Of a DNA stretch of 64,000 nucleotides, positions 1 through 64,000 are shown piece by piece (positions within the stretch are counted from its first letter, which is position 1; the number at the start of each line of letters is the position of its first letter). A program made the translations under genes and the position numbers. Origin of the DNA: Rhodobacteraceae bacterium Alg231-04. Its GTDB lineage: Bacteria; Pseudomonadota; Alphaproteobacteria; Rhodobacterales; Rhodobacteraceae. A model generated the notes under the pieces. It was not told where the DNA came from and ran no database searches. It worked only from the letters and a program-made list of their open reading frames with translations. Location: NCBI GenBank assembly GCA_900143635.1, contig FREY01000011.1, positions 62,003-126,002 on the forward strand, in the 5' to 3' direction.

Positions 1-863
1 AGCAAATCGGGCGACACCATCACATAGTCCAGCAGCGCCCGGAAAAAACGTTTGGTCTGCAGACTGTAGAACCGCGCCGAACTGGGAAACGCCTGCGCCC
101 GCGGCTGCAGGGATTTGCGCGCATGGGGGTCGAACAGATCCTGCCCCATCACGATCTCGACGGATGAGCGGCCAAACAGCCGCTCGTATTCGTCCAGCCC
201 CGGACCGTCGTTCAGATCACCCATCACAATCAGGCTGTCACCGGCCGCCAGATGGCTGTCGATCCGGCGCCGCATCCAGATCGCCTGCGCCAGCTGCTTG
301 CGCCGGTTGGCAATCGATTTGCGGATCGCCGCCGCTCCGTCCTTGGCCCCATGCGGCACTTTCGATTTCAGATGGGCGCCAATGAGGCGCAGCCGGTTGC
401 CGCCCTTGGTTTCCACCCTCAGTTCCAGCGGTGGTTTCGAAAACACCACCTTGTCCATGGTGGCATCCACATCCAGATCAATGCCCAAAACCCCATCAAA
501 CCGGGGCGCGTCTTCCTCTGCGCGCGGATCATGGGTTGCACTCAGCACATCGGGATCAAACAGCATTGCGATCTCTTGCTGGGTGTCATTGGCAAAACCC
601 ATCACCGCACGCCGCGCCCGCAGCCCACACTCGGCAGCAAAGCCCTCCAGTGCGCGCACGCAATCCTGATGGCGCCCGCTGTTGGGCGCTTCGACGATCA
701 TGATCGCATCCGCATCCAGCCGTCGGAACACCAGCGCAAGGGCCGCCGCCTGTTCGGCACGGGTCACATCCTGGCGACCCGACCAAGCATCATCCGCCTG
801 CAGCCTGTCCTGCTGGTCAAAAAGCGCTTCGAACCATTCGACGTTATAAGTTACCAGCCGCAT
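1..863 (-). CDS. Endonuclease/exonuclease/phosphatase family protein, C-terminus beyond the window
   Basis: Reads leftward off the window edge, so the C-terminus is missing. The protein opens with MRLVTYNVEWFE, the usual first strand of the EEP (exonuclease III/DNase I-like) fold. IMIVEAPNSGRHQD follows, where the metal-binding acidic residue of strand 2 sits. VMGDLNDGP carries the D-x-N motif of the active site, and the last visible stretch is LLDYVMVSPDL, matching the family's C-terminal D-H region. About 287 residues are visible, with no signal peptide. Its start overlaps the stop of the TerB/DnaJ gene by 20 bp, suggesting co-transcription. Substrate (DNA, RNA, phospholipid or phosphoester) cannot be told from sequence. 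Confidence 0.85.
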   Translation of the reverse strand, partial: MRLVTYNVEWFEALFDQQDRLQADDAWSGRQDVTRAEQAAALALVFRRLDADAIMIVEAPNSGRHQDCVRALEGFAAECGLRARRAVMGFANDTQQEIAMLFDPDVLSATHDPRAEEDAPRFDGVLGIDLDVDATMDKVVFSKPPLELRVETKGGNRLRLIGAHLKSKVPHGAKDGAAAIRKSIANRRKQLAQAIWMRRRIDSHLAAGDSLIVMGDLNDGPGLDEYERLFGRSSVEIVMGQDLFDPHARKSLQPRAQAFPSSARFYSLQTKRFFRALLDYVMVSPDL

Positions 864-1542
864 TGCCGCAGCACCCGTTTATCTCGTCCCAGGCCCGATT
901 GATGTCGATCATCCGCTTCTCCGCCAGCCGCACCGCCTCTTCGGGGACACCGCGCGCCATCATCGCATCGGGGTGGGTTTCACGCACCAGCTGGCGCCAG
1001 ACCTTGCGAATTTCAGCAATCGGCGTGCCCGGTGCCACGCCCAGTACAGTAAAAGGATCTTTCGGCGCATCCGGCACGAACCGCGCCCGCAAAGCATTGA
1101 AATGCAGCTCATCCAACCCGAAGATGCGCGCGACATCCTCCAGGAACTGGTTTTCACCGGGGTGATAGAACCCATCCGCCATAGCGATATGAAACAGACC
1201 TTCCATCAAGTCATTCAGCGTCACCGGGTCCCGTTCGAACATGGTCGCAACCTTGCTGGCATATTCCTGATATCCAGCAACATCTGTCCGCGCCATGTTG
1301 AAAACCTTGGCCGCACCTTCTTCGTCGTTGCGGGCAATCTGAAACACCTCGCGAAAGGCGGTGACCTCATCCCGTGTCACCTGCCCGTCCGCCTTGGCCA
1401 TCTTGGCCCCCAGCGCAATAACCGCAATGGCAAAAGCAACCGAGCGTTCCGGCGGCGCGCGCAGCCGGTCGAACACCTCGCTGAGGCTCTCTCCGCTGGT
1501 CAGGGCCGCCAGCGCATCTGATATCCGGGTCCAGAGTGACAT
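844..1542 (-). CDS. TerB/DjlA-like protein with C-terminal DnaJ domain
   Basis: This is a 232-residue soluble protein with two domains. The N-terminal 140 or so residues are helical and TerB-like, with acidic motifs (KADGQVTRDE and MADGFYHPGEN) that resemble the metal-binding loops of TerB and DjlA. From about residue 162 there is a J domain (DPFTVLGVAPG..., then THPD carrying the HPD tripeptide that stimulates DnaK ATPase). No membrane segment is seen at the N-terminus, unlike E. coli DjlA. It is likely a co-chaperone delivering particular clients to DnaK; the clients are unknown. It lies just upstream of, and overlaps, the EEP gene. Confidence 0.88.
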   Translation of the reverse strand: MSLWTRISDALAALTSGESLSEVFDRLRAPPERSVAFAIAVIALGAKMAKADGQVTRDEVTAFREVFQIARNDEEGAAKVFNMARTDVAGYQEYASKVATMFERDPVTLNDLMEGLFHIAMADGFYHPGENQFLEDVARIFGLDELHFNALRARFVPDAPKDPFTVLGVAPGTPIAEIRKVWRQLVRETHPDAMMARGVPEEAVRLAEKRMIDINRAWDEINGCCGNAAGNL

Positions 1543-1573
1543 GACGCCAGACTAGACCGGTTTCAACCCGCTG

Positions 1574-2071
1574 TCAGTCCAGATCGCCGTGTGGTGGCAA
1601 ATTCTTCTGCATCAGTACAAGATCCAGTTTTTGCCCCTGTTTTCGGCCCACTTTTTCCAATCGGCCCGTCTGCACATAGCCAAGATGTTTATGAAAGGAG
1701 ACAGCATCAGGGTTCGCACCGCTGATCCCGGCGATCAGCACATCAATTCCCGCCTCGGCAGCGGCCCGCTCTACTGCATTCATCAGCGCACGCCCAATGC
1801 CGCGCCCGGCGCAGCCCTTGGCGAGATAGACCGAATGCTCAGCCGTTGCCGCATAGCCCGGCCCCGCCCGGAACGCTGAAAATGTGCCATAGCCCAGAAC
1901 TTTGCCCGCCTCTTCGGCCACAAAGACCGGCGTGGCGCCGCAGATTTCACCCCGCCAGTCCCCTGTTGATTTCACCTCCGTGGTAAAGGTCACCAACGTA
2001 TCACGAACATAATGGCCGTGGATCGCCGCCAGTGCCGCAGCATCGCCCCTGTCAGCGCGCCGGATGATCAT
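1574..2071 (-). CDS. GNAT family N-acetyltransferase, phosphinothricin acetyltransferase-like
   Basis: This 165-residue protein starts MIIRRADRGDAAALAAIHGHYV, typical of the PAT/Bar/MnaT branch of GNAT enzymes. The acetyl-CoA binding loop is GCAGRGIGRALM (Q/R-x-x-G-x-G/A). The HSVYLAKG strand before it and AGISGANPDAVSFH after it fit the family's motifs A and B. Its start overlaps the stop of the upstream glyoxalase-like gene in an ATGA arrangement, so the two are translationally coupled. Relatives acetylate methionine sulfone/sulfoximine or phosphinothricin; the substrate here is inferred only from similarity. Confidence 0.88.
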   Translation of the reverse strand: MIIRRADRGDAAALAAIHGHYVRDTLVTFTTEVKSTGDWRGEICGATPVFVAEEAGKVLGYGTFSAFRAGPGYAATAEHSVYLAKGCAGRGIGRALMNAVERAAAEAGIDVLIAGISGANPDAVSFHKHLGYVQTGRLEKVGRKQGQKLDLVLMQKNLPPHGDLD

Positions 2072-2670
2072 CGCAGGACCCGCAGGCCATGGGGCGTTTC
2101 AAATTCTGCAAGAAAGCCCGCCGCTCCCGCCTCAAACACAATCCTGCCGTCATGCAGCGGTAAAAGCGCCTGCAGCGCCACCGCCTCCGGATGCGCCACC
2201 ACCAACCGTCGCAATCGGCATCCCTGCTGCTGCAGCCGCGGGGCGGGATGCGGGCCCTGCCACTGAATGAGCGCCGGAAACATATTCTCAAAAGGCAATC
2301 GGCCCGTTCCCGGCACCGCCATTAGCCACTTAAGGTCCGCACGCGTCAGCTGCAAAGGCTGCCCCGCGCCATCCGGCAGCCCCGAAAGAGCCTGCTCCAG
2401 ATCCTCGCTGCGACAAATCCAATTCGAAATCCGCGGTTGCCCGGAAAACCTGTCCAGATCGAACCACCGCGGCAGCCGCTGCGGCTGGGCATCCGGGTCA
2501 ACGGCAATTGCTTCCAGATAGAGCCCATCCGACAGGCCCAGCAGTTTGTTATGCGTGCCAAAAACCGCATGCGCGCCGCCTGTCTGCAACGGCACGCCCA
2601 GCGCTGCCTCCACATGTGCCACGGCGGCCTCCAGGCAGTCGCCGGCCACAGCCAGATGATCCAATTCCAT
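2068..2670 (-). CDS. VOC superfamily, glyoxalase-like domain protein
   Basis: This is a 200-residue cytosolic protein beginning MELDHLAVAGDCLEAAVAHV, the characteristic first strand and helix of a vicinal-oxygen-chelate domain. HAVFGTHNKLLGLSDG and YLEAIAVDP follow, as in the Glyoxalase_3 type. The ATG at 2670 was chosen because AGGAG lies just upstream; a longer in-frame reading to 2718 lacks such a site. It overlaps the downstream GNAT gene by 4 bp. It stands near methylmalonyl-CoA mutase, but the sequence resembles the glyoxalase-like domain rather than the short (about 135-residue) methylmalonyl-CoA epimerase. The reaction is unknown. Confidence 0.8.
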   Translation of the reverse strand: MELDHLAVAGDCLEAAVAHVEAALGVPLQTGGAHAVFGTHNKLLGLSDGLYLEAIAVDPDAQPQRLPRWFDLDRFSGQPRISNWICRSEDLEQALSGLPDGAGQPLQLTRADLKWLMAVPGTGRLPFENMFPALIQWQGPHPAPRLQQQGCRLRRLVVAHPEAVALQALLPLHDGRIVFEAGAAGFLAEFETPHGLRVLR

Positions 2671-2770
2671 TGCAGATCTCCTCCCAGTCTCCAGCCCCGC
2701 TAGGGCCCAGCCTAGCAAAGGCCGAGCGTAGCAAGTGACGCCGCCAGCTCAACGTCAAAAAGGATCCGGC

Positions 2771-2800
2771 CTTCCTCTTGCCGCAAATATCCTCGGGGGT
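2771..2800 (-). repeat. Copy of dispersed GGATATTT element
   Basis: Read on the minus strand this is CCCGAGGATATTTGCGGCAA followed by GAGGAAG. It shares the C-rich/GATATTT/GGCAAGAGGAA layout with the copies near 39.2 kb and 50.2 kb. It sits between the mcm terminator region and the glyoxalase-like gene. Function unknown. Confidence 0.55.
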
Positions 2801-2803
2801 GAA

Positions 2804-2895
2804 TTGAGCCCCAAAGGGCTCAAAAGGAGGCAGACAGCCCCCTCTCGCCGCACCCCCGTTGGGGGGTGCAAATCTATCCGGCCCCGGCAGGGGCC
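2804..2895. terminator. Cluster of three hairpins downstream of mcm
   Basis: Three perfect inverted repeats lie in 92 bp: TTGAGCCC/GGGCTCAA (2804-2823), GCACCCCC/GGGGGTGC (2850-2869) and GGCCCC/GGGGCC (2880-2895). The last begins 10 bp after the mcm stop in the direction of mcm transcription, so it may end that transcript. None is followed by a good T run, so factor-independent termination is uncertain. Confidence 0.45.
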
Positions 2896-2904
2896 GCCCT
2901 ATTG

Positions 2905-5034
2905 TCAGGCTTTGGCTTCGCGGATCAGGCGCAGAATATCCTTGGCCGCTTCCGGAATATTGGTGCCGGGGCCAAAGATCGCCTTCACGCCGGCATTATA
3001 CAGGAAGTCATAATCCTGCTGCGGAATGACCCCGCCACAGATCACGATGATATCACCGGCATCCTCGGCCTTCAGGGCCGCGACCAGCTGCGGCGCCAGC
3101 GTCTTGTGCCCTGCCGCCTGGCTGGAGATCCCGATCACATGCACATCATTGTCGACCGCATCCTGCGCCGCCTCAGCCGGTGTCTGGAACAGCGGGCCCA
3201 CATCGACATCAAAGCCAATGTCGGCAAAGGCCGTGGCAATCACCTTGGCGCCCCGATCATGACCATCCTGGCCCATCTTGACCACCAGAAGGCGCGGACG
3301 GCGGCCTTCGTCTGCCGCAAAATCCTCGATATCCTTCTGGATCGCGGCAAAGCCTTCGTCGCCCTCATAAGCCGCACCATAAACCCCGGCCAAGGTTTTC
3401 ACCTCGGCGCGGTGACGGCCGAATTCCTTTTCCATCGCCATGCTGATTTCCCCAACCGAGGCCCGCGCACGAGCCGCTTCCACAGCGGCCGCCAACAGGT
3501 TGCCGCCATCTTTGGTGCAGGCAGTCAGCGCATCCAGCGCCGCCTGACAGGCCGCCTCATTCCGCTCCGACCGCATCTTGTTCAGACGGGCAATCTGGCT
3601 GTCACGCACGGCCATATTGTCCACATCCAGAATGTCGATATGGTCTTCGCTTTCCTTGCGGTATTTGTTGACGCCAACGACAACTTCTTCGCCACGATCG
3701 ACCATGGCCTGACGGCGGGCGGCACTTTCCTCGATGCGCAGCTTGGGCATGCCGGACTCGACCGCTTTGGTCATGCCGCCCATTTCCTCGACCTCTTCCA
3801 TCAGGGCCCAGGCCTGTTCGATCAGGTCATTGGTCAGGCTCTCCACATAGTAAGATCCCGCCAATGGGTCGACCACATTGGTCACCCCGGTTTCTTCCTG
3901 CAACACCAGCTGGGTGTTGCGGGCAATGCGCGCCGAAAAATCGGTGGGCAGGGCAATGGCCTCGTCCAGCGCATTGGTGTGCAGGCTTTGTGTGCCGCCC
4001 AGAACCGCCGACATCGCCTCATAGGCAGTACGGACCACATTGTTATAGGGGTCCTGCTCCTGCAGGGAGACGCCCGAGGTCTGGCAATGGGTGCGCAGCA
4101 TCTTGGAGCGTTCGTTCTTGGCGCCAAACTCGGTCATCACCCGATGCCACAGGGTCCGCGCCGCGCGCAGCTTGCCGATCTCCATGAAGAAGTTCATGCC
4201 AATGGCAAAGAAAAAGGACAGTCGGCCAGCGAACTTGTCCACGTCCATGCCCGCCTCAATCGCCGCGCGCACATATTCGCGCCCATCCGCCAGCGTGTAC
4301 GCCAGCTCCTGAACCAGGTTCGCGCCGGCCTCTTGCATGTGATAGCCGGAGATCGAGATGGAGTTGAACTTCGGCATCTCATCAGAGGTATACTGGATGA
4401 TATCCGAGATGATCTTCATCGAGGGTTCAGGCGGGTAGATATAGGTGTTGCGGACCATGAACTCTTTCAGAATGTCATTCTGAATGGTGCCGGCCAGTAC
4501 CGATTTATCATGGCCCTGCTCTTCGCCTGCGACAATGAAGCTGGCAAGGATCGGGATCACCGCGCCGTTCATCGTCATCGAGACCGAGACCTTGTCCAGC
4601 GGAATACCGTCAAACAGGATCTTCATGTCCTCGACACTGTCGATGGCCACGCCGGCCTTGCCGACGTCACCCTCGACACGGGGGTGATCGCTGTCATAGC
4701 CACGGTGGGTGGCCAGATCAAAGGCCACGGACACACCCTGCTGACCAGCCGCAAGGTTGCGGCGGTAAAAGGCGTTGGATTCCTCGGCAGTGGAAAAACC
4801 TGCGTATTGGCGGATCGTCCAGGGGCGGCCTGCATACATGGTCGCCTTCACACCGCGGGTGAAGGGGCCAACACCGGGCATGGTATCCATATGCGGCAGG
4901 TCCTTGGTGTCCTCTGCCGTGTAGAGAGGTTTTACCTCGATGCCTTCCAGCGTTTGCCAGTTCAGATCATCAACCGCACGGCCGCGCAGCTCTTTTTCAG
5001 CCAGCGTCCGCCACTCGTCCTTCTTCTCGGTCAT
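2905..5034 (-). CDS. scpA: Methylmalonyl-CoA mutase (single-chain)
   Basis: Adenosylcobalamin-dependent isomerase that converts (R)-methylmalonyl-CoA to succinyl-CoA, the last step of propionyl-CoA assimilation. The 709 residues hold the whole enzyme. The TIM-barrel substrate domain has [20 protein letters not shown] and [16 protein letters not shown]. The C-terminal B12 domain has [11 protein letters not shown], where D-x-H-x-x-G supplies the histidine that ligates cobalt. The start at 5034 (MTEKKDEW) is preceded by AGAGGAAG; an upstream in-frame extension has no family similarity. It closes the pccB...pccA...mcm series on this strand. The upstream sulfotransferase-like gene overlaps its first 38 bp. 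Confidence 0.97.
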
Positions 5035-5926
5035 TTGGTCTTCCTCTTGTCGATCGGTTTGCGGGCGGGTTCGGGCCCGCCGCGGTTTTATCCGGGTCTG
5101 CAACCAGCTGGGCGAGCCCATCGGCCCCGCCTGCCAGCCACATCAGGTCATCGGTGTAATGTTCCTGCAGGCGTGCGGCCTGCGCAGGCGTAAAGGGCTG
5201 CCAGCGCCCCTGCCCCTGCGGCAATGCCTTGGCATTGGCCGGTGCCGCATCACGCAGCCTGTCAAGATGGGGTGCCGCATAGAGGTGCTGGCGGGCATGG
5301 GCGGTGGGTGCATTCACCCCGGCAAGCGCGGACAGCACCGCATCGGGGCGGTCGCAGAATGTCTCATAGGGGAGCACGCGAAGCCGCGCCTGCGGCATGG
5401 CACAGGCCACATCGCTGATCACATCGCGCCAGCCCCGTGTCGCCTGTGACAGCTGTTCAAAGGCATCTGCGCCTGGCACCGGATAGCCCTGTTCGACCCC
5501 GCGCGCAAAGGTCGAGGCCCAGTAGCTGGCCGGGTTGCGCACCGAAATCACCACATCCAAATCGCCGCCAAAAGCCAGCGCAAACCGCGCCATACGTTCA
5601 CCCGCCGCCGCATAAAGCCTTTGGCTGCACAGGTTATCCCGCATCGGACCCAGCATCGCGGCATCACTGACCAGCAACAGACCGGTGTCTTGGCCGCGCA
5701 GCCGCGACATATGCAACTGAACCCGCCCCGCAGCGCGGCGTTGCAGCCGTGGTGATACGGCGGCCAACCCGCCCGATTGCAGCCCGTCAAACAGGCCGGC
5801 ACGGGTGCGTTGCGGCCCCCATTCGGCAATGCCGAGACCGGCAAGAACCGGTGCGTTCAGTCGCAGATATTCCTGAAAGCTTGCATTGGCGCAGCGATGC
5901 GCGCCGCTGTGCAGAATGATCTTCAT
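4997..5926 (-). CDS. Sulfotransferase-like family protein
   Basis: This 309-residue protein starts [24 protein letters not shown]-x-x-x-x-S-F matches the 5'-phosphosulfate (P-loop-like) motif of PAPS-dependent sulfotransferases. [14 protein letters not shown] matches the 3'-phosphate motif (R...S). No signal peptide is present. The stop lies inside the mcm coding region, a 38-bp overlap in a different frame. The C-terminal 30 residues are polar and disordered-looking ([14 protein letters not shown]). Genes of this kind occur in the Rhodobacteraceae as hypothetical or sulfotransferase-family proteins; no acceptor is known, and why one sits in a propionate cluster is unclear. Confidence 0.72.
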
Positions 5927-6101
5927 GGCAGCCCCCGCCCAAGAACGGGCCGCCGCAGGATGCGGCAACCCCGAGGAAGGGCGCCATTGTGCCCTGTTCA
6001 GGGTGACTCTCCGGTTAACACTCAACTTTTTGAACTCATGTGCAGTTTTGCGGGTCGCATTCCCCTGCAAGGCACATATATTCAACAGGACAGGAGACAG
6101 T

Positions 6102-6557
6102 ATGAAACCAGTCCTAGCCCTTGTTCTGACCAGTCTTTTCCCTCTCGCCGCAGTGGCTGAGGACGCCGTCCCCGTGGCCGATACCACCGGCGCGCCCGCA
6201 TTGATCCAGCCGGGTGCTGATTCGGACCTGAGCGAATTCCAGTGGAAAGCACGCCCCATCGTGGTCTTTGCCGACAGCCCCGACGATCCCCGCTTCCAGG
6301 AACAGATCGACCGGCTGACCAGCGGCGCGGACCAATTGCTGGAACGTGACGTGGTTGTGCTGACCGACACCGACCCTTCGGTGCGCTCCGCCCTGCGCAC
6401 AAAACTGCGCCCACGCGGTTTTATGCTGGTGCTGGTGGGCAAGGATGGCGGTGTCAAACTGCGCAAACCCTCCCCCTGGACCGTGCGCGAGATCACCCGC
6501 TCGATCGACAAATTCCCCGACCGGCAGCGCGAAGTGGAAGAACGGCGCGGCAGCTGA
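6102..6557 (+). CDS. DUF4174 domain-containing secreted protein
   Basis: This 151-residue protein has an N-terminal signal peptide (MKPVLALVLTSLFPLAAVAE). The mature part has FQWKARPIVVFADSPDDP, the opening of DUF4174, a thioredoxin-like fold without the CxxC redox pair. The end has GFMLVLVGKDGGVKLRKPSP. The start is preceded by CAGGAGACAG. It is the only plus-strand gene in the propionate cluster and is convergent with the lipoprotein gene that ends 4 bp later. It is probably periplasmic; its function is unknown. Confidence 0.85.
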   Translation: MKPVLALVLTSLFPLAAVAEDAVPVADTTGAPALIQPGADSDLSEFQWKARPIVVFADSPDDPRFQEQIDRLTSGADQLLERDVVVLTDTDPSVRSALRTKLRPRGFMLVLVGKDGGVKLRKPSPWTVREITRSIDKFPDRQREVEERRGS

Positions 6558-6561
6558 TCCA

Positions 6562-7086
6562 TCAGACCTCTCCCCGCGCGTAAAACACCCAGCGGTTCTG
6601 ACGATCCAGAACCGCCAGCGCCTTGGCTTCGGGGTCAACAATCAAGACAGCGTCCGGCGACCGCAGCGCCTTGTAATAGGCATCTGATGCCTCGGCCGTC
6701 ATGCAGGCCCGCGCCGCCAGTCCAGAGGACAGGATAGCCATTCCGCGTGCCAGATCCGCCTCCATCAAGGCCGAGCTGACCTGCGTTGGTGACTGGCCCG
6801 TCAGATCAAAAGCCACCGAGGTATTCTCCCCGATCAGCCGCAATCCGCGCGGGATATTGCGCACCCGCGTGATGAAGGACCGCACCCGCGTTTCTTCGAC
6901 TTTGAAAGCCCCCGCCGTGCATTTGCGTTCGGATTTGAAATAGATCGTGTCGCCCAGATTGACCCAGCGATCAAGCTGGGCGCGCACGTCCTGTTCTTCG
7001 TCCATGACACAGCCCGCCAGCCCGCAAAGGGCCAGCACCGCCAGCCCGCGCAGGGGCCGAAAACGATATGGCTGTGTCAAGGTCAT
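6562..7086 (-). CDS. Putative lipoprotein of the pccA-mcm interval
   Basis: This 174-residue protein has a type II signal peptide. The lipobox is LAGC, at the end of the hydrophobic stretch LAVLALCGLAGC, so it should be lipid-anchored. The mature part is about 145 residues and contains two further cysteines (KCTAGAF, ARACMT). No family motif was recognised. It begins 4 bp after the pccA stop on the same strand and is likely co-transcribed with pccA. Homologues at this position are expected in related genomes, but its role in propionyl-CoA metabolism, if any, is unknown. Confidence 0.8.
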   Translation of the reverse strand: MTLTQPYRFRPLRGLAVLALCGLAGCVMDEEQDVRAQLDRWVNLGDTIYFKSERKCTAGAFKVEETRVRSFITRVRNIPRGLRLIGENTSVAFDLTGQSPTQVSSALMEADLARGMAILSSGLAARACMTAEASDAYYKALRSPDAVLIVDPEAKALAVLDRQNRWVFYARGEV

Positions 7087-7090
7087 GTGC

Positions 7091-9091
7091 TCACTCGAAT
7101 TCGATGATCACATCATCCACCGCGAGGCTGTCGCCGGCAGTGGCATTGACCTTGGAAACCACACCTTTCTTTTCGGCGCGCAGGATGTTTTCCATCTTCA
7201 TCGCCTCAACAGTGCACAACGCCTGCCCTTCCTGAACCTCGTCACCAACCGCTACGTCGACTTTGACGATCAGACCCGGCATCGGGCAGAGCAGCAGTTT
7301 GGAGGTATCCGGGGCCACTTTTTCCGGCATCAGCGCTGCCAGTTCGGCCTGACGCGGGGTGCGCACATGCACTTTCAGATCGGCGCCACGGCTGCGAATG
7401 CGGAAGCCACCGGGGATCTTGCCGACCTTCAGCACCAGCGCGTCGCCGTCAACCTGCAGTTCGGCCAGCTGATCGCCGGGGGTCCAGTTGCTGGTCACCC
7501 GTTTGTGGGTGCCATCAGCGAACTCAACGGTGGAGCCTTCAGGGTCTGCGGCGATCTTCACTGCAAACTCTTCCCCTTGCAGGGTCACAACCCAATCCCC
7601 GCCAACGCGGCGTTCGTGGTTGTCCATGCGGCCCGACACACGGGTGCGGCGGATTTCGGCAACCCGGTGCATCGCCGCACTGGCAGCAGCAATCCGGCGA
7701 AGCGTGTCAGCAGGCAGTTCAACCCCCTGGAACCCATCGGGATATTGTTCTTCGATGAAGGCAGTTGTCATGTCGCCCGAGATGAAGATCGGGTGATCCA
7801 TAACCGCCGACAGGAACGGCAGGTTGTGACCAATGCCTTCCAGCTCGAACCCGTCCAGCGCATTGCGCATATGTTCGATGGCCTCGGCGCGGGTCGGTGC
7901 CCATGTGCAAAGCTTGGCGATCATCGGGTCATAGAACATGGAGATTTCCCCACCTTCATAAACACCAGTGTCGTTGCGCACGATATGGCCTTCCTCGACC
8001 ACCTCGGCAGGCGGGCGATAGCGCGACAGACGGCCGATGGAGGGCAGGAAACCGCGATAGGGATCTTCGGCATAAAGGCGGTTTTCAATTGCCCAGCCAT
8101 TCAGTTTCACATCCGATTGCGCGATGCTCAGCGGCTCACCATTGGCGACGCGGATCATCTGTTCGACCAGATCCACATTGGTGATCAGCTCGGTCACGGG
8201 GTGTTCCACCTGCAGGCGGGTGTTCATTTCCAGGAAGTAGAAATTCTTGTCACCATCAACGATGAATTCCACCGTACCGGCAGAGGTATAGCCAACTGCC
8301 TGCGCCAGTGACACGGCCTGTTCGCCCATCGCTTTGCGGGTTGCCTCATCGAGGAAAGGCGAAGGCGCTTCCTCAACCACTTTCTGGTTGCGGCGCTGGA
8401 TCGAGCATTCCCGCTCGCCCAGATAGATGCCGTTGCCATGCGCGTCGCAGAGCACCTGAATTTCGATATGGCGCGGCTGGGTGACGAATTTCTCGATGAA
8501 GATCCGGTCATCGCCAAAGGAGTTCGCCGCCTCGTTCTTGGAAGACTGGAAGCCTTCGCGGGCCTCCTCGTCGTTCCAGGCGATCCGCATGCCCTTACCG
8601 CCGCCGCCAGCAGAGGCTTTCAGCATCACCGGATAGCCGATCTGGTTGGAGATCTTCACCGCCTCGTCAGCGTCTTCGATCAGCCCCATATAGCCGGGCA
8701 CGGTCGACACGCCCGCTTCCTGGGCGATCTTCTTCGAGGTGATCTTGTCACCCATGCTCTCAATCGCGCCCACCGGGGGGCCAACAAAGGCGACGCCTTC
8801 GGCGGCCAGCGCCTCGGCAAATTTGGAGTTTTCAGACAGGAAGCCATAGCCGGGGTGCACCGCCTGCGCGCCGCTGGTGCGGATCGCCTCCATCACCTTA
8901 TCGATCACGATATAGGACTGGTTGGCAGGGGGCGGGCCGATGTGAATGGCCTCATCCGCCATTTTCACATGCAGGGCCTGTTTGTCCGCGTCCGAATAGA
9001 TGGCAACGGTCTTGATACCCATTTTCTGCGCGGTCTTGATGACACGGCAGGCGATTTCGCCGCGGTTGGCGATCAGTATCTTGTCAAACAT
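7091..9091 (-). CDS. pccA: Propionyl-CoA carboxylase alpha subunit (biotin carboxylase + BCCP)
   Basis: ATP-dependent biotin carboxylation for the conversion of propionyl-CoA to methylmalonyl-CoA. The 666 residues run biotin carboxylase N-domain (MFDKILIANRGEIACRV), ATP-grasp domain (ASAGGGGKGMRIAW; FLEMNTRLQVEHPVTE), BC C-domain, the BT/linker domain, and a C-terminal biotinyl domain. The biotin-attachment lysine is K632 in AMKM, 34 residues from the end. Length and order match bacterial PccA. It is on the same strand as pccB (2.9 kb upstream) and mcm (downstream), with small conserved genes between. Confidence 0.97.
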   Translation of the reverse strand: MFDKILIANRGEIACRVIKTAQKMGIKTVAIYSDADKQALHVKMADEAIHIGPPPANQSYIVIDKVMEAIRTSGAQAVHPGYGFLSENSKFAEALAAEGVAFVGPPVGAIESMGDKITSKKIAQEAGVSTVPGYMGLIEDADEAVKISNQIGYPVMLKASAGGGGKGMRIAWNDEEAREGFQSSKNEAANSFGDDRIFIEKFVTQPRHIEIQVLCDAHGNGIYLGERECSIQRRNQKVVEEAPSPFLDEATRKAMGEQAVSLAQAVGYTSAGTVEFIVDGDKNFYFLEMNTRLQVEHPVTELITNVDLVEQMIRVANGEPLSIAQSDVKLNGWAIENRLYAEDPYRGFLPSIGRLSRYRPPAEVVEEGHIVRNDTGVYEGGEISMFYDPMIAKLCTWAPTRAEAIEHMRNALDGFELEGIGHNLPFLSAVMDHPIFISGDMTTAFIEEQYPDGFQGVELPADTLRRIAAASAAMHRVAEIRRTRVSGRMDNHERRVGGDWVVTLQGEEFAVKIAADPEGSTVEFADGTHKRVTSNWTPGDQLAELQVDGDALVLKVGKIPGGFRIRSRGADLKVHVRTPRQAELAALMPEKVAPDTSKLLLCPMPGLIVKVDVAVGDEVQEGQALCTVEAMKMENILRAEKKGVVSKVNATAGDSLAVDDVIIEFE

Positions 9092-9225
9092 AGGCTGTCC
9101 CTTGTGGTCGTGAAAGCAACACGCAAGACACCGCGCCCGGATAAGCCCGGAACGCGGTGTTGCGCAAATTGATGCGGCCCTGCCTCGGTGTGGGGCGGGC
9201 GGTCAGGCGACGGCTGCGGTCTGCG

Positions 9226-9429
9226 TCAGCAGTTGCCCGGCCGTTCCTTGCAGTAGATGAGGTTGGCGGCCGTGCCGACCGCGGCGCCGGTGATGAGGCT
9301 GCCGCCAAGAACGGCTGACCCCACGGTGCCCGCTGCCGCGCCAATGGCGACCTGTTCACCCGTGGTGTCACCACAGGCGGCCACGCTGGCACATAGGCCC
9401 GCAACGGCGAAAATTCTGAATGCTCGCAT
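9226..9429 (-). CDS. Small glycine-zipper lipoprotein
   Basis: This 67-residue protein has a lipobox (SVAACG) after a short hydrophobic signal. The mature part is almost all small residues (VAIGAAAGTVGSAVLGGSLI), the pattern of glycine-zipper outer-membrane lipoproteins. A late cysteine pair occurs in YCKERPGNC. It lies 134 bp upstream of pccA on the same strand. Its function is unknown; it is probably membrane-associated. Confidence 0.72.
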   Translation of the reverse strand: MRAFRIFAVAGLCASVAACGDTTGEQVAIGAAAGTVGSAVLGGSLITGAAVGTAANLIYCKERPGNC

Positions 9430-9802
9430 CCTGCCAATCCTTCTTTTTCTTTGCTCTGCTCAGCCGCGTTGAAACCGCTTGGCGGCCGCGCTGGCAAGGG
9501 GCAGACCTGCAGCCGCGCCCTGTGGGCAAAACCCCGCCGGACACCGTGCAATGGCTGGCAGAAAGCCGCCGCATCAGAAGGAAAAGGGAAAAAGACGGTC
9601 TGTCTGCAGAGGCGGCCGCAGACAGACCCGTCCAGTCGAAGGGTTCGGAATAGAAGGTCGACGCTGGCAGGCGCTGATGTGCCCGCTGTTGTCACCTTCA
9701 GACTGCGCCAAACGGCACGCCCGGCCAAGGCCAAAGCCAGCCCGCCAGCCCATTGGGCCGCTTTCTGCCGATTATGTACCTGGCCCTGCAACATCTTGCC
9801 GA
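9430..9802. other. 373-bp intergenic region upstream of the glycine-zipper lipoprotein
   Basis: No convincing gene is seen on either strand. The region holds a strong minus-strand terminator (9594-9631) for the 115-residue gene to its right. To the left of that should lie the promoter of the glycine-zipper lipoprotein, although no clear -35/-10 pair was identified. The remainder shows no repeat. Confidence 0.5.
9589..9631 (-). terminator. Rho-independent terminator
   Basis: A perfect 11-bp stem (GGTCTGTCTGC 9597-9607 with GCAGACAGACC 9618-9628), extended by a bulged GAC/GTC. On the minus strand it is followed by TTTTTCCC. It lies downstream of the 115-residue hypothetical gene and would end its transcript. 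Confidence 0.85.
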
Positions 9803-10150
9803 TCAGCCCCCGAAAATCTTGGGGAAAGAGATCTGCGCCGCCGTCACGTCAATGACGAGAAGCGCCTCATAGCTTTCCGGATCAAAGGGATCTTCGGCTG
9901 GCACGACCTCGCGGCCAAACAGCCAGCTCAACCGGCCAGCATCCAGATTGCCGCGTTCAAAGGGCTGGTCGCCGAAATTATCCCACAGGGCTTCCATGAA
10001 ACCCTCGTCGGCGCGCCGGTCAGGCGGCCTGCGGTCGGGGAACCGCTCACGGGCGGTGATGGCCGTCACCCCTTTGGGGTTGGGACGGCGGATGACAAAT
10101 TGAAAATCAGTTCCCGGCAAACGGCCGGGGAACCCGCGATGCTTCAGCAT
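9803..10150 (-). CDS. Conserved hypothetical protein, 115 residues
   Basis: This is a soluble basic-then-acidic protein with no signal peptide. Its N-terminal half is arginine-rich (GVTAITARERFPDRRPPDRR) and its C-terminal half has GRLSWLFGREVVPAEDPFDP and EALLVIDVTAAQISFPK. No known domain was recognised. It lies between pccB and pccA on their strand, with a strong terminator after it. Antisense readings here are longer but have no recognisable features, so this frame is preferred. Confidence 0.55.
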   Translation of the reverse strand: MLKHRGFPGRLPGTDFQFVIRRPNPKGVTAITARERFPDRRPPDRRADEGFMEALWDNFGDQPFERGNLDAGRLSWLFGREVVPAEDPFDPESYEALLVIDVTAAQISFPKIFGG

Positions 10151-10186
10151 GAGAGCGCCTCCTGCCCGGCGCCCAGCGGGTCGAAA

Positions 10187-10210
10187 GGGACCGGCCGTGG
10201 GGCCGGGCCC
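10187..10210 (-). terminator. Possible terminator after the 46-residue lipoprotein gene
   Basis: A stem of nine pairs with one mismatch (GGGACCGGC with GCCGGGCCC). On the minus strand TTTCG follows. It starts 10 bp after the stop of the small lipoprotein gene. The short T run makes it a weak call. Confidence 0.5.
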
Positions 10211-10219
10211 TTCTGTGTT

Positions 10220-10360
10220 TTACTTGTATTTGCCGGTGTAGACCGGCTCGGTTGTGATCGGCTCGGGCTCGACCACGACAAATTCTTCTTCCTGGGCTGC
10301 GCAGGCTGCAACTGCGGCCAGCAGGGTGACCATTGCCACCAGTTTGATGCTCTTGGACAT
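10220..10360 (-). CDS. 46-residue lipoprotein
   Basis: The translation begins MSKSIKLVAMVTLLAAVAAC, a complete type II signal peptide with lipobox VAAC. Only 27 residues remain after the lipidated cysteine: an acidic patch (QEEEFVVVEPEPI) ending in VYTGKYK. The start codon is in good context, a hairpin follows the stop, and third-position GC is high, so it looks like a real gene despite its size. It lies between the DUF6497-like gene and the 115-residue hypothetical. Function unknown. Confidence 0.78.
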   Translation of the reverse strand: MSKSIKLVAMVTLLAAVAACAAQEEEFVVVEPEPITTEPVYTGKYK

Positions 10361-10574
10361 TTTAGTCTCCAGACTAGTTTGTTGACACCTACGGAGGTTG
10401 GCTCCCCCGCCTGTCTCGACCTCAATATACGGGATGCCACATGGCTCCCGGTTGGGATCATAGCCTGAAATGCGGAAAAATCACGCCCCAATAGGGGCCT
10501 ACGGGCGGCTTGTGACCCGGAAAACGCGGTTTCCTGCCGATGCGGCCAGCGATCTACAAGATGTTGTCCCCGCA

Positions 10575-11072
10575 TCAGAATTCCTCCCAGATACAGGTGC
10601 CGCCTTCGGGGCGGTAGATCTCGAAAAACTGGGTGGCATCGGGGTCGGCGTCGCCAAAGACCACAGGACGGTCGGCCAGGGAAATCACCACCCTTGCCGG
10701 GGCCAGCCCCTCATCCTTGAGATAGGCCAGCGCCAGATCCGCACAGAGGTGGTCCATATCCGGGCCAGCCAGATCATAAGAGACACTGCCACCATCGCGG
10801 GCAATCGCAGGCGCCACAAAGCGGAACCGCGCCCAGAGCGCGCCCGGCGTGTCATCCAGCAGCACTTCGTGCAGAGTGATCGCCTGCCCCGAAGGAACAG
10901 TAGCCGAAACAGACAGTTGACCGCTATCGGCAAGCGCTGGCGTCAGAAATATCAGGGAAAGCAAACCAACCGAAATACCGCAGCCCCGACCCCGCAAGCG
11001 GGCTCCTCCTGCCGGGGCTGCAGGCGCTGCGCCAGAAGCGCGCGCTGTTCTATTTCGGCTGAGGCGGATCAT
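10575..11072 (-). CDS. Conserved secreted protein, DUF6497-like
   Basis: 165 residues. An arginine-rich start is followed by a hydrophobic segment (ISVGLLSLIFLTPALADS) that reads as a late signal peptide, so the true start may lie further in. The mature part contains PSGQAITLHEVLLDD, ARFRFVAPAIARDGG and a two-cysteine pattern (DHLCADLAL, GGTCIWEEF). This arrangement matches small Rhodobacteraceae proteins grouped as DUF6497, an assignment made from memory of the motif. It is on the pcc strand. Function unknown. Confidence 0.68.
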   Translation of the reverse strand: MIRLSRNRTARASGAAPAAPAGGARLRGRGCGISVGLLSLIFLTPALADSGQLSVSATVPSGQAITLHEVLLDDTPGALWARFRFVAPAIARDGGSVSYDLAGPDMDHLCADLALAYLKDEGLAPARVVISLADRPVVFGDADPDATQFFEIYRPEGGTCIWEEF

Positions 11073-11250
11073 GAAACTGATTCGGCTTTCAAGTCAAATG
11101 TTGATACAAATTTGCGCATTTTTTCCGGCAGTTGCCGCCAAGCTATGCGCTTTACGAAGATGGCTCCCGCAGTGATTGCGCTGTTAAGCGAATGGCCGCA
11201 CGCGCTGCGGGAATTGGCGCGGATATTTTGCTTGCACTTCGCCACAACCA

Positions 11251-11595
11251 TCATTTTGCCCCCCTGCGGGCGCCATTGCGCAGCCAGCGGTTGCGCTTGG
11301 CCGGATCCTCCAGAACGGCGGCTATCCGGTCCCGCAGACCAGGCGCCACCGGCCCCAGCACCCGCCCGCCTGCGGTGACCTTCAGGCCACCCTCCACAGG
11401 CTCGATACGCACCACTGGGGAAAACCCGCGCACATTCTGCACCGCGCGCCACATATCCTGCCGGATCTGATGCGCCAGCCGTAGCGGGCCGGCGGCAGGT
11501 AGCACGACGGAAGCACTCACATCCATATTGGCCGGGAGCTGACGGCACAGTGTCACCACGTCATTCTCGCGCAGGATATGCCATCCACGGCTCAT
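11251..11595 (-). CDS. Conserved hypothetical protein, 114 residues
   Basis: Starts MSRGWHILREND, a soluble protein with a basic C-terminus (KRNRWLRNGARRGAK). The ATG at 11595 was chosen because GAGGAG lies 6 bp upstream and because it overlaps the stop of the methyltransferase-like gene in an ATGA arrangement. VVTLCRQLPANMDVSASVVL and VRIEPVEGGLKVTAGGRV suggest a small alpha/beta fold. No family was recognised. It is translationally coupled to the ICMT-like gene. Confidence 0.62.
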   Translation of the reverse strand: MSRGWHILRENDVVTLCRQLPANMDVSASVVLPAAGPLRLAHQIRQDMWRAVQNVRGFSPVVRIEPVEGGLKVTAGGRVLGPVAPGLRDRIAAVLEDPAKRNRWLRNGARRGAK

Positions 11596-12062
11596 AGCCA
11601 TCTCCTCGTTTGCGACAGATGGCTGGTATAGGCCTCACCAAAGAGCCCAACCAAATAGCGTTCTTCCCGCAGGACCACGCCCCAGTGCAGAACGGTCCAG
11701 ACGACCACGGCACCGGCAAGCGCCCAATCGAGCGAAAACAACAACGCCAGACCCAGCTGCAAAATCACCATCCCCAGATACATCGGGTTGCGGGTGAACC
11801 GATACGGACCAGACTGGACAAACTGCAGGGCCGGCTGACGCGGGTCCACATTGGTTCCGGCACGTTTGAAGGCCCGTGTACCGCTAACCGCCAAGGCACC
11901 CGCGGCCAGTGAAAGGCAAACACCAGGCCACAGAATCGCGGGCGTCCCGGCCGCTGGCAGCACGCGCAGCGGCAGCAGCCACTCAAGCGCGAGCGCCGCA
12001 AGCGGCACCGCAACAGAGACTGCGGGCGGGAAAACCGCGATATCGGGACCGTTCTTCTGCAT
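11592..12062 (-). CDS. Isoprenylcysteine carboxyl methyltransferase (ICMT/PEMT)-like membrane protein
   Basis: 156 residues with about four membrane segments. The C-terminal signature is GPYRFTRNPMYLGMVILQLG and, further on, REERYLVGLFGEAY. Together these are the S-adenosylmethionine-binding R-x-x-R-N-P-x-Y and E-E-x-x-L motifs of the ICMT/PEMT family. Bacterial members methylate lipids or small molecules; the substrate is unknown. It begins 29 bp after the pccB stop, on the same strand, and overlaps the next gene by 4 bp. Confidence 0.85.
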   Translation of the reverse strand: MQKNGPDIAVFPPAVSVAVPLAALALEWLLPLRVLPAAGTPAILWPGVCLSLAAGALAVSGTRAFKRAGTNVDPRQPALQFVQSGPYRFTRNPMYLGMVILQLGLALLFSLDWALAGAVVVWTVLHWGVVLREERYLVGLFGEAYTSHLSQTRRWL

Positions 12063-12091
12063 TCTGGCTCCTGCCGCTTAGACCCGAAGGA

Positions 12092-13624
12092 TCACAGCGG
12101 GATATTGTCGTGCTTCTTCCACGGGTTCTCCAGCTTCTTGTTGCGAAGGCTGGCAAAGGCGCGGGAGACACGGCGGCGGGTGGACCGGGGCTGGATCACC
12201 TCGTCGATGAAGCCTTTTTCGGCTGCCACAAAGGGGTTGGCGAAACGGTCTTCATAATCTGCCGTATGCGCGGCGATCTTTTCCGCATCACCCAGATCGG
12301 CGCGGTGGATGATCTCGGTCGCGCCCTTGGCGCCCATCACGGCAATCTCAGCCGTCGGCCAGGCATAGTTGAAATCACCGCGCAGGTGTTTGGAGGCCAT
12401 AACATCATATGCGCCACCATAGGCCTTGCGGGTGATCACGGTCACTTTCGGCACTGTCGCTTCACCATAGGCAAACAGCAGCTTGGCACCGTGCTTGATC
12501 ACCCCGCCATATTCCTGAGAGGTGCCCGGCAGGAAGCCCGGCACGTCGACCAACGTCAGGATCGGGATCTCGAAACAGTCGCAGAAGCGTACGAATCGCG
12601 CTGCCTTGCGCGACGAGTCGATATCCAGACAGCCCGCAAGCACCATCGGCTGGTTCGCCACTACACCGACGGTCTGCCCTTCAAGGCGGATGAACCCGGT
12701 GATGATGTTCTTGGCGTAGTCTTCCTGAATCTCGTAGAAATCGCCCTCATCCGCCACTTTGGTGATGAGTTCTTTCATATCATACGGGGAATTGGGGTTC
12801 TCCGGGATCAGCGTATCAAGGCTGTCCTCGATGCGACCCGGTTCATCAAAGAAGGGGCGCACGGGCGGCTTTTCACGATTGTTGAGCGGCAGGAAGTCGA
12901 CCAGACGGCGCACTTCGGCCAATGCTTCGACGTCATTTTCAAAAGCACCATCCGCAACGGATGACTTTTTGGTATGGGTCGAGGCACCGCCCAGCTCCTC
13001 GGCTGTGACGACTTCGTTGGTGACGGTCTTGACCACATCAGGGCCGGTCACGAACATATAAGAGGTGTCTTTCACCATGAAGATGAAATCGGTCATCGCG
13101 GGCGAATAGACCGCGCCGCCGGCACAGGGCCCCATGATGACAGAGATCTGCGGCACCACGCCCGAGGCCATGATATTGCGCTGGAACACTTCGGCATACC
13201 CCGCGAGAGAGGCCACGCCTTCCTGAATACGCGCACCACCGGAATCGTTGATGCCAATCACCGGCGCGCCGTTCTGCACGGCCATATCCATGATCTTGCA
13301 GATTTTTTCCGCGTGGGTTTCGCTGAGCGAGCCACCAAAGACGGTGAAATCCTGACTGAAGACATAGACCATACGGCCATTGATCGTCCCCCAACCGGTC
13401 ACCACGCCATCACCGGCCGGGCGGTCTTCCTCCATCCCGAAATCGGTGCAGCGGTGCGCCTTGAACATGTCGAACTCCTCAAAGGAGTCTTCATCCAGCA
13501 GCAGTTCGATACGTTCACGGGCAGTCAGCTTGCCGCGACCGTGCTGCGCATCGATGCGGCGCTGGCCGCCACCAAGGCGGGCGGCATCGCGGCGGTCTTC
13601 CAGTTCGGACAGAATATCTTTCAT
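12092..13624 (-). CDS. pccB: Propionyl-CoA carboxylase beta subunit (carboxyltransferase)
   Basis: Transfers CO2 from carboxybiotin to propionyl-CoA. 510 residues with two crotonase-fold halves. The N-half carries [20 protein letters not shown] and [17 protein letters not shown]. The C-half carries [20 protein letters not shown] and [15 protein letters not shown]. The aspartate in AYD is the residue that favours propionyl-CoA over acetyl-CoA in studied actinobacterial carboxylases. The start is preceded by GAGGGGACCCC. It heads the minus-strand propionate series, and PccR-type boxes lie 75-114 bp upstream. Confidence 0.97.
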
Positions 13625-13698
13625 GGCGGGGTCCCCTCACAGCATTTGATGGCGACCATATATTGCGCCGCGCTGCGGCAAAAGCTAATTATCGCATA

Positions 13699-13738
13699 TT
13701 TGCAAACCGTGAATATACCTCTTGGTGGAAACTGCAAA
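13699..13738. promoter_or_regulatory. Candidate PccR (ScfR) boxes upstream of pccB
   Basis: A perfect palindrome TTTGCAAA lies at 13699-13706 and a partial copy (ACTGCAAA) at 13731-13738, about 32 bp apart centre to centre. The ScfR regulators RamB and PccR bind TTTGCAAA-type motifs. The cognate gene is 1.4 kb away and has the same boxes. The sites lie in the 188-bp gap between pccB and the MFS gene, so either could be controlled. Confidence 0.7.
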
Positions 13739-13812
13739 TTAGCTAATTCACTCAATAAGTAAAATCAGCCGCACCGATGGACAAGCCTGTGTAGCTGACA
13801 TAGGTCAGATGA

Positions 13813-15024
13813 ATGAATGGTGCCACGAACCGATTTTTAAGCCGACGCGGGCCGCCGCATATTGCGACCCTGATCATCCTGTGCAGCCTGTCTTCGCTGT
13901 CGATGACGATTATCCTGCCTTCACTGCCGGGCATGGCTGCCTATTTCGAGGCGGATTACCGGCTGTTGCAGCTTTCGGTGGCACTGTATCTTGCGATGAA
14001 CGCTGTGGTGCAGATCTTTGTCGGCCCGATCTCAGATTCCTTTGGCCGCCGCCCGGTGATCATCGCCGGTCTGGTGCTGTTCTTTCTGGCCACACTCGGC
14101 TGCATCTTTTCGCCCAATGCCACCGTCTTTCTGATCTTCCGCATGGCGCAGGCGGTGATTGCCACAGCCATGGTTCTCAGCCGCGCCGCGGTGCGCGACA
14201 TTTACGATTCTGACAAGGCCGCCAGCATGATCGGCTATGTCACGATGGGCATGGCTGTTGTTCCGATGATCGCCCCTGCCATCGGTGGCGTCCTGGAAGG
14301 CCTGTTCGGCTGGACTGCCAGTTTCTGGTTGGTCGCCGCATTGACTCTGGCCACCTGGGCCATTGTCCACTTCGACTTTGCCGAAACGGCGCATAAAAGC
14401 GGCAAAAGCCTGATTGCCCAGTTTCGCGAATACCCCGAACTGCTGCGCTCGCCGCGCTTCTGGGGCTACTCCTTGTCATCAGGTTTCGCGTCTGGTGCCT
14501 TCTTTGCCTATCTGGGCGGCGCGCCCTATGTGGGCACCGAAATCTACAACCTCAGCCCGGCAGCCCTGGGCGTCTTCTTTGCGACGCCTTCGATTGGCTA
14601 TGCATTGGGCAACTTCCTGTCCGGTCGCTACTCGGTCCGCTTCGGCATCAACCGCATGGTGCTCTGGGGCAATTGGATCGTGGGCGCAGGCGTCGGCCTC
14701 TCGGTCGTGCTGGCGCTACTAGGCCTCGACAGCCAATGGACGTTCTTTGGCCTGATGATCCCGGTTGGCATCGGCAACGGCATGTCGATCCCCAATGCCA
14801 CCGCCGGCGCCCTGTCGGTGCGCCCGCATCTGGCCGGTTCTGCCTCTGGTCTTAGCGGCGCTTTGATGCTGGGTCTTGGTGCCGGGCTCAGCGCCTATGC
14901 CGGCTGGCTGCTTGGCCCCGGATCGTCGGCCATACCGCTGCTTCTGGTCATGCTGGGCAGTGCCGCAGTGGGCATCGTGACCATTCTTGGCGTTATCCGC
15001 CGGGAACGCGCACTTGGGCTCTGA
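13813..15024 (+). CDS. MFS transporter, Bcr/CflA-type drug-resistance exporter
   Basis: 403 residues with twelve predicted membrane helices. DSFGRRPVIIAG between helices 2 and 3 is MFS motif A. SRAAVRDIYDSDKAASMIGY and APAIGGVLEGLFGW match the Bcr/CflA subfamily (motif C region). It exports drugs or metabolites by proton antiport; the substrate is unknown. It lies between pccB (divergent) and pccR (downstream, same strand). Its position suggests shared control from the boxes before pccB, which is an inference. Confidence 0.9.
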   Translation: MNGATNRFLSRRGPPHIATLIILCSLSSLSMTIILPSLPGMAAYFEADYRLLQLSVALYLAMNAVVQIFVGPISDSFGRRPVIIAGLVLFFLATLGCIFSPNATVFLIFRMAQAVIATAMVLSRAAVRDIYDSDKAASMIGYVTMGMAVVPMIAPAIGGVLEGLFGWTASFWLVAALTLATWAIVHFDFAETAHKSGKSLIAQFREYPELLRSPRFWGYSLSSGFASGAFFAYLGGAPYVGTEIYNLSPAALGVFFATPSIGYALGNFLSGRYSVRFGINRMVLWGNWIVGAGVGLSVVLALLGLDSQWTFFGLMIPVGIGNGMSIPNATAGALSVRPHLAGSASGLSGALMLGLGAGLSAYAGWLLGPGSSAIPLLLVMLGSAAVGIVTILGVIRRERALGL

Positions 15025-15099
15025 CCCGGATCAGGTTTTGAAATCAATCAGTTGACACCTGCGCATTGCGTGGACGTTCTGTCGCCTTGTCAGGTGTGG

Positions 15100-15136
15100 T
15101 TTGCAATTCTACAGTTCACCCCACACTCTTTGCAAA
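15100..15136. promoter_or_regulatory. Candidate PccR boxes upstream of pccR
   Basis: TTTGCAAT at 15100-15107 and a perfect TTTGCAAA at 15129-15136, 29 bp apart, end 10 bp before the pccR start codon. The spacing is close to that of the two boxes before pccB. The position over the start region fits autorepression. Confidence 0.66.
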
Positions 15137-15146
15137 GGCGCCCATC

Positions 15147-16535
15147 ATGGCCACTCAAAAACTATATGCTGGTGCCAAACTGCGCGAGATGCGCACCCGC
15201 CTGTCCCTCACCCAGAAAGAATTCGCCGCCAAACTTGGCGTGTCACTGCCCTATCTGAACCAGATGGAAAACAACAACCGCCCGGTGTCGACCACCGTTA
15301 TTCTGGCGCTGGCGCAGGAATTCGGGCTGGATGTAACCGAGCTCTCCACCGGTGACAGCGAAAGGCTGGTCACCGACATGCGCGAGGTTCTGGCCGACCC
15401 GGTCTTTGCAGGCGATGCACCGCCGCTGGCTGATCTGCGCCTTTCCGCCTCCAATGCACCGGCGCTGGCGCGGGCCTTCCTTGAACTGCACCGCGCCTAC
15501 CGCCAAACCCACGAAAGGCTTGCCTCGCTGGACGAGGCCCTGGGCCGCGAGGACGCCCGCATTCAGGCCTCCCCCTGGGAGGAGGTGCGCGACTTTTTTC
15601 ATTACTGCGACAACTACATTGACGCGGTGGACCGGGCTGCCGAACGTTTTGCCGCGGGTCGTGACATCCGCACCGCCGCGCTGAAAGCCCTGCAACAATC
15701 CGGCGTATCGGTCGAAGAAACCGATATCGACCGCCTGCGCCACTATGACGGCGATGAGAAAACCCTGCGCCTGTCCAATCGCGCCGCGCCGGAAACGCGG
15801 CTGTTTCAAATGCTCTTGCAGGTGGCGCTGCTGCGTCAGAACGATCTCTTAGAGGCCACACTCGACTTTGCCCGCTTTCACAGCGAAGAGGCCCGCGCCA
15901 TCGCCAAGATTGGTCTGGCAAACTACTTTGCCGGTGCCGCCCTGATGCCCTATGGCCGTTTTCTGGCCGCAGCACAGGAAACCCGCCACGATCTGGAGCT
16001 GCTGTCCTCGCGTTTCGGCGCATCGGTCGAACAGGTGGCCCACCGGCTGTCCACCCTGCAGCGCCCCGGTGCCAAGGGCATTCCCTTTTTCTTTGTCCGC
16101 GTCGATCAGGCCGGCACCATCACCAAACGCCATTCGGCCACCCGGCTGCAGTTTGCACGTTTTGGCGGCGCCTGCCCTTTGTGGAATGTGCATCGCGCCT
16201 TTGAAACACCGGGGCGGTTTTTGCGCCAGTTGGCAGAGACCCCAGACGGGGTGCAATACATCTCACTGGCCCGCGACGTCTCCAAGACCGGCGGCAGCTT
16301 TGGCGCCCCGGTGCGCCGCTATGCCATAGCCCTGGGATGCGAGATCCGCCACGCGGCCTCACTTGTCTACGCTGACAATATGGATGTGAAGAACGATGCC
16401 GCCTTTGAACCGATCGGCATTTCCTGCCGCATCTGCGAACGCAAAGACTGCCACCAGCGTTCAGTTCCGCCACTGGAGCGACGGCTGACGGTGAATGCAG
16501 ATGCGCGCGGCGTCCTACCCTACGAGGTAAGCTGA
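15147..16535 (+). CDS. pccR: Short-chain fatty acyl-CoA transcriptional regulator (PccR/RamB type)
   Basis: 462 residues. The N-terminus is an XRE-type helix-turn-helix (KLREMRTRLSLTQKEFAAKL, then LPYLNQMENNNRPVS). The long remainder matches the ScfR family, which senses short-chain acyl-CoA esters. A C-terminal cysteine cluster (ISCRICERKDCHQRSVPP) is typical of that family. The start at 15147 (MATQKLY) was chosen because the helix-turn-helix follows at once and the upstream region carries operator-like boxes. In Rhodobacter sphaeroides PccR controls pccB in response to propionate and acetate; the same role is inferred here from location and boxes. Confidence 0.9.
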   Translation: MATQKLYAGAKLREMRTRLSLTQKEFAAKLGVSLPYLNQMENNNRPVSTTVILALAQEFGLDVTELSTGDSERLVTDMREVLADPVFAGDAPPLADLRLSASNAPALARAFLELHRAYRQTHERLASLDEALGREDARIQASPWEEVRDFFHYCDNYIDAVDRAAERFAAGRDIRTAALKALQQSGVSVEETDIDRLRHYDGDEKTLRLSNRAAPETRLFQMLLQVALLRQNDLLEATLDFARFHSEEARAIAKIGLANYFAGAALMPYGRFLAAAQETRHDLELLSSRFGASVEQVAHRLSTLQRPGAKGIPFFFVRVDQAGTITKRHSATRLQFARFGGACPLWNVHRAFETPGRFLRQLAETPDGVQYISLARDVSKTGGSFGAPVRRYAIALGCEIRHAASLVYADNMDVKNDAAFEPIGISCRICERKDCHQRSVPPLERRLTVNADARGVLPYEVS

Positions 16536-16603
16536 AACAGGCAGAACGCCCGCGCGCCGGATAAATGGTACGATCCGGCTTTGTTTGATAGGGGGAAAAT
16601 GTC

Positions 16604-16631
16604 GCAGGAGGCCGCAAAAGCAACCTCCTGC
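16604..16631 (-). terminator. Terminator of the YdcH-like gene
   Basis: Perfect 8-bp stem GCAGGAGG/CCTCCTGC with a 12-base loop, 8 bp after the stop codon. On the minus strand GACATTTTCCCC follows. It may also serve the convergent pccR transcript. Confidence 0.65.
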
Positions 16632-16638
16632 CGCCTAA

Positions 16639-16878
16639 TTAGGCTTTTGACAGAATTCCCCAGATTTCATCCTTCAGCGTCGCACGCTGCTTGCGCATAT
16701 CGGTTTCGGCCTGCGGCGACACCGGTTCCACGTTGGTTTCGGCCCGGTGCACGGCCCGGTTCACCTCGTGATACTCATCCGCCAGTTTGGCAAAATGCGC
16801 ATCAGACTGTTTGAGGCTGCTCATCAGTTCGACTTTGTCCGGGAATTCTTCGGCCAGCTCATGGGGCGTATTGGACAC
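16639..16878 (-). CDS. YdcH family (DUF465) protein
   Basis: 79 residues, wholly helical and charged: SNTPHELAEEFPDK, then LKQSDAHFAKLADEYHEVNR and EMRKQ-like MRKQRATLKDEIW. This is the DUF465/YdcH two-helix pattern. A GTG start at 16878 is chosen because AAGGAG lies just upstream; a longer ATG reading to 16905 would swallow the ribosome-binding site. Cytosolic, function unknown. It stands alone, convergent with pccR. Confidence 0.88.
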   Translation of the reverse strand: MSNTPHELAEEFPDKVELMSSLKQSDAHFAKLADEYHEVNRAVHRAETNVEPVSPQAETDMRKQRATLKDEIWGILSKA

Positions 16879-16993
16879 CTGTTCGCTCCTTCTTTCTAGG
16901 GTCACAGACAGGGTAGAATCGGCTAAAAGGCACGGCCTTGACGCGGATCAAACCAAAGCAAAAACCTCACCTTTTTCACAAAGAAATTTGACA

Positions 16994-17022
16994 GCGGCGG
17001 AAGCCGAGTGAACTTCCGCCGC
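16994..17022 (-). terminator. Likely terminator of the bet operon
   Basis: A perfect 10-bp stem (GCGGCGGAAG/CTTCCGCCGC) with a 9-base loop, about 64 bp after the betA stop. On the minus strand TGTCAAATTTC follows, so the T run is interrupted. Confidence 0.6.
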
Positions 17023-17085
17023 CGCACAGGGCTGACCGGGCAGGCAGCCAATCATTCGCCGCCCGGACAGGCTGTTATAAGACGC

Positions 17086-18741
17086 TCAGCGCTGCGCCGT
17101 CTGCCACTCCGGGTGGAACCAGGGCTCAGAATTCGCCGGTGCCAGCCTGCGACCCAGAATATGGTCCGCTGCCTTTTCACCGGTCATTATCGACGGCCCG
17201 TTCAGGTTGCCATTGGGGATGCGCGGAAAGATGGAGCTGTCGGCGACCCGCAGCCCCTCGACGCCGATCACCCGGCATTCCGGATCCACCACGGAAGTAG
17301 GATCATTCACCGCCCCCATCTTGCAGGTGCCACAGGGATGGAAGGCACTCTCCACGTGTTCACGGATGAAACTATCCAGCTCCTCATCGGACTGCATTGC
17401 ATCCCCCGGCTGGATTTCGTGTTTCACAAAGGGCTTGAACGCATCCTGTGCAAAAATCTCGCGGGTCAGGCGAATGCATTTGCGGAAATCCACCCAGTCC
17501 TGTTCGGTGGACATATAGTTGAACAGGATATTGGGTGCCTCTTTTGGATCACCCGAGGCCAGTGTGACCGCCCCGCGCGAGGGGGATCGCATCGGCCCCA
17601 CATGGGCCTGAAACCCGTGCCCTTCGGCCGCCGCCTGCCCGTCATAGCGCACTGCGATGGGCAAGAAATGATACTGGATATCCGGGTAATCGATGCCCGC
17701 GCGCGAGCGGATGAAAGCAGCACTTTCAAACTGGTTCGACGCACCCAGACCGGTCTTGGTGAACAGCCACTGCGCGCCAATCATGGCCTTGCTGATCAGG
17801 TTCCAATGCTTGAACAGCGTGATTGGCTGGCTCGACGCCATCTGCAGATACAACTCCAGATGATCCTGCAGGTTTTGCCCAACACCGGGGCGATCCGCAA
17901 CGACGTCAATACCGTGTTCTGCAAGATGCTGCGCCGGGCCGATGCCCGACAGCATCAGCAGTTTGGGTGAATTCAAAGACGAGGCCGCGAGGATCACCTC
18001 AACCTCGGCCCGGATCACCTCGACCTTGCCACCGCGTTCAACCTCGACCCCAACGGCGCGGCCCTCTTCGATCACCACTTTGCGGGCAAAGGCGCGGATC
18101 AGCTCGCAGTTCTCGCGCTTCAGGGCAGGCTTCAGATAGGCATTGGCCGCCGACCAGCGCCGCCCTTTGTGAACGGTCTGCTCCATCGGGCCAAAGCCCT
18201 CTTGCTGCTCTCCGTTATAGTCGCCGGTGACCGGGTATCCCGCCTGACGGCCGGCCTCGACAAAGGCGCTGTGCAGAGGGTTGTCGCGCGGGCCGCGGCT
18301 GATGTGCAGCGGGCCATCCTTGCCGCGCCAATCCGCATCACCGCCCTGCCCGCCTTCGTGCCATGTTTCCATGCGCTTGAAATAGGGCAGCACATCCGCG
18401 TAAGACCAGCCCGCGGCACCGCTTTCGGCCCAATGGGCATAGTCACCCGCATGGCCGCGCACATAGACCATCCCGTTGATCGACGACGAGCCGCCAACAA
18501 CCTTGCCACGCGGCGTCACCAGTGACCGGCCATCCAGATGCGGTTCCGGCTGGGTCTTATAGCCCCAGTCATAAAGGCTCATATTCATCGGATAGCTCAG
18601 CGCGGCGGGCATCTGGATAAGAGGGCCAACATCCGTGCCGCCATGTTCAATCACCAAAACCCGCTTACCCGCCTCGGCCAGACGATAGGCCATGGCACAG
18701 CCCGCAGACCCAGCCCCGACAATCACATATTCCGCGTTCAT
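17086..18741 (-). CDS. betA: Choline dehydrogenase
   Basis: FAD-dependent oxidation of choline to betaine aldehyde, feeding BetB. 551 residues of the GMC oxidoreductase family. [20 protein letters not shown] binds the FAD ADP moiety. [18 protein letters not shown] is GMC signature 1 and [19 protein letters not shown] is signature 2. HPCGTCKMG and [19 protein letters not shown] are the C-terminal active-site region with the catalytic His/Asn. The ATG at 18741 has GGAG upstream; an ATG five codons earlier is possible. It is last in the minus-strand series BCCT-betB-betA and is separated from betB by a large hairpin. Confidence 0.95.
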
Positions 18742-18822
18742 CGCGTCTTTCTCCATCTCGCAGCTTCGTCTGCTGATTCTCGATTATTCCAACCGTCTGA
18801 GCCGGTCAGCGTCCCCCGCCCC

Positions 18823-18879
18823 TGATTGCCCCTTTGGGCAACGGGGCGGGTGGGTGGGCGTTGCCCAAAGGGGCAATCA
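18823..18879. repeat. Perfect 21-bp inverted repeat with G-quadruplex loop between betB and betA
   Basis: The left arm is 18823-18843 and the right arm is 18859-18879; all 21 pairs match, from TGATTGCCCC inward to CAACG. The 15-base loop on the plus strand is GGGCGGGTGGGTGGG, four G3 tracts with one-base loops. The right arm includes the betB stop codon (18877-18879). On the bet mRNA the loop is C-rich; the G-tracts are on the template strand. No T run follows, so this is more likely a processing, stabilising or polarity element than a plain terminator. Confidence 0.9.
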
Positions 18880-20340
18880 GAACGGCGCCTCAACGTCGCC
18901 CATACGCACATAGACAGACTTCACCTGGCTGAAGTGTTTGATCGCTTCCTTGGAATTCTCACGGCCCACGCCCGAGGCTTTCACCCCGCCAAAGGGCGCC
19001 TCAACCGGTGCGTCATTGTAGGAATTGATGAAGCAGCTGCCCGCCTCCATGGCACCTATCACCCGATGGCCGCGGGTCAGGTCTGAGGTGAACACGCCAG
19101 CCGCCAGACCAAACTCCGTATCATTTGCACGGGCAATCACTTCTTCTTCGCTGTCAAAGTCCAGCACCGACATGACCGGGCCAAAAATCTCTTCGCGCGC
19201 AATCGTCATATCATCCGTAACATCAGCAAAGACGGTGGGCTGCATGTACCAGCCGGGCTGGTTCAGCCGCGCGCCGCCGTAAACCAGTCGCGCGCCTTCG
19301 GATTTGCCCTTCTCGACATAGCCCATCGCGATATTCAGCTGTGCCTCGGACACCATCGGGCCAAAGGTCGTCGCCTCATCCTGCGGATCGCCGATCACCG
19401 CGCCTTCCAACCGTTCGGCCAGACGCGCCAGAAATGCCTCTTTGATGCCCTTCTGCACAAAGACCCGTGTGCCATTGGAACAGACCTGCCCCGAAGAATA
19501 GAAATTGGCGAGGATCGCGCCGCTAACGGCATTTTCCAGATCGGCATCGTTAAAAATGATCAGGGGCGATTTGCCGCCCAGCTCCATGGTGACGTGCTTC
19601 ATATCGGCGGCAGCGGCGGCATAGACCTTCTTGCCGGTCGGCACCGAACCGGTCAGCGAGACCTTGTCGACGCGGCTGTCGGTGACCAGCGCGCCGCCAA
19701 CCTCGCCCATGCCCTGCACCACATTATAAAGCCCCGCAGGCGCGCCGGCCTCATGCAGGATCTCGGCAACTTTCAACGCACATAGCGGCGTGGTTTCAGA
19801 GGGTTTGAACACCATCGCATTGCCGCAGGCCAGCGCCGGGGCGCCTTTCCAGCAAGCGATCTGCGTTGGGTAGTTCCAGGCGCCAATGCCAACACACAGG
19901 CCCAGCGGCTCACGCACCGTATAGACCCAGTCCTGCCCCATCGGGATATGTTCACCCGTCAGGCTGGCGGCCAGACCACCAAAATACTCCAGCGCATCCG
20001 CACCCGATGTGGCATCCACATAGAGCGTTTCCGACAGCGGTTTGCCGGTGTCATAGCTTTCCAGAACCGACAGATCTCGGTTGCGGTCGCGCATGATATC
20101 GGCGGCCCGGCGCAGCACCCGGCCGCGTTCGGTGCCGGTCATCTTTGCCCAGACCTTCTGGGCCGCCTTGCCCGACGCCAGCGCCATCTCGACAATCTGC
20201 GGTGTGGCCGCGTGCACGGTGGCGATCTGTTCGCCAGTGGCGGCATAGATGACCGGGATCACCGCGCCAGCAGTGTCTTCGACATATTCGCCGCCAATGA
20301 AATGGCTGGCCTTGGGCTGTGCCGGGTGGGTCATGGTCAT
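18877..20340 (-). CDS. betB: Betaine aldehyde dehydrogenase
   Basis: NAD(P)-dependent oxidation of betaine aldehyde to glycine betaine, the osmoprotectant. 487 residues of the aldehyde dehydrogenase family. [20 protein letters not shown] is the cofactor/anchor loop, [14 protein letters not shown] holds the Rossmann motif, [14 protein letters not shown] carries the catalytic glutamate, and [14 protein letters not shown] carries the nucleophilic cysteine. It starts 133 bp after the BCCT transporter stop, with a hairpin between, and its stop codon forms the base of a 21-bp hairpin. Confidence 0.96.
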
Positions 20341-20430
20341 CTGTTCAAATCTCGTATGTCTTGCGATGTTGCGAAAGTGAGCGGCGAAGCTTCGGATCTT
20401 TGTCTGGCTCCGCCGCCCATTGTCAGGAAA

Positions 20431-20459
20431 CCGGCCCCTCCGGGAACGAGAGGGACCGG
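20431..20459 (-). terminator. Hairpin between the BCCT gene and betB
   Basis: Stem CCGGCCCCTC/GAGGGACCGG, nine of ten pairs, 9-base loop. In the direction of transcription TTTCC follows. It begins 15 bp after the BCCT stop. It could reduce read-through into betB or cap the transporter message. Confidence 0.55.
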
Positions 20460-20473
20460 CCAGGGAGACCGCC

Positions 20474-21682
20474 CTAGTGGGCCGTCTTGATTTTGCCGAA
20501 GTCGAGTGTGTTCTCCTCCGGCGATGCTTTGATCGCCATCACCTCACGGCGTTTGAAGGCGACGATGTAAATGACGCAGGCCGCATAGAGCCCGATCACG
20601 ATGGAGCCGATCCATTCGATCTGCACCCAGCCCGATTTGAACAGCAGCACCAGACCAAACAGCAGCACGATGTTCAGCGCCAGATAGGGCAGCTTGCCCA
20701 GCCGGTCGGCCGACAGGTTCAGGTTGTCGGTGTAGAGCCGGATCAGCGAGTCGAGCGAGTTGACAACAAAGGTCACCCCCACCACCAGCATGGCCACGGC
20801 GATCAGACCGGCGGCCTCGATGCCATTGGCGTGGTAGAAGTAGAGCACCGAGAACCAGATCAGCAGCGGGATCGACGGGAAGATCAGCAAGGCGGCCAGC
20901 ACTTGCCAGGTCTTCAGCCCGCCGACAAAACGCGAGGTGAACTGACCGATCATGATCGACCAGGCAAACCACCAGAACAGGTAGAACTGGTGGTAATCGT
21001 TCATCGGCAGCACAAATTCATGGATATTGGTGAAGTAATCCCCCGCCAGCCCCATCGTGCCAAAGAGATCACCCAGCCCCATCGACGCGGCCAGCGCCAT
21101 GCCAAGGATCAGCGCAAAGAACAGCCAGGTCGAGGCCAGCGACAGAACTTTCACATATTTGATATCGGTCGAACTGTAGGCCGCCACCGAGATGGTCAGC
21201 AGCACAATCAGGTAGAACAGCGGGCCAACGGTCTCACCGTCGCCCAGCATTGGCGCGTACCAGGGCAGATAGGTCAGGAACAGATAGCCGGTGAAAGCGC
21301 AGGTTCCGATGATGACGATGTTGTTGACCCATTTCACCACCGGGATTTCAAAGAATTTCACCCGCGGTTCGATGACGCAGAAATAAAACGCGGTGAGAAA
21401 GTAGAAGGCCCAGATCAGAAAGCCCCAAAAGCCGAATTCGATCGCCAGCGGATTGGCAAAGCCATACTCCGGCGCGGCGGCGGTGTCGGCATAGACCGGG
21501 AATTCGGTCAGCGGGAACATGATCAGACCCACGTCCAGACCGGATGTGAAAAGGATCGCGATAAAGGTGAACAGCGGCACCGGAGTCACCCCGATATTGC
21601 GCAGATCCCACCATTTAATGACGCAGAAGATCACCAGCGCAAAGGCCAGCAGAATCCCTGCGGAAAGCAACGTTGTCAGCAA
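20474..21682 (-). CDS. BCCT family transporter, short form, probable choline uptake
   Basis: About 402 residues with ten to twelve membrane helices. [17 protein letters not shown] in the middle is a relaxed version of the BCCT signature (W-x-x-x-W-x-x-x-x-P-F in classical members). The TTG at 21682 was preferred because GGAGGG lies exactly 6 bp before it; an ATG at 21727 would lack a ribosome site. Classical BetT/OpuD proteins are 500-700 residues, so this is a compact relative. Position between betI and betB strongly suggests choline or betaine transport; the substrate is inferred. Confidence 0.82.
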
Positions 21683-21845
21683 AATAGTCCCTCCCTCTTT
21701 GGGGCGTCTTCCGGCCCCATTGGACATAGGGAGCGGACTTACCACGCTTATTCGATTCACCAAATCATTTTTTAAACAGCCATTCAAGTTTTCTTCTGGC
21801 CCAACAAGCGTTGCAACCGGCGCTTAGCCTTGCAAATAATGGTGC

Positions 21846-22421
21846 ATGGGCAGAAAACGCATCCGGGACATCCGGCACGAAGAACTGATTGAGGCCACCA
21901 TCACCGCTGTTCACCAGCGCGGATACGGCGTTGTTACAATGGCTGAAATTGCCCGCGAGGCCGGGGCATCGGCGGCCTCGATCAACTATTACTTCGGCTC
22001 CAAGGAAGGGCTGATGGAAGCCACCATGCGCCACCTGCTGAACAAGCTGAAGACAGCGATGATCGAGGGCTACGGCGCGGCAAATTCGCCCCGTGACCGG
22101 CTCTGTGCGGTGATGAATGCCAACTTTTCGGACGGTCTGTATTCGGTGCCGCAATGCAGCCTGTGGATGCAGTTCTGGGGCAGCGCGCCCTATTCAAAGC
22201 GTTTGTCGCGGCTACACCGAATCAACCGGGCGCGGGTGCGCAGCCATTTCCTCGCGGAGCTGCGCGCGCTCTTGCCGGCCGATCAGGTCGAAACCGCCCG
22301 ACAGGCGCTGCAATGTTATATGGATGGGGTTTGGTTGCAGGCGGCGCAATCAGATGTACCGGTTGATCCGGCCTGCGCGCGCCGCGCGGCGCATGACGTT
22401 GTTGATCTGGTGCTCGGCTAG
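21846..22421 (+). CDS. betI: Transcriptional repressor BetI (TetR family)
   Basis: 191 residues. The N-terminal TetR helix-turn-helix reads YGVVTMAEIAREAGASAASI, followed by NYYFGSKEGLMEATMRHLL. The C-terminal ligand domain has CSLWMQFWGSAPYSKRLSRL, the BetI-specific choline-sensing region. It is divergent from the BCCT gene across 163 bp and would repress the operon in the absence of choline. The divergent region includes the AT-rich stretch CCAAATCATTTTTTAAACAG, but a BetI box could not be assigned with confidence. Confidence 0.93.
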   Translation: MGRKRIRDIRHEELIEATITAVHQRGYGVVTMAEIAREAGASAASINYYFGSKEGLMEATMRHLLNKLKTAMIEGYGAANSPRDRLCAVMNANFSDGLYSVPQCSLWMQFWGSAPYSKRLSRLHRINRARVRSHFLAELRALLPADQVETARQALQCYMDGVWLQAAQSDVPVDPACARRAAHDVVDLVLG

Positions 22422-22433
22422 ATCCCGCTGCAG

Positions 22434-22497
22434 CGGCACGTAGTAGTCACCGGCACGCAGTACTGTCAGAGGCACGCAGTACGGTCACGGGCACAGG
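22434..22497. repeat. Short degenerate tandem repeat after betI
   Basis: Three units of 17-20 bp: CGGCACGTAGTAGTCAC, CGGCACGCAGTACTGTCAGA and GGCACGCAGTACGGTCACG, followed by the partial GGCACAGG. The region from the betI stop to 22603 holds no gene. Origin unknown; replication slippage is likely. Confidence 0.75.
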
Positions 22498-22603
22498 TTC
22501 ATAGAGAGAATGAACGCCGCAATGTTTGAAACACGCGGCGCCAAAGGGTTCGCAATGGGCGCCCTGCGCCGGTCTCCCGGCCGGCCCCCTGCCTTATGCG
22601 GCC

Positions 22604-23167
22604 TTATTCCAGACGGCGGAAATGCAGCGTTTCACCGGTTGGCATATATGTCAGCAGCAAATCACCACCGGTGATGCTTTCGATCCCATAGCACAGTTCT
22701 TCACCGCCATCAGATTGCGCCCGCAGATAGGATCCGCCGCCAGAGAAGCTGCCGCATCGGCCACTGACGCTGATCCGTTCCGCGACACGCATAGATCCGG
22801 AATAGGCGGTCGTGCGGGTACTGCCTTCGATAAAGAAGCGGTCCTGCACGTCCGAGGCAGAATACCAGCCGCCCTGCAGACCCTGCATAATCCCTTCCTG
22901 CATGACCGCAGGCACCGGCAGCAACAGCTGTGCCCTGGGAGGCGGCATCCGGACATCCATATCCATTGGCGCGCTGAGAAGCTGGATGTCGGTCAACTGG
23001 ATGGGCAGCCCATCCACCATCATCGCGGTCTCAAATTCCGACGACACAACAAGCGGTTCCACCTGTGAAATACAGTCCAGATGACCGCCACAATCTGGCT
23101 TTTGCATCATGAACACACCTGCGGCGACAGCCATGGCCACCCCTGCAGCAACATACAACTTTTTCAT
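22604..23167 (-). CDS. Secreted or membrane-anchored hypothetical protein
   Basis: 187 residues starting MKKLYVAAGVAMAVAAGVFM, an N-terminal hydrophobic segment that is a signal peptide or anchor. The ATG at 23167 follows GGAGACCGGT. The mature part has four cysteines (PDCGGHLDC; GRCGSFSG; EELCYGIES) that may form disulfides. The end, GGDLLLTYMPTGETLHFRRL, looks like a small beta-barrel. No family was recognised. It stands between betI and a DMT exporter without clear operon partners. Confidence 0.75.
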   Translation of the reverse strand: MKKLYVAAGVAMAVAAGVFMMQKPDCGGHLDCISQVEPLVVSSEFETAMMVDGLPIQLTDIQLLSAPMDMDVRMPPPRAQLLLPVPAVMQEGIMQGLQGGWYSASDVQDRFFIEGSTRTTAYSGSMRVAERISVSGRCGSFSGGGSYLRAQSDGGEELCYGIESITGGDLLLTYMPTGETLHFRRLE

Positions 23168-23269
23168 ACCGGTCTCCGGACACATGAATTCGATCTCGCA
23201 CTCATGGTCGCAGACAAGCGTTATAAGTCCGTTAGCCCGAAAGGAAAATTTCCGAAAAAACTCTGAGGG

Positions 23270-24175
23270 TCAGAATTTCACTGCTGGCACGGTCGGGGTT
23301 TGCATGCGCCGTTTCAACACCGCTTCGCGCCAGGACATATAACTGATCGCCCCTAGTATCATGGCACCACCGGCCACCACCCATATGTCCACCGGCTCTG
23401 AGAAGAAGACAACGCCGGTGATTGTCGCCCAGACCAGCTGCAAAAAGGTGACCGGCTGCGTCAGCGCCACCGGTGCCAGCCGGAAGGCCAGGGTCATCGT
23501 GTAATGGCCGCCCGTCGCCAAAGTCGCCACCGCAAAAAGCAACCCCACTTCGGCCCAGCCCACCGGCTGCCAGACGGCAATGGCAAAGGGCAAGACACCG
23601 ATGGTCGTGGCGACAGATAACAGGGCCACAACCCGGCCCGGATCAATCCGGTCGGCGAAAAACTTGGCGATCACATAGGACCCGCCCAGCGCCAAGGCTG
23701 CCCCAATCATGGCCAGATGGCCGGGGGACACTTCGCGGATACCGGGGCGCAGGATGATCATGGCGCCAATCAGGGCGACGCAAATTGCCATGATCCGCCG
23801 CAGGGCCAGCGGTTCACCCAAAAACAGCGCCGCAGCCAAAGTGACACAGACCGGCGTGAGGTAATTCATCGCCGTCACTTCCGCAAAGGAGATCTCGGTC
23901 AGCGCATAAAACCACAGCAGGATCGCTGCCGTATGAAAGACACCTCGCACCGCAGACAAGGCCCAGACCCGTCGACCCAGCGGTTCCCGAAACAGACGTA
24001 GGCAGGCAGGCAACAGCCAGAACAGCCCAAAGAAATATCGCAGGAACGCCCCCTGGGCAGACGGCACATCCCGCCCCACAAATTTCACAAGGGCGGTCAT
24101 CGATACAAACAGCATGCCTGTGACGATCATCCAAAGGACACTTTTGACGGGGTTATGCTGGGGGGCGACTGACAT
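23270..24175 (-). CDS. DMT superfamily (EamA/RhaT) transporter
   Basis: About 301 residues with ten predicted helices in two EamA repeats. The first repeat has VPSAQGAFLRYFFGLFWLLP and AEVTAMNYLTPVCVTLAAAL; the second ends PVDIWVVAGGAMILGAISYM. The ATG at 24175 is given, though a GTG five codons earlier is possible. Inner-membrane exporter of metabolites or amino acids; substrate unknown. A single gene, without obvious partners. Confidence 0.9.
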   Translation of the reverse strand: MSVAPQHNPVKSVLWMIVTGMLFVSMTALVKFVGRDVPSAQGAFLRYFFGLFWLLPACLRLFREPLGRRVWALSAVRGVFHTAAILLWFYALTEISFAEVTAMNYLTPVCVTLAAALFLGEPLALRRIMAICVALIGAMIILRPGIREVSPGHLAMIGAALALGGSYVIAKFFADRIDPGRVVALLSVATTIGVLPFAIAVWQPVGWAEVGLLFAVATLATGGHYTMTLAFRLAPVALTQPVTFLQLVWATITGVVFFSEPVDIWVVAGGAMILGAISYMSWREAVLKRRMQTPTVPAVKF

Positions 24176-24275
24176 GCCTTCATAGAGCACGGCTGACCAC
24201 CCGCGCTCAACCCTTCACTTGTTCAGCATTCACTCGCACACCGGCCCGTCACAAAAATGCGCGCTCCGGCCAAGA

Positions 24276-24878
24276 TCAGGCCAAGATCAGACCGGCCGCA
24301 ATCACCCACATTGTCAGGCCGACAAATGCATCCAGCAGCTGCCAGGCTCTGGGGATGGCAAACAGCGGCGCCAGCAAGGCAGCACCATAGCCAAGGGTAA
24401 AGAAGAAGGTGAAACTGGCCAGAACCGCCCCAACCCCAAACACAAAAGGGTTCGGATACTGCGCGGAAATCGCCCCCAGCAGAACCACCGTATCCAGATA
24501 GACATGCGGGTTCAGCCAGGTCAGCGCCAAGACCGTAAGCAGGACCGGCAGCAAAGCCGCCCCTGCCCCTTCGCCGCCGCTGTCCAATGCTGAACCGCCA
24601 GCCCAGGCCGAGCGCAGGTTTCGCGCACCATACCAAAGCAGGAACGCGGCCCCGCCCCAACGCGCGGCCTGCTCCAGCACCGGGTTGGCAGCGACCAGCG
24701 CCCCGAAACCGGCAACGCCAGCCGCAATCAACACCGCATCCGAGGTCGCACAGGTCAGGCAAATCCAGAACACATGACGCCGCCGCAACCCCTGTCGCAG
24801 CACAAAGGCATTCTGCGCGCCGATCGCCATGATCAGGCTGAACCCAAGGAAAAATCCGGCAAACAGGCTATTGGGCAT
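24276..24878 (-). CDS. LysE/ArgO family amino acid exporter
   Basis: 200 residues with six helices. FSLIMAIGAQNAFVLRQGL at the N-terminus and LALTWLNPHVYLDTVVLLG in the middle are the LysE/ArgO hallmarks. Family members export basic amino acids. It is divergent from a LysR-type gene of the ArgP/LysG branch, the usual arrangement in which the regulator senses intracellular lysine or arginine and turns on the exporter. Confidence 0.93.
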   Translation of the reverse strand: MPNSLFAGFFLGFSLIMAIGAQNAFVLRQGLRRRHVFWICLTCATSDAVLIAAGVAGFGALVAANPVLEQAARWGGAAFLLWYGARNLRSAWAGGSALDSGGEGAGAALLPVLLTVLALTWLNPHVYLDTVVLLGAISAQYPNPFVFGVGAVLASFTFFFTLGYGAALLAPLFAIPRAWQLLDAFVGLTMWVIAAGLILA

Positions 24879-24941
24879 TGGGGCGGTCCTTTCACTTCGG
24901 CTTTTGACTACGGCGGTTCCTGCCTGTATTCAAATTAAAGA

Positions 24942-24957
24942 TTATCACTCAAGATAA
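24942..24957. promoter_or_regulatory. Candidate ArgP/LysG operator
   Basis: Inverted repeat TTATC-N6-GATAA in the 88-bp gap between the divergent exporter and regulator genes, in a locally AT-rich stretch. It ends 9 bp before the regulator start. The shape is compatible with a LysR-type (T-N11-A) site. Confidence 0.5.
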
Positions 24958-24966
24958 GAGTTCCTA

Positions 24967-25866
24967 ATGCAGTTTGATCCCAGCCAGCTTGCCGCCCTTG
25001 CTGCCGTTCTGCGCCTCGGCTCCTTTGATGCAGCAGCTCATGCCCTTTCGGTCACCCCGTCTGCCATCTCCCAGCGGATCAAGGCGCTGGAGGAGAAGAC
25101 CGGCGGCACCCTGATCCACCGTGCCACCCCCTGCACCGGCACCGAAGCAGGGCTGCGCATCGCCAAACACGCCGAAGACATCGGTCTGCTGGAGGCCCAT
25201 CTGGCGCGCGATCTGTCGCTGGGCAGCGCTGATGCACCGGCGCGTCTGCGCATCGCGGTCACCGCAGACAGCGTCGCCACATGGTTCGTCGAGGCCATGG
25301 CGGCCTGTGACGGGGTGCTGTTTGATCTGGTGCTGGACGATCAGGACCACAGCGCCGACTGGCTGAAACGCGGCGAGGTCTCTGCCGCCGTCACTGCCCA
25401 TGGCCGTGCGGTTGCCGGTTGTGACAGCCACCCACTGGGTGAGATGCATTATATCGCCACCGCCAGCCCGGCCTTTATGACCCGCTGGTTTCCAGACGGC
25501 GTCACACCCGCCGCGGCGGCCCGCGCCCCCTGTCTGGTGTTCAACGCCAAGGACGGGCTGCAACGCCTCTGGCTGGAGACCCATGTTGGCCCGCGCCTGT
25601 CGCCGCCGGCCCATTTCATGGCCTCCAGTCAAGCCTTTGTTGACGCAGCACGGGCCGGGATCGGCTGGGGCATGAACCCGGAACAGCTGGTCCGGCGGGG
25701 GCTGCGCCGTGGCAAGCTGGTCGCCCTACTGCCCGATACTGCGCTTTCGGTGCCGCTGAGCTGGCAGGTCAGCCGCATCATGGCCCCGGCACTTGCCCCC
25801 GTTACCGCCGCCGTGCTGCAGTCCGCCCAGCGCAATCTGCCCCGCACCGCCCCCAAAGGAGCGTAA
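24967..25866 (+). CDS. argP: LysR-family regulator, ArgP/LysG type
   Basis: 299 residues. The winged helix-turn-helix is LAALAAVLRLGSFDAAAHAL followed by SVTPSAISQRIKALEEKTG. The S-A-I-S-Q-R-I-K-x-L-E pattern and HRATPCTGTEAG are typical of the ArgP (IciA)/LysG branch. The effector domain extends to the C-terminus. It is divergent from the LysE exporter, which it should activate with lysine or arginine. One base separates its stop from the next gene, so the nitroreductase is probably co-transcribed. Confidence 0.9.
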   Translation: MQFDPSQLAALAAVLRLGSFDAAAHALSVTPSAISQRIKALEEKTGGTLIHRATPCTGTEAGLRIAKHAEDIGLLEAHLARDLSLGSADAPARLRIAVTADSVATWFVEAMAACDGVLFDLVLDDQDHSADWLKRGEVSAAVTAHGRAVAGCDSHPLGEMHYIATASPAFMTRWFPDGVTPAAAARAPCLVFNAKDGLQRLWLETHVGPRLSPPAHFMASSQAFVDAARAGIGWGMNPEQLVRRGLRRGKLVALLPDTALSVPLSWQVSRIMAPALAPVTAAVLQSAQRNLPRTAPKGA

Positions 25867-25867
25867 C

Positions 25868-26560
25868 ATGTTCTCAAAATCCACCCTCAGCTACGAGCCT
25901 CTGCCACTGCCGGACCGGGCCAGCTATAGCGACGCCGAAATGGCCGCAAAATCCGGGGATTTCCTCGCCCATATGCGACGACGGCACACGGTCCGCGACT
26001 ATTCGGACCGCCCCGTTCCGCGCGCCGTGATCGAATCCTGCATAGCGGCCGCTGGCACGGCCCCTTCTGGTGCCAACCATCAACCCTGGCATTTCGTGGC
26101 CATCGCCAACCCCGCATTGAAGGCCCGCGTCCGCGCTGAGGCCGAGGAGGAGGAACGGCGGTTCTATGCAGGTGGTGCCGGAGACGAGTGGATCAAGGCG
26201 CTGGAACCCATCGGCACCACGGCCGAAAAGCCGCATCTGACCATTGCGCCCTGGCTGATCATCGTCTTTGCCCAGCGCTGGGGCCAGTTCGACGATGGCA
26301 GCCGCTACAAGAACTACTACGTGCCCGAAAGCGTCAATATCGCCACCGGGTTCCTGCTGACGGCGCTGCACACTGCCGGGCTCTGCACGTTAACCCACAC
26401 GCCCAACCCGATGAAATTCCTCAATGATGCACTGGGGCGTCCCGCCTCGGAAAAGCCGACGATGATCATCGCGGTCGGACACCCCTCAGAGGACGCAACA
26501 GTCCCCGGAGTCGCCAAGCTCAAGAAACCATTGCAAGACATCTCGACCTTCCGGGAATAA
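25868..26560 (+). CDS. Nitroreductase family protein resembling iodotyrosine deiodinase
   Basis: 230 residues, FMN-binding fold. RRRHTVRDYSDRPVP and AAGTAPSGANHQPWHFV form the FMN site. E96, Y100 and K121 have the same spacing (Y-4, Y, Y+21) as E157/Y161/K182 of human iodotyrosine deiodinase, which grip the amino acid part of halotyrosine. W108 and the late motifs SVNIATGFLLTALHTAGL, LGRPASEKP and VGHPSEDATVP also match. Reductive dehalogenation of halotyrosines is therefore plausible; it is inferred from residues recalled, not aligned by program. It follows the ArgP-like gene by 1 bp. Confidence 0.85.
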   Translation: MFSKSTLSYEPLPLPDRASYSDAEMAAKSGDFLAHMRRRHTVRDYSDRPVPRAVIESCIAAAGTAPSGANHQPWHFVAIANPALKARVRAEAEEEERRFYAGGAGDEWIKALEPIGTTAEKPHLTIAPWLIIVFAQRWGQFDDGSRYKNYYVPESVNIATGFLLTALHTAGLCTLTHTPNPMKFLNDALGRPASEKPTMIIAVGHPSEDATVPGVAKLKKPLQDISTFRE

Positions 26561-26614
26561 CCGCCCACCCGGCTTTTCCTTGCCACAAAGGCCTGCTGCC
26601 GCGATCATCAGCCG

Positions 26615-27460
26615 GTGGCACAGGATACGGCACCCCCGCTCGAACGGGCCTTCTGGCTTTATGCCGCCCTCCCGCGGGGGGCGGCGCTGGTGGCGGTCTG
26701 GTGCCTTGGGCTTGCTGGCCCTTTGCCACAGCTCCTGCTTGGCGGGCTTCTTCTGTGCGATCTACTGCTGTTTGTCTGGCAGGCACGCCTGTTCCAGCGC
26801 AGCGCCGACGACCATATCCGCACCCACGGCGCTATGGCGGCAGTTTGGGGCGGACAGTTAGCCCTGTTATTTGCGGCCTCTACTGCAGCCTCACTCTGGT
26901 GGGGTGTGTTCCTCAACGCAGGGCAAACAGAGAGGCCAGAGCTGTTCACTGAACAAATGGATCGGTTGCACGCCGCCGCCTACCGGCTGGAGTCTCCGGA
27001 CGGCGGGCGTGAAGTGCATTTCCGCGGCATCATCACCTATGGCCTGACCAAACGTCTGACCGCCTTTCTGAAAAACACGCCGCAAGCCGCTGTGCTGGTC
27101 CTGTCCAGTCCCGGAGGTCACATATACGAGGCGCGCGGCGCGGCGCAGGTCGTCCTTGCCCATGGGCTGGCCACCCGCGTCGAGGCCGAATGCGCCTCAG
27201 CCTGCACACTAATCTTCGCCGCCGGAAGCACGCGCACAATGGCCAGAGGCGCCCGCCTGGGGTTTCACGGCTACGGAGTGGAAAGCGGCGCCGGCCTACC
27301 CAACGTTGATCTGGCGGCAGAACAGGAAAAGGACCGCAGGTTTCTGCGTGATCGCGGCGCAGATGAGGTCTTTCTCGATCGGGCCTTCGCAACGCCGCAC
27401 AGCCGCATCTGGCACCTTGACCGTCAGGCCGCCAATAATGCCGGGCTTCTATCCCCTTAA
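26615..27460 (+). CDS. Membrane protein with ClpP/crotonase-like serine protease domain
   Basis: 281 residues. Two or three hydrophobic segments in the first 95 residues (LPQLLLGGLLLCDLLLFVW; LALLFAASTAASLWWGVFL) precede a ClpP-like domain outside or on the membrane. VLVLSSPGGHIYEA is the oxyanion-hole strand, ECASACTLIFAAG carries the presumed nucleophilic serine, and RLGFHGYG the histidine. This matches the COG3904-type periplasmic proteins. The GTG start at 26615 is uncertain because no clear ribosome site precedes it. Substrate unknown. Confidence 0.78.
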   Translation: MAQDTAPPLERAFWLYAALPRGAALVAVWCLGLAGPLPQLLLGGLLLCDLLLFVWQARLFQRSADDHIRTHGAMAAVWGGQLALLFAASTAASLWWGVFLNAGQTERPELFTEQMDRLHAAAYRLESPDGGREVHFRGIITYGLTKRLTAFLKNTPQAAVLVLSSPGGHIYEARGAAQVVLAHGLATRVEAECASACTLIFAAGSTRTMARGARLGFHGYGVESGAGLPNVDLAAEQEKDRRFLRDRGADEVFLDRAFATPHSRIWHLDRQAANNAGLLSP

Positions 27461-27466
27461 CGGAAC

Positions 27467-27495
27467 AAAAAAGGGCCTGCCCGATGGGCAGACCC
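27467..27495 (-). terminator. Terminator of yebC
   Basis: Stem GGGCCTGCCC/GGGCAGACCC (nine of ten pairs), 3-base loop, preceded on the plus strand by AAAAAA. On the minus strand this gives a six-T run. It lies 33 bp after the yebC stop and may also work weakly for the convergent gene. Confidence 0.88.
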
Positions 27496-27527
27496 TGTGT
27501 CTTTTGTCGATTGACGGCAAGCGTGGC

Positions 27528-28268
27528 TTACAGCTGCTCCATCACCTCGTCAGAGGCCTCAAAGTTGGTGGTGACGCGCTGCACGTCATCATCATCTTCC
27601 AGCGCATCGACCAGCTTCATCAGCTTTTGCATGCCTTCCAGATCCAGCTCGGTGGTTGTGGTCGGCTTCCAGATCAGCTTGGTGCTCTCGGATTCACCCA
27701 GCTCACCTTCCAGCGCGTTGGAGACTTCGTTCAGATCAGTATCGGCACAGAAGATGGTGTGACCCTCTTCGGTGCTTTCAACGTCCTCGGCGCCGGCTTC
27801 GATTGCCGCCATCATCACGGTATCTGCGTCGCCAACCGCCGCGCCATAGGTCACTTCGCCCTTACGGTCGAACATGAAGCCAACCGAGCCGGTCTCGCCC
27901 AGATTGCCGCCGTTCTTGGAGAAGGTCGAGCGCACGGTTGATGCGGTACGGTTGCGGTTGTCGGTCATCGCCTCGACGATCACCGCCACGCCGTTGGGGC
28001 CATAGCCCTCATAGCGGATTTCTTCGTAGTCGTCGCCTTCGGCAGCGGTGGATTTCTTGATCGCGCGGTCAATCACATCCTTGGGTACGGATTGCGATTT
28101 CGCTTCTTTGACTGCCAGACGCAGACGCGGGTTTTTCTCAGGATCCGGATCGCCCATTTTGGCGGCCACGGTGATTTCCTTGGAAAGTTTGGAGAACAGT
28201 TTTGACCGCACAGCGTCCTGACGACCCTTACGATGCTGGATGTTTGCCCATTTTGAGTGGCCTGCCAT
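27528..28268 (-). CDS. YebC/PmpR family protein
   Basis: 246 residues, beginning [19 protein letters not shown], the invariant YebC start. Then [33 protein letters not shown] and [14 protein letters not shown] follow. The C-terminal part is acidic ([14 protein letters not shown]). Members act as transcriptional regulators or, as shown more recently for some, relieve ribosome stalling. Cytosolic. It has its own terminator and no operon partner. Confidence 0.95.
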
Positions 28269-28372
28269 GGTCCATCCCTATGCTGAAATACCTATCTGGC
28301 CGCCATATAGCCGGTTCCGCACCGGGCTTTCAAGCCGCTTGCCCGCATCTGTAGTCCGGGTAGAGTAAAGCC

Positions 28373-30145
28373 ATGACATTGGATCAGATCATTATCTTTG
28401 CCCTTTTCGCCTGTGTGTTTGGCCTGCTGCTCTGGGGCCGTTACCGATATGACCTTGTGGCCTTTGCCGCGCTGATGGCCGGTGTGGTGCTGGGGGTGGT
28501 CCCAACCAAAGACGCCTTTGCCGGTTTTGGCCATCCTGCGACACTGGTTGTTGCACTGGTGCTGATTGTCTCAGCCGGGTTGGTGCGATCGGGCGCGGTG
28601 TTTCTGATCACCCGAACATTGGTCGATGCCTCGCGCGGATTGGGCGCCCATATCACCCTGATGGGCGGTATCGGCGCGGTGCTCTCGGCCTTTATGAACA
28701 ATGTGGCAGCGCTGGCCCTGTTGATGCCGGTCGACATCCAGACCGCCAAAAAGGCAGGCCGGGCGCCGGGGCTCAGCCTGATGCCACTGTCCTTTGCCAC
28801 CATTCTTGGCGGCATGGCGACGCTGATCGGCACGCCGCCCAATATCATCATCGCCACCATCCGCGGCGAGGCGACAGGCACGCCCTTCGCGATGTTTGAT
28901 TTTGCTCCCGTCGGCGGTATCGCTGCCATCGCCGGGCTGCTGTTTGTGGCGCTGATCGGCTGGCGGCTGATCCCGTCGCGCGATGGGGCCGGCGCGGCAC
29001 AGGCTCAGATGGCCGATTACATCGCCGAGCTGACGGTGCCCGAAGATTCTAAGCTGATTGGCAAACGCGTGGGTGCGCTGGACCCAGAGGCTGACAAGGC
29101 CGATGTGGCCATTCTTGGGCTGATCCGGGACGGCAAGCGGCGCTACGGGCGCGCGGCAGGTGCCCACCTCAGAGCCGGGGATGCGCTGATTTTGGAAGCC
29201 AGCCCCGAGGCACTGGACGAATTTCGCAGCGCCCTGGCGTTGGATTTCTCGGACACGGCGCGGCAGGAGAAACTCACCGCCGCCGGCGAAGGCCTGGAAG
29301 TGGCCGAAGTTGTGGTGCCGGAAACGGCGCGGATCGCGGGCCGGTCCGCACAGGCGCTGGGGCTGGCCTGGCGGCAGAGTGCCGTGTTGATGGGCATTTC
29401 CCGCGAAGGCCGCCAAATCACCAGCCATGTACGCCAGCAGATCGTGCAGCCCGGTGACATCCTGCTGCTGCTCAGCCCCACCGGACGTTCGGGCGAGGTT
29501 GCGGATTGGCTCGGCTGCCTGCCTTTGGCGGGGCGCGGTGGCGCGGTCACGGCGAACGATAAAACATGGCTCGCCATCGGGCTTTTTGCAGCGGCCGTTC
29601 TGGCCGCTTCGGTCGGGCTGTTGTATCTGCCGGTGGCACTGGGGCTGGTTGCCATCGGATATGTGCTGGCCAAGATCCTGCCGGTGGCCGAGATTTATGA
29701 CCACGTGGAATGGCCCGTGGTGGTGCTGTTGGGATCAATGATCCCGCTTGGGGCGGCATTGGATAGTTCAGGCGGGACAGCACTGATCGCTGATGGGCTG
29801 ATCTCACTCACCGCTGGCATGCCTGCCTGGGCGGTTCTCACCGTGCTGATGGTGGTCACCATGACCCTGTCGGATGTGCTGAACAACACCGCCACCACCA
29901 TTGTGGCCGCACCTGTGGGCATTCAGATGGCGAACACATTGGGTGTGTCGGCAGATCCCTTCCTGATGGCGGTGGCCGTGGCGGCTTCGGCGGCGTTTCT
30001 CACCCCGATTGGCCATAAGAACAACACGCTGATCCTGGGGCCCGGCGGCTATCGGTTCGGAGACTACTGGCGTATCGGTCTGCCGCTTGAAGTGCTGATC
30101 ATCGCTGTCTCCATCCCGGCGATCCTTGTGTTCTGGCCCCTGTGA
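28373..30145 (+). CDS. SLC13 family permease with two TrkA-C domains
   Basis: 590 residues. Membrane helices fill residues 1-200 and 390-590; between them are two cytosolic TrkA-C (RCK-C) domains, with VPEDSKLIGKRVGAL and VPETARIAGRSAQALG as their starts. SFATILGGMATLIGTPPNII and AAFLTPIGHKNNTLILGPGG are paired substrate/sodium loops of the SLC13/DASS fold. Likely uptake of sulfate or a dicarboxylate; the substrate cannot be assigned. A second member lies 1.4 kb away on the other strand. Confidence 0.92.
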   Translation: MTLDQIIIFALFACVFGLLLWGRYRYDLVAFAALMAGVVLGVVPTKDAFAGFGHPATLVVALVLIVSAGLVRSGAVFLITRTLVDASRGLGAHITLMGGIGAVLSAFMNNVAALALLMPVDIQTAKKAGRAPGLSLMPLSFATILGGMATLIGTPPNIIIATIRGEATGTPFAMFDFAPVGGIAAIAGLLFVALIGWRLIPSRDGAGAAQAQMADYIAELTVPEDSKLIGKRVGALDPEADKADVAILGLIRDGKRRYGRAAGAHLRAGDALILEASPEALDEFRSALALDFSDTARQEKLTAAGEGLEVAEVVVPETARIAGRSAQALGLAWRQSAVLMGISREGRQITSHVRQQIVQPGDILLLLSPTGRSGEVADWLGCLPLAGRGGAVTANDKTWLAIGLFAAAVLAASVGLLYLPVALGLVAIGYVLAKILPVAEIYDHVEWPVVVLLGSMIPLGAALDSSGGTALIADGLISLTAGMPAWAVLTVLMVVTMTLSDVLNNTATTIVAAPVGIQMANTLGVSADPFLMAVAVAASAAFLTPIGHKNNTLILGPGGYRFGDYWRIGLPLEVLIIAVSIPAILVFWPL

Positions 30146-30158
30146 CCTGCGGCACCAA

Positions 30159-30206
30159 ATTTCTTGAAAAAGAAATCTGCGAAATCCTTTCGCAAGGATT
30201 TTGTCG
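30159..30206 (+). terminator. Tandem hairpin terminator of the SLC13 gene
   Basis: Two adjacent perfect stems: ATTTCTT/AAGAAAT (loop GAAA, 30159-30176) and AAATCCTT/AAGGATTT (loop TCGC, 30182-30201), the second ending in TTTTGT. Both use tetraloop-like loops. They begin 14 bp after the stop codon. Confidence 0.8.
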
Positions 30207-30245
30207 CCTTGCCGACGACACACAGCCCTTGCTAGATCTGGGCAT

Positions 30246-30980
30246 ATGAAAAAATTCCTGATCCTGCAGCTGCGCCCCGAACGTGATGCCTCTGATGCCG
30301 AATTCCTCTCGATCCTGAACCGCTGTGGGATCACTGCCGATCGCGCACACCGGATCCGTCTGGACGAGGAAGAGCTGCCCGCAGGACTGGATGTCACCGA
30401 TTATGCCGGTGTCATCGTCGGCGGCGGACCCGGCTGTGTCAGCGATGATCCGGCGACAAAATCCCCCACCGAGGCGCGGATAGAGACCGCCATCCTGTCG
30501 CTCATGCCGCAAATCACCAAGCATGATCACCCCTATATGGGCTGCTGTTATGGCTTGGGTGTGCTGGCCGCGCATCTCAATGGCGAGGTGAGCAAGGAAA
30601 ACTACGGCGAACCCGTCGGCCCGGTCACCTGCTCTGTCACCGCGGACGGCCAGCGTGACCCATTGACTGAAGGGCTGCCACTGTCGTGGGAGGCCTATGT
30701 CGGCCATAAAGAAGCGGTGCAGACCTTGCCCGCGGGCTGCGTGCATCTGGTCAGCAGTGCCCCCTGCCCCTTTCAGATGATCCGCTGGGGCAATAACGTC
30801 TATGCCACGCAATTCCATCCCGAAGCAGATGCCGCCGATTTTGAGGCGCGGATCCATATCTACAAGAACCACGGGTATTTCCCGCCCGAACAGGCCGACG
30901 CGCTGATCAGCCAGTGCCATTCGGCAGAAGTCACCGTTCCGGGAGATATCCTGCGCCGCTTTGCAGCGCGCTATGGCTAA
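30246..30980 (+). CDS. Class I glutamine amidotransferase-like protein
   Basis: 244 residues. VIVGGGPGCVSDDPATKSP and HPYMGCCYGLGVLAAHL form the nucleophile elbow, with the second cysteine in the position of the G-x-C-x-G catalytic cysteine (GCCYGLG instead of the usual GICYG). ATQFHPEADAADF holds the His-Glu pair. The domain is free-standing, as in GMP-synthase-like amidotransferases, where it may hydrolyse gamma-glutamyl compounds. It follows the SLC13 gene by 100 bp and a terminator, so it probably has its own promoter. Confidence 0.88.
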   Translation: MKKFLILQLRPERDASDAEFLSILNRCGITADRAHRIRLDEEELPAGLDVTDYAGVIVGGGPGCVSDDPATKSPTEARIETAILSLMPQITKHDHPYMGCCYGLGVLAAHLNGEVSKENYGEPVGPVTCSVTADGQRDPLTEGLPLSWEAYVGHKEAVQTLPAGCVHLVSSAPCPFQMIRWGNNVYATQFHPEADAADFEARIHIYKNHGYFPPEQADALISQCHSAEVTVPGDILRRFAARYG

Positions 30981-30987
30981 AGCCCAG

Positions 30988-31434
30988 CTATTCGGCGGCC
31001 CGCAGACCCATGACCTCGGCTCCTTCGGCGTTCAGCAGCACCAGCCGGCTGTCCTCGATCCGCATTTCCGCGACCACGCTTAGCGCCTCGCCAAGTGCGC
31101 GTTCGGTTGTGTCCAGTGGCGGCGGGCAGGCCATCATTGTGCTGGCCATCTGATCGGGGAATTGCAACTGGGCGCCGCTGATCTCGGCGGTGCCATTGAA
31201 CATGTTGCAGCCCGCCGTGGCAGAGAACCGGCCGTCTTCGCCAAATTCAATGCCCGCCGCGCGGTCCCAGCCTTCAGGCATCGGCGGCAAAGGCTCTCCG
31301 TTCAGCTCTTCGAGCACCCAGGCGCTGTTTTCCAGTCCTGTATCCGCGCCGGCCGTGGCTTTCACCATCGACACCCCGGCAACCGCGATGCCAGCCAAGA
31401 CGACACCCGCCATAAACTTTCGTTTCTCCAACAT
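30988..31434 (-). CDS. META domain protein (HslJ-like)
   Basis: 148 residues with an N-terminal signal-anchor (FMAGVVLAGIAVAGVSMV). The META domain reads SAWVLEELNGEPLPPMP, IEFGEDGRFSATAGCNMFNG and STMMACPPPLDTTERALGEA, the pattern with two conserved cysteines. E. coli HslJ is an outer-membrane heat-shock lipoprotein tied to novobiocin resistance; no lipobox is seen here. Convergent with the amidotransferase gene, whose stop is 7 bp away. Confidence 0.87.
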   Translation of the reverse strand: MLEKRKFMAGVVLAGIAVAGVSMVKATAGADTGLENSAWVLEELNGEPLPPMPEGWDRAAGIEFGEDGRFSATAGCNMFNGTAEISGAQLQFPDQMASTMMACPPPLDTTERALGEALSVVAEMRIEDSRLVLLNAEGAEVMGLRAAE

Positions 31435-31546
31435 TTCTCAACCCCTGAAACCTGTCTCAATGACCAGTTATATGGGCACGCCAGCCCCCGGTTTTCAGAC
31501 CCGGTGAAAAGGCTGAGCAATTTCCCGCCACCGAGGCGCAAAAGGC

Positions 31547-33325
31547 TCAAAGCGGCCAGATGAAGGGAATGAGGAAAGAGGCCAAGAGCCCAATGCTGAG
31601 GTTCAACGGAATGCCCACGCGCATGAAATCGGTGAACTTATAGCCGCCAGGACCATAGACCATCATATTGGTCTGATAGCCGATGGGTGTCGCAAAAGAG
31701 GCCGAGGCCGCCACCATGACCGCAACAACCAGCGGACGCGGGTCCAGCCCCATGGCCTGCGCCAGCCCAATGGCGATCGGTGTCACCACCACCGCAACCG
31801 CATTATTGGACACCAGTTCCGTCAGAACCGAGGTCAAAAGATACACCGCCCAAAGAACCAAAAACGGCGGCAACATGCCCAGCCCCGGTGCCACCGCCTC
31901 GACGATCAGCCGCACCGCGCCGGAGGCATCCAAAGCCGCACCAATGGCAAGCATCGAGAAAATAAGCGCCAGCAAGCGCCCGTCGACAAATGAGAACGCC
32001 TCTTCAGCGTCGATGCAGCGGGTGACCAGCACCAGCGCCACCGCGAGGATGGACAGCAGGAAAATCGGCGCCAGACCGACGGCGGCCAGACCAACGATGC
32101 CCAGCAGCGCAGCAATCGCAATCGGCGCATGGCTGCGGCGGTAGGCCTTGGCGGATGGGGCCGAGACCTCGACCATATCCATATCCGAAGACAGGCGCTG
32201 AATGTCTTCCGGCGCACCTTCCAGCAGCAGCGTGTCGCCAACCCGGACGATCAGATCATCCAGTTGGGTGCCGATATTCTGATTGCGCCGGTGAACGGCC
32301 AGCACATAGACACCATAGCGCCGCCGCAGACGCATCGCCCCCAGCGACCGGCCAACCATGCGGCAACCGGGGGTGATCAGAACCTCAACCGTCGAGGTTT
32401 CAACCGCAGACACCTGATCGACCCGCTTCAGCTCCTTATTGCGCTGCAGGCTCAGGAGTTCAGTCATCTGGGTGCGCAGAACCACCCGGTCCCCGACTTT
32501 CAGCTCCACCCCTTTGAGGTTGCGACGCAGCGACAGGTCGCCGCGGATCACATCGATCAGCCGCACGCCGGGGCGTTTGAACAGCTGCACGCCACTGACC
32601 TCGCGTCCAATCAGGTTGCTCTCCGGTGGAATCACCGCTTCGGTGAAGAATTTCATCTTCGAGCGGTCCGACAGCATCGCCGCCATCGAGGTGCGATCCG
32701 GCAGCAGCCGGGGCGCCACGAACCGCAGATAGAGCATCCCCCAGACCACAATCGCCAGACCCAGCGGTGTCACTTCAAAAATTGTAAAGGGTTCCATCCC
32801 TTCGGCGCGGGCAACCCCGTCAACCAGCAGGTTGGTCGAGGTGCCGATCAGCGTCAGCGTACCGCCCATGATCGCCGCATAAGACAGCGGGATCAGCATT
32901 TTTGACGCAGAGACCTTGAGGGTGCGCGAAATCTGGATGAACACCGGGATCATCACCACCACAACCGGCGTATTGGACACCACAGCCGAGGCCGCGACAA
33001 CAAAAGCCATCAGCATGGCAATGGCCAGTTTCGGGTTCACTTCGGCCTGTTTGCGCGCGGTTGCGGTAAAGGCCTCCAGCGCGCCGGTGCGCACCAGTGC
33101 GCCCATGACGATAAACATCGAGGCGATCGTCCAGGGCGCCGGGTTGGCCAGCACCGGCAGGGCGCGGTCATATGGCAGAACCCCGGTGATCAGCAGTGCC
33201 GAAACACCGGCGATTGCCACCACCTCGGTTGGATAAGATTCCCGCAGAAAGGCGATGAACATTCCCAGCACGATCACAATGGCAAGAAAGGCGCTGGTAT
33301 TGCCGGTAAGTTCGAATAGCTGCAT
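31547..33325 (-). CDS. SLC13 family permease with two TrkA-C domains (second copy)
   Basis: 592 residues with the same plan as the permease at 28.4 kb: membrane helices, two TrkA-C domains (VIPPESNLIGREVSGVQLF; LITPGCRMVGRSLGAMRL), membrane helices. SYAAIMGGTLTLIGTSTNLL and SFATPIGYQTNMMVYGPGGY are the paired substrate loops. Here the loop has the S-T-N form (GTSTNL), found in sodium-coupled carriers such as SdcS, where the other copy has G-T-P-P-N. The two are therefore not recent duplicates. Substrate unknown. Confidence 0.92.
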   Translation of the reverse strand: MQLFELTGNTSAFLAIVIVLGMFIAFLRESYPTEVVAIAGVSALLITGVLPYDRALPVLANPAPWTIASMFIVMGALVRTGALEAFTATARKQAEVNPKLAIAMLMAFVVAASAVVSNTPVVVVMIPVFIQISRTLKVSASKMLIPLSYAAIMGGTLTLIGTSTNLLVDGVARAEGMEPFTIFEVTPLGLAIVVWGMLYLRFVAPRLLPDRTSMAAMLSDRSKMKFFTEAVIPPESNLIGREVSGVQLFKRPGVRLIDVIRGDLSLRRNLKGVELKVGDRVVLRTQMTELLSLQRNKELKRVDQVSAVETSTVEVLITPGCRMVGRSLGAMRLRRRYGVYVLAVHRRNQNIGTQLDDLIVRVGDTLLLEGAPEDIQRLSSDMDMVEVSAPSAKAYRRSHAPIAIAALLGIVGLAAVGLAPIFLLSILAVALVLVTRCIDAEEAFSFVDGRLLALIFSMLAIGAALDASGAVRLIVEAVAPGLGMLPPFLVLWAVYLLTSVLTELVSNNAVAVVVTPIAIGLAQAMGLDPRPLVVAVMVAASASFATPIGYQTNMMVYGPGGYKFTDFMRVGIPLNLSIGLLASFLIPFIWPL

Positions 33326-33385
33326 CTGTGCGGTTTAGCCCGTAAGTTCCCCAACGGCCCCGACAAAAGGCGACGCCGCAGCCAA

Positions 33386-34315
33386 TTATCCGGCTGCCGG
33401 GCCGCCCGTTTCAGCCGGGGCTTTGGCCACCATAGGCTGCTTGGCGCGCGGCTGCACCAGAAATACGCCGCCCATGATCAGAAGCAGTGCCAGCCAGACG
33501 TAGGCGGAATAGCTTTCGCCCAGCAGGACCATCGCCCAAACCACACCCGTACCAGTGACGATATAGCCGACCTGCGCCGCAAAGACCGGCCCTGCCCGAC
33601 CCACCAGCCAGACATATCCGGTATAGACAGCCACATGGATAATCGCAGATGCGATCATGGCGATCTCTGCCGCACCAAAGTCCAGCCCGCGGGGATCGAT
33701 GAACTGGCCGGTGCCCAGCGCCAGCGGTAGAGAGATCAGCATCGCCGCCACCGAGGCACCAAACAGCGTGTGCCCCGGCCCCATGCCTTGGGTGCCCAGC
33801 TTGGCGACGGTATTTCCCTCCAGCGCGTAACAAAACGGGGCGATCAGCGCGACCGGCAACCAAAGAACCATGGCGGCATCAGGCAGGCTTTGGGGGCCTG
33901 ACAATATCAGCACGCCGGCCAGACCCACAAACAAGCCCAGCAGACGGCCCCATGCGAACCGGTCATTTCCCATGGCCAGCGCGACCGGAAAGGCAAAGAC
34001 CGGCACCAATGAAATCACGATACCCATGACGCCCGCCGGCAGTTGCGCGGCCGCCAGATAGCTAAAGGAATTGGGCAGCACTGTGCCCAGACCGGCAATC
34101 AGCAGGAAAGTCCGCCACAACGGCCAGGACAGGTGCAACGGCTTGCCCTGTGCCAGCCGCACACCGCCAAGCGCCAGCGCCCCGATCAGAGTTTGCCAGA
34201 AAATGAGCCCCAGCGGCTCATGTCCGGTGCTGACAGAAATCTTGGCAAGCGGGATAGTAAACCCCCAACCCGCGCCGAGGATCAGCAGCGCGCCAAGGTC
34301 TACCCGGTTGCTCAC
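33386..34315 (-). CDS. DMT superfamily (EamA) transporter
   Basis: 309 residues, ten helices, two EamA repeats. LGAGWGFTIPLAKISVSTG at the start and SYLAAAQLPAGVMGIVISLV are typical. The tail is cytosolic and basic (QPRAKQPMVAKAPAETGG). The start is a GTG that overlaps the stop codon before the YmdB-like gene (GTGA arrangement read with the downstream gene order), so translation of the two is coupled. Exporter with unknown substrate. Confidence 0.9.
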   Translation of the reverse strand: MSNRVDLGALLILGAGWGFTIPLAKISVSTGHEPLGLIFWQTLIGALALGGVRLAQGKPLHLSWPLWRTFLLIAGLGTVLPNSFSYLAAAQLPAGVMGIVISLVPVFAFPVALAMGNDRFAWGRLLGLFVGLAGVLILSGPQSLPDAAMVLWLPVALIAPFCYALEGNTVAKLGTQGMGPGHTLFGASVAAMLISLPLALGTGQFIDPRGLDFGAAEIAMIASAIIHVAVYTGYVWLVGRAGPVFAAQVGYIVTGTGVVWAMVLLGESYSAYVWLALLLIMGGVFLVQPRAKQPMVAKAPAETGGPAAG

Positions 34316-35127
34316 GCAGGGCCGGCTTGCTGCAAACGGCCGCCCTGACGCACCATTTCAATCCGGGTGGCAGCGCCAGTGCGATCATCAGTTTCGATAT
34401 AGACGCCCGACAGGGTTGCCTCGCCAGCGGCCGGGGTGAACCGGGTCTTTGACATGCCGGTCAGGAAGCGGCGCATTGGTTCGGCCTTTTCCATGCCAAT
34501 GACGGAATCATAATCGCCACACATGCCCGCATCGGACAAAAACGCCGTGCCCTTGTCCAGAATCTGCGCGTCGCCCGTGGGAACATGGGTATGCGTGCCC
34601 ACCACCAGAGAGGCGCGGCCATTGCAGAAATGGCCCATCGCCATTTTCTCAGAGGTTGCCTCGCAGTGCATATCGACGATCACCGCCTGCGCCAGCCCGC
34701 CGCGCGGATGGGTTTTCAACACGCCCTCAACGGCGCCAAAGGGATCGTCAAAAGGACGTTTCATAAAGACCTGCCCCAGCGCCTGCACCACCAGCACCTT
34801 GCGCCCACCGGGCGCGTTGAACAGACGGTGGCCACGGCCCGGCGCGCCTTTGGCAAAGTTCAGCGGCCGCACGATGCGGCTGTCCTTGTCGATGGCCTGC
34901 AGCATGTCTTTCTGGTCAAACGCATGGTCGCCCAGCGTGACGCAATCGGCACCGGCGTCAAACAGGATCTTGGCGTGATCGCCGCTCAGCCCCATGCCGC
35001 CGGTGGCGTTTTCACCGTTCACCACAACAAAATCGAGCCGCCACTCTTCGCGCAGACGCGGCAGGTTTTCACTGATGGCCTTGCGTCCCGCGCGGCCCAT
35101 GACATCGCCAAGGAATAGAATTTTCAT
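34312..35127 (-). CDS. YmdB-like metallophosphoesterase (TIGR00282 family)
   Basis: 271 residues. MKILFLGDVMGRAGRKAI gives the first metal ligand; VVNGENATGGMGL supplies E-N; CVTLGDHAFDQKDM gives the D-H pair; GTHTHVPTGDAQIL the last histidines. These are the ligands of the binuclear centre in YmdB-type enzymes, which hydrolyse 2',3'-cyclic nucleotides (and cAMP in B. subtilis). Its stop overlaps the start of the EamA gene immediately downstream by 4 bp. The link to a transporter is unexplained. Confidence 0.92.
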   Translation of the reverse strand: MKILFLGDVMGRAGRKAISENLPRLREEWRLDFVVVNGENATGGMGLSGDHAKILFDAGADCVTLGDHAFDQKDMLQAIDKDSRIVRPLNFAKGAPGRGHRLFNAPGGRKVLVVQALGQVFMKRPFDDPFGAVEGVLKTHPRGGLAQAVIVDMHCEATSEKMAMGHFCNGRASLVVGTHTHVPTGDAQILDKGTAFLSDAGMCGDYDSVIGMEKAEPMRRFLTGMSKTRFTPAAGEATLSGVYIETDDRTGAATRIEMVRQGGRLQQAGPA

Positions 35128-35187
35128 GCCTGCGTGGTAGGCCCTGCGCAGAGTTTTCGCAAGGCCCGTGCGCGGCGATGTCGCGCG

Positions 35188-35640
35188 CTATTTGACGGTC
35201 AAAACCGGGCATTTGGCCAATAGTTCCACTCGATGCGACACGCCGCCGCGCAGAGTTGCCTCGATATTGCCCAGCCCGCGCGATCCAATAACGATCATAT
35301 CAGCGCCGGATTTGGCGGCGATATCCACAATGGTGCGCGCTGTCGGCCCGGCCTCGACCGAGGATTTCACATCCTTCACACCGCGGTCGCGGGCAATATC
35401 CGCCGCATGAGCCAGCAAGTCCGCCGACAACCGCTTCATGGTGTCCAGATCGCTGCCCTGCATATGCTCCAGCTGGGCAAAATCGCGCAGTTCCTTGGAG
35501 ACCTTTTCGCTCTGCTGCGGCTTCAGCACTGTCAGGATATGCACCGTGGCATTGCAGCCCGCGCCGATCTCAGAAGCATATTCCACTGCCTTCAGCGAAT
35601 GGCTGGACCCGTCTACAGCAACCAGAACTCTATTGATCAT
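35188..35640 (-). CDS. Universal stress protein (UspA family)
   Basis: 150 residues. MINRVLVAVDGSSHSLKAVE is the UspA first strand and VDG loop. MIVIGSRGLGNIEATLRGGV is close to the G-x2-G-x9-G nucleotide loop, so ATP binding is plausible. The ATG at 35640 follows AAAGGGGTG. It stands alone between the YmdB-like gene and the cyclo-ligase gene. Role in stress survival is by family only. Confidence 0.9.
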   Translation of the reverse strand: MINRVLVAVDGSSHSLKAVEYASEIGAGCNATVHILTVLKPQQSEKVSKELRDFAQLEHMQGSDLDTMKRLSADLLAHAADIARDRGVKDVKSSVEAGPTARTIVDIAAKSGADMIVIGSRGLGNIEATLRGGVSHRVELLAKCPVLTVK

Positions 35641-35816
35641 CACATCACCCCTTTTGAAACTCATCAAATATCCCGCAGGCAGCAAAGCCAGCCCAAGGAC
35701 TCGGCACCCTGCTTATAAGCGGGGCACATCGCCAGATGCAGCCTTTCGCGAAAACCGGATAATATCAACTGTTTGTATTCGCCGGTCAGGACGATCTTGG
35801 CGACAGATACGCCAGA

Positions 35817-36389
35817 TCAGCGCGAAAACTCGCGCACGCCACTTTCCGTTACGATCATGTCGAGCGGCTGATCGGTTGGTTCCAACGGCAGGCTCTCGGC
35901 CTCTTGTGCGTCAAAGGCAAAGCCAATGGCCAGCGTCGCGCGTTTGGCGCGCAGGCGCTCCAATGTGCGGTCATAAAAGCCACCGCCATAGCCCAGACGC
36001 CCGCCCTGCCCGTCAAAGGCCACCAATGGCACTATCACGATTTCGGGCTCGAAAAAGTCATCCACCTCGGGCACCCGCGCCCCAAAAGGCCCATCGCGCA
36101 ACGACCCATCGGGCTGCCAGCGGCTGAATTCTAGCGGTTGCCCCTCACCCAAGATGACCGGCACGCCTACAGGCCCGTAGGCTGCGGCCTCGGCCATGGC
36201 AGCCAGCGGGTTGATCTCGGTCCGGATCGGCATGTAGCCTGCCAGCGGTACACCACGATGACCGGCCAGAACCTCGCTCAGATGGCGTGCGATGCCGGGG
36301 CGTTTGCTGTCAAAAGCAGCCTTGCGGCGCGCAAAAGCGGCTTTTCGCGCCTGTGCTTTGATTTCCGTCAGATCTGCGCCCGTCATCAT
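35817..36389 (-). CDS. 5-formyltetrahydrofolate cyclo-ligase
   Basis: Converts 5-formyl-THF with ATP to 5,10-methenyl-THF. 190 residues. KAQARKAAFARRKAAFDSKR at the N-terminus holds the basic ATP-binding residues. VEIVP-type VIVPLVAFDGQGGRLGYGGG followed by FYDRTL is the family's C-terminal signature. The start follows AGGAGCAGGGC and is 10 bp after the mgtE stop, so the two are probably one transcript. The 6S RNA that precedes this gene in some proteobacteria cannot fit here. Confidence 0.93.
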   Translation of the reverse strand: MMTGADLTEIKAQARKAAFARRKAAFDSKRPGIARHLSEVLAGHRGVPLAGYMPIRTEINPLAAMAEAAAYGPVGVPVILGEGQPLEFSRWQPDGSLRDGPFGARVPEVDDFFEPEIVIVPLVAFDGQGGRLGYGGGFYDRTLERLRAKRATLAIGFAFDAQEAESLPLEPTDQPLDMIVTESGVREFSR

Positions 36390-36398
36390 GCCCTGCTC

Positions 36399-37787
36399 CT
36401 ACAAGAGTACCATCGCGGCCAGCCCCAGAAAGGCGAAGAAACCCACCACATCGGTCACCGTGGTGACAAAGGTGCCCGAGGCCAGCGCCGGGTCGACCCC
36501 GGCTTTTTCCAATACGACGGGCACCACCGTGCCGGCAAACCCGGCGACGACTAGATTGACCACCATTGCGGCAGCGATCACCACGCCCAGCATCGGATTG
36601 CCGAACCACGCCAGCCCGACAAAGCCCATGACAACCGCGAAAACCAACCCGTTGATCAGCCCCACCAGCACTTCACGGCGCAGAACTCGCCAAATGTTTG
36701 CACCGGTCAAATCCTTGGTGGCAATTGCGCGCACCGCCACGGTCAGCGACTGGGTGCCTGCATTGCCCCCCATCGAGGCCACGATGGGCATCAGCACCGC
36801 CAGGGCCACAAAGGCCTCAATCGTGGCCTCAAACTGGGCAATCACCAAGGACGCCAGCACCGCCGTGGCCAGATTGACCGCCAGCCAGGGCAGACGCCGC
36901 TTTGCGGTCTCGGAAATACTGTCCGAGAGCGAGCTTTCGCCAACACCGGCCAGACGCAGGATGTCTTCTTCGTGTTCTTCGTCCAGCACCGCCATCGCGT
37001 CATCGATGGTGATCACCCCGGCGAGGCGGCCCTCGCTGTCCACAACGGGTGCGGAAATCAGGTGATACTGGTTGAAGGCATAGGCAACATCCTCTTCGTC
37101 CTGATCGGCGGGAATGACCTCGAACACCTCCTCGACCAGATCCTTCAGCGGCACCTCACGGCGGGTGCCCATCAGCTTGCCCAGGGTCACATTGCCCAAT
37201 GGGTGCATACGCGGGTCGACCAGAACAACGTGGTAGAATTGCTCCGGCAATTCATCCGCTTCACGCATGAAATCAATGGCTTGCCCAACGTTCCAGTGCT
37301 CGGGTGCCATCACCACCTCGCGCTGCATCATCCGCCCGGCAGAGTTTTCCGGATAGCTCAGTGATTGTTCGACAACCGCCCGGTCCGCATCTTCCAGCGC
37401 GTCAAGAATCGCCTCTTGCTGGGGCTCCTCCAGATCTTCGACCAGATCAACAACATCGTCGCTTTCCAGATCCCGCACCGCTTCGGCCAGAACCTGCGGG
37501 TTGAGGAGGTCGATCACCTCTTCGCGGATGCTTTCATCCAGTTCCGACAGGATTTCCCCGTCAAACTCACGGTCATAAAGCCGGATCAGATCGGCCCGGT
37601 CCTGACCGCTGATCTGTTCCAGAAGGTCAGCGATGTCGGCCGCGTGCAGTGGCTCCATCAGGCTGCTCAGCAGGTCACGGTCGCGCGCATCAACCGCCCG
37701 CAGGATAGAGGCGACGGTTCTGGCCTCCAACTCGTAGACTTCTTCCCGTGCGGAATCCGTCCCGGTCTGATCGATCCTGTCGCTCAT
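36399..37787 (-). CDS. mgtE: Magnesium transporter MgtE
   Basis: 462 residues. Cytosolic MgtE N-domain (about 30-140: HAADIADLLEQISGQDRADL), paired CBS domains (about 145-265: HLISAPVVDSEGRLAGVITI), then five membrane helices. VLMPIVASMGGNAGTQSL and the later DVVGFFAFLG form the ion pore, with the N-domain and CBS pair acting as the Mg2+ sensor that closes the channel when cytosolic Mg2+ is high. Length and order are as in the family. Confidence 0.95.
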   Translation of the reverse strand: MSDRIDQTGTDSAREEVYELEARTVASILRAVDARDRDLLSSLMEPLHAADIADLLEQISGQDRADLIRLYDREFDGEILSELDESIREEVIDLLNPQVLAEAVRDLESDDVVDLVEDLEEPQQEAILDALEDADRAVVEQSLSYPENSAGRMMQREVVMAPEHWNVGQAIDFMREADELPEQFYHVVLVDPRMHPLGNVTLGKLMGTRREVPLKDLVEEVFEVIPADQDEEDVAYAFNQYHLISAPVVDSEGRLAGVITIDDAMAVLDEEHEEDILRLAGVGESSLSDSISETAKRRLPWLAVNLATAVLASLVIAQFEATIEAFVALAVLMPIVASMGGNAGTQSLTVAVRAIATKDLTGANIWRVLRREVLVGLINGLVFAVVMGFVGLAWFGNPMLGVVIAAAMVVNLVVAGFAGTVVPVVLEKAGVDPALASGTFVTTVTDVVGFFAFLGLAAMVLL

Positions 37788-37923
37788 CGCCTGCCCTCCG
37801 GGTATTTTTGTGCAAACTAGAAGAAGCAGCTACCGGAAAACAATGACAATGATGCAATTTACCGGCGCATTTTAGAGGCGTATCCTGTGTTGCGCTGATT
37901 AACGAGGACCGGGAGGAGACCCC

Positions 37924-39207
37924 ATGGCCGCAGAATACATCCTGAAAGGGCAAGTGCTGTCCTTTACGCAATCGCCCTTCGGGAGCGATGCCGACACAGC
38001 CACCCGTGTGGATGAGGCCGTGGCCATCAAGGACGGCAAGATTTCCGGGCGTGGCACATTTGCCGAGATGCAGGCACTGCTGCCTGCCGCAGAGGTCACA
38101 GACCACGGCGACAAGCTGATCACCGCCGGTTTTGTCGATGCCCATGTGCATTACCCGCAGACCGCAATCATCGCCAGCTGGGGCAAGCGGCTGATCGACT
38201 GGCTGAACAGCTATACCTTCCCGGAAGAAATGCGTTTCGCTGATCGCGCCTATGCCGATGAAATCGCCAATCGCTATCTGGATCTGACGGCGGCCCATGG
38301 CACCACCACAGTCTGCAGCTTCTGTACCATTCATCCTGAAAGCGTCGATGCGATTTTCACTGCGGCACAGACCCGCGGTGCGCGGATTGTGGCAGGCAAG
38401 ACCTGCATGGACCGCAATGCGCCTGACGGTCTGCGCGATACAGCACAGTCCGGTTATGACGACAGCAAGGCCTTGCTGGAGAAATGGCACGGAGTCGACC
38501 GCCTGTCCTATGCGATTACGCCGCGATTCTCGCCCACGTCGACGCCCGACCAGCTGGAAGCCGTCGGCGCGCTCTGGGCCGAAAACCCCGATTGCCTGAT
38601 GCAGACCCATCTGAGCGAACAGACTGACGAGATCGAATGGGTCAAAAGCCTGTTTCCGAATGCGCGCGACTATCTGGATACCTATGAAAAGTTCGGCCTG
38701 CTGGGCGGACGCGGCCTTTATGGTCATGCGATCTATCTGGAAGACCGCGAACGCGCCCGACTGCGCGAACATGGCGCCGCACTGATCCACTGCCCGACCT
38801 CGAACACGTTTATCGGCTCCGGCCTGTTCGACATGAACGGGTTGATGGCGGAAGGCCAGCGGATTGGTCTGGCGACAGACACCGGCGGTGGTTCGTCGTT
38901 TTCAATGCTGCGCACCATGGCGGCGGCCTATGAGATCGGCCAATTGCGCGGCACCCCGCTGCACGCGGCTGAACTGTGGTGGCTAGCCACCCAAGGGTCA
39001 GCGACGGCGCTGCGCATGGAGGACAAGATCGGCAATATCGCCCCCGGCATGGAGGCAGATGTCGTGGTTGTCGATCTGGCCTCTACCCCGGCGATATCGC
39101 AACGCTCCACCCGCGCGGCGGATCTCTGGGAGGCGATATTCCCCACCATCATGATGGGCGATGACCGCGCCATTTCCGAGGTCTGGATCAACGGCAAACG
39201 GATCTAG
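37924..39207 (+). CDS. guaD: Guanine deaminase
   Basis: Hydrolyses guanine to xanthine and ammonia. 427 residues, amidohydrolase fold with one zinc. VDAHVHYPQTAIIASWGKRL gives the HxH pair and the guanine-binding region; MQTHLSEQTDEIEWV holds the third His and the catalytic Glu; GLATDTGGGSSFSMLRTM the zinc aspartate. The C-terminus (KIGNIAPGMEADVVVVDL) completes the beta domain. The start follows GGGAGGAG. It is convergent with a CAP-domain/8-oxoguanine deaminase pair. Confidence 0.94.
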   Translation: MAAEYILKGQVLSFTQSPFGSDADTATRVDEAVAIKDGKISGRGTFAEMQALLPAAEVTDHGDKLITAGFVDAHVHYPQTAIIASWGKRLIDWLNSYTFPEEMRFADRAYADEIANRYLDLTAAHGTTTVCSFCTIHPESVDAIFTAAQTRGARIVAGKTCMDRNAPDGLRDTAQSGYDDSKALLEKWHGVDRLSYAITPRFSPTSTPDQLEAVGALWAENPDCLMQTHLSEQTDEIEWVKSLFPNARDYLDTYEKFGLLGGRGLYGHAIYLEDRERARLREHGAALIHCPTSNTFIGSGLFDMNGLMAEGQRIGLATDTGGGSSFSMLRTMAAAYEIGQLRGTPLHAAELWWLATQGSATALRMEDKIGNIAPGMEADVVVVDLASTPAISQRSTRAADLWEAIFPTIMMGDDRAISEVWINGKRI

Positions 39208-39215
39208 GCGGGGCG

Positions 39216-39264
39216 CTGCCCCCGGCCCTGCGGGCCTCCCCCGGAGTATTTGGGGAAAGATGAA
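39216..39264 (+). repeat. Copy of dispersed GTATTT/GATATTT element
   Basis: CTGCCCCCGGCCCTGCGGGC, then CTCCCCCGGAGTATTTGGGG and AAAGATGAA. The first 30 or so bases are nearly identical to the copy at 50.2 kb. It lies between the guaD stop and the guaD terminator. Confidence 0.75.
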
Positions 39265-39269
39265 TGAAG

Positions 39270-39292
39270 GGGGGCTTCGTGGCCCCCTTTTC
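39270..39292 (+). terminator. Terminator of guaD
   Basis: Stem GGGGGC/GCCCCC with a 6-base loop, followed by TTTTCC. It lies 62 bp past the stop, beyond the repeat element. Confidence 0.8.
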
Positions 39293-39297
39293 CTTTT

Positions 39298-39726
39298 TCA
39301 GCAGCCGGGACGCGCCAGAAGCAGGACCCAGATATCACCGGGTGCGCGTGCCAGGGCGAAGTCCTGCGGTTCGCGGCTCAGCATGTTTTTTCGGTGGCCG
39401 CGCGAGGCCTCCCAAGCGGACAACGCCGCATTGAGGCTCTGTTGGCCCTTGGCAATGTTCTCCGCCACGTAACACCAGCCATAGCCCGCGGCGCGAGCGC
39501 GCTCCCCGGCGGAGGATCCATCTGCACCCTGATGCGCAAAATATCCTTTAGTTGCCATGTCCTGCGCATGGGCAGAGGCCGCCCGGCCAAGGGGTGCCGA
39601 ATAGGTCAGTGCAGCGCGGTTGTTTTCGGCCCGCAGCGCATTGAGGGCGCGCGCGGCCTCTTCTGGTTCAATCGCCGCCACTCGAAGCGGCAGGACAAAA
39701 AAGAACAGAAACAGGACCGCGCGCAT
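39298..39726 (-). CDS. CAP domain (SCP/PR-1-like) secreted protein
   Basis: 142 residues with a signal peptide (MRAVLFLFFFVLPLRVAA). SAHAQDMATKGYFAHQG, VAENIAKGQQSLNAALSAW and EASRGHRKNML are the CAP signatures, with the histidines and glutamate of the family cleft. The ATG at 39726 begins 2 bp after the stop of the upstream 8-oxoguanine deaminase gene. Function of bacterial CAP proteins is mostly unknown. Pairing with a cytosolic deaminase is odd. Confidence 0.88.
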   Translation of the reverse strand: MRAVLFLFFFVLPLRVAAIEPEEAARALNALRAENNRAALTYSAPLGRAASAHAQDMATKGYFAHQGADGSSAGERARAAGYGWCYVAENIAKGQQSLNAALSAWEASRGHRKNMLSREPQDFALARAPGDIWVLLLARPGC

Positions 39727-39728
39727 GT

Positions 39729-41066
39729 TCAACCTTCCGCCAGCTTCAGGGCCAGCGACCGGTGGCGTTCCAGCAGGTTTGGTAGATCCAGTGTTGCGAT
39801 CTCACCATAGCGCACCACCTGCCGACCCTCGACAAAGAGATGTTTCACCTGGCTTGGGCCTGCCAAGAGCAAGGCCGCCGGATCCCAACTGCCGCTCGCG
39901 GCGGCACCGGTCATGTCCCAGACGGCAATATCGGCGCGTTTGCCCGGCTCCAACCGGCCGCAATCGGGGCGGCCAAGAATATCCGCACCACCACGGGTGG
40001 CAATCTCGAGGGCTTCAAGCGGGCTCATCGCATCGGCGCCATTGGCAACGCGTTGCAACAGCATCGCCTGTCGTGCCTCTTGCATCATGTTTGCAATGTC
40101 ATTGCTGGCCGACCCATCAACGCCGATCCCCACCGGTACACCGGCATCCCGCATCTGGCGCACCGGAGCAATACCGCTGCCAAGGCGGCAGTTGGAACAG
40201 GGGCAATGGGCCACGCCGGTGCGGGTTCGGGCAAAAAGTGCAATCTCGCTTTCGTCGAGTTTCACGCAATGCGCATGCCAGACATCATCACCTGTCCAGC
40301 CCAGTTCTTCGGCGTATTGGCCGGGGCGGCAGCCGAATTTCGCCTCGGAATAGGCGATGTCTTCGTCGTTTTCGGCCAGATGGGTGTGCAGCATCACGCC
40401 CTTGTCGCGCGCCAGCAAAGCCGCATCACGCATCAGATCGCGGCTGACCGAAAAGGGCGAGCACGGCGCCAGACCGACCCGGCACATGGAGCCTTCGGAG
40501 GGATCATGGAACCCGTCGACCACCCGGATCATGTCTTCCAGAATGGCGGCTTCTTTTTCGACCAGACTATCGGGTGGCAAGCCACCATCGCTTTCGCCAA
40601 TGCTCATCGCGCCGCGGGTCGGCTGGAACCGCAGGCCGACCTCGCGGGCCGCATGGATGGTATCCTCAAGCCGCGATCCGTTGGGATAAAGGTAAAGGTG
40701 ATCGGCACTGAGTGTACAGCCCGACAGCGCCAGTTCCGCCAGACCCAGCTGGGCCGAGACGAACATCTCTTCGGGACCAAAGCGCGACCAGATCGGGTAG
40801 AGCCGCTGCAGCCAGCCAAACAGCAGCGCGTCCTGCGCACCGGGCACCGCGCGGGTCAGGTTCTGGTAGAGATGGTGATGGGTGTTCACCAATCCCGGCG
40901 TCACCAGACAGCCGCGGGCATCAAAGGTCTCACCACTGGTTTTCAGCCCTGTACCAAGGGCGGCAATAGCCCCGTTGCGGATCAGGATATCAGCGCCACG
41001 CAGGTCGCGGCGCTGGTCATCCATGGTCAGGATGCAACTGGCGTTTTGAATCAGGATTTCTGACAT
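39729..41066 (-). CDS. 8-oxoguanine deaminase
   Basis: Deaminates 8-oxoguanine to urate, a route for disposing of oxidised guanine. 445 residues of the amidohydrolase family related to TrzN/AtzB. VNTHHHLYQNLTRAVPGAQD supplies the HxH pair; LHTHLAENDEDIAYSEAKFG the next ligand; GVGVDGSASNDIANMM-like IGVDGSASNDIANMM the aspartate. The FGWLQRLYPIWSRF and GLAELALSGCTLSADHLYLY stretches are close to characterised 8-oxoguanine deaminases, from memory. The start at 41066 (MSEILIQNA) avoids an unsupported N-terminal extension. Confidence 0.87.
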   Translation of the reverse strand: MSEILIQNASCILTMDDQRRDLRGADILIRNGAIAALGTGLKTSGETFDARGCLVTPGLVNTHHHLYQNLTRAVPGAQDALLFGWLQRLYPIWSRFGPEEMFVSAQLGLAELALSGCTLSADHLYLYPNGSRLEDTIHAAREVGLRFQPTRGAMSIGESDGGLPPDSLVEKEAAILEDMIRVVDGFHDPSEGSMCRVGLAPCSPFSVSRDLMRDAALLARDKGVMLHTHLAENDEDIAYSEAKFGCRPGQYAEELGWTGDDVWHAHCVKLDESEIALFARTRTGVAHCPCSNCRLGSGIAPVRQMRDAGVPVGIGVDGSASNDIANMMQEARQAMLLQRVANGADAMSPLEALEIATRGGADILGRPDCGRLEPGKRADIAVWDMTGAAASGSWDPAALLLAGPSQVKHLFVEGRQVVRYGEIATLDLPNLLERHRSLALKLAEG

Positions 41067-41070
41067 AATT

Positions 41071-41109
41071 CCACACTCCATAAGGCCCGCTTCGGTAAGG
41101 GAAGTGTGG
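41071..41109. promoter_or_regulatory. Inverted repeat before the 8-oxoguanine deaminase gene
   Basis: CCACACT (41071-41077) and AGTGTGG (41103-41109), 25 bases apart, beginning 5 bp before the start codon. It may be an operator or a leader hairpin. No regulator can be named. Confidence 0.4.
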
Positions 41110-41176
41110 ATGCGCCGGCAGAAGACGGGCAAAGGACCCGGCGCTGCAGCTATTTTATATCAGTGTGGCGCGGCGC

Positions 41177-41965
41177 TCAAGTGTTGAGAAGGGCCAGAGC
41201 CTCGGCGTGGATTTCCGGGTTGGCGGCGGCCAATGCGCGCCCCCCCTGATGGGCCGGACCACCCTGCCAGTTGGTGACAATGCCGCCGGCCGCCTGGATC
41301 ACGGCAATCGGTGCCTGAATATCATAGGCGTTCAGACTGGCCTCGATCACCAGATCCACTTGCCCTGCGGCCAGCAAAGCATAGGCATAACAATCCATGC
41401 CGTAGCGGGTGAGCTTGGCCATGGCCGCAACCCGTTCAAAACCTGCGCGATCTTCCGGCGTGCCAACCTCGGGAAAAGTGGTGAAGAGAATCGCATCGGC
41501 CAGATGACTGCCTTGCCGCGCCGCCAGCGGACGCAGCCCCTGCGGGCCGGTCATTTCCGCCACGCCGGGGGCACCGATGAAACGCTCTTCGGTATAGGGC
41601 TGGTCGATCACCCCCAGAAAGGGGCCATTTTCATCGGACAGGGCAATCAGCACGCCCCAGGTCGGCGTGCCCGAAATGAACCCGCGGGTGCCGTCGATCG
41701 GATCCAGCACCCATGTCCGGCCCGAAGTGCCCGGCTCCTGACCGTATTCCTCGCCCCAGATACCATCCGCAGGCCGCCGCTTTGCCAGCACCGCCCGCAT
41801 CGCAGTCTCCGCCGCACGATCCGCCACAGTCACCGGATCAAACCCATCCTGCAGCTTGTTTTCAGCACCGAGACCGGCAGCACGAAAATGCGGCAGGATC
41901 GCCGCGCGGGCCACATCGGCCATTTCACAGGCGACGTCGAGGTCGGAAATATCAGCAGTTTTCAT
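41177..41965 (-). CDS. hisN: Inositol-monophosphatase family protein, histidinol-phosphatase type
   Basis: 262 residues. The metal site reads GEEYGQEPG and WVLDPIDGTRGFISGTPTWG, the D-P-I-D-G-T motif. The G-F-I-S-G-x-P-x-W-G extension is typical of HisN histidinol-phosphatases rather than SuhB. AYDIQAPIAVIQAAGGIVTN completes the site. It would hydrolyse histidinol phosphate for histidine synthesis; other his genes are not here. Cytosolic, monocistronic. Confidence 0.88.
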   Translation of the reverse strand: MKTADISDLDVACEMADVARAAILPHFRAAGLGAENKLQDGFDPVTVADRAAETAMRAVLAKRRPADGIWGEEYGQEPGTSGRTWVLDPIDGTRGFISGTPTWGVLIALSDENGPFLGVIDQPYTEERFIGAPGVAEMTGPQGLRPLAARQGSHLADAILFTTFPEVGTPEDRAGFERVAAMAKLTRYGMDCYAYALLAAGQVDLVIEASLNAYDIQAPIAVIQAAGGIVTNWQGGPAHQGGRALAAANPEIHAEALALLNT

Positions 41966-42040
41966 AAGCGCTGCCTGCCAGTCAGATCACGCCAATGCAA
42001 GCAAAACCGGCATTTCCATGCCGCCGTCACACAGCAAAAA

Positions 42041-42066
42041 GGCCGCTCAGCGGATGCTCAGCAGCC
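42041..42066 (-). terminator. Terminator of the XRE regulator gene
   Basis: Imperfect stem GGCCGCTCAGC/GCTCAGCAGCC with a short loop. The plus strand has AAAAA before it, so a T5 run follows on the minus strand. Confidence 0.65.
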
Positions 42067-42100
42067 CTTTTCAATTCTCACAGCCGCGAGGTCGGCAGCC

Positions 42101-42472
42101 TCAGGCCACTTCGCTCAGCACGCGGGCCAGATCAAACAGACGGCGGCGCTGGTTTTCCGGGATGGCATAATATGAGCGCACCAAATCGAGGGCTTCTTTG
42201 TCGCCCAGCAGGTCTTCGGGGACCGAGGCTTTTGTCGCATTTGCCTTGCCTTCGTCCTGCAACCCTTCGAAGAAGAAGCTGACAGGCACCCCAAGCGCAT
42301 CAGCAATATCCCAGAGGCGAGAGGCGCTCACACGGTTTGCACCAGTCTCATATTTTTGGATCTGCTGAAATTTGATGCCAACTTGTTCGGCCAGCTGTTG
42401 TTGCGTCATTCCGATCAACCACCGGCGGTGACGAATGCGCTTTCCCACGTGAACATCAACGGGATGAGCCAT
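42101..42472 (-). CDS. XRE family transcriptional regulator
   Basis: 123 residues. RHRRWLIGMTQQQLAEQVGI and KFQQIQKYETGANRVSASRL form the helix-turn-helix; the linker VPVSFFFEGLQ is common in alphaproteobacterial XRE regulators. The C-terminus has KEALDLVRSYYAIPENQRRR. The ATG at 42472 (MAHPVDVHVGKRI) fits the family start. It may be autoregulated: an inverted repeat lies upstream. Targets unknown. Confidence 0.9.
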   Translation of the reverse strand: MAHPVDVHVGKRIRHRRWLIGMTQQQLAEQVGIKFQQIQKYETGANRVSASRLWDIADALGVPVSFFFEGLQDEGKANATKASVPEDLLGDKEALDLVRSYYAIPENQRRRLFDLARVLSEVA

Positions 42473-42820
42473 CAATAATCTCCTAAATCTCGAACTGGTT
42501 ACCGCCCCGATACGCGAATGCCACATCAGGAATTGACGCAGAGTAGCACGTCAACGTTAACAGTCCTTTTCCCCATCAGCACAGCTTCTGCTGCGCCACT
42601 ACCTATAGTTTTACGCCCTTTTCGGTTGAATACAAGGGGCGCAACACACGGACACACCTAAGCGCATGTTCCAAAACAGTAAATTAAACATAATCCACGT
42701 TGGCTGGTGGGAAACTCATTGGTTGAATCACCCCCCTAAAATAGTGAGGGTTGATTCTTGTTTGGAGATTTGACAGCGGCTTGATAAATCCTCTTAGTGG
42801 TAAAAAACGGATGGATATTC
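42473..42820. other. 348-bp intergenic region with two inverted repeats
   Basis: No gene is seen. TTGACG-N10-CGTCAA (42533-42554) lies 60 bp before the XRE gene and could be its operator. GAATCA...TGATTC (42725-42757), with CCC/GGG inside, lies before the quinone oxidoreductase. The region is AT-richer than its flanks, as expected for two divergent promoters. Confidence 0.55.
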
Positions 42821-43777
42821 ATGCGCGCCTTTCAGATCACCACAGCGGGCGGCCCCGCCTCGCTGACAACACTGCCCTCACCACGCCCAGCCCCCGGTCA
42901 GGTCGCCGTCCGATTAAGGGCCTGCGGGTTGAATTTCGCCGATATGCTGATGCTCCAGGGCAAGTATCAGGACACCCCAATTGCCCCATTTACCCTCGGC
43001 ATGGAAGGGGCTGGCACAATCACCGCCCTTGGTGAGGGGGTCAACTCTCTGCAGCTGGGTCAGCGGGTCGCGGTGTTTGCCGGTCAGGGCTGCCTCGCCG
43101 AAGAAGGCGTGTTCGATGCCGACCGGCTGTTGGCGATCCCCGATGCGATGTCCTTCGAACACGCGGCTGCCTTTCAGATCGCTTATGGCACCAGCCATAT
43201 GGCGCTGGCCCATTGCGCCCGCCTGCAACCCGGTGAACGTCTGCTGGTCACAGGAGCGGCCGGGGGCGTTGGCATGACGGCCGTGGAGACCGGCAAACTG
43301 ATGGGCGCCGAGGTGATTGCCCAGGCGCGTGGCGCCGAAAAGCTGGCGGTGACCAAGGCCGCCGGGGCCGATCATCTGATCGACGTGGATGAGGATCTGC
43401 GCGCCCGCGTCAAGGATCTGGGCGGCGCCGATGTGGTCTATGACGCCATTGGCGGCGATGTCTGGAAGGCAGCCTTCCGCTCCGCCAACCCCGGCGCCCG
43501 GCTGCTGCCGATCGGTTTCGCCAGCGGAGAGGTTCCGCAAATTCCCGCCAATCACCTGCTGGTCAAGAACCTGACCGTCATTGGCTTCTACTGGGGCGGA
43601 TATCTGAAGCACCGGCCCGATGCCGTCCGGGCCTCGCTGGATACATTGCTAGGCTGGTACAGCGAAGGTCGGCTCGCCCCCCATATCAGCCACTGCTTGC
43701 CGCTGGAGCAAGCCGCCGACGGGCTGGAGCTGCTGCGCAGCCGCACCTCCACCGGCAAGGTGGTGATCACCATGTAA
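42821..43777 (+). CDS. NADPH:quinone oxidoreductase family protein (MDR)
   Basis: 318 residues of the zinc-free medium-chain dehydrogenase family. RACGLNFADMLMLQGKYQ is the catalytic-domain signature, GMEGAGTITALGEGV the substrate loop, and VTGAAGGVGMTAVETGKLMG the NADPH-binding Rossmann motif. No zinc ligands are present. It reduces quinones or enones with NADPH; the physiological substrate is unknown. The ATG at 42821 is chosen over an upstream GTG because the family starts there. Confidence 0.92.
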   Translation: MRAFQITTAGGPASLTTLPSPRPAPGQVAVRLRACGLNFADMLMLQGKYQDTPIAPFTLGMEGAGTITALGEGVNSLQLGQRVAVFAGQGCLAEEGVFDADRLLAIPDAMSFEHAAAFQIAYGTSHMALAHCARLQPGERLLVTGAAGGVGMTAVETGKLMGAEVIAQARGAEKLAVTKAAGADHLIDVDEDLRARVKDLGGADVVYDAIGGDVWKAAFRSANPGARLLPIGFASGEVPQIPANHLLVKNLTVIGFYWGGYLKHRPDAVRASLDTLLGWYSEGRLAPHISHCLPLEQAADGLELLRSRTSTGKVVITM

Positions 43778-43794
43778 CCCCACCGCGCGCATTT

Positions 43795-43864
43795 GCCGCC
43801 AAAGGCGGCGCGCCGGGCATAAACCCGGCGCCCGGCCCAACTGTGAACCCGCCCACTAGGGCGG
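43795..43864. terminator. Three hairpins between convergent genes, with CTCAGGG repeats beyond
   Basis: GCCGCC/GGCGGC (43795-43809), GCGCCGGG/CCCGGCGC (43810-43831) and CCGCCC/GGGCGG (43849-43864), all perfect. From 43894 to 43932, into the LysR stop codon, GGTCTCAGGG/GCCTCAGGG units repeat. The hairpins lie between the convergent quinone reductase and LysR genes and likely end both transcripts. Confidence 0.55.
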
Positions 43865-43928
43865 ATTGAACAGGCGGGAGCACGCGCGGCACGGCCTCAG
43901 GGTCATAAGGTCTCAGGGCCTCAGGGTC

Positions 43929-44813
43929 TCAGGCGGCATTCCATTGATTGGCCTGCAGCGGCACCGCCACATGGCGGAAGGCATCGCGCGCCAGTTCGGC
44001 CAGCCGCTCCAGCGGCTCACCACCCGCACCACCACAATAGAGGTTGATGCGCTGCGCCGGCAGGGCCGGCAGGCTGCCACCATGGGCAATGGGCTCCAGA
44101 TGCGGTGGCTCGGTGCCCTCGATCATCACATTCACCGCCAGATCCGCACTCACCGTGGCCTCGATCGACCGGTCACTGTCAGTATCCAAGACCATATCCC
44201 AGTCGATCCCGGCCCGGTCCAGCGCGCTGATCGCCTTGGGACGGAACACGCAGGCCCGCCCAAAGGCCACCCGCAGCGGCCGCGCCCGCCAGGCTGATCC
44301 GTTCTGCGCCCCGGTCCAGCACAGCGGCCGCACAGCCAGCGTTTCGCTCTCCGCGGTCTCATCGCTTTCAGTGGTCAGGATCAGATCGCATTCGCCGCGC
44401 GAAAACTGCGCCTTCAACGCGCTGGTATTGGACGAGATAAGCTGCACTTTCATCCGCGGATAGGCGGCGTTGAACCGCTGCAACACCTGCGGCACGGCCG
44501 GGTACAGAATGTCATGCGGCACGCCGAGAACCAATTCACCCTCAAAGGCCTGATCGGTCAGCCGACCGATCACCTCGTCATTCATTGCCACCATGCGCCG
44601 GGCATAGGCCAACAGCTGTTCACCGGATGCGGTCAGCGCAATGGTGCGGCCCGATCGGTCCAGCAGGTCCAGCCCCAGCAACTCCTCCAGCCGCTTCAAC
44701 TGCATAGAGACCGCCGATTGGGTCAGATGCAGGAACCCCGCGGCACGGGTCACCCCGCCATGATCGGCCACCGCCACAAAGGACCGTAACGTGGTGATAT
44801 CAAGATTGCGCAT
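43929..44813 (-). CDS. LysR family transcriptional regulator
   Basis: 294 residues. MRNLDITTLRSFVAVADHGG and AAGFLHLTQSAVSMQLKRLE form the winged helix-turn-helix. The ligand domain starts about residue 90 (ELVLGVPHDILYPAVPQVLQ). The ATG at 44813 follows GGAGGGAAA. It is divergent from a DUF1127 gene, and two perfect inverted repeats lie between them. The effector is unknown. Confidence 0.92.
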   Translation of the reverse strand: MRNLDITTLRSFVAVADHGGVTRAAGFLHLTQSAVSMQLKRLEELLGLDLLDRSGRTIALTASGEQLLAYARRMVAMNDEVIGRLTDQAFEGELVLGVPHDILYPAVPQVLQRFNAAYPRMKVQLISSNTSALKAQFSRGECDLILTTESDETAESETLAVRPLCWTGAQNGSAWRARPLRVAFGRACVFRPKAISALDRAGIDWDMVLDTDSDRSIEATVSADLAVNVMIEGTEPPHLEPIAHGGSLPALPAQRINLYCGGAGGEPLERLAELARDAFRHVAVPLQANQWNAA

Positions 44814-44844
44814 TTTCCCTCCGCCCCATTCATCATCAACCGTG

Positions 44845-44913
44845 ATTGAATGCATCAATAACATTCGCTTTTCATATAGATCAACATCTGACAGAAACAT
44901 CAACATAATTGAT
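44845..44913. promoter_or_regulatory. Two candidate LysR-type operators
   Basis: ATTGA-N5-TCAAT (44845-44859) and ATCAA-N5-TTGAT (44899-44913), both perfect palindromes with T-N11-A outlines. They are 54 bp apart centre to centre in the 139-bp gap between the divergent LysR and DUF1127 genes. The pair fits the recall/activation site layout of LysR regulators. Confidence 0.65.
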
Positions 44914-44952
44914 AAGACCCCACGAAAGCATCACACAGAAAGGGAAGTAGAC

Positions 44953-45165
44953 ATGACCCAAGCACATATCGGCCAGTATTGCGCACCGCGCCACCGCCGC
45001 GGATTGTTCAGAACCCTGCTGCAGCTGCGCGCCGCCCGTCGGCAGCGTCTTGCACTGGCGCGGATGGATGACAGCCGCCTTTGTGACCTCGGCCTGACCC
45101 GCGGCGAGGCACAGCGCGAAGCAGCGCGCGGATTCTGGGACGCCCCGGACAACTGGAGACTTTGA
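44953..45165 (+). CDS. DUF1127 domain protein
   Basis: 70 residues, basic. The C-terminal 40 residues (RMDDSRLCDLGLTRGEAQRE) are the DUF1127 motif, ending in ARGFWDAPDNW. The start follows GAAAGGGAAG. Small DUF1127 proteins in alphaproteobacteria affect phosphate and carbon metabolism and RNA turnover, by reports on Agrobacterium and on CcaF1 in Rhodobacter. It is divergent from, and probably controlled by, the LysR gene. A hairpin follows. Confidence 0.88.
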   Translation: MTQAHIGQYCAPRHRRGLFRTLLQLRAARRQRLALARMDDSRLCDLGLTRGEAQREAARGFWDAPDNWRL

Positions 45166-45209
45166 CGGCGCCTCAATCGCTGAGAGCGAAGGAGCATTTG
45201 CGCCCATAT

Positions 45210-45241
45210 TGGCGGCAGCGACCCGTTCGGTCCTGCCGCCA
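45210..45241 (+). terminator. Hairpin after the DUF1127 gene
   Basis: Perfect 9-bp stem TGGCGGCAG/CTGCCGCCA with a 14-base loop. No T run follows, so it is only a possible terminator. Confidence 0.5.
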
Positions 45242-45411
45242 GTGGCCTATTTGTTCAAAGCTGGCACAATTACTGCGGTTTTTTGCCTGTTTTCCGTATC
45301 CTTGACGGTGCAAAGCACTTGAAGTGTAGCGCCGCTCAACCGATATTTACCGGGAACGCTGCCGGGTCCGCCCGTGCGGCGCTGGGAGATTTAAACGGAG
45401 ACCACGTAAAA

Positions 45412-46152
45412 ATGGCACAATTCGACACCATCCGGTCCGCAGGCGCGACACGCACTGCCGAGATCGATGCCGGGCTGCGCGCCCACATGAACAAAGTCTA
45501 CAGCACCATGTCTGCTGGCTTGTTCATCACCTTTCTGGCGGCCTGGGCGATTTCTGGCCTGGCCATCTCCGATGGTCAGCTGACTGCGCTGGGCACCGCG
45601 ATCTATGCCTCGCCGCTGAAATGGGTGATCATGTTCGCCCCGCTGGCCTTCATCTTCGGTATCGGCGCCGCCGCCAACCGCATGTCCGCGGCCGGCGTGC
45701 AGCTGATCTTCTACTCTTTCGCCGCCGTCATGGGCCTGTCGATCAGCTCGATCTTCCTGGTTTACACAGGCCAGTCGATCATTCAGGTCTTCCTGGTGAC
45801 CTCGATTGCTTTTGCCGGTCTGTCGCTGGTGGGTTACACCACCAAGAAAGACCTGTCGGCCATGGGTGCCTTCCTGATCATGGGCCTGATTGGCCTGATC
45901 GTTGCCTCCATCGTCAACATGTTCATGCAATCCGGTGCCATGGCCTTTGCGATCTCGGTGATCGGCGTGCTGATCTTTGCCGGTCTCACCGCATGGGACA
46001 CCCAGAACGCCAAGAACACCTACCTGCAGATGGCCCACTCGGGTGATCAGGAATGGCTGGCCAAATCCGCCATCATGAGCGCCCTCAGCCTCTATCTGAA
46101 CTTCATCAACATGTTCATGATGCTGCTCCAGCTTCTCGGTAACCGCGAATAA
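45412..46152 (+). CDS. Bax inhibitor-1/YccA family membrane protein
   Basis: 246 residues with seven membrane helices. NKVYSTMSAGLFITFLAAWA begins the fold. TAWDTQNAKNTYLQMA, between the late helices, holds the paired aspartate region of BI-1/TMBIM proteins, and ALSLYLNFINMFMMLLQLLG ends it. It may be a pH-sensitive calcium leak channel or a partner of FtsH, as for YccA. The start at 45412 follows AACGGAGACCACG. A strong terminator follows. Confidence 0.93.
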   Translation: MAQFDTIRSAGATRTAEIDAGLRAHMNKVYSTMSAGLFITFLAAWAISGLAISDGQLTALGTAIYASPLKWVIMFAPLAFIFGIGAAANRMSAAGVQLIFYSFAAVMGLSISSIFLVYTGQSIIQVFLVTSIAFAGLSLVGYTTKKDLSAMGAFLIMGLIGLIVASIVNMFMQSGAMAFAISVIGVLIFAGLTAWDTQNAKNTYLQMAHSGDQEWLAKSAIMSALSLYLNFINMFMMLLQLLGNRE

Positions 46153-46175
46153 CGCGACCAACATACCAAGACAGT

Positions 46176-46212
46176 GAGGGGCGGATCCGCAAGGACCCGC
46201 CCCTCTTCTTTT
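46176..46212 (+). terminator. Terminator of the Bax inhibitor-1 gene
   Basis: A long stem GAGGGGCGGATCC/GGACCCGCCCCTC (12 of 13 pairs), 3-base loop, followed by TTCTTTTT. Confidence 0.93.
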
Positions 46213-46241
46213 TCCCACACGAGTCCCACAGGTTTTAACGG

Positions 46242-46715
46242 ATGAAAATAATTGAAGTCCCGGCCAACGACGCCGCCCGCATTGTTCCCCTTCTCGAAGG
46301 GATGCACGCAATCCACGCCATCCAGCAGCCCGCCCGCCACCGCTCTGATCCGCCCGCGGCCGAGCTGGAGACATGGCTGACAGACTGGCTGCAAGAGCCG
46401 CAGATGCATGCGCTGGCCGCAGAGAGCCCGACCGGCGCCTTGCTGGGATATCTGATTTACGGGGAAGAGGACCGCGCCGCCCTGCCCGTCCGCGAGGGCG
46501 AACGGCGCCTCATGCTGCACCATATCGCCGTTCAGGAGGCCTGGCAGCGCATGGGGGTCGGCAAAGCACTGATCGGGGAAATGAAGGCCCGTGCGGCGGC
46601 CGATGGCATCACTGTCATCGCCGCCACCTATGCGCCCTTCAACGCCGCCTCTGCTGCGCTAATGGGCAGTCAGGGGCTGGAGCCGGTTCTGGTCATGGCC
46701 GAATGGCGCGGCTGA
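46242..46715 (+). CDS. GNAT family N-acetyltransferase
   Basis: 157 residues. LMLHHIAVQEAWQRMGVGKA holds strand 4 and the acetyl-CoA loop (Q-x-x-G-V-G-K-A); the C-terminus has FNAASAALMGSQGLEPVLVM. The N-terminal VPLLEGMHAIHAIQQPARH is typical of small-molecule acetyltransferases. Substrate unknown. Preceded by the BI-1 terminator, so it has its own promoter. Confidence 0.87.
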   Translation: MKIIEVPANDAARIVPLLEGMHAIHAIQQPARHRSDPPAAELETWLTDWLQEPQMHALAAESPTGALLGYLIYGEEDRAALPVREGERRLMLHHIAVQEAWQRMGVGKALIGEMKARAAADGITVIAATYAPFNAASAALMGSQGLEPVLVMAEWRG

Positions 46716-46718
46716 TTG

Positions 46719-46904
46719 TTACTGCGGCAACTGCGCATCAGATTGGGGCCCGGCATCCGGCAGGGTCCCGATCACCACGGTCACACCGCTCAGCGACAGG
46801 TCAGATGCCGTGTCGGTTGCAACAGTGTCCTTGGACAGGGGCATCAGGGCAATGACGGCCATCCAGGCCGCGGCGAATAGAATGGCTGATTTTTTGGTAT
46901 GCAA
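46719..46904 (-). CDS. Small secreted or anchored hypothetical protein
   Basis: 61 residues: MHTKKSAILFAAAWMAVIAL is a signal or anchor, followed by 40 residues (LSGVTVVIGTLPDAGPQSDA). GGAGAC lies 9 bp before the start. Convergent with the GNAT gene, whose stop is 3 bp away. No family recognised; the call rests on the signal peptide and ribosome site. Confidence 0.55.
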   Translation of the reverse strand: MHTKKSAILFAAAWMAVIALMPLSKDTVATDTASDLSLSGVTVVIGTLPDAGPQSDAQLPQ

Positions 46905-47024
46905 TTTAAGTCTCCAAATCGATACAAACTGTTTCCATTAGTTTTGCCCCCAGAATGAGACCGTATTTTGTCCGCACAATGGTGATCTGCCGGCCTGATG
47001 GCGGTGCCATTTTGTCCGGGCCGC

Positions 47025-47510
47025 TCATGTCATCGTCAGCCGCATCCGCACGGCGGGAAAGCGTACCGCCGGGGCCAGCCCTACCTCTATCGGGCCCTCA
47101 TTGACGAAGCCCAGCGCCCGGTAGAAGGGTTCCGCAGTGCGGGTGGACCAGCACTCCAGCTCGGATATTCCGGCGGCCTGTGCGGCCTTGAGGGCCTGAG
47201 CCATGATCGCCCGTCCCACACCGCGGCGCACAGCGCGGTCATCGGTGACAACATGGCGGATATGGCCAAGTTCCGGCCGCACCCCATCACGGGTCCAGCC
47301 ACCTGCCCCGATGATCCGGCCCTCTTCTTCGGCAACGTAATAGCTGGCGCAGCCAACCAGTTCGGGCCGGGCCCGGCTGATGATCGGCAGCGCCGTCACC
47401 AGCACCGAGGGCGGGTAGTCCGCTTTCAGCAGCTTGGGATAGCTGCGCGCCAGCAGCGCATCGACAGCGGCAAGATCGCTGTCTTGGGAGGAGCGGATTT
47501 CAAAAGCCAA
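47025..47510 (-). CDS. GNAT family N-acetyltransferase
   Basis: 161 residues. AFEIRSSQDSDLAAVDALLA is the start of the fold. HIRHVVTDDRAVRRGVGRAI holds the acetyl-CoA loop (R-x-x-G-V-G-R). SELECWSTRTAEPFYRALGF is the last strand-helix pair. It differs from the GNAT at 46.2 kb, so it is not a copy. Substrate unknown. It lies downstream of rpmG with a terminator between. Confidence 0.88.
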   Translation of the reverse strand: MAFEIRSSQDSDLAAVDALLARSYPKLLKADYPPSVLVTALPIISRARPELVGCASYYVAEEEGRIIGAGGWTRDGVRPELGHIRHVVTDDRAVRRGVGRAIMAQALKAAQAAGISELECWSTRTAEPFYRALGFVNEGPIEVGLAPAVRFPAVRMRLTMT

Positions 47511-47526
47511 AATGGTATTCCAGAAC

Positions 47527-47555
47527 GAAAAAGGGCCACGCGTGCAGCGTGACCC
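47527..47555 (-). terminator. Terminator of rpmG
   Basis: Stem GGGCCACGC/GCGTGACCC (with one G-U) and a 5-base loop, preceded on the plus strand by GAAAAA. On the minus strand this gives a T5 run. It lies 30 bp after the rpmG stop. Confidence 0.88.
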
Positions 47556-47584
47556 TTCTTAAGTCGTATCCTGTAAAGGAAGGC

Positions 47585-47752
47585 TTACTTGATCTTGCCT
47601 TCTTTGTACTCGACGTGCTTGCGCGCAACCGGGTCGTACTTACGCACGATCATTTTTTCGGTCATGGTGCGTGCGTTTTTCTTGGTCACATAGAAGTGGC
47701 CGGTGCCCGCGCTCGAGTTCAGGCGGATCTTGATTGTCGTCGGCTTCGCCAT
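47585..47752 (-). CDS. rpmG: 50S ribosomal protein L33
   Basis: 55 residues: [34 protein letters not shown] and [14 protein letters not shown] match bacterial L33. The zinc-binding cysteines of the C+ form are absent, so this is the C- (zinc-independent) type. The ATG at 47752 follows GGAGAAGCACC. A weak hairpin with CGGAAAGGC and GCCTTTCGG (47769-47791) lies in the leader. Confidence 0.96.
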
Positions 47753-47997
47753 GGTGCTTCTCCTGCGTCCGGAAAGGCGAAGGCCTTTCGGTAAATCTCG
47801 TATGAGCATCGGCTTTTAAACGCCACACCCCCCGAGTCAATAGGATTCCCGATCATTGCGGGGGAATAATGCATCAACCGGCAACAAGCTGGGCCTGCCC
47901 TGCGGATCTGTGCCGAATCTTGACCGATATCACCATCGCAGTTTGCGAAATCCGGGGAGATCCTGCGACCGAAGCACCATAGGGCTGCAACAGCGGA

Positions 47998-48495
47998 TCA
48001 CTCAAAGAACGTGTAGTTCACGTAACCGATCATCGTCGCGATGCCCAATATGCCCGCGATGATGACAACCGGCGCAAAAAGACCAGCCACAAATCCCAGC
48101 CTTTCCAGCGGTGACACCACACGCTGGGAAAAAGCCGTGTCATCCGCCAGCGCGATTTCCTCGCTGTCCGGCTGGTCAGGACCTTCCGGATACAGCCAGT
48201 ACTTTAGGATCTCCGGCACCCAGACCGCCGCAACGGCCAAACCCGCGCCCGCCCAGATCACCAGCGCCAGGGTGCTGGGGCTGCCTGCCCCCCAGTGCAG
48301 CACAAAGCCCCAGAAGGCCAGCGCCAGCGCCCCAACCATCAGCCCCACCCCAATCGAGGCAGGCGGCACCATCTCCAGCGTCTCATCACAATTGCGGCAG
48401 CTATAGGAGTAGACCGAATTATAGGTCTTCATGACCCGCGACACCGGGACCATCTCGGGTTTGTTGCACTGGGCGCAGATACGGGTTTTGGTCAT
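47998..48495 (-). CDS. Zinc-ribbon membrane protein of unknown function
   Basis: 165 residues. The N-terminal 45 residues carry CAQCNKPEMVPV and YSCRNCDETLEM, a C-x2-C...C-x2-C zinc ribbon. Then come three or four membrane helices (GVGLMVGALALAFWGFVLH; LALVIWAGAGLAVAAVWV; GLFAPVVIIAGILGIATMI). The loop between them is acidic. No family recognised. Preceding 245 bp to the rpmG start hold no gene. Confidence 0.72.
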   Translation of the reverse strand: MTKTRICAQCNKPEMVPVSRVMKTYNSVYSYSCRNCDETLEMVPPASIGVGLMVGALALAFWGFVLHWGAGSPSTLALVIWAGAGLAVAAVWVPEILKYWLYPEGPDQPDSEEIALADDTAFSQRVVSPLERLGFVAGLFAPVVIIAGILGIATMIGYVNYTFFE

Positions 48496-48538
48496 GGGAT
48501 CAGCCTGTTCCGGTCATTGTCATCTCTCCATAGCAAGC

Positions 48539-49066
48539 CTACCACGCCTGCCCAACCCCGCATGTCTGTCGCAACAGTTTCGCGCCCGCCGCAGTGCCCT
48601 TGGCGGGGAAGACATAGATCAGTTCCTTGTCGGTGTTCAGCAGGGCCACTTCGCGGGCGGCAGCAAAGGCGTCCAGCATCGCGTCATCCGCCGTGAGCCC
48701 GCCAAGCCAGGCCTGATCGCCGAGCCCGCCATCATAGTAATAGGCGTTCCAGCCACGGGTCACAGTCGACCCGTCAAACATGCCAAAGCTCAAGAGCATC
48801 GTTTCTTCCTGTCCGTCGGTGCCGTAAAGACGCGGCAAGGCAGGGCCCACGAACATCAGATCCAGCCTGCCATTTTCGGCGGCCGTTTCATTGCAGGTCA
48901 TCTGCAGGGCAAACTCATGCATCTGCACAAACAATGTCGCCGTGTGTAGCCCCTGCTGAGAGCGCTCCTCTGTGCCGCTCCAAACCTGCGCATCGGCGCT
49001 GGCCACCGAGAGAAACCCGGCGGCGCAGGCAAGGATACAGGCCTTCAGCCCATGACCAGATGACAT
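48539..49066 (-). CDS. Secreted hypothetical protein, 175 residues
   Basis: A signal peptide (MSSGHGLKACILACAAGFLS to VASADA) precedes a mature part with one pair of cysteines (MTCNETAAENG, LRQTCGVGQ). The start at 49066 follows AGGAGGACCACC. MFDGSTVTRGWNAYYYDGGL is its most striking segment. Paralogues in related bacteria are expected but not checked. It is probably periplasmic. Function unknown. Confidence 0.75.
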   Translation of the reverse strand: MSSGHGLKACILACAAGFLSVASADAQVWSGTEERSQQGLHTATLFVQMHEFALQMTCNETAAENGRLDLMFVGPALPRLYGTDGQEETMLLSFGMFDGSTVTRGWNAYYYDGGLGDQAWLGGLTADDAMLDAFAAAREVALLNTDKELIYVFPAKGTAAGAKLLRQTCGVGQAW

Positions 49067-49161
49067 GGTGGTCCTCCTGAAAGTTCGGAATTGGCATGTG
49101 CCGATTTGAGCGTCAGCACACATGGGCAAAAGCGGCCCCACCGGGGCCGCTCCTCACCAGA

Positions 49162-49494
49162 TCAGGGCTGGATGCGGCAGTATTCGGAATCGCCATTTGT
49201 GTGACGGAAGATGATCGTCTCGTTGCGCTTCAGCTTGTCCAGCGCCACGTTTCTGGTCGCCAGGGTGGAGGTCAGGTAGCGGCCGCAAACGGACTGATCC
49301 AATGTCGGCGTGCATTGCTCAACGCTCAGCTCGGCCTTGCAGGTGTCATAATCTGACCAAGCATAATAGGCGCTGGCATTGTGCAGGTAGTACAGATCCC
49401 CCTGCGCACTGGCGGCACTCCCCAAAGCGACCAAAGCACCTGCGGCCAGTGCCGCCATAGACAAAATTGAGCGATTGTTTCTCGGCATTTTCAT
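49162..49494 (-). CDS. Small secreted cysteine-containing protein
   Basis: 110 residues. The signal peptide MKMPRNNRSILSMAALAAGA to ASAQ is followed by an 80-residue mature chain with four cysteines (DTCKAEL, EQCTPTL, SVCGRYL, EYCRIQP), an arrangement that could form two disulfides. CAGGAC lies before the start. No family recognised. The gene lies between the 175-residue secreted protein and rnpB. Confidence 0.7.
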   Translation of the reverse strand: MKMPRNNRSILSMAALAAGALVALGSAASAQGDLYYLHNASAYYAWSDYDTCKAELSVEQCTPTLDQSVCGRYLTSTLATRNVALDKLKRNETIIFRHTNGDSEYCRIQP

Positions 49495-49735
49495 GTCCTG
49501 AATTTTATAGTGTTCAACAATTTGATCCGGGCAACCTAGCCTAAGGCACTGCGCGCATTCGATCTTACAAATTGCCGCGCCAGTCCAATGGGGCGCTTGC
49601 TGGCTCACCGGGACCCTATGGCAGAGCCGATTGGTCCTTCCCGACTGCCGACAATGCCGAGGTCCAACCGGCACACCACCGCCACTGGCCCGGCGGCCAT
49701 TCTTGGGCCGCGGGATCAGATTGTGGCTTTTGAAA

Positions 49736-50142
49736 ATGCGCAGAGAGCCTGTAAGCCGGGTTCTGTCCAGAGCCGAAGCCCCTGGACGACCATTCATCTA
49801 GGAGATCCGTTACCGGATCCCCTCTAGCTGCCAACCCGGCCCCTCTCGGCTAAAGCAAGCCTAGCGGCGGTTTCCCGGAAACTCCGGGACCCGACCCGCG
49901 CGGGGGCCCTATTTGGCATTGCTCCCGGTGGGGCTTGCCGCGCCGCTCCTGTTGCCAGTCGCGCGGTGGGCTCTTACCCCACCGTTTCACCCTTACCGGC
50001 CCGAAGACCGGCGGTCTGTTCTCTGTGGCGCTATCCGTCAGATCGCTCTGCCCGGGCGTTACCCGGCACCGTTGCTTCATGGAGCCCGGACTTTCCTCCC
50101 CGGCGGTTGCCCGCCGCGGCGGCCGTCCGGCCCTCTGCGCAT
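49736..50142 (-). ncRNA. rnpB: RNase P RNA (bacterial type A)
   Basis: The catalytic RNA that matures tRNA 5' ends. Read on the minus strand, GGGGAGGAAAGTCCGGGCTC near 50.1 kb is the conserved P4/CR-I region, and near the 3' end AACCCGGCTTACAGGCTC is the CR-V region that pairs with it. The ends form P1: ATGCGCAGAG at the 5' end (50142-50133) pairs with CTCTGCGCAT (49745-49736), which fixes the ends at about 407 nt. TTTTC follows. The length and motifs are as in other alphaproteobacteria. Reading frames inside it are not genes. Confidence 0.95.
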
Positions 50143-50193
50143 GGGGCGCTTACGCCTCTGCGGGCGGCAGGTCAAGCGGCATGGAACGCAAAA

Positions 50194-50250
50194 AGGGGGC
50201 GCGGCCCCCGGCCCTGCGGGCCTCCCCCGGGATATTTTGGGCAAGAGGAA
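50194..50250 (+). repeat. Copy of dispersed GATATTT element
   Basis: GGGGGCGCGGCCCCCGGCCC, TGCGGGCCTCCCCCGGGATA and TTTTGGGCAAGAGGAAG. Thirty or so bases match the copy at 39.2 kb almost exactly. It lies between the end of the amidase gene and rnpB. Confidence 0.75.
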
Positions 50251-50264
50251 GGGCGGATGCGTGT

Positions 50265-50939
50265 TCAGGCCGGGGTGATCGGGGGGAAATCCTCGGCCGC
50301 AAGCGGGCCTGTGGCCTCCGGGCGATAACGCAGGCGCACCGCCGCAAGGAGGGTTTCGTCATCAACCAGAGCCGTGAAGCCAGCCTTGCGGGCAAGAGTG
50401 CGGAAATGATCGGGATCGATGCTGTGCGGCGGCTGTCCGCTCTGCCCCGAGGCCGCCAGCCCCTGCAGGGCAAGGCGGGTCCAGTCAAATCGCGGTCCCG
50501 GATCCTGTTTGCGGCCCGGTGCCATGCAGCTGTGGCCGATGACGCCAGAGGCCGGAATGTGCCAGCGCCCCATGATGCCCGCCAGAAGCCCCTCAAGCGC
50601 CGCCATCTGTGGCGCGCTGAACGGGTGATCGCCGCGGTTGTCCAACTCGATGCCGATAGATCGCGAATTGATGTCTTCCTGTCCGGCCCATTCGCCCGCC
50701 CCGGCGTGCCAGGCGCGCTCTGCCTCCGGCACCATCTGCCAGAGATCACCGGTGACACTGATGAGATAATGGGCGGAAACTTCGGCCCGCGCATCACAGA
50801 GCCGCTCCAGCGCCGCAGCAGCACTGTGCATGGCGGTGTAATGCAACACGATCAGCGAAGGTGTCAGCCCGTCGCGGCGGGGGCCGCTATTGGGGCTGGG
50901 GCGCCAGATTGCGCCCGGATGATCCGCCGCGCGGCTCAG
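50265..50939 (-). CDS. N-acetylmuramoyl-L-alanine amidase (AmpD/AmiD type)
   Basis: Cleaves the amide between MurNAc and the peptide. The amidase_2 fold: VLHYTAMHSA holds the first zinc His, AHYLISVTGDLWQMV the core strand, SRSIGIELDNRGD the conserved region, and VIGHSCMAPGRKQDPGPRF the later zinc ligands. The recognisable N-terminus (IWRPSPNSGPRRDG) lies upstream of the first ATG, GTG or TTG (50849). The frame stays open to a CTG at 50939 that overlaps the previous gene's TGA stop; a CTG start is therefore proposed, giving 224 residues. The alternative is a truncated protein from 50849. No signal peptide. Confidence 0.82.
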   Translation of the reverse strand: MSRAADHPGAIWRPSPNSGPRRDGLTPSLIVLHYTAMHSAAAALERLCDARAEVSAHYLISVTGDLWQMVPEAERAWHAGAGEWAGQEDINSRSIGIELDNRGDHPFSAPQMAALEGLLAGIMGRWHIPASGVIGHSCMAPGRKQDPGPRFDWTRLALQGLAASGQSGQPPHSIDPDHFRTLARKAGFTALVDDETLLAAVRLRYRPEATGPLAAEDFPPITPA

Positions 50940-51703
50940 TTGGAGGCGGCCCGGCGATAGGGCGCCGGATCCCAGCCGCAGGCATAGCCATCACCATCCG
51001 GATCCAGCGCTTTGCGGTCGCGGTCAGGGCCGCCCATTTCGAGGAAAGCCTGCTGGGCCAGATCCGGCGTTGCAAAACCGGCGCAGTTGCGGGCCGACTT
51101 GGCCTTGAGGTTAATGCCCGAGCGCGAGTGAACGCGATTGCCGCGTGGGTTAGATGTGGTCAGCGCATATTGCACCACATTAGGTTCTGCCGCACCGCTG
51201 CGCAAAGGCACGGCCCCCGGCGCGACCTGTTGGTATTCCGCCCGATTGCGGGCCAGACGTTCCGCATCGCTTTCGATGGATTCGCGGGCCGAAACGGCGC
51301 TAAAATCATTCTCGTCCGAGATCCCGGCATTACCAACAATCTGCGGCGCGGGATTGGACGGGCTGGCATTCAAAGGCGCGACACCGGAATTGCCCTGCGA
51401 GGCTGCAAGGGCTGCGGCCGTTTCCGCCGCCAGACTGTCGCCAGAATTCGCCAGAGTGCCCGCCGCGGAGGAGGATCCGGGGCTGCGCGGTGCCGAGGGG
51501 ATGGCCGACGCCACCGTCGGCAGCGGCTCACTGGCGACCACCGATGGCGGCACCAGTGGTTCGCCGGTTATGGTGGTACCGGCTGCGGGGGCCGGGTCAA
51601 ACGGGCTTGTCCCCAGCCCTACGCCCGCACCGCTGTCGGGGACCTGCGGGCTGCAGGCCGCGAGACCTGCGCCGAGGGCGAAAATGGAGACGATTGCGCG
51701 CAT
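50936..51703 (-). CDS. Excalibur-domain lipoprotein
   Basis: 255 residues. The signal peptide ends in a lipobox (GLAAC). A long low-complexity linker rich in Pro, Ala and Ser (residues 20-150) follows. The C-terminus has an excalibur calcium-binding motif, LDPDGDGYACGWDPAPYRR, with D-x-D-x-D-G and C. The upstream RNCAGFATPDLAQQAFLEMG supplies the paired cysteine. It is probably an envelope protein. Its stop overlaps the proposed amidase start by 4 bp, so the two are coupled and both act on the cell wall region. Confidence 0.85.
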   Translation of the reverse strand: MRAIVSIFALGAGLAACSPQVPDSGAGVGLGTSPFDPAPAAGTTITGEPLVPPSVVASEPLPTVASAIPSAPRSPGSSSAAGTLANSGDSLAAETAAALAASQGNSGVAPLNASPSNPAPQIVGNAGISDENDFSAVSARESIESDAERLARNRAEYQQVAPGAVPLRSGAAEPNVVQYALTTSNPRGNRVHSRSGINLKAKSARNCAGFATPDLAQQAFLEMGGPDRDRKALDPDGDGYACGWDPAPYRRAASN

Positions 51704-51738
51704 AACCCTGCCTTTTCTGCTCTATTCAGCCAGTGGAC

Positions 51739-53226
51739 TTACCACCACTGGCCCGGTTTCGCCACGAAGCCCGCCGCATTTTCCAGCGCATAGGCGGTAT
51801 TCAGCAAATCACCCTCTTCCCAGGGCTTGCCGATCAGCTGCAGACCCAGCGGCAGACCCTGCTTGTCGACACCTGCAGGCACCGAAATGCCCGGCAGGCC
51901 GGCAAGGTTCACAGTGACGGTGAAAACGTCGTTCAGGTACATCTGCACCGGATCGGCCTCGGTCATTTCACCCAGACCAAAGGCAGCCGAAGGCGTCGCC
52001 GGTGTCAGGATGGCATCGATGCCAGCTGCAAACACATCCTCGAAGTCCTTTTTGATCAGGGTGCGGACGCGGCGTGCGCGGTTGTAATAGGCGTCATAGA
52101 AACCAGCCGACAGCACATAGGTACCGATCATCACCCGGCGCTGCACCTCGGGGCCAAAGCCTTGGGCGCGGGTCTTCTCGTACATCTCGGTGATGCCGTC
52201 GCCGGCCTCCAGCGTGGCGCGGTGGCCGTAGCGCACACCGTCATAACGCGCCAGGTTCGAGGAGGCCTCGGCCGGGGCGATCACGTAATAGGCGGGCAGC
52301 GCATACTTTGTGTGTGGCAAGGAGATATCGACGATCTCGGCACCGGCATCTTTCAGCATCGCCGCGCCATCAGCCCAGAGCGCTTCGATCTCGGCGGGCG
52401 TGCCGTCCATGCGGTATTCCTTGGGGATACCGATCTTCTTGCCCTTGATGTCGCCGGTCAGCATTGCCTCGAAATTCGGCACGGCCAGTTCGGCGCTGGT
52501 CGAATCCTTGGCGTCATGGCCACACATGGCTTCCAGCATGATCGAGGCATCACGCACCGATTTGGTCATCGGGCCGGCCTGATCCAGCGAGGAGGCAAAG
52601 GCCACCACACCCCAGCGCGAGCAGCGACCATAGGTGGGTTTGATGCCAACGGTGCCGGTGAAGGCGGCAGGCTGGCGGATCGACCCACCTGTGTCGGTGC
52701 CGGTTGCGGCCAGACACAGGTCCGCCGCCACGGCCGAGGCCGAACCACCAGAAGAGCCACCGGGCGTCAGTTCGGCGTCTGAACCATCACGACGCCATGG
52801 GCTGACCGCATTGCCGTAAACGGAGGTTTCATTGGACGAACCCATGGCGAATTCATCCATGTTCAGCTTGCCCAGCATCACCGCGCCGGCATCCGCCAGC
52901 TGCTGCGAAACGGTGCTTTCATACTCGGGCTTGAAACCTTCGAGGATGCGGCTCGCCGCCTGGCTGTCCACACCCTTGGTGCAGAACAGATCCTTGATGC
53001 CGATCGGCAGACCGCACATGGCAGGTGCGTCGCCTTCCTGAATGCGCGCATCCGCCGCCTTGGCGCGTTCCAGCGCAAGCTCGGGCGTTTTATGCACAAA
53101 TGCGTTCAGCGCGTCAGCCGCATCGATTGCCTTCAGGCAGTCGTTGGTCAGCTCCACCGATGTGGTCTCACCTTTGCGCAGCAGGTCGCGGGCCTCTGCC
53201 AGCCCCAGTTTGTTCAGATCGCTCAT
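51739..53226 (-). CDS. gatA: Asp-tRNA(Asn)/Glu-tRNA(Gln) amidotransferase subunit A
   Basis: Supplies ammonia from glutamine for transamidation of mischarged tRNA. 495 residues of the amidase-signature family. [16 protein letters not shown] holds the catalytic Lys; [20 protein letters not shown] the cis-Ser; [17 protein letters not shown] the nucleophilic Ser. It begins 3 bp after the gatC stop. gatB is not in the window, as is common in this group. Confidence 0.97.
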
Positions 53227-53229
53227 GTC

Positions 53230-53517
53230 TTACTCCACCACCTTGGGGACCGCGAAAAAACCCTCGCGGGCATCGGGGGCGTTCTTCAGCACCTTGGGCT
53301 GCTGGTTGCCATCGGTGACTTCGTCAACCCGGCGCTTCAGGCGCTGCGGGGTCACGGAGGTCATCGGCTCAACCCCTTCGACATCCACTTCGTTCAGCTG
53401 TTCGATGAAGCCCAGGATGTTGTTGAACTCCTCGGCCAGCGCCGGAAGCGCGTCATCTTCGACCTTGATACGGGCCAGTTTTGCCACTTTGGCGGCGGTG
53501 CTTTGGTCAATCGACAT
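53230..53517 (-). CDS. gatC: Asp-tRNA(Asn)/Glu-tRNA(Gln) amidotransferase subunit C
   Basis: 95 residues: VAKLARIKVEDDALPALAEE, FNNILGFIEQLNEVDVEGVE and MTSVTPQRLKRRVDE are the GatC motifs; the end is DAREGFFAVPKVVE. It wraps round and stabilises GatA-GatB. It forms an operon with gatA, 3 bp apart. Confidence 0.97.
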   Translation of the reverse strand: MSIDQSTAAKVAKLARIKVEDDALPALAEEFNNILGFIEQLNEVDVEGVEPMTSVTPQRLKRRVDEVTDGNQQPKVLKNAPDAREGFFAVPKVVE

Positions 53518-53736
53518 GAATAACCCTCATATACGTCAAGAAGGCATTTACCGCCCCCGGCAGCAGGCCGCAAGGCTTGGCTGCCCTGCCAGTGTGCCGG
53601 GCATTTGTTTTGGCCCATTTTTCGCCCGCTCTTCACGATGAACCTGCCCCGTCGCGCGGTGGTTTTATGAATAATTCTTTCTCCACTGGCCCTGTCCGCT
53701 GCTACGGTGCCGTCATAGATAAACGGGAGAGTAGTG

Positions 53737-54429
53737 ATGAAACTCATTTGGCTTGGACATGGCAGCTGGCGCATTGAAACCGGCGATAAGGTGCTGCTGC
53801 TCGACCCCTGGCTTTCCGGCAACCCGGTGCTGGGCGAAGACCAGCATGCCGCAGCCATCGCAGGCGCCACACATATTGTTCTGACCCACACCCATTTCGA
53901 CCATGTGGTGGATGTGCTGCCCCTGGCAAAATCGCTCTCCATTCCGGTGGTCGGCCAATATGACCTGATGGGGTACTGGGCCGAGGCCGAGGGCATCGAG
54001 ACAGTTGGTTTCAACAAAGGCGGCACGGTGGATCTGGGCGGCGTGAGCTTGTCCATGGTGCCCGCCTCGCACAGCTCTACCTTCTCCACCGCTGACGGGC
54101 TGCGCACCGGTGGTTCCGAAGTGGGCTACATGCTGCGGGCCGAGGGGCGCACGGTCTATTTCTCCGGGGATACGGATATCATGGCGGATATGGAATGGAT
54201 GGGAGACTATTATAAGCCGGACGTCGGCGTACTGTCAGCCGGTGGCCATTTCACCATGGATATGAAAGGCACCGCCTATGCGGCCAAACGCTACTTCAAT
54301 TTCAAAACGGTGATCCCCTGCCACTACAAGAGCTTCCCAATTCTGGAACAATCCGCCGAGACGCTGGCTGCAGACCTGCCCGGTGTTGAGGTGATTGAGC
54401 CCGAAGTGATGGCAGAGATCACCCTTTGA
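53737..54429 (+). CDS. UPF0173 metal-dependent hydrolase (metallo-beta-lactamase fold)
   Basis: 230 residues. MKLIWLGHGSWRIETGDKV is the opening strand, HIVLTHTHFDHVVDVLPLA holds T-H-x-H-x-D-H, and the later ligands are MVPASHSST and VYFSGDTDIMADM; CHYKSFPILEQ has the final His. These make the binuclear zinc site of the fold. UPF0173 proteins are of unknown role. The ATG at 53737 follows GGGAGAGTAGTG. Divergent from gatC. Confidence 0.94.
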   Translation: MKLIWLGHGSWRIETGDKVLLLDPWLSGNPVLGEDQHAAAIAGATHIVLTHTHFDHVVDVLPLAKSLSIPVVGQYDLMGYWAEAEGIETVGFNKGGTVDLGGVSLSMVPASHSSTFSTADGLRTGGSEVGYMLRAEGRTVYFSGDTDIMADMEWMGDYYKPDVGVLSAGGHFTMDMKGTAYAAKRYFNFKTVIPCHYKSFPILEQSAETLAADLPGVEVIEPEVMAEITL

Positions 54430-54530
54430 AGCCGTCAACGCGGGTCACAAGCGGGGCAGTCCCGGCCTCCCCGCCGGAAAACACGTGTTTAAGCCTATCG
54501 GCAAAAGTTTTGCTTCAATACTCTTGTCGC

Positions 54531-55136
54531 CTAGGGTCGTTTGAAACCGGCGCGCGCCGCATCCGCCTTTTCGCGGCAGATGCAGCCTTTTGCGTGATCA
54601 TTGATCAGCCCCATCGCCTGCATGAAGGCAAACACTGTGGTGGGGCCGACAAATTTCCAGCCCCGTTTCTTCAGCTCCTTAGACAGGGCGATGCTTTCCG
54701 GTGATGTGCTTTGCGTCTGCGGTTCCGGCAGGCTGTCAGGATCCGGCTCGTAGCCCCAGAAAAACGCCGCGAGCGAGCCTTCGCGCTCGACCATCTCCAC
54801 GGCGCGGGCCGCATTGTTGATCACCGCCTCGATCTTGCCGCGGTGGCGCACGATGCCCGCATCCCCCAGCAAACGCTCCACCTCCTGCGGACCATAATCG
54901 GCCATCACGTTAAAATCGAAGCCGTCAAAGGCGGCGCGAAAATTCTCTCTCTTGGTCAGAATGGTCCGCCAGCTGAGGCCTGATTGGAAACTTTCCAGAC
55001 AGACCTTCTCGAACAGGCGGATGTCATCGCTGACCGGATAGCCCCACTCCCTATCATGGTAGTCTGGAAACTCGGGCGCTGTCCCGGCCCAGCCGCAACG
55101 CGCATCGCCGTCTTCCCCTACATATAAGTCACTCAT
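54531..55136 (-). CDS. tag: DNA-3-methyladenine glycosylase I
   Basis: Removes 3-methyladenine from alkylated DNA. 201 residues. ARCGWAGTAPEFPDYHDREW gives the first zinc ligands and the YHD-x-E-W motif; FEKVCLESFQSGLSWRTILT the helix-hairpin-helix region with the catalytic face; GWKFVGPTTVFAFMQAMGL and NDHAKGCICRE the final zinc ligands. The start at 55136 (MSDLYVGEDG) fits the family. Single gene. Confidence 0.95.
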   Translation of the reverse strand: MSDLYVGEDGDARCGWAGTAPEFPDYHDREWGYPVSDDIRLFEKVCLESFQSGLSWRTILTKRENFRAAFDGFDFNVMADYGPQEVERLLGDAGIVRHRGKIEAVINNAARAVEMVEREGSLAAFFWGYEPDPDSLPEPQTQSTSPESIALSKELKKRGWKFVGPTTVFAFMQAMGLINDHAKGCICREKADAARAGFKRP

Positions 55137-55306
55137 CCCCTGCCCTTTACCTCTTTGCGGCTGCAAACCATTCCATATTGCCGGAAATTCCCGGATTGCA
55201 GCCCAGCCTGCCAGACCCGGCCCGCCCTAGCAAATAGACATCTTAGCAAACAGCGCCTGCGCGATCCCCTCTTGAGCCGCCCCAGCTCCTCGGGCAGTAA
55301 GGGCAC

Positions 55307-56671
55307 ATGGCCAAAACAAAATCCTTCTCCTGCTCCGCCTGCTCCGCCTCCTTTACCAAATGGTCCGGCCGTTGCGATGGCTGTGGCGAGTGGAACACCA
55401 TCTCCGAAGACAAGGCCCTGTCAGCCGGTCCTGCCAAGAAAACCCTTGGCGGCAGGCGTGGCAGCACCATTGCCCTCACCAGCCTCGCGACCGAGGAAAC
55501 CCCGCCGCCGCGCACCACCTGCGGCGTGGGAGAGTTGGACCGCGTGCTGGGCGGCGGGCTGGTGCCTGCTTCGGCCATTCTGGTCGGCGGCGATCCGGGC
55601 ATCGGCAAATCGACACTTCTGCTGCAGGCCGCAGCCCAATTCGCCAATGCCGGTATCAAGACCATCTATGTCAGCGGCGAAGAAGCCTCGGCCCAGGTGC
55701 GCATGCGCGCCCAGCGCCTTGGCCTGCGCGACGCGCCAGTGCAGCTGGCGGCAGAAACCAACCTGCGCGACATCCTGACCACGCTTGAGGCCGAGAAACC
55801 CCAGCTGGCCATTATTGATTCGATCCAGACCATGTGGGCCGACAATGTCGACAGCGTGCCGGGATCGGTCAGCCAGGTGCGCGCCGCCGCGCATGAGCTG
55901 ACAACTTTTGCCAAACGCAACGGCGTCTCCATCATCATGGTCGGCCATGTCACCAAGGACGGCCAGATCGCCGGGCCACGTGTGGTCGAACATATGGTCG
56001 ACACGGTGCTCTATTTTGAAGGCGAGCGCGGCCATCAGTTCCGCATTCTACGGGCGGTGAAAAACCGCTTTGGTCCGGCTGATGAGATCGGCGTGTTTGA
56101 AATGACCGGCGCGGGCCTCTCTGAAGTCATCAACCCTTCGGCCCTGTTTCTCTCCGAACGCGGCCAGCCGTCTCCGGGATCGGTGGTGTTTTCCGGGATC
56201 GAGGGCACCCGCCCGGTGCTGGTGGAAATGCAGGCGCTGGTCGCCCCCTCGCCCCATTCACAACCGCGCCGTGCCGTGGTCGGCTGGGACAGTTCGCGTC
56301 TAGCGATGATCCTCGCAGTGCTCGAGGCACGCTGCGGCATTCCGTTTGCCGGGCTTGATGTCTACCTGAACGTGGCTGGCGGCATGAAAATCTCCGAACC
56401 CGCCGCCGACCTTGCGGTGGCCGCCGCCCTGCTGAGTGCGCGCGAGGACACCGCCCTGCCCGCCGATACGGTGGTTTTCGGAGAAATTTCCCTATCTGGT
56501 GCCCTCAGACCGGCCCCTCAGAGCGAAAACAGGTTGAAAGAAGCCCAAAAACTTGGTTTCTCCTCCGCAATCGCTCCAAGCGGCGGCAAATCATTTGAGA
56601 TACCGGGGCTGACAGTGCGAAAGTCCGGCGATCTTACGGGATTTGTTGGCGAATTCTTCGGGGCCGGTTAA
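55307..56671 (+). CDS. radA: DNA repair protein RadA
   Basis: 454 residues. An N-terminal zinc finger (CSACSASFTKWSGRCDGCGE), the RecA-like ATPase with Walker A (LVGGDPGIGKST), the RadA-specific KNRFGP motif, and a C-terminal Lon-like domain (RCGIPFAGLDVYLNVAGGMK). It promotes branch migration in recombination as a hexameric helicase. It starts the series radA-cvpA with 39 bp between. Confidence 0.97.
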   Translation: MAKTKSFSCSACSASFTKWSGRCDGCGEWNTISEDKALSAGPAKKTLGGRRGSTIALTSLATEETPPPRTTCGVGELDRVLGGGLVPASAILVGGDPGIGKSTLLLQAAAQFANAGIKTIYVSGEEASAQVRMRAQRLGLRDAPVQLAAETNLRDILTTLEAEKPQLAIIDSIQTMWADNVDSVPGSVSQVRAAAHELTTFAKRNGVSIIMVGHVTKDGQIAGPRVVEHMVDTVLYFEGERGHQFRILRAVKNRFGPADEIGVFEMTGAGLSEVINPSALFLSERGQPSPGSVVFSGIEGTRPVLVEMQALVAPSPHSQPRRAVVGWDSSRLAMILAVLEARCGIPFAGLDVYLNVAGGMKISEPAADLAVAAALLSAREDTALPADTVVFGEISLSGALRPAPQSENRLKEAQKLGFSSAIAPSGGKSFEIPGLTVRKSGDLTGFVGEFFGAG

Positions 56672-56710
56672 GGTCGCAAAAAATCTGACGCAGAAATACA
56701 GGCGAGGGAC

Positions 56711-57265
56711 ATGGAAGGTTTCACCATTATCGACGGGGTTGTTGCCCTTGTCATCGTCGTATCGGCGCTGCTTGCCTATTCGCGCGGCTTCGTCCGCGAG
56801 GCCATGGCGATTGCCGGCTGGATAGCCGCCGCCATCCTCGCATTCCTCTTTGCGCCGCAGATCGAACCGCTGATGGCCGAGATCCCGGTCGCCGGCGAAT
56901 TCATCGCCGACAGCTGCGAATTGTCGATCATTGCCGCCTTTGCCGCGGTCTTTGCCCTGTCGCTGATTGTAGTCTCCTTCTTTACACCGCTGTTCTCGTC
57001 GCTGGTGCAGCGCTCGGTTCTGGGCGGTGTCGATCAAGGCATCGGATTCTTCTTCGGCGTGCTACGCGGCATCCTCCTGGTTGCCATTGCCTTCTTCCTC
57101 TACTCGGTGGTGATGACCGGTCAGAGCTTCCCGATGGTGGATGACAGCCGCTCGGCCGCCGTCTTCCAGCGGATGACCGGCCAAATCGAGGACCGCAACC
57201 CTGAACAGGCGCTCGGCTGGCTGACTTCGCAATACGAAGAGCTGATCGGCCACTGCAGCCAGTAA
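56711..57265 (+). CDS. cvpA: CvpA family membrane protein
   Basis: 184 residues, four membrane helices: IDGVVALVIVVSALLAYSRG, FVREAMAIAGWIAAAILAFL, LSIIAAFAAVFALSLIVVSF and GVLRGILLVAIAFFLYSVVM. SALLAYSRGFVREA is the CvpA signature. In E. coli cvpA is upstream of purF and is needed for colicin V production; its physiological role concerns the envelope. Here 2.9 kb separates it from purF. Confidence 0.92.
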   Translation: MEGFTIIDGVVALVIVVSALLAYSRGFVREAMAIAGWIAAAILAFLFAPQIEPLMAEIPVAGEFIADSCELSIIAAFAAVFALSLIVVSFFTPLFSSLVQRSVLGGVDQGIGFFFGVLRGILLVAIAFFLYSVVMTGQSFPMVDDSRSAAVFQRMTGQIEDRNPEQALGWLTSQYEELIGHCSQ

Positions 57266-57290
57266 GCGCAACCAAAGACCTCTTTCAATC

Positions 57291-57312
57291 GGGCGCCTCT
57301 GGGCGCCCTTTT
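57291..57312 (+). terminator. Terminator of radA-cvpA
   Basis: Stem GGGCGCC/GGCGCCC, 4-base loop, followed by TTTTGC, 26 bp after the cvpA stop. Confidence 0.9.
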
Positions 57313-57326
57313 GCATTCTCGCCGTC

Positions 57327-57356
57327 CCCTTTCCAGCAAATACTCCCGCCGCAGGC
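57327..57356 (-). repeat. Copy of dispersed element
   Basis: Read on the minus strand: CCGCCTGCGGCGGGAGTATT followed by TGCTGGAAAG. It shares GGGAGTATTTG and the GGAAAG end with the other copies. To the right, up to 57440, lie GC-rich runs (GCCCGGCCCGCCCGGCCC) and no gene. Confidence 0.6.
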
Positions 57357-57444
57357 GGCAGCGCGCCGCAGGCGCGGTGCCCGGCCCGCCCGGCCCGCCC
57401 GGCATTGCGCATCTGCGATGCGCAATGCCGGGCGGGAGCGCCGC

Positions 57445-57813
57445 CTAGCGGGCGTCATACCCTGCCCTGTTCCGGCTCACAGCCTCGTGGCGTTCAGCGG
57501 CCCATATGGCAAGCCCTTTCAGGTGCTGTAGCAATTCGCGCCCCAGATCGCTCAGCGCATAAGACACCGCAACAGGCGGGCCCGGATCCACCGTCCGTAT
57601 CAGATAGCCGTCCCGCTCCATCTTACGCAGGTTCTCGGTCAGCACCCGCTGGGTCACATCACCCAGGGTCCGTTTCAACGCACCAAAGCGCAACCCACCG
57701 TCCTCCAGCGACAGCGCGATCAGCATCTGCCATTTGCCTGTCACCTGTGACAACACCTGACGGATCGGGCACAGGTCACCCTCTTCCTTGGACAATACGG
57801 TTACCGGAAGCAT
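57445..57813 (-). CDS. HxlR family transcriptional regulator
   Basis: 122 residues. LCPIRQVLSQVTGKWQMLIA starts the winged helix with the conserved C-P-I; GGLRFGALKRTLGDVTQRVL is the recognition region; NLRKMERDGYLIRTVDPGPP the wing. Redox or electrophile sensing through the cysteine is known in some members (HypR, YodB). The start follows AAGGAACC. It is divergent from a SnoaL-like gene, its likely target. Confidence 0.92.
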   Translation of the reverse strand: MLPVTVLSKEEGDLCPIRQVLSQVTGKWQMLIALSLEDGGLRFGALKRTLGDVTQRVLTENLRKMERDGYLIRTVDPGPPVAVSYALSDLGRELLQHLKGLAIWAAERHEAVSRNRAGYDAR

Positions 57814-57835
57814 ACTTGGTTCCTTATTAGTGCGT

Positions 57836-57863
57836 AATTGATACTTGATGCAGAATTGATACC
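57836..57863. promoter_or_regulatory. Direct repeat, candidate HxlR operator
   Basis: AATTGATAC at 57836-57844 and again at 57854-57862, 18 bp apart, in the 93-bp gap between the divergent HxlR and SnoaL genes. The spacing is close to two helical turns. Confidence 0.6.
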
Positions 57864-57906
57864 AACAGGGGCGTTGCTGAGGCAACCAGAATTGAAAGGA
57901 AAGAAA

Positions 57907-58677
57907 ATGTCCCCCACCGAGATCGTGCTCAGCGCAGTCGCCGCACTCTTTACCAGTTTTGACCCCGAAGCCGCAGAACAGCTGCTGGCGCCGGACTATA
58001 TCCAGCACAACCCAGCCGTCCCCACCGGTGCGGCACCGATCCTCGGCTTTATCCCGGCGCTGAAGGACAGTGGCATTTCGGTGACCACCCACCGGGTGAT
58101 TTCCGAAGGCGAAATGGTGGTGCTGCACAATACATATAAAAACGCCCAGGCCTTTGGCGGCGACACATTGGTCGCCTTCGACATCTTCCGCGTTGAGGAT
58201 GGCAAGGTGGCTGAACACTGGGACAACCTGCAGCCCCTGGCCGCGCCCAATCCCTCGGGCCGCAGCATGACAGATGGCACCACCGAGGTAACCGATCTGG
58301 ACCAAACCGCCGCCAACAAGGCGCTGGTCGAAGGCTTTGTACGCGATGTGTTGCAGGGCGCGGCTCCGCAAAAGATCACGGCCTATGTCTCCACTGAAAC
58401 CTACCTGCAGCACAATCCGATGGTGGCCGATGGCCTGGAAGGTCTGGGGGCCGCACTGAAGGCCATGGCCGAGGCCGGCCAGCCGATGGCCTATAGCGAC
58501 ACGCCTATTGTCGTGGCCGAGGGCAATTTCGTTTTCACCGCTTCCGAGGGCACCTTGGGTGATACTCCCACTGCCTTTTTCGATCTGTTCCGTGTCGAGG
58601 GTGGCAAGATTGTCGAACATTGGGACGTGATCTCTGCCATTCCGGCCGAAATGGCCCACGACAACGGCAAGTTCTGA
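57907..58677 (+). CDS. Tandem SnoaL-like (NTF2-fold) protein
   Basis: 256 residues made of two NTF2-like domains. Half 1 has LLAPDYIQHNPAVPTGA and FDIFRVEDGKVAEHWD; half 2 has VSTETYLQHNPMVADGLEGL and FDLFRVEGGKIVEHWD. The Y-I/L-Q-H-N-P and F-D-x-F-R-V-E-x-G-K-x-x-E-H-W-D motifs mark predicted SnoaL/polyketide-cyclase-like hydrolases. The protein is twice the usual 120-130 residues. Divergent from the HxlR gene, and likely induced by reactive small molecules. Substrate unknown. Confidence 0.9.
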   Translation: MSPTEIVLSAVAALFTSFDPEAAEQLLAPDYIQHNPAVPTGAAPILGFIPALKDSGISVTTHRVISEGEMVVLHNTYKNAQAFGGDTLVAFDIFRVEDGKVAEHWDNLQPLAAPNPSGRSMTDGTTEVTDLDQTAANKALVEGFVRDVLQGAAPQKITAYVSTETYLQHNPMVADGLEGLGAALKAMAEAGQPMAYSDTPIVVAEGNFVFTASEGTLGDTPTAFFDLFRVEGGKIVEHWDVISAIPAEMAHDNGKF

Positions 58678-58693
58678 TCCGGCCTCGCCCAAA

Positions 58694-58720
58694 CCGAGGG
58701 CCGCGCTTTGCGGCCTTCGG
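58694..58720 (+). terminator. Hairpin after the SnoaL-like gene
   Basis: Stem CCGAGGGCCGC/GCGGCCTTCGG (one G-U), 5-base loop, 17 bp after the stop. No T run, so a weak terminator call. Confidence 0.5.
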
Positions 58721-59070
58721 AACCGGATCTGCTGTCGACAAGATCGGAAACTGTAAACCGCAATGGCGCCCCATTAACGCCTTATTTACCTTTATTAAGA
58801 TTAACGAAACCCATTAACCACCTATTAACAAATAGGAATCATTCGAATCAAATCCACCGCCATCCCGGTCGGATGCGCTGATTTTCTTAACGAAACCTGA
58901 CCCAGCAGTTCAAAATCCTTAACAATCCCGCCGATCAGAGCGCATTTTTTCCAAAAAAGACGCCAAATCCGGTCTTGGCCCGATTGGTGCCCCATTTCCG
59001 TCCCAATTCACGGGCTTCTTAGGTTCAACGGCAAAACGCCAGCAACCAACGCTCAGAAGGAACGGTCATA
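58721..59070. promoter_or_regulatory. AT-rich upstream region of the Hint-like gene with CtrA-type boxes
   Basis: A 350-bp stretch without a gene, AT-rich between about 58770 and 58840. TTAA-N7-TTAA (58814-58828) is a full CtrA consensus. TTAA-N7-TTTA (58774-58788) is a near match. TTAACGAAACC occurs twice (58801, 58887). It lies about 240 bp before the Hint-like gene, which is the only gene it could serve on the plus strand. Confidence 0.55.
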
Positions 59071-59742
59071 ATGCTTCTTGATCATTTCAACGCATTCGAA
59101 GACTTCCAGCCCGCAGACCTGCTGCTGGACTTCCCCTTTGCCAAGCCTGAGCGTATCGAACGTCCCCGCCGCAGCGCCCGTCCCCGTACCGGTGGCTTCC
59201 TTCCCGGCACCATGGTCGACACCGACCGCGGCTTTCTGGAAGTACGCGACCTGAAGCCGGGCGACATGGTCTACACCCTTGATGGCGGTGCACAGGAAGT
59301 TGCCGCGGTGAAACACTCGGTGCCGCGTCTCACCACTTTGATGCATGTGCCGGCTGGTGCTCTGGGCAATGACACAGATCTCATCCTGCCCGCCGATCAG
59401 ATGGTGGCGCTGGAACTGGACGCCGCCGAGCGTCTGTTTGATGTGCCGCTGGTGATGACCAAACTGATTTCCCTCTCCGGCTACAAGGGCATCACCCCCG
59501 CCCTGCCCGAGCGTCTGGCCCGTATCCATCTGGAATTTGCAGAGGAAGAACTGGTCTGGGCCGAAAGCGGCATGCTGATCCAGGCCGCAGGCAACAGCCT
59601 TGATTCGGCTTACCGCCGCCTGTCCCTGTCCGAAACCCGCCAGATCCTCGCCTCCGAAGAAGGCCGCGCCCTGGCCCTGACTGGCCGCGACGCCGAGGCA
59701 GACACAGACCTGATGCCCCTGCCTGCCGTTCTGGCCGCCTGA
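59071..59742 (+). CDS. Hint-domain (Hint_2-like) protein lacking catalytic residues
   Basis: 223 residues. GGFLPGTMVDTDRGFLEVRD and LKPGDMVYTLDGGAQEV align with the Hint_2 opening, usually C-F-x-P-G-T and L-x-x-G-D-x-V-x-T-x-D. Here residue 42 is Gly instead of the cysteine nucleophile. VPAGALGNDTDLILPADQMV corresponds to the S-P-x-H-R block, with Asp at the histidine position. The fold is therefore probably present but self-splicing or cleavage should not occur. No signal peptide. Similar stand-alone Hint proteins are common in Rhodobacteraceae; their role is unknown. Confidence 0.8.
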   Translation: MLLDHFNAFEDFQPADLLLDFPFAKPERIERPRRSARPRTGGFLPGTMVDTDRGFLEVRDLKPGDMVYTLDGGAQEVAAVKHSVPRLTTLMHVPAGALGNDTDLILPADQMVALELDAAERLFDVPLVMTKLISLSGYKGITPALPERLARIHLEFAEEELVWAESGMLIQAAGNSLDSAYRRLSLSETRQILASEEGRALALTGRDAEADTDLMPLPAVLAA

Positions 59743-59788
59743 TCCGGATCCGGCCATCCCGGCCTGATCACCCCTGCCAACCGTGCCG

Positions 59789-59823
59789 ATGCCACCGCAG
59801 TTCCCCTGCCGGTGGCATTTCTA
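59789..59823 (+). terminator. Terminator of the Hint-like gene
   Basis: Perfect stem ATGCCACCG/CGGTGGCAT with a 12-base loop, followed by TTTCT, 46 bp after the stop. Confidence 0.8.
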
Positions 59824-60166
59824 TGTGATCCTTTGATGACAGCGCCGCCGCGACCCTCTATGTGGAACCCACGAGCCATTACGGATTCGGAGCCACACAG
59901 CCTTGCCGATGCCGCCACTGCCTTTTTCCCCTGTTTTCCGCGCCCGGCGGTTGCCCTCGTGCAGCCGGTCCTTTGGTGCGATCTATATCGGTCTCCAGTG
60001 ACGCGCGTGCATGATAACGGGCAGCGCGCTGCCCAGACGTCCGCGCCGGGCGGCGGTTTCTTCTGTAAATTGGATCAAAGCCGCGTTAGGAAGCGCGCAA
60101 TCTCATCTCAGCTGACGTAGACCGCAGCAGACGAACAGAAACGCGACTTGGAACTGGAGCAATTCA
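59824..60166. other. 343-bp region upstream of purF
   Basis: An open frame of about 100 codons crosses the region but has no ribosome site, no recognised domain and many Pro/Cys residues, so it was not called. The purF promoter should lie here; no operator could be assigned. ACTGGAGC gives the purF ribosome site. Confidence 0.5.
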
Positions 60167-61690
60167 ATGTGCGGGATCTTGGGGATCGCAAACCGGAACG
60201 ACCATGTGTTTGCAGAAATTTACGACGGGCTGCTGATGCTCCAGCACCGGGGACAGGATGCCTCGGGCATTGTCACCTATACCGGTGAGAACTTCCGCGA
60301 ACGCAAAGCAAACGGTCTGGTCAAGGACGTGTTTGGCACCGCCGACACCGAAACCCTGACCGGCCGCATCGGCATGGGCCATGTGCGCTACCCCACGGCG
60401 GGATCGCTCAGCGCGGCCGAGGCACAGCCTTTCTTTGTGAACGCGCCCTACGGGATCTACCTGATCCACAACGGCAACCTCACAAATACTCAGGAACAGC
60501 GCGAAAAGGTCACTGCGAAATACTCGCGTCACCTGCGCACCACCTCGGATTCAGAAGTGCTGCTGAACGTGCTGGCCGACAAGATCGCCGATGCGATCAA
60601 GGTCAACGGCACCGCCGACCCAATCCGCAACCTGTTTGCGGGCGTGAAAATGACCATGGAGCGCATTCAGGGCGCTTATTCTGTGATCTGTCTGGTTGCC
60701 GGCGTTGGCATGCTCGCCTTCCGCGACCCGCGCGGCATCCGTCCGTTGTCGATCGCCAAGCGCGGCGATAATGGCGCGGGCGACGATTACGCCTTTGCCT
60801 CCGAGGATGTGGCCTTTGGCATCAACGGCTTTGAAAAGCTGCGTGACGTCGCCCCCGGCGAGGCGGTTCTGATCGATCTGGACGGCAATATGCACAGCAC
60901 CCAGGCTGTCGAAGGCAACCTCACCCCCTGTATCTTTGAATATGTCTATCTGGCGCGTCCCGATTCGATGCTGGACGGCATTTCGGTCTACAAAACCCAG
61001 ATCCGCATGGGGCAGACGCTTGCCAAGCAGATCCAGGAAGCCGATCTCGACATCGACGCCATCATTCCGGTGCCAGACAGTGCCCGCCCGGTGGCGCTGG
61101 AAGTCTCCAACATCATGGGCATCCGCTACCGTGAGGCGCTGGTCAAGAACCGCTATGTGGGCCGGACCTTCATCATGCCGGGACAGGAAGAGCGGCAGAA
61201 ATCCGTCCGCCGCAAGCTGAACGCCATCCCGCTGGAGATGAAGGACAAAAACATCCTTCTGATCGACGACAGCATCGTGCGCGGCAATACGATCAACAAG
61301 ATTGTACAGATGTGCCGCGAGGCTGGTGCCAAAAAGGTCTATATCGCCTCGGCCTCGCCGCCGGTGAAATACCCCAACGTCTATGGCATCGACATGCCCA
61401 CCAAACACGAGCTGATCGCCAATGGTCTCAGCATCGACGAGATCCGCGAAGAACTGGGCGCGGACGCGCTGTTCTACCAGAAACTCGAAGATCTGATCTG
61501 GGCCGCCAAGGAAGGCAACCCCGAGATCAAGCAGTTCGATTGCTCCTGCTTTGACGGCAACTATATCACCGGCGTCACACCTGAGTATCTGGAAGGGCTG
61601 GAGAGCAGCAGCCGCGTCAGCAAGAAGATCAAGGACATGCCTGCGGCAGGCGCGTCTTGGAATGCTTCGGCCCTGAACGCCGGCAGCTGA
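60167..61690 (+). CDS. purF: Amidophosphoribosyltransferase
   Basis: First step of purine synthesis: PRPP plus glutamine to phosphoribosylamine. 507 residues. The N-terminal nucleophile is Cys2 (MCGILGIANRNDH), with no propeptide. The glutaminase domain has GRIGMGHVRYPTAGS and IHNGNLTNT. The C-terminal PRTase domain has NILLIDDSIVRGNTINKIV, the PRPP loop. VKNRYVGRTFIMPGQEERQ is a conserved region. The C-terminal cysteines (DCSCFDG) are present, but the iron-sulfur motif of Gram-positive PurF was not checked. Confidence 0.97.
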   Translation: MCGILGIANRNDHVFAEIYDGLLMLQHRGQDASGIVTYTGENFRERKANGLVKDVFGTADTETLTGRIGMGHVRYPTAGSLSAAEAQPFFVNAPYGIYLIHNGNLTNTQEQREKVTAKYSRHLRTTSDSEVLLNVLADKIADAIKVNGTADPIRNLFAGVKMTMERIQGAYSVICLVAGVGMLAFRDPRGIRPLSIAKRGDNGAGDDYAFASEDVAFGINGFEKLRDVAPGEAVLIDLDGNMHSTQAVEGNLTPCIFEYVYLARPDSMLDGISVYKTQIRMGQTLAKQIQEADLDIDAIIPVPDSARPVALEVSNIMGIRYREALVKNRYVGRTFIMPGQEERQKSVRRKLNAIPLEMKDKNILLIDDSIVRGNTINKIVQMCREAGAKKVYIASASPPVKYPNVYGIDMPTKHELIANGLSIDEIREELGADALFYQKLEDLIWAAKEGNPEIKQFDCSCFDGNYITGVTPEYLEGLESSSRVSKKIKDMPAAGASWNASALNAGS

Positions 61691-61855
61691 TTTTGTCGCT
61701 TCGAACCGCAGGGATCGAAGCAGAGTTTGAAACTGGCGGCAGACAGCGGTAAAAGCCGCCGGTCACCAGAATCACCGGGCGCAGGCCAGTTTTGGCCCGC
61801 GCCCTTTCATTTGCCCTCCCCGAAAGGCCCGCCCTTGGATCCGCATCTCGCCCGC

Positions 61856-62398
61856 ATGCTGATGTCGTCGCGCAAGTGCCGCTGTTGCGGCGCTACCTTT
61901 GCGCAATTGCTAAGCCTGGCCTGCGACCGCCCCGACATGGCACCCGAAGACCTGCCGGTGCAGGACAATTCCGCCATTCTGGCCGAAGGCGGCGACATCC
62001 TGACCGAAGATTTCTGCCGGGTTGGTGATTTCTACTTCCTGCGCGCGGTTCTGGCGGTTCCCCTGTCGGGCACCGACGGCAACGAATTCATTCTCGGCAC
62101 CTGGGCCAGCGTCAGCGACGAGGTTTTCAGAAATTACCTCGACCAGTTTGAGCTGCGCGAAATGGCCGAGATGGACCCGGCCCCCGCCTGGCTGTCCAAT
62201 GCCATCCCACCCGGTCACCCGGAACCGGCGGCCTGTATGCTGCATCTGCAGGATGGCGGCGAATACCCCGAGCTGAAGATCTCAGAAGGCAGCCATCCGC
62301 TGCATGCCCTGCAAAAGCACGGCGCCCAGCTGGAAGAGCTGCTCGAGCTGCTGCATGCCTATGGCCACGATCTGCCTTCGCTGGTCTACGATTCCTGA
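61856..62398 (+). CDS. DUF2199 domain protein
   Basis: 180 residues. KCRCCGATFAQLLSLACDRP is the cysteine-rich start of DUF2199; ILTEDFCRVGDFYFLRAVLA and EFILGTWASVSDEVFRNYLD follow. The ATG at 61856 is given. A TTG at 61835 is possible and would add seven residues. Cytosolic, probably binds zinc through the C-x-C-C pattern. Function unknown. It follows purF by 165 bp. Confidence 0.85.
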   Translation: MLMSSRKCRCCGATFAQLLSLACDRPDMAPEDLPVQDNSAILAEGGDILTEDFCRVGDFYFLRAVLAVPLSGTDGNEFILGTWASVSDEVFRNYLDQFELREMAEMDPAPAWLSNAIPPGHPEPAACMLHLQDGGEYPELKISEGSHPLHALQKHGAQLEELLELLHAYGHDLPSLVYDS

Positions 62399-62654
62399 CC
62401 CGGCAGCTTCGAACCGGTTTCAAGATGTGACCGCCGCCCTTGCACCCAATGCATATCTTTGGGCGGCGCTCCGCTCAGTTCGGACCCTCTGCGCGGCACC
62501 CTGCCGATGCGATGACCCCCTCGCTCTGGCCTGCGGCGCGCCACACTGCTAGTCGAAGCCGCCAGCAGAGACCGCCATAAGGTCTCATCATCCCATTCCG
62601 AAAATGATCAAGCCCGGCCGCCCCTGTCCACGGCGGCCGACGGAGCCCTTTGCC

Positions 62655-62918
62655 ATGTCCAATACCGCAGATCCCGCCGCGCGGGTCGCCACCGCCGCCA
62701 CCCAGTCCGGCGCCCTGAACCGCAGCACAACGACGCTGATCGGCGTGTTTGGCCCCGAACAGGACATGCAGGCGATGATGCGCATGTCCGGTGGCGCGGT
62801 GCGACGGGTGAAACGCGGCGCCTCGGTTGCCGGGGGCAAGGTGGTTGCCATCGATGCCAAGGGCTTAATTCTGCAAAAAGGTGGCGATACGGTGCGGCTT
62901 GTTATCCCCGGCGGCTGA
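62655..62918 (+). CDS. Small protein with GspC/PilP-like fold
   Basis: 87 residues. STTTLIGVFGPEQDMQAMMR, VRRVKRGASVAGGKVVAIDA and GLILQKGGDTVRLVIPG form the pattern of the small homology-region domain of GspC/PilP (Y-x-V-G-D-x-V...G-x-V-x-x-I). No signal peptide or membrane anchor is present, unlike GspC. The start follows GGAGCCC. Function unknown. It lies 42 bp before the SDR gene and is probably co-transcribed. Confidence 0.68.
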   Translation: MSNTADPAARVATAATQSGALNRSTTTLIGVFGPEQDMQAMMRMSGGAVRRVKRGASVAGGKVVAIDAKGLILQKGGDTVRLVIPGG

Positions 62919-62960
62919 CAACCCTTGACGCCGCGCGGGCCGCACCGCACAAGGCTGGCC

Positions 62961-63611
62961 ATGACACAGCTTGCTCTTATCACTGGCGCCTCGCGCGGGC
63001 TGGGCTCGGCCCTGGCCGAAGCCCTCGCGCCCACGCATCACATTATCGCCGTTGCCCGCACCACCGGTGCGCTGGAAGAACTCGACGACCGCATCAAAGC
63101 GGCCGGCGGCACCGCCACGCTGGCGCCCATGGACATCACCGTTCCGGACGCCATGGCCACCCTCTGCCGCGGCATCCACGACCGCTGGGGCAAGCTCGAC
63201 CTCTGGATCCACACCGCGATCCACGCCGCGCCCCTGAGCCCAGTGAATTTCGTCGCCGCCAAGGACTGGCAAAAATCTTTGGCCGTGAACGCCACCGCGC
63301 CTTCCGTCCTTATTCCCTACGTCGCACCGCTGCTGGGCCAAGAGGGTCAGGCCGTGTTCTTTGACGATCCGCGTGCGGGCGAAAAATTCTTCGGCGCCTA
63401 TGCGGCCAGCAAAGCCGCGCAAATGTCGCTGGCAAAAAGCTGGCAGGCCGAAACTGCGAAAACCGGCCCGCGTGTTCAGATCCTGGACCCCAAGCCCATG
63501 CCAACAGGCCTGCGCGCCCGTTTCTTCCCCGGCGAAGACCGCAATGCGCTGACCCCGGCCCAGGACGAAGCCGCCCGCCTGCTGCCGCAGATTCTTAACG
63601 CGGCCTCTTAG
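62961..63611 (+). CDS. Short-chain dehydrogenase/reductase-like protein
   Basis: 216 residues. ALITGASRGLGSALAEALA is the T-G-x3-G-x-G nucleotide loop; PMDITVPDA the adenine loop; AYAASKAAQ the Y-x-x-x-K pair. The catalytic serine normally about 13 residues before the tyrosine is absent: the segment reads VFFDDPRAGEKFF. It may therefore be a regulatory or nucleotide-sensing protein rather than an active dehydrogenase. Co-directional with the small upstream gene. Confidence 0.88.
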   Translation: MTQLALITGASRGLGSALAEALAPTHHIIAVARTTGALEELDDRIKAAGGTATLAPMDITVPDAMATLCRGIHDRWGKLDLWIHTAIHAAPLSPVNFVAAKDWQKSLAVNATAPSVLIPYVAPLLGQEGQAVFFDDPRAGEKFFGAYAASKAAQMSLAKSWQAETAKTGPRVQILDPKPMPTGLRARFFPGEDRNALTPAQDEAARLLPQILNAAS

Positions 63612-63628
63612 GGGGGCATTGATCCGGC

Positions 63629-63711
63629 TTCATCTGGCCAGAAATATCCAGCGCCCCGGTGGCGCCGCTTTCGCGGCCTGCCTCCGACGGGGATATTTTC
63701 AGCCAGATGAA
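63629..63711. repeat. Inverted pair of the dispersed element before surE
   Basis: TTCATCTGGCCAGAAATATC (63629, minus orientation) and GGATATTTTCAGCCAGATGA (63691, plus orientation) are 18 of 21 identical when one is reversed, with GCGCC-rich DNA between. They form a long inverted repeat with a 41-bp spacer between the SDR gene and surE. These are the clearest copies of the GGATATTT...CCAGATGAA form. Confidence 0.82.
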
Positions 63712-63860
63712 AGGGATCACCGCGTCCGGGCGCAGCACAGCTGCCACAATTTCCGCGCGCAAACCCGGCCCCGCCCTGCCAACGCTTGCTCCGATGGGCC
63801 TGCCCGCCTATTCAAGGCAAAACCCCATCCGAGGGGAAACTGACGGGCAAAGGGCAGATC

Positions 63861-64000
63861 ATGCGCATCCTGATCACCAATGACGACGGCATCAGCGCCC
63901 CCGGCCTGATGGTGCTGGAAGATATCGCCACCGAACTGGCCGGTCCCGACGGCGAAGTCTGGACCGTGGCACCGGCGTTTGAGCAATCCGGCGTTGGCCA
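63861..64000 (+). CDS. surE: 5'/3'-nucleotidase SurE, N-terminal part
   Basis: [20 protein letters not shown] begins the gene. N-D-D-G is the SurE metal motif. About 46 residues are visible ([15 protein letters not shown] is the last), the rest is beyond the window. AAAGGGCAG precedes the start. It removes phosphate from nucleoside monophosphates; in many bacteria it is adjacent to pcm. Confidence 0.95.

Follow-up and report, generated by a model that had tools for sequence, protein, structure and literature searches.

An iodotyrosine deiodinase-type flavoprotein encoded behind an ArgP-type regulator in a Rhodobacteraceae genome

Within a 64,000-nucleotide stretch of the genome of Rhodobacteraceae bacterium Alg231-04 (hereafter, the window), a complete open reading frame (ORF) of 230 amino acids, whose coordinates and strand we verified, is a typical, ordinary bacterial iodotyrosine deiodinase (IYD). 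Its assignment as an IYD rather than a general nitroreductase is well supported by sequence, a conserved substrate triad and the predicted fold. Very probably, the protein is a bacterial IYD orthologue that would work by the mechanism of the known IYDs, and the ArgP-type regulator and LysE-type exporter encoded beside it would form a separate unit.

In the human thyroid, IYD removes iodine or bromine from tyrosine. The enzyme is described as occurring from mammals to bacteria in a recent review that cites Phatarphekar et al. 2014 (PMC13078365). The kind is thus already known, bacterial members included, because bacterial IYDs have been published and crystallised, and a single gene adds little beyond the published family.

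Family assignment

In a sequence search of the PDB, the top match to the ORF was the IYD of Haliscomenobacter hydrossis (3.3e-62), followed by human and mouse IYD at about 1e-42 (four entries). The last IYD stood at 1e-18, and the best non-IYD nitroreductase, at 2e-11, ranked below all IYD entries. In this search no other nitroreductase comes as close to the ORF as the characterised IYDs do, some 30 orders of magnitude separating the vertebrate IYDs from the best non-IYD, and its identity to the human, mouse and H. hydrossis enzymes is 42–47%. An earlier, sequence-only reading of this DNA had held the match to be more specific than general nitroreductase similarity; this ranking, the conserved triad and the predicted fold bear that out.

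Bacterial IYD crystal entries among the PDB matches were 5ko7, 5ko8, 5krd and 6pz0, the titles of the first three naming H. hydrossis IYD with FMN, iodotyrosine or iodophenol. With the H. hydrossis enzyme (about 45–47% identity) the ORF shares its length class, the lid, the E-Y-K triad and Trp, a K148-N-Y-Y block and a T-H-T-P motif, but that enzyme has Arg at the position of H40 and sits on a separate branch of the tree. Human and mouse IYD (IYD/DEHAL1; 4ttb, 4ttc, 3gb5, 3gfd) have in common with it the triad, W169, T239, the fold and the P-S-G-A loop, which in IYD is also the substrate-phenolate site; they differ in sequence (about 42% identity) and in R101 and R279, which are His and Lys in the window. 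Animal IYD carries an N-terminal membrane anchor, whereas the ORF begins straight at the domain. The entry 6pz0, a distant IYD from Thermotoga neapolitana, also has the IYD fold (Z 22.0), but it is shorter (184 residues), only 28% identical and much farther from the ORF than vertebrate IYD.

BluB and general PF00881 nitroreductases share the superfamily fold and the FMN site with the ORF. PF00881 is its sole solid Pfam match; PF14512 also passes its cut-off, yet through one 27-residue stretch only. No NCBIfam equivalog cut-off was reached, and the BluB model TIGR02476 gave 51.4 bits (E 8e-14), far below its cut-off of 150. This profile could be read as a generic nitroreductase or NAD(P)H oxidase with a coincidental triad. 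We consider that very improbable, given the 30 orders of magnitude noted above, a triad that 139 homologues keep without exception but that the other nitroreductases of the genome lack, and structural Z scores of 25–26 with ligand-bound IYD, whereas the best non-IYD reached 17.6.

Substrate triad, FMN site and predicted fold

The features of the ORF discussed below are as follows.

25868..26560, + strand: IYD-type FMN nitroreductase-superfamily protein, 230 residues (sequence, conservation, predicted fold)
25982..25996, + strand: FMN-phosphate motif R39-H40-T41-V42-R43, corresponding to human R100-R101-S102-x-R104 (alignment; contacts from PMC3930498)
25985-25987, + strand: codon of H40, His in place of the Arg101 FMN contact (alignment)
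26063..26074, + strand: P66-S67-G68-A69 loop, FMN contact (alignment)
26153..26167, + strand: E96 and Y100, lid residues of the substrate triad (139/139)
26228..26230, + strand: K121, third residue of the substrate triad (139/139)
26399..26401, + strand: T178, equivalent of mouse T235 and human T239 at the flavin (139/139)

E96, Y100, W108 and K121 correspond to human E157, Y161, W169 and K182 at one constant offset of 61, and the HMMER alignment to human, mouse and H. hydrossis IYD is gap-free across this stretch, so the spacing and the Trp match first noticed from the sequence both hold. Alignment with characterised bacterial and human IYDs, which the sequence-only reading had proposed as a check, left the triad intact: it is invariant in all 139 sequences, the three characterised IYDs (human, mouse and H. 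hydrossis) included. R39, R43, P66, G68, Y150 and T178 are likewise invariant, and W108 is present in 138 of the 139. Neither the triad nor the IYD lid was found in the genome's five other PF00881 proteins.

The FMN site departs somewhat further from the animal enzymes. Mouse IYD contacts FMN through R96, R97, S98, R100, P123, S124, T235 and R275 (PMC3930498), for which the ORF has R39, H40, T41, R43, P66, S67, T178 and K219. Five of the eight are identical; the other three are changes of Ser to Thr, Arg to His and Arg to Lys. The change at T41 also occurs in H. hydrossis IYD. At position 40, the counterpart of human R101, 116 of the 139 sequences have His and 23 have Arg, the latter including H. 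hydrossis and human; at position 219, which aligns with human R279, 129 have Lys. The mutation R101W is known from human hypothyroidism, and in mouse IYD the residues equivalent to R101 and R279 both contact FMN (PMC3930498). The claim that the FMN-site motifs match is accordingly true only in part, because H40 and K219 replace Arg contacts, and we count His at a human disease-mutation site and Lys for Arg279 against the IYD explanation.

These two substitutions would also suit a protein whose IYD pocket binds tyrosine-like amino acids but whose natural reaction in this lineage is some other flavin reduction, for example of a quinone-type compound or a differently substituted tyrosine, dehalogenation being no more than a side activity. 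We regard this as possible but doubtful. The pocket and lid residues that we tested and the flavin-side Thr are all invariant or nearly so, which speaks for the IYD reading, as does the predicted structure.

An AlphaFold model built on a 32-row alignment has a mean pLDDT of 88.9 and predicts helices at residues 82–101 and 106–115, where the IYD lid lies (block pLDDT 77–97). Foldseek placed IYDs at the top, with the ligand-bound structures 5ko8, 4ttc and 3gh8 over ligand-free IYD forms. VIA-align gave Z scores of 26.0 to 5ko8, 25.3 to 4ttc and 22.0 to 6pz0, with non-IYD folds at 17.6 or less. The iodotyrosine-bound, closed IYD fits this predicted model best, above the ligand-free forms, as expected of a two-helix lid over FMN that closes on substrate.

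Phylogeny and distribution

In a tree built without 6pz0, H. hydrossis and mammalian IYD pair with support of 99/96, and the branch of the window's protein, which lies inside an alphaproteobacterial set (100/99), falls outside that pair. The forks between IYD groups are poorly resolved, and very long branches are the only thing separating the attached non-IYD nitroreductases. This topology would fit a single IYD family in which the window's protein is not nested inside the characterised pair. That position is counted against the IYD explanation and favours a different natural reaction, as set out above. So, too, do we count the patchiness of the gene against the IYD explanation.

More than 500 relatives of the ORF were found in the genome collection, and 67 of the 198 family genomes carry IYD, as do 31/289 of the class and 23/299 of the phylum. 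In Deinococcus, Streptomyces, Paraburkholderia and Bacteroidota it occurs on plasmid records or secondary replicons. This distribution is patchy, as expected of an accessory function. The set in culturable Roseobacters, which includes Ruegeria pomeroyi, is large as well as patchy and would make a genetic test of the role feasible.

In two family genomes the IYD gene is broken into two frames, with a stop in one of them (G297:C3:3426398-3427059 and G395:C61:32725-33200), which suggests recent decay in some lineages.

Gene neighbourhood and proposed role

Three genes precede the IYD gene.

23270..24190, − strand: EamA-family transporter, syntenic with LysE-ArgP-IYD in the Roseobacter lineage (Pfam, gene order)
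24276..24878, − strand: LysE/ArgO-type basic amino acid exporter, divergent from the regulator (PF01810; TIGR00948 186 bits, cut-off 213.65)
24967..25866, + strand: ArgP/LysG-type LysR regulator (TIGR03298 351.8 bits, above its cut-off of 273.55)

The context is as had been described from the sequence: a single base pair separates the end of the ArgP regulator gene from the IYD start codon, and the exporter diverges, starting 88 bp upstream of the regulator. A promoter and terminator scan of 24850-26700 found nothing between ArgP and IYD, which fits co-transcription but does not prove it; in this lineage IYD is probably translated from the ArgP transcript.

The order LysE-ArgP-IYD, usually with EamA, is common to Pseudophaeobacter, Leisingera, Phaeobacter, Ruegeria and Aestuariivita, in which ArgP and IYD are 1 to about 54 bp apart, and is kept at two loci (L032 and L035) despite a different downstream flank. 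Such conservation would be expected if ArgP, LysE, EamA and IYD were one Roseobacter unit that senses, dehalogenates and exports modified amino acids. We think this unlikely. Both the regulator (ArgP/LysG) and the exporter (LysE type) are of standard kinds; by coordinates compared by hand, ArgP adjoins IYD in only 13 of the 67 IYD genomes of the family, and 37 of the 69 family genomes with this ArgP lack IYD. Both genes occur together in 32 family genomes, where about 23 would be expected if they were independent.

Across 80 genome loci and wider genome draws, no conserved IYD partner emerged beyond the Roseobacter lineage, because the genes beside IYD there are unrelated; among them are gyrase B, cytidylate kinase, esterases and TRAP transporters. 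The commonest operon-like neighbours (n=44) were a second nitroreductase (4/44) and a rubrerythrin/VIT protein (3/44). Nor were halogen-metabolism genes recurrent beside IYD in the compared loci, a further point for another natural reaction. Thus, of the proposal that the context fits the handling of modified amino acids, the ArgP/LysE gene order stands, but it is limited to one lineage, ArgP often occurs without IYD, and most IYDs lie beside unrelated genes. Support for a joint 'modified amino acid' operon is weak. The gene order is most simply read as IYD having come to lie, in a single lineage, behind a standard regulator of lysine/arginine export, and most probably ArgP and LysE make up a lysine/arginine export unit of their own. 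That the alphaproteobacterial His-for-Arg101 branch is an IYD subtype for bromotyrosines or another marine tyrosine derivative, placed under ArgP control with an exporter in Roseobacters, we regard as a long shot.

In Labrenzia, Roseibium, a Rhizobiaceae MAG and one family genome (G252), a second nitroreductase-family gene lies 2–34 bp upstream of IYD on the same strand.

L044, 4135-4998, same strand as IYD: second nitroreductase-family gene
L051, 4048-4998, same strand as IYD: second nitroreductase-family gene
L062, 4112-4987, same strand as IYD: second nitroreductase-family gene
L088, 621-1466, same strand as IYD: second nitroreductase-family gene

The E-Y-K triad was not found in the three of these four that were checked (all but L044). 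The upstream protein could be a partner enzyme.

Bacteria have no thyroid hormones that an IYD could help to recycle. By analogy with known IYDs, the protein would be a homodimeric FMN protein acting on halotyrosine as its presumed natural substrate. E96, Y100 and K121 would hold the zwitterion of a 3-halotyrosine, and the helical lid would then close over the flavin. T178 would hydrogen-bond the flavin and support one-electron transfer, and the carbon–halogen bond would be reduced, releasing iodide or bromide and tyrosine. Most likely it would serve to dehalogenate halotyrosines that the bacterium encounters in the sea, either to detoxify them or to salvage tyrosine. We looked in the genome for 4-hydroxyphenylpyruvate dioxygenase (HPPD) as an indicator of tyrosine catabolism; the canonical enzyme was not found. 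The only match (G000:C4:9645-10607) is below the cut-off and lies within a 706-residue open frame, so it may belong to a fusion protein and not to an HPPD of tyrosine catabolism.

Two other parts of the window drew our attention. Downstream of IYD, a 281-residue ORF (26615-27460) contains a ClpP/SppA-like stretch (SSPGGHIYEARG...AECASACTLIFAAG); it had no Pfam or NCBIfam matches and is conserved at 40–45% in Leisingera and Pseudophaeobacter. Farther on, two SLC13-type transporters (28373-30145, + strand, and 31547-33325, − strand) lie less than 1.5 kb apart on opposite strands; they have the look of paralogues, each with a central regulatory domain.
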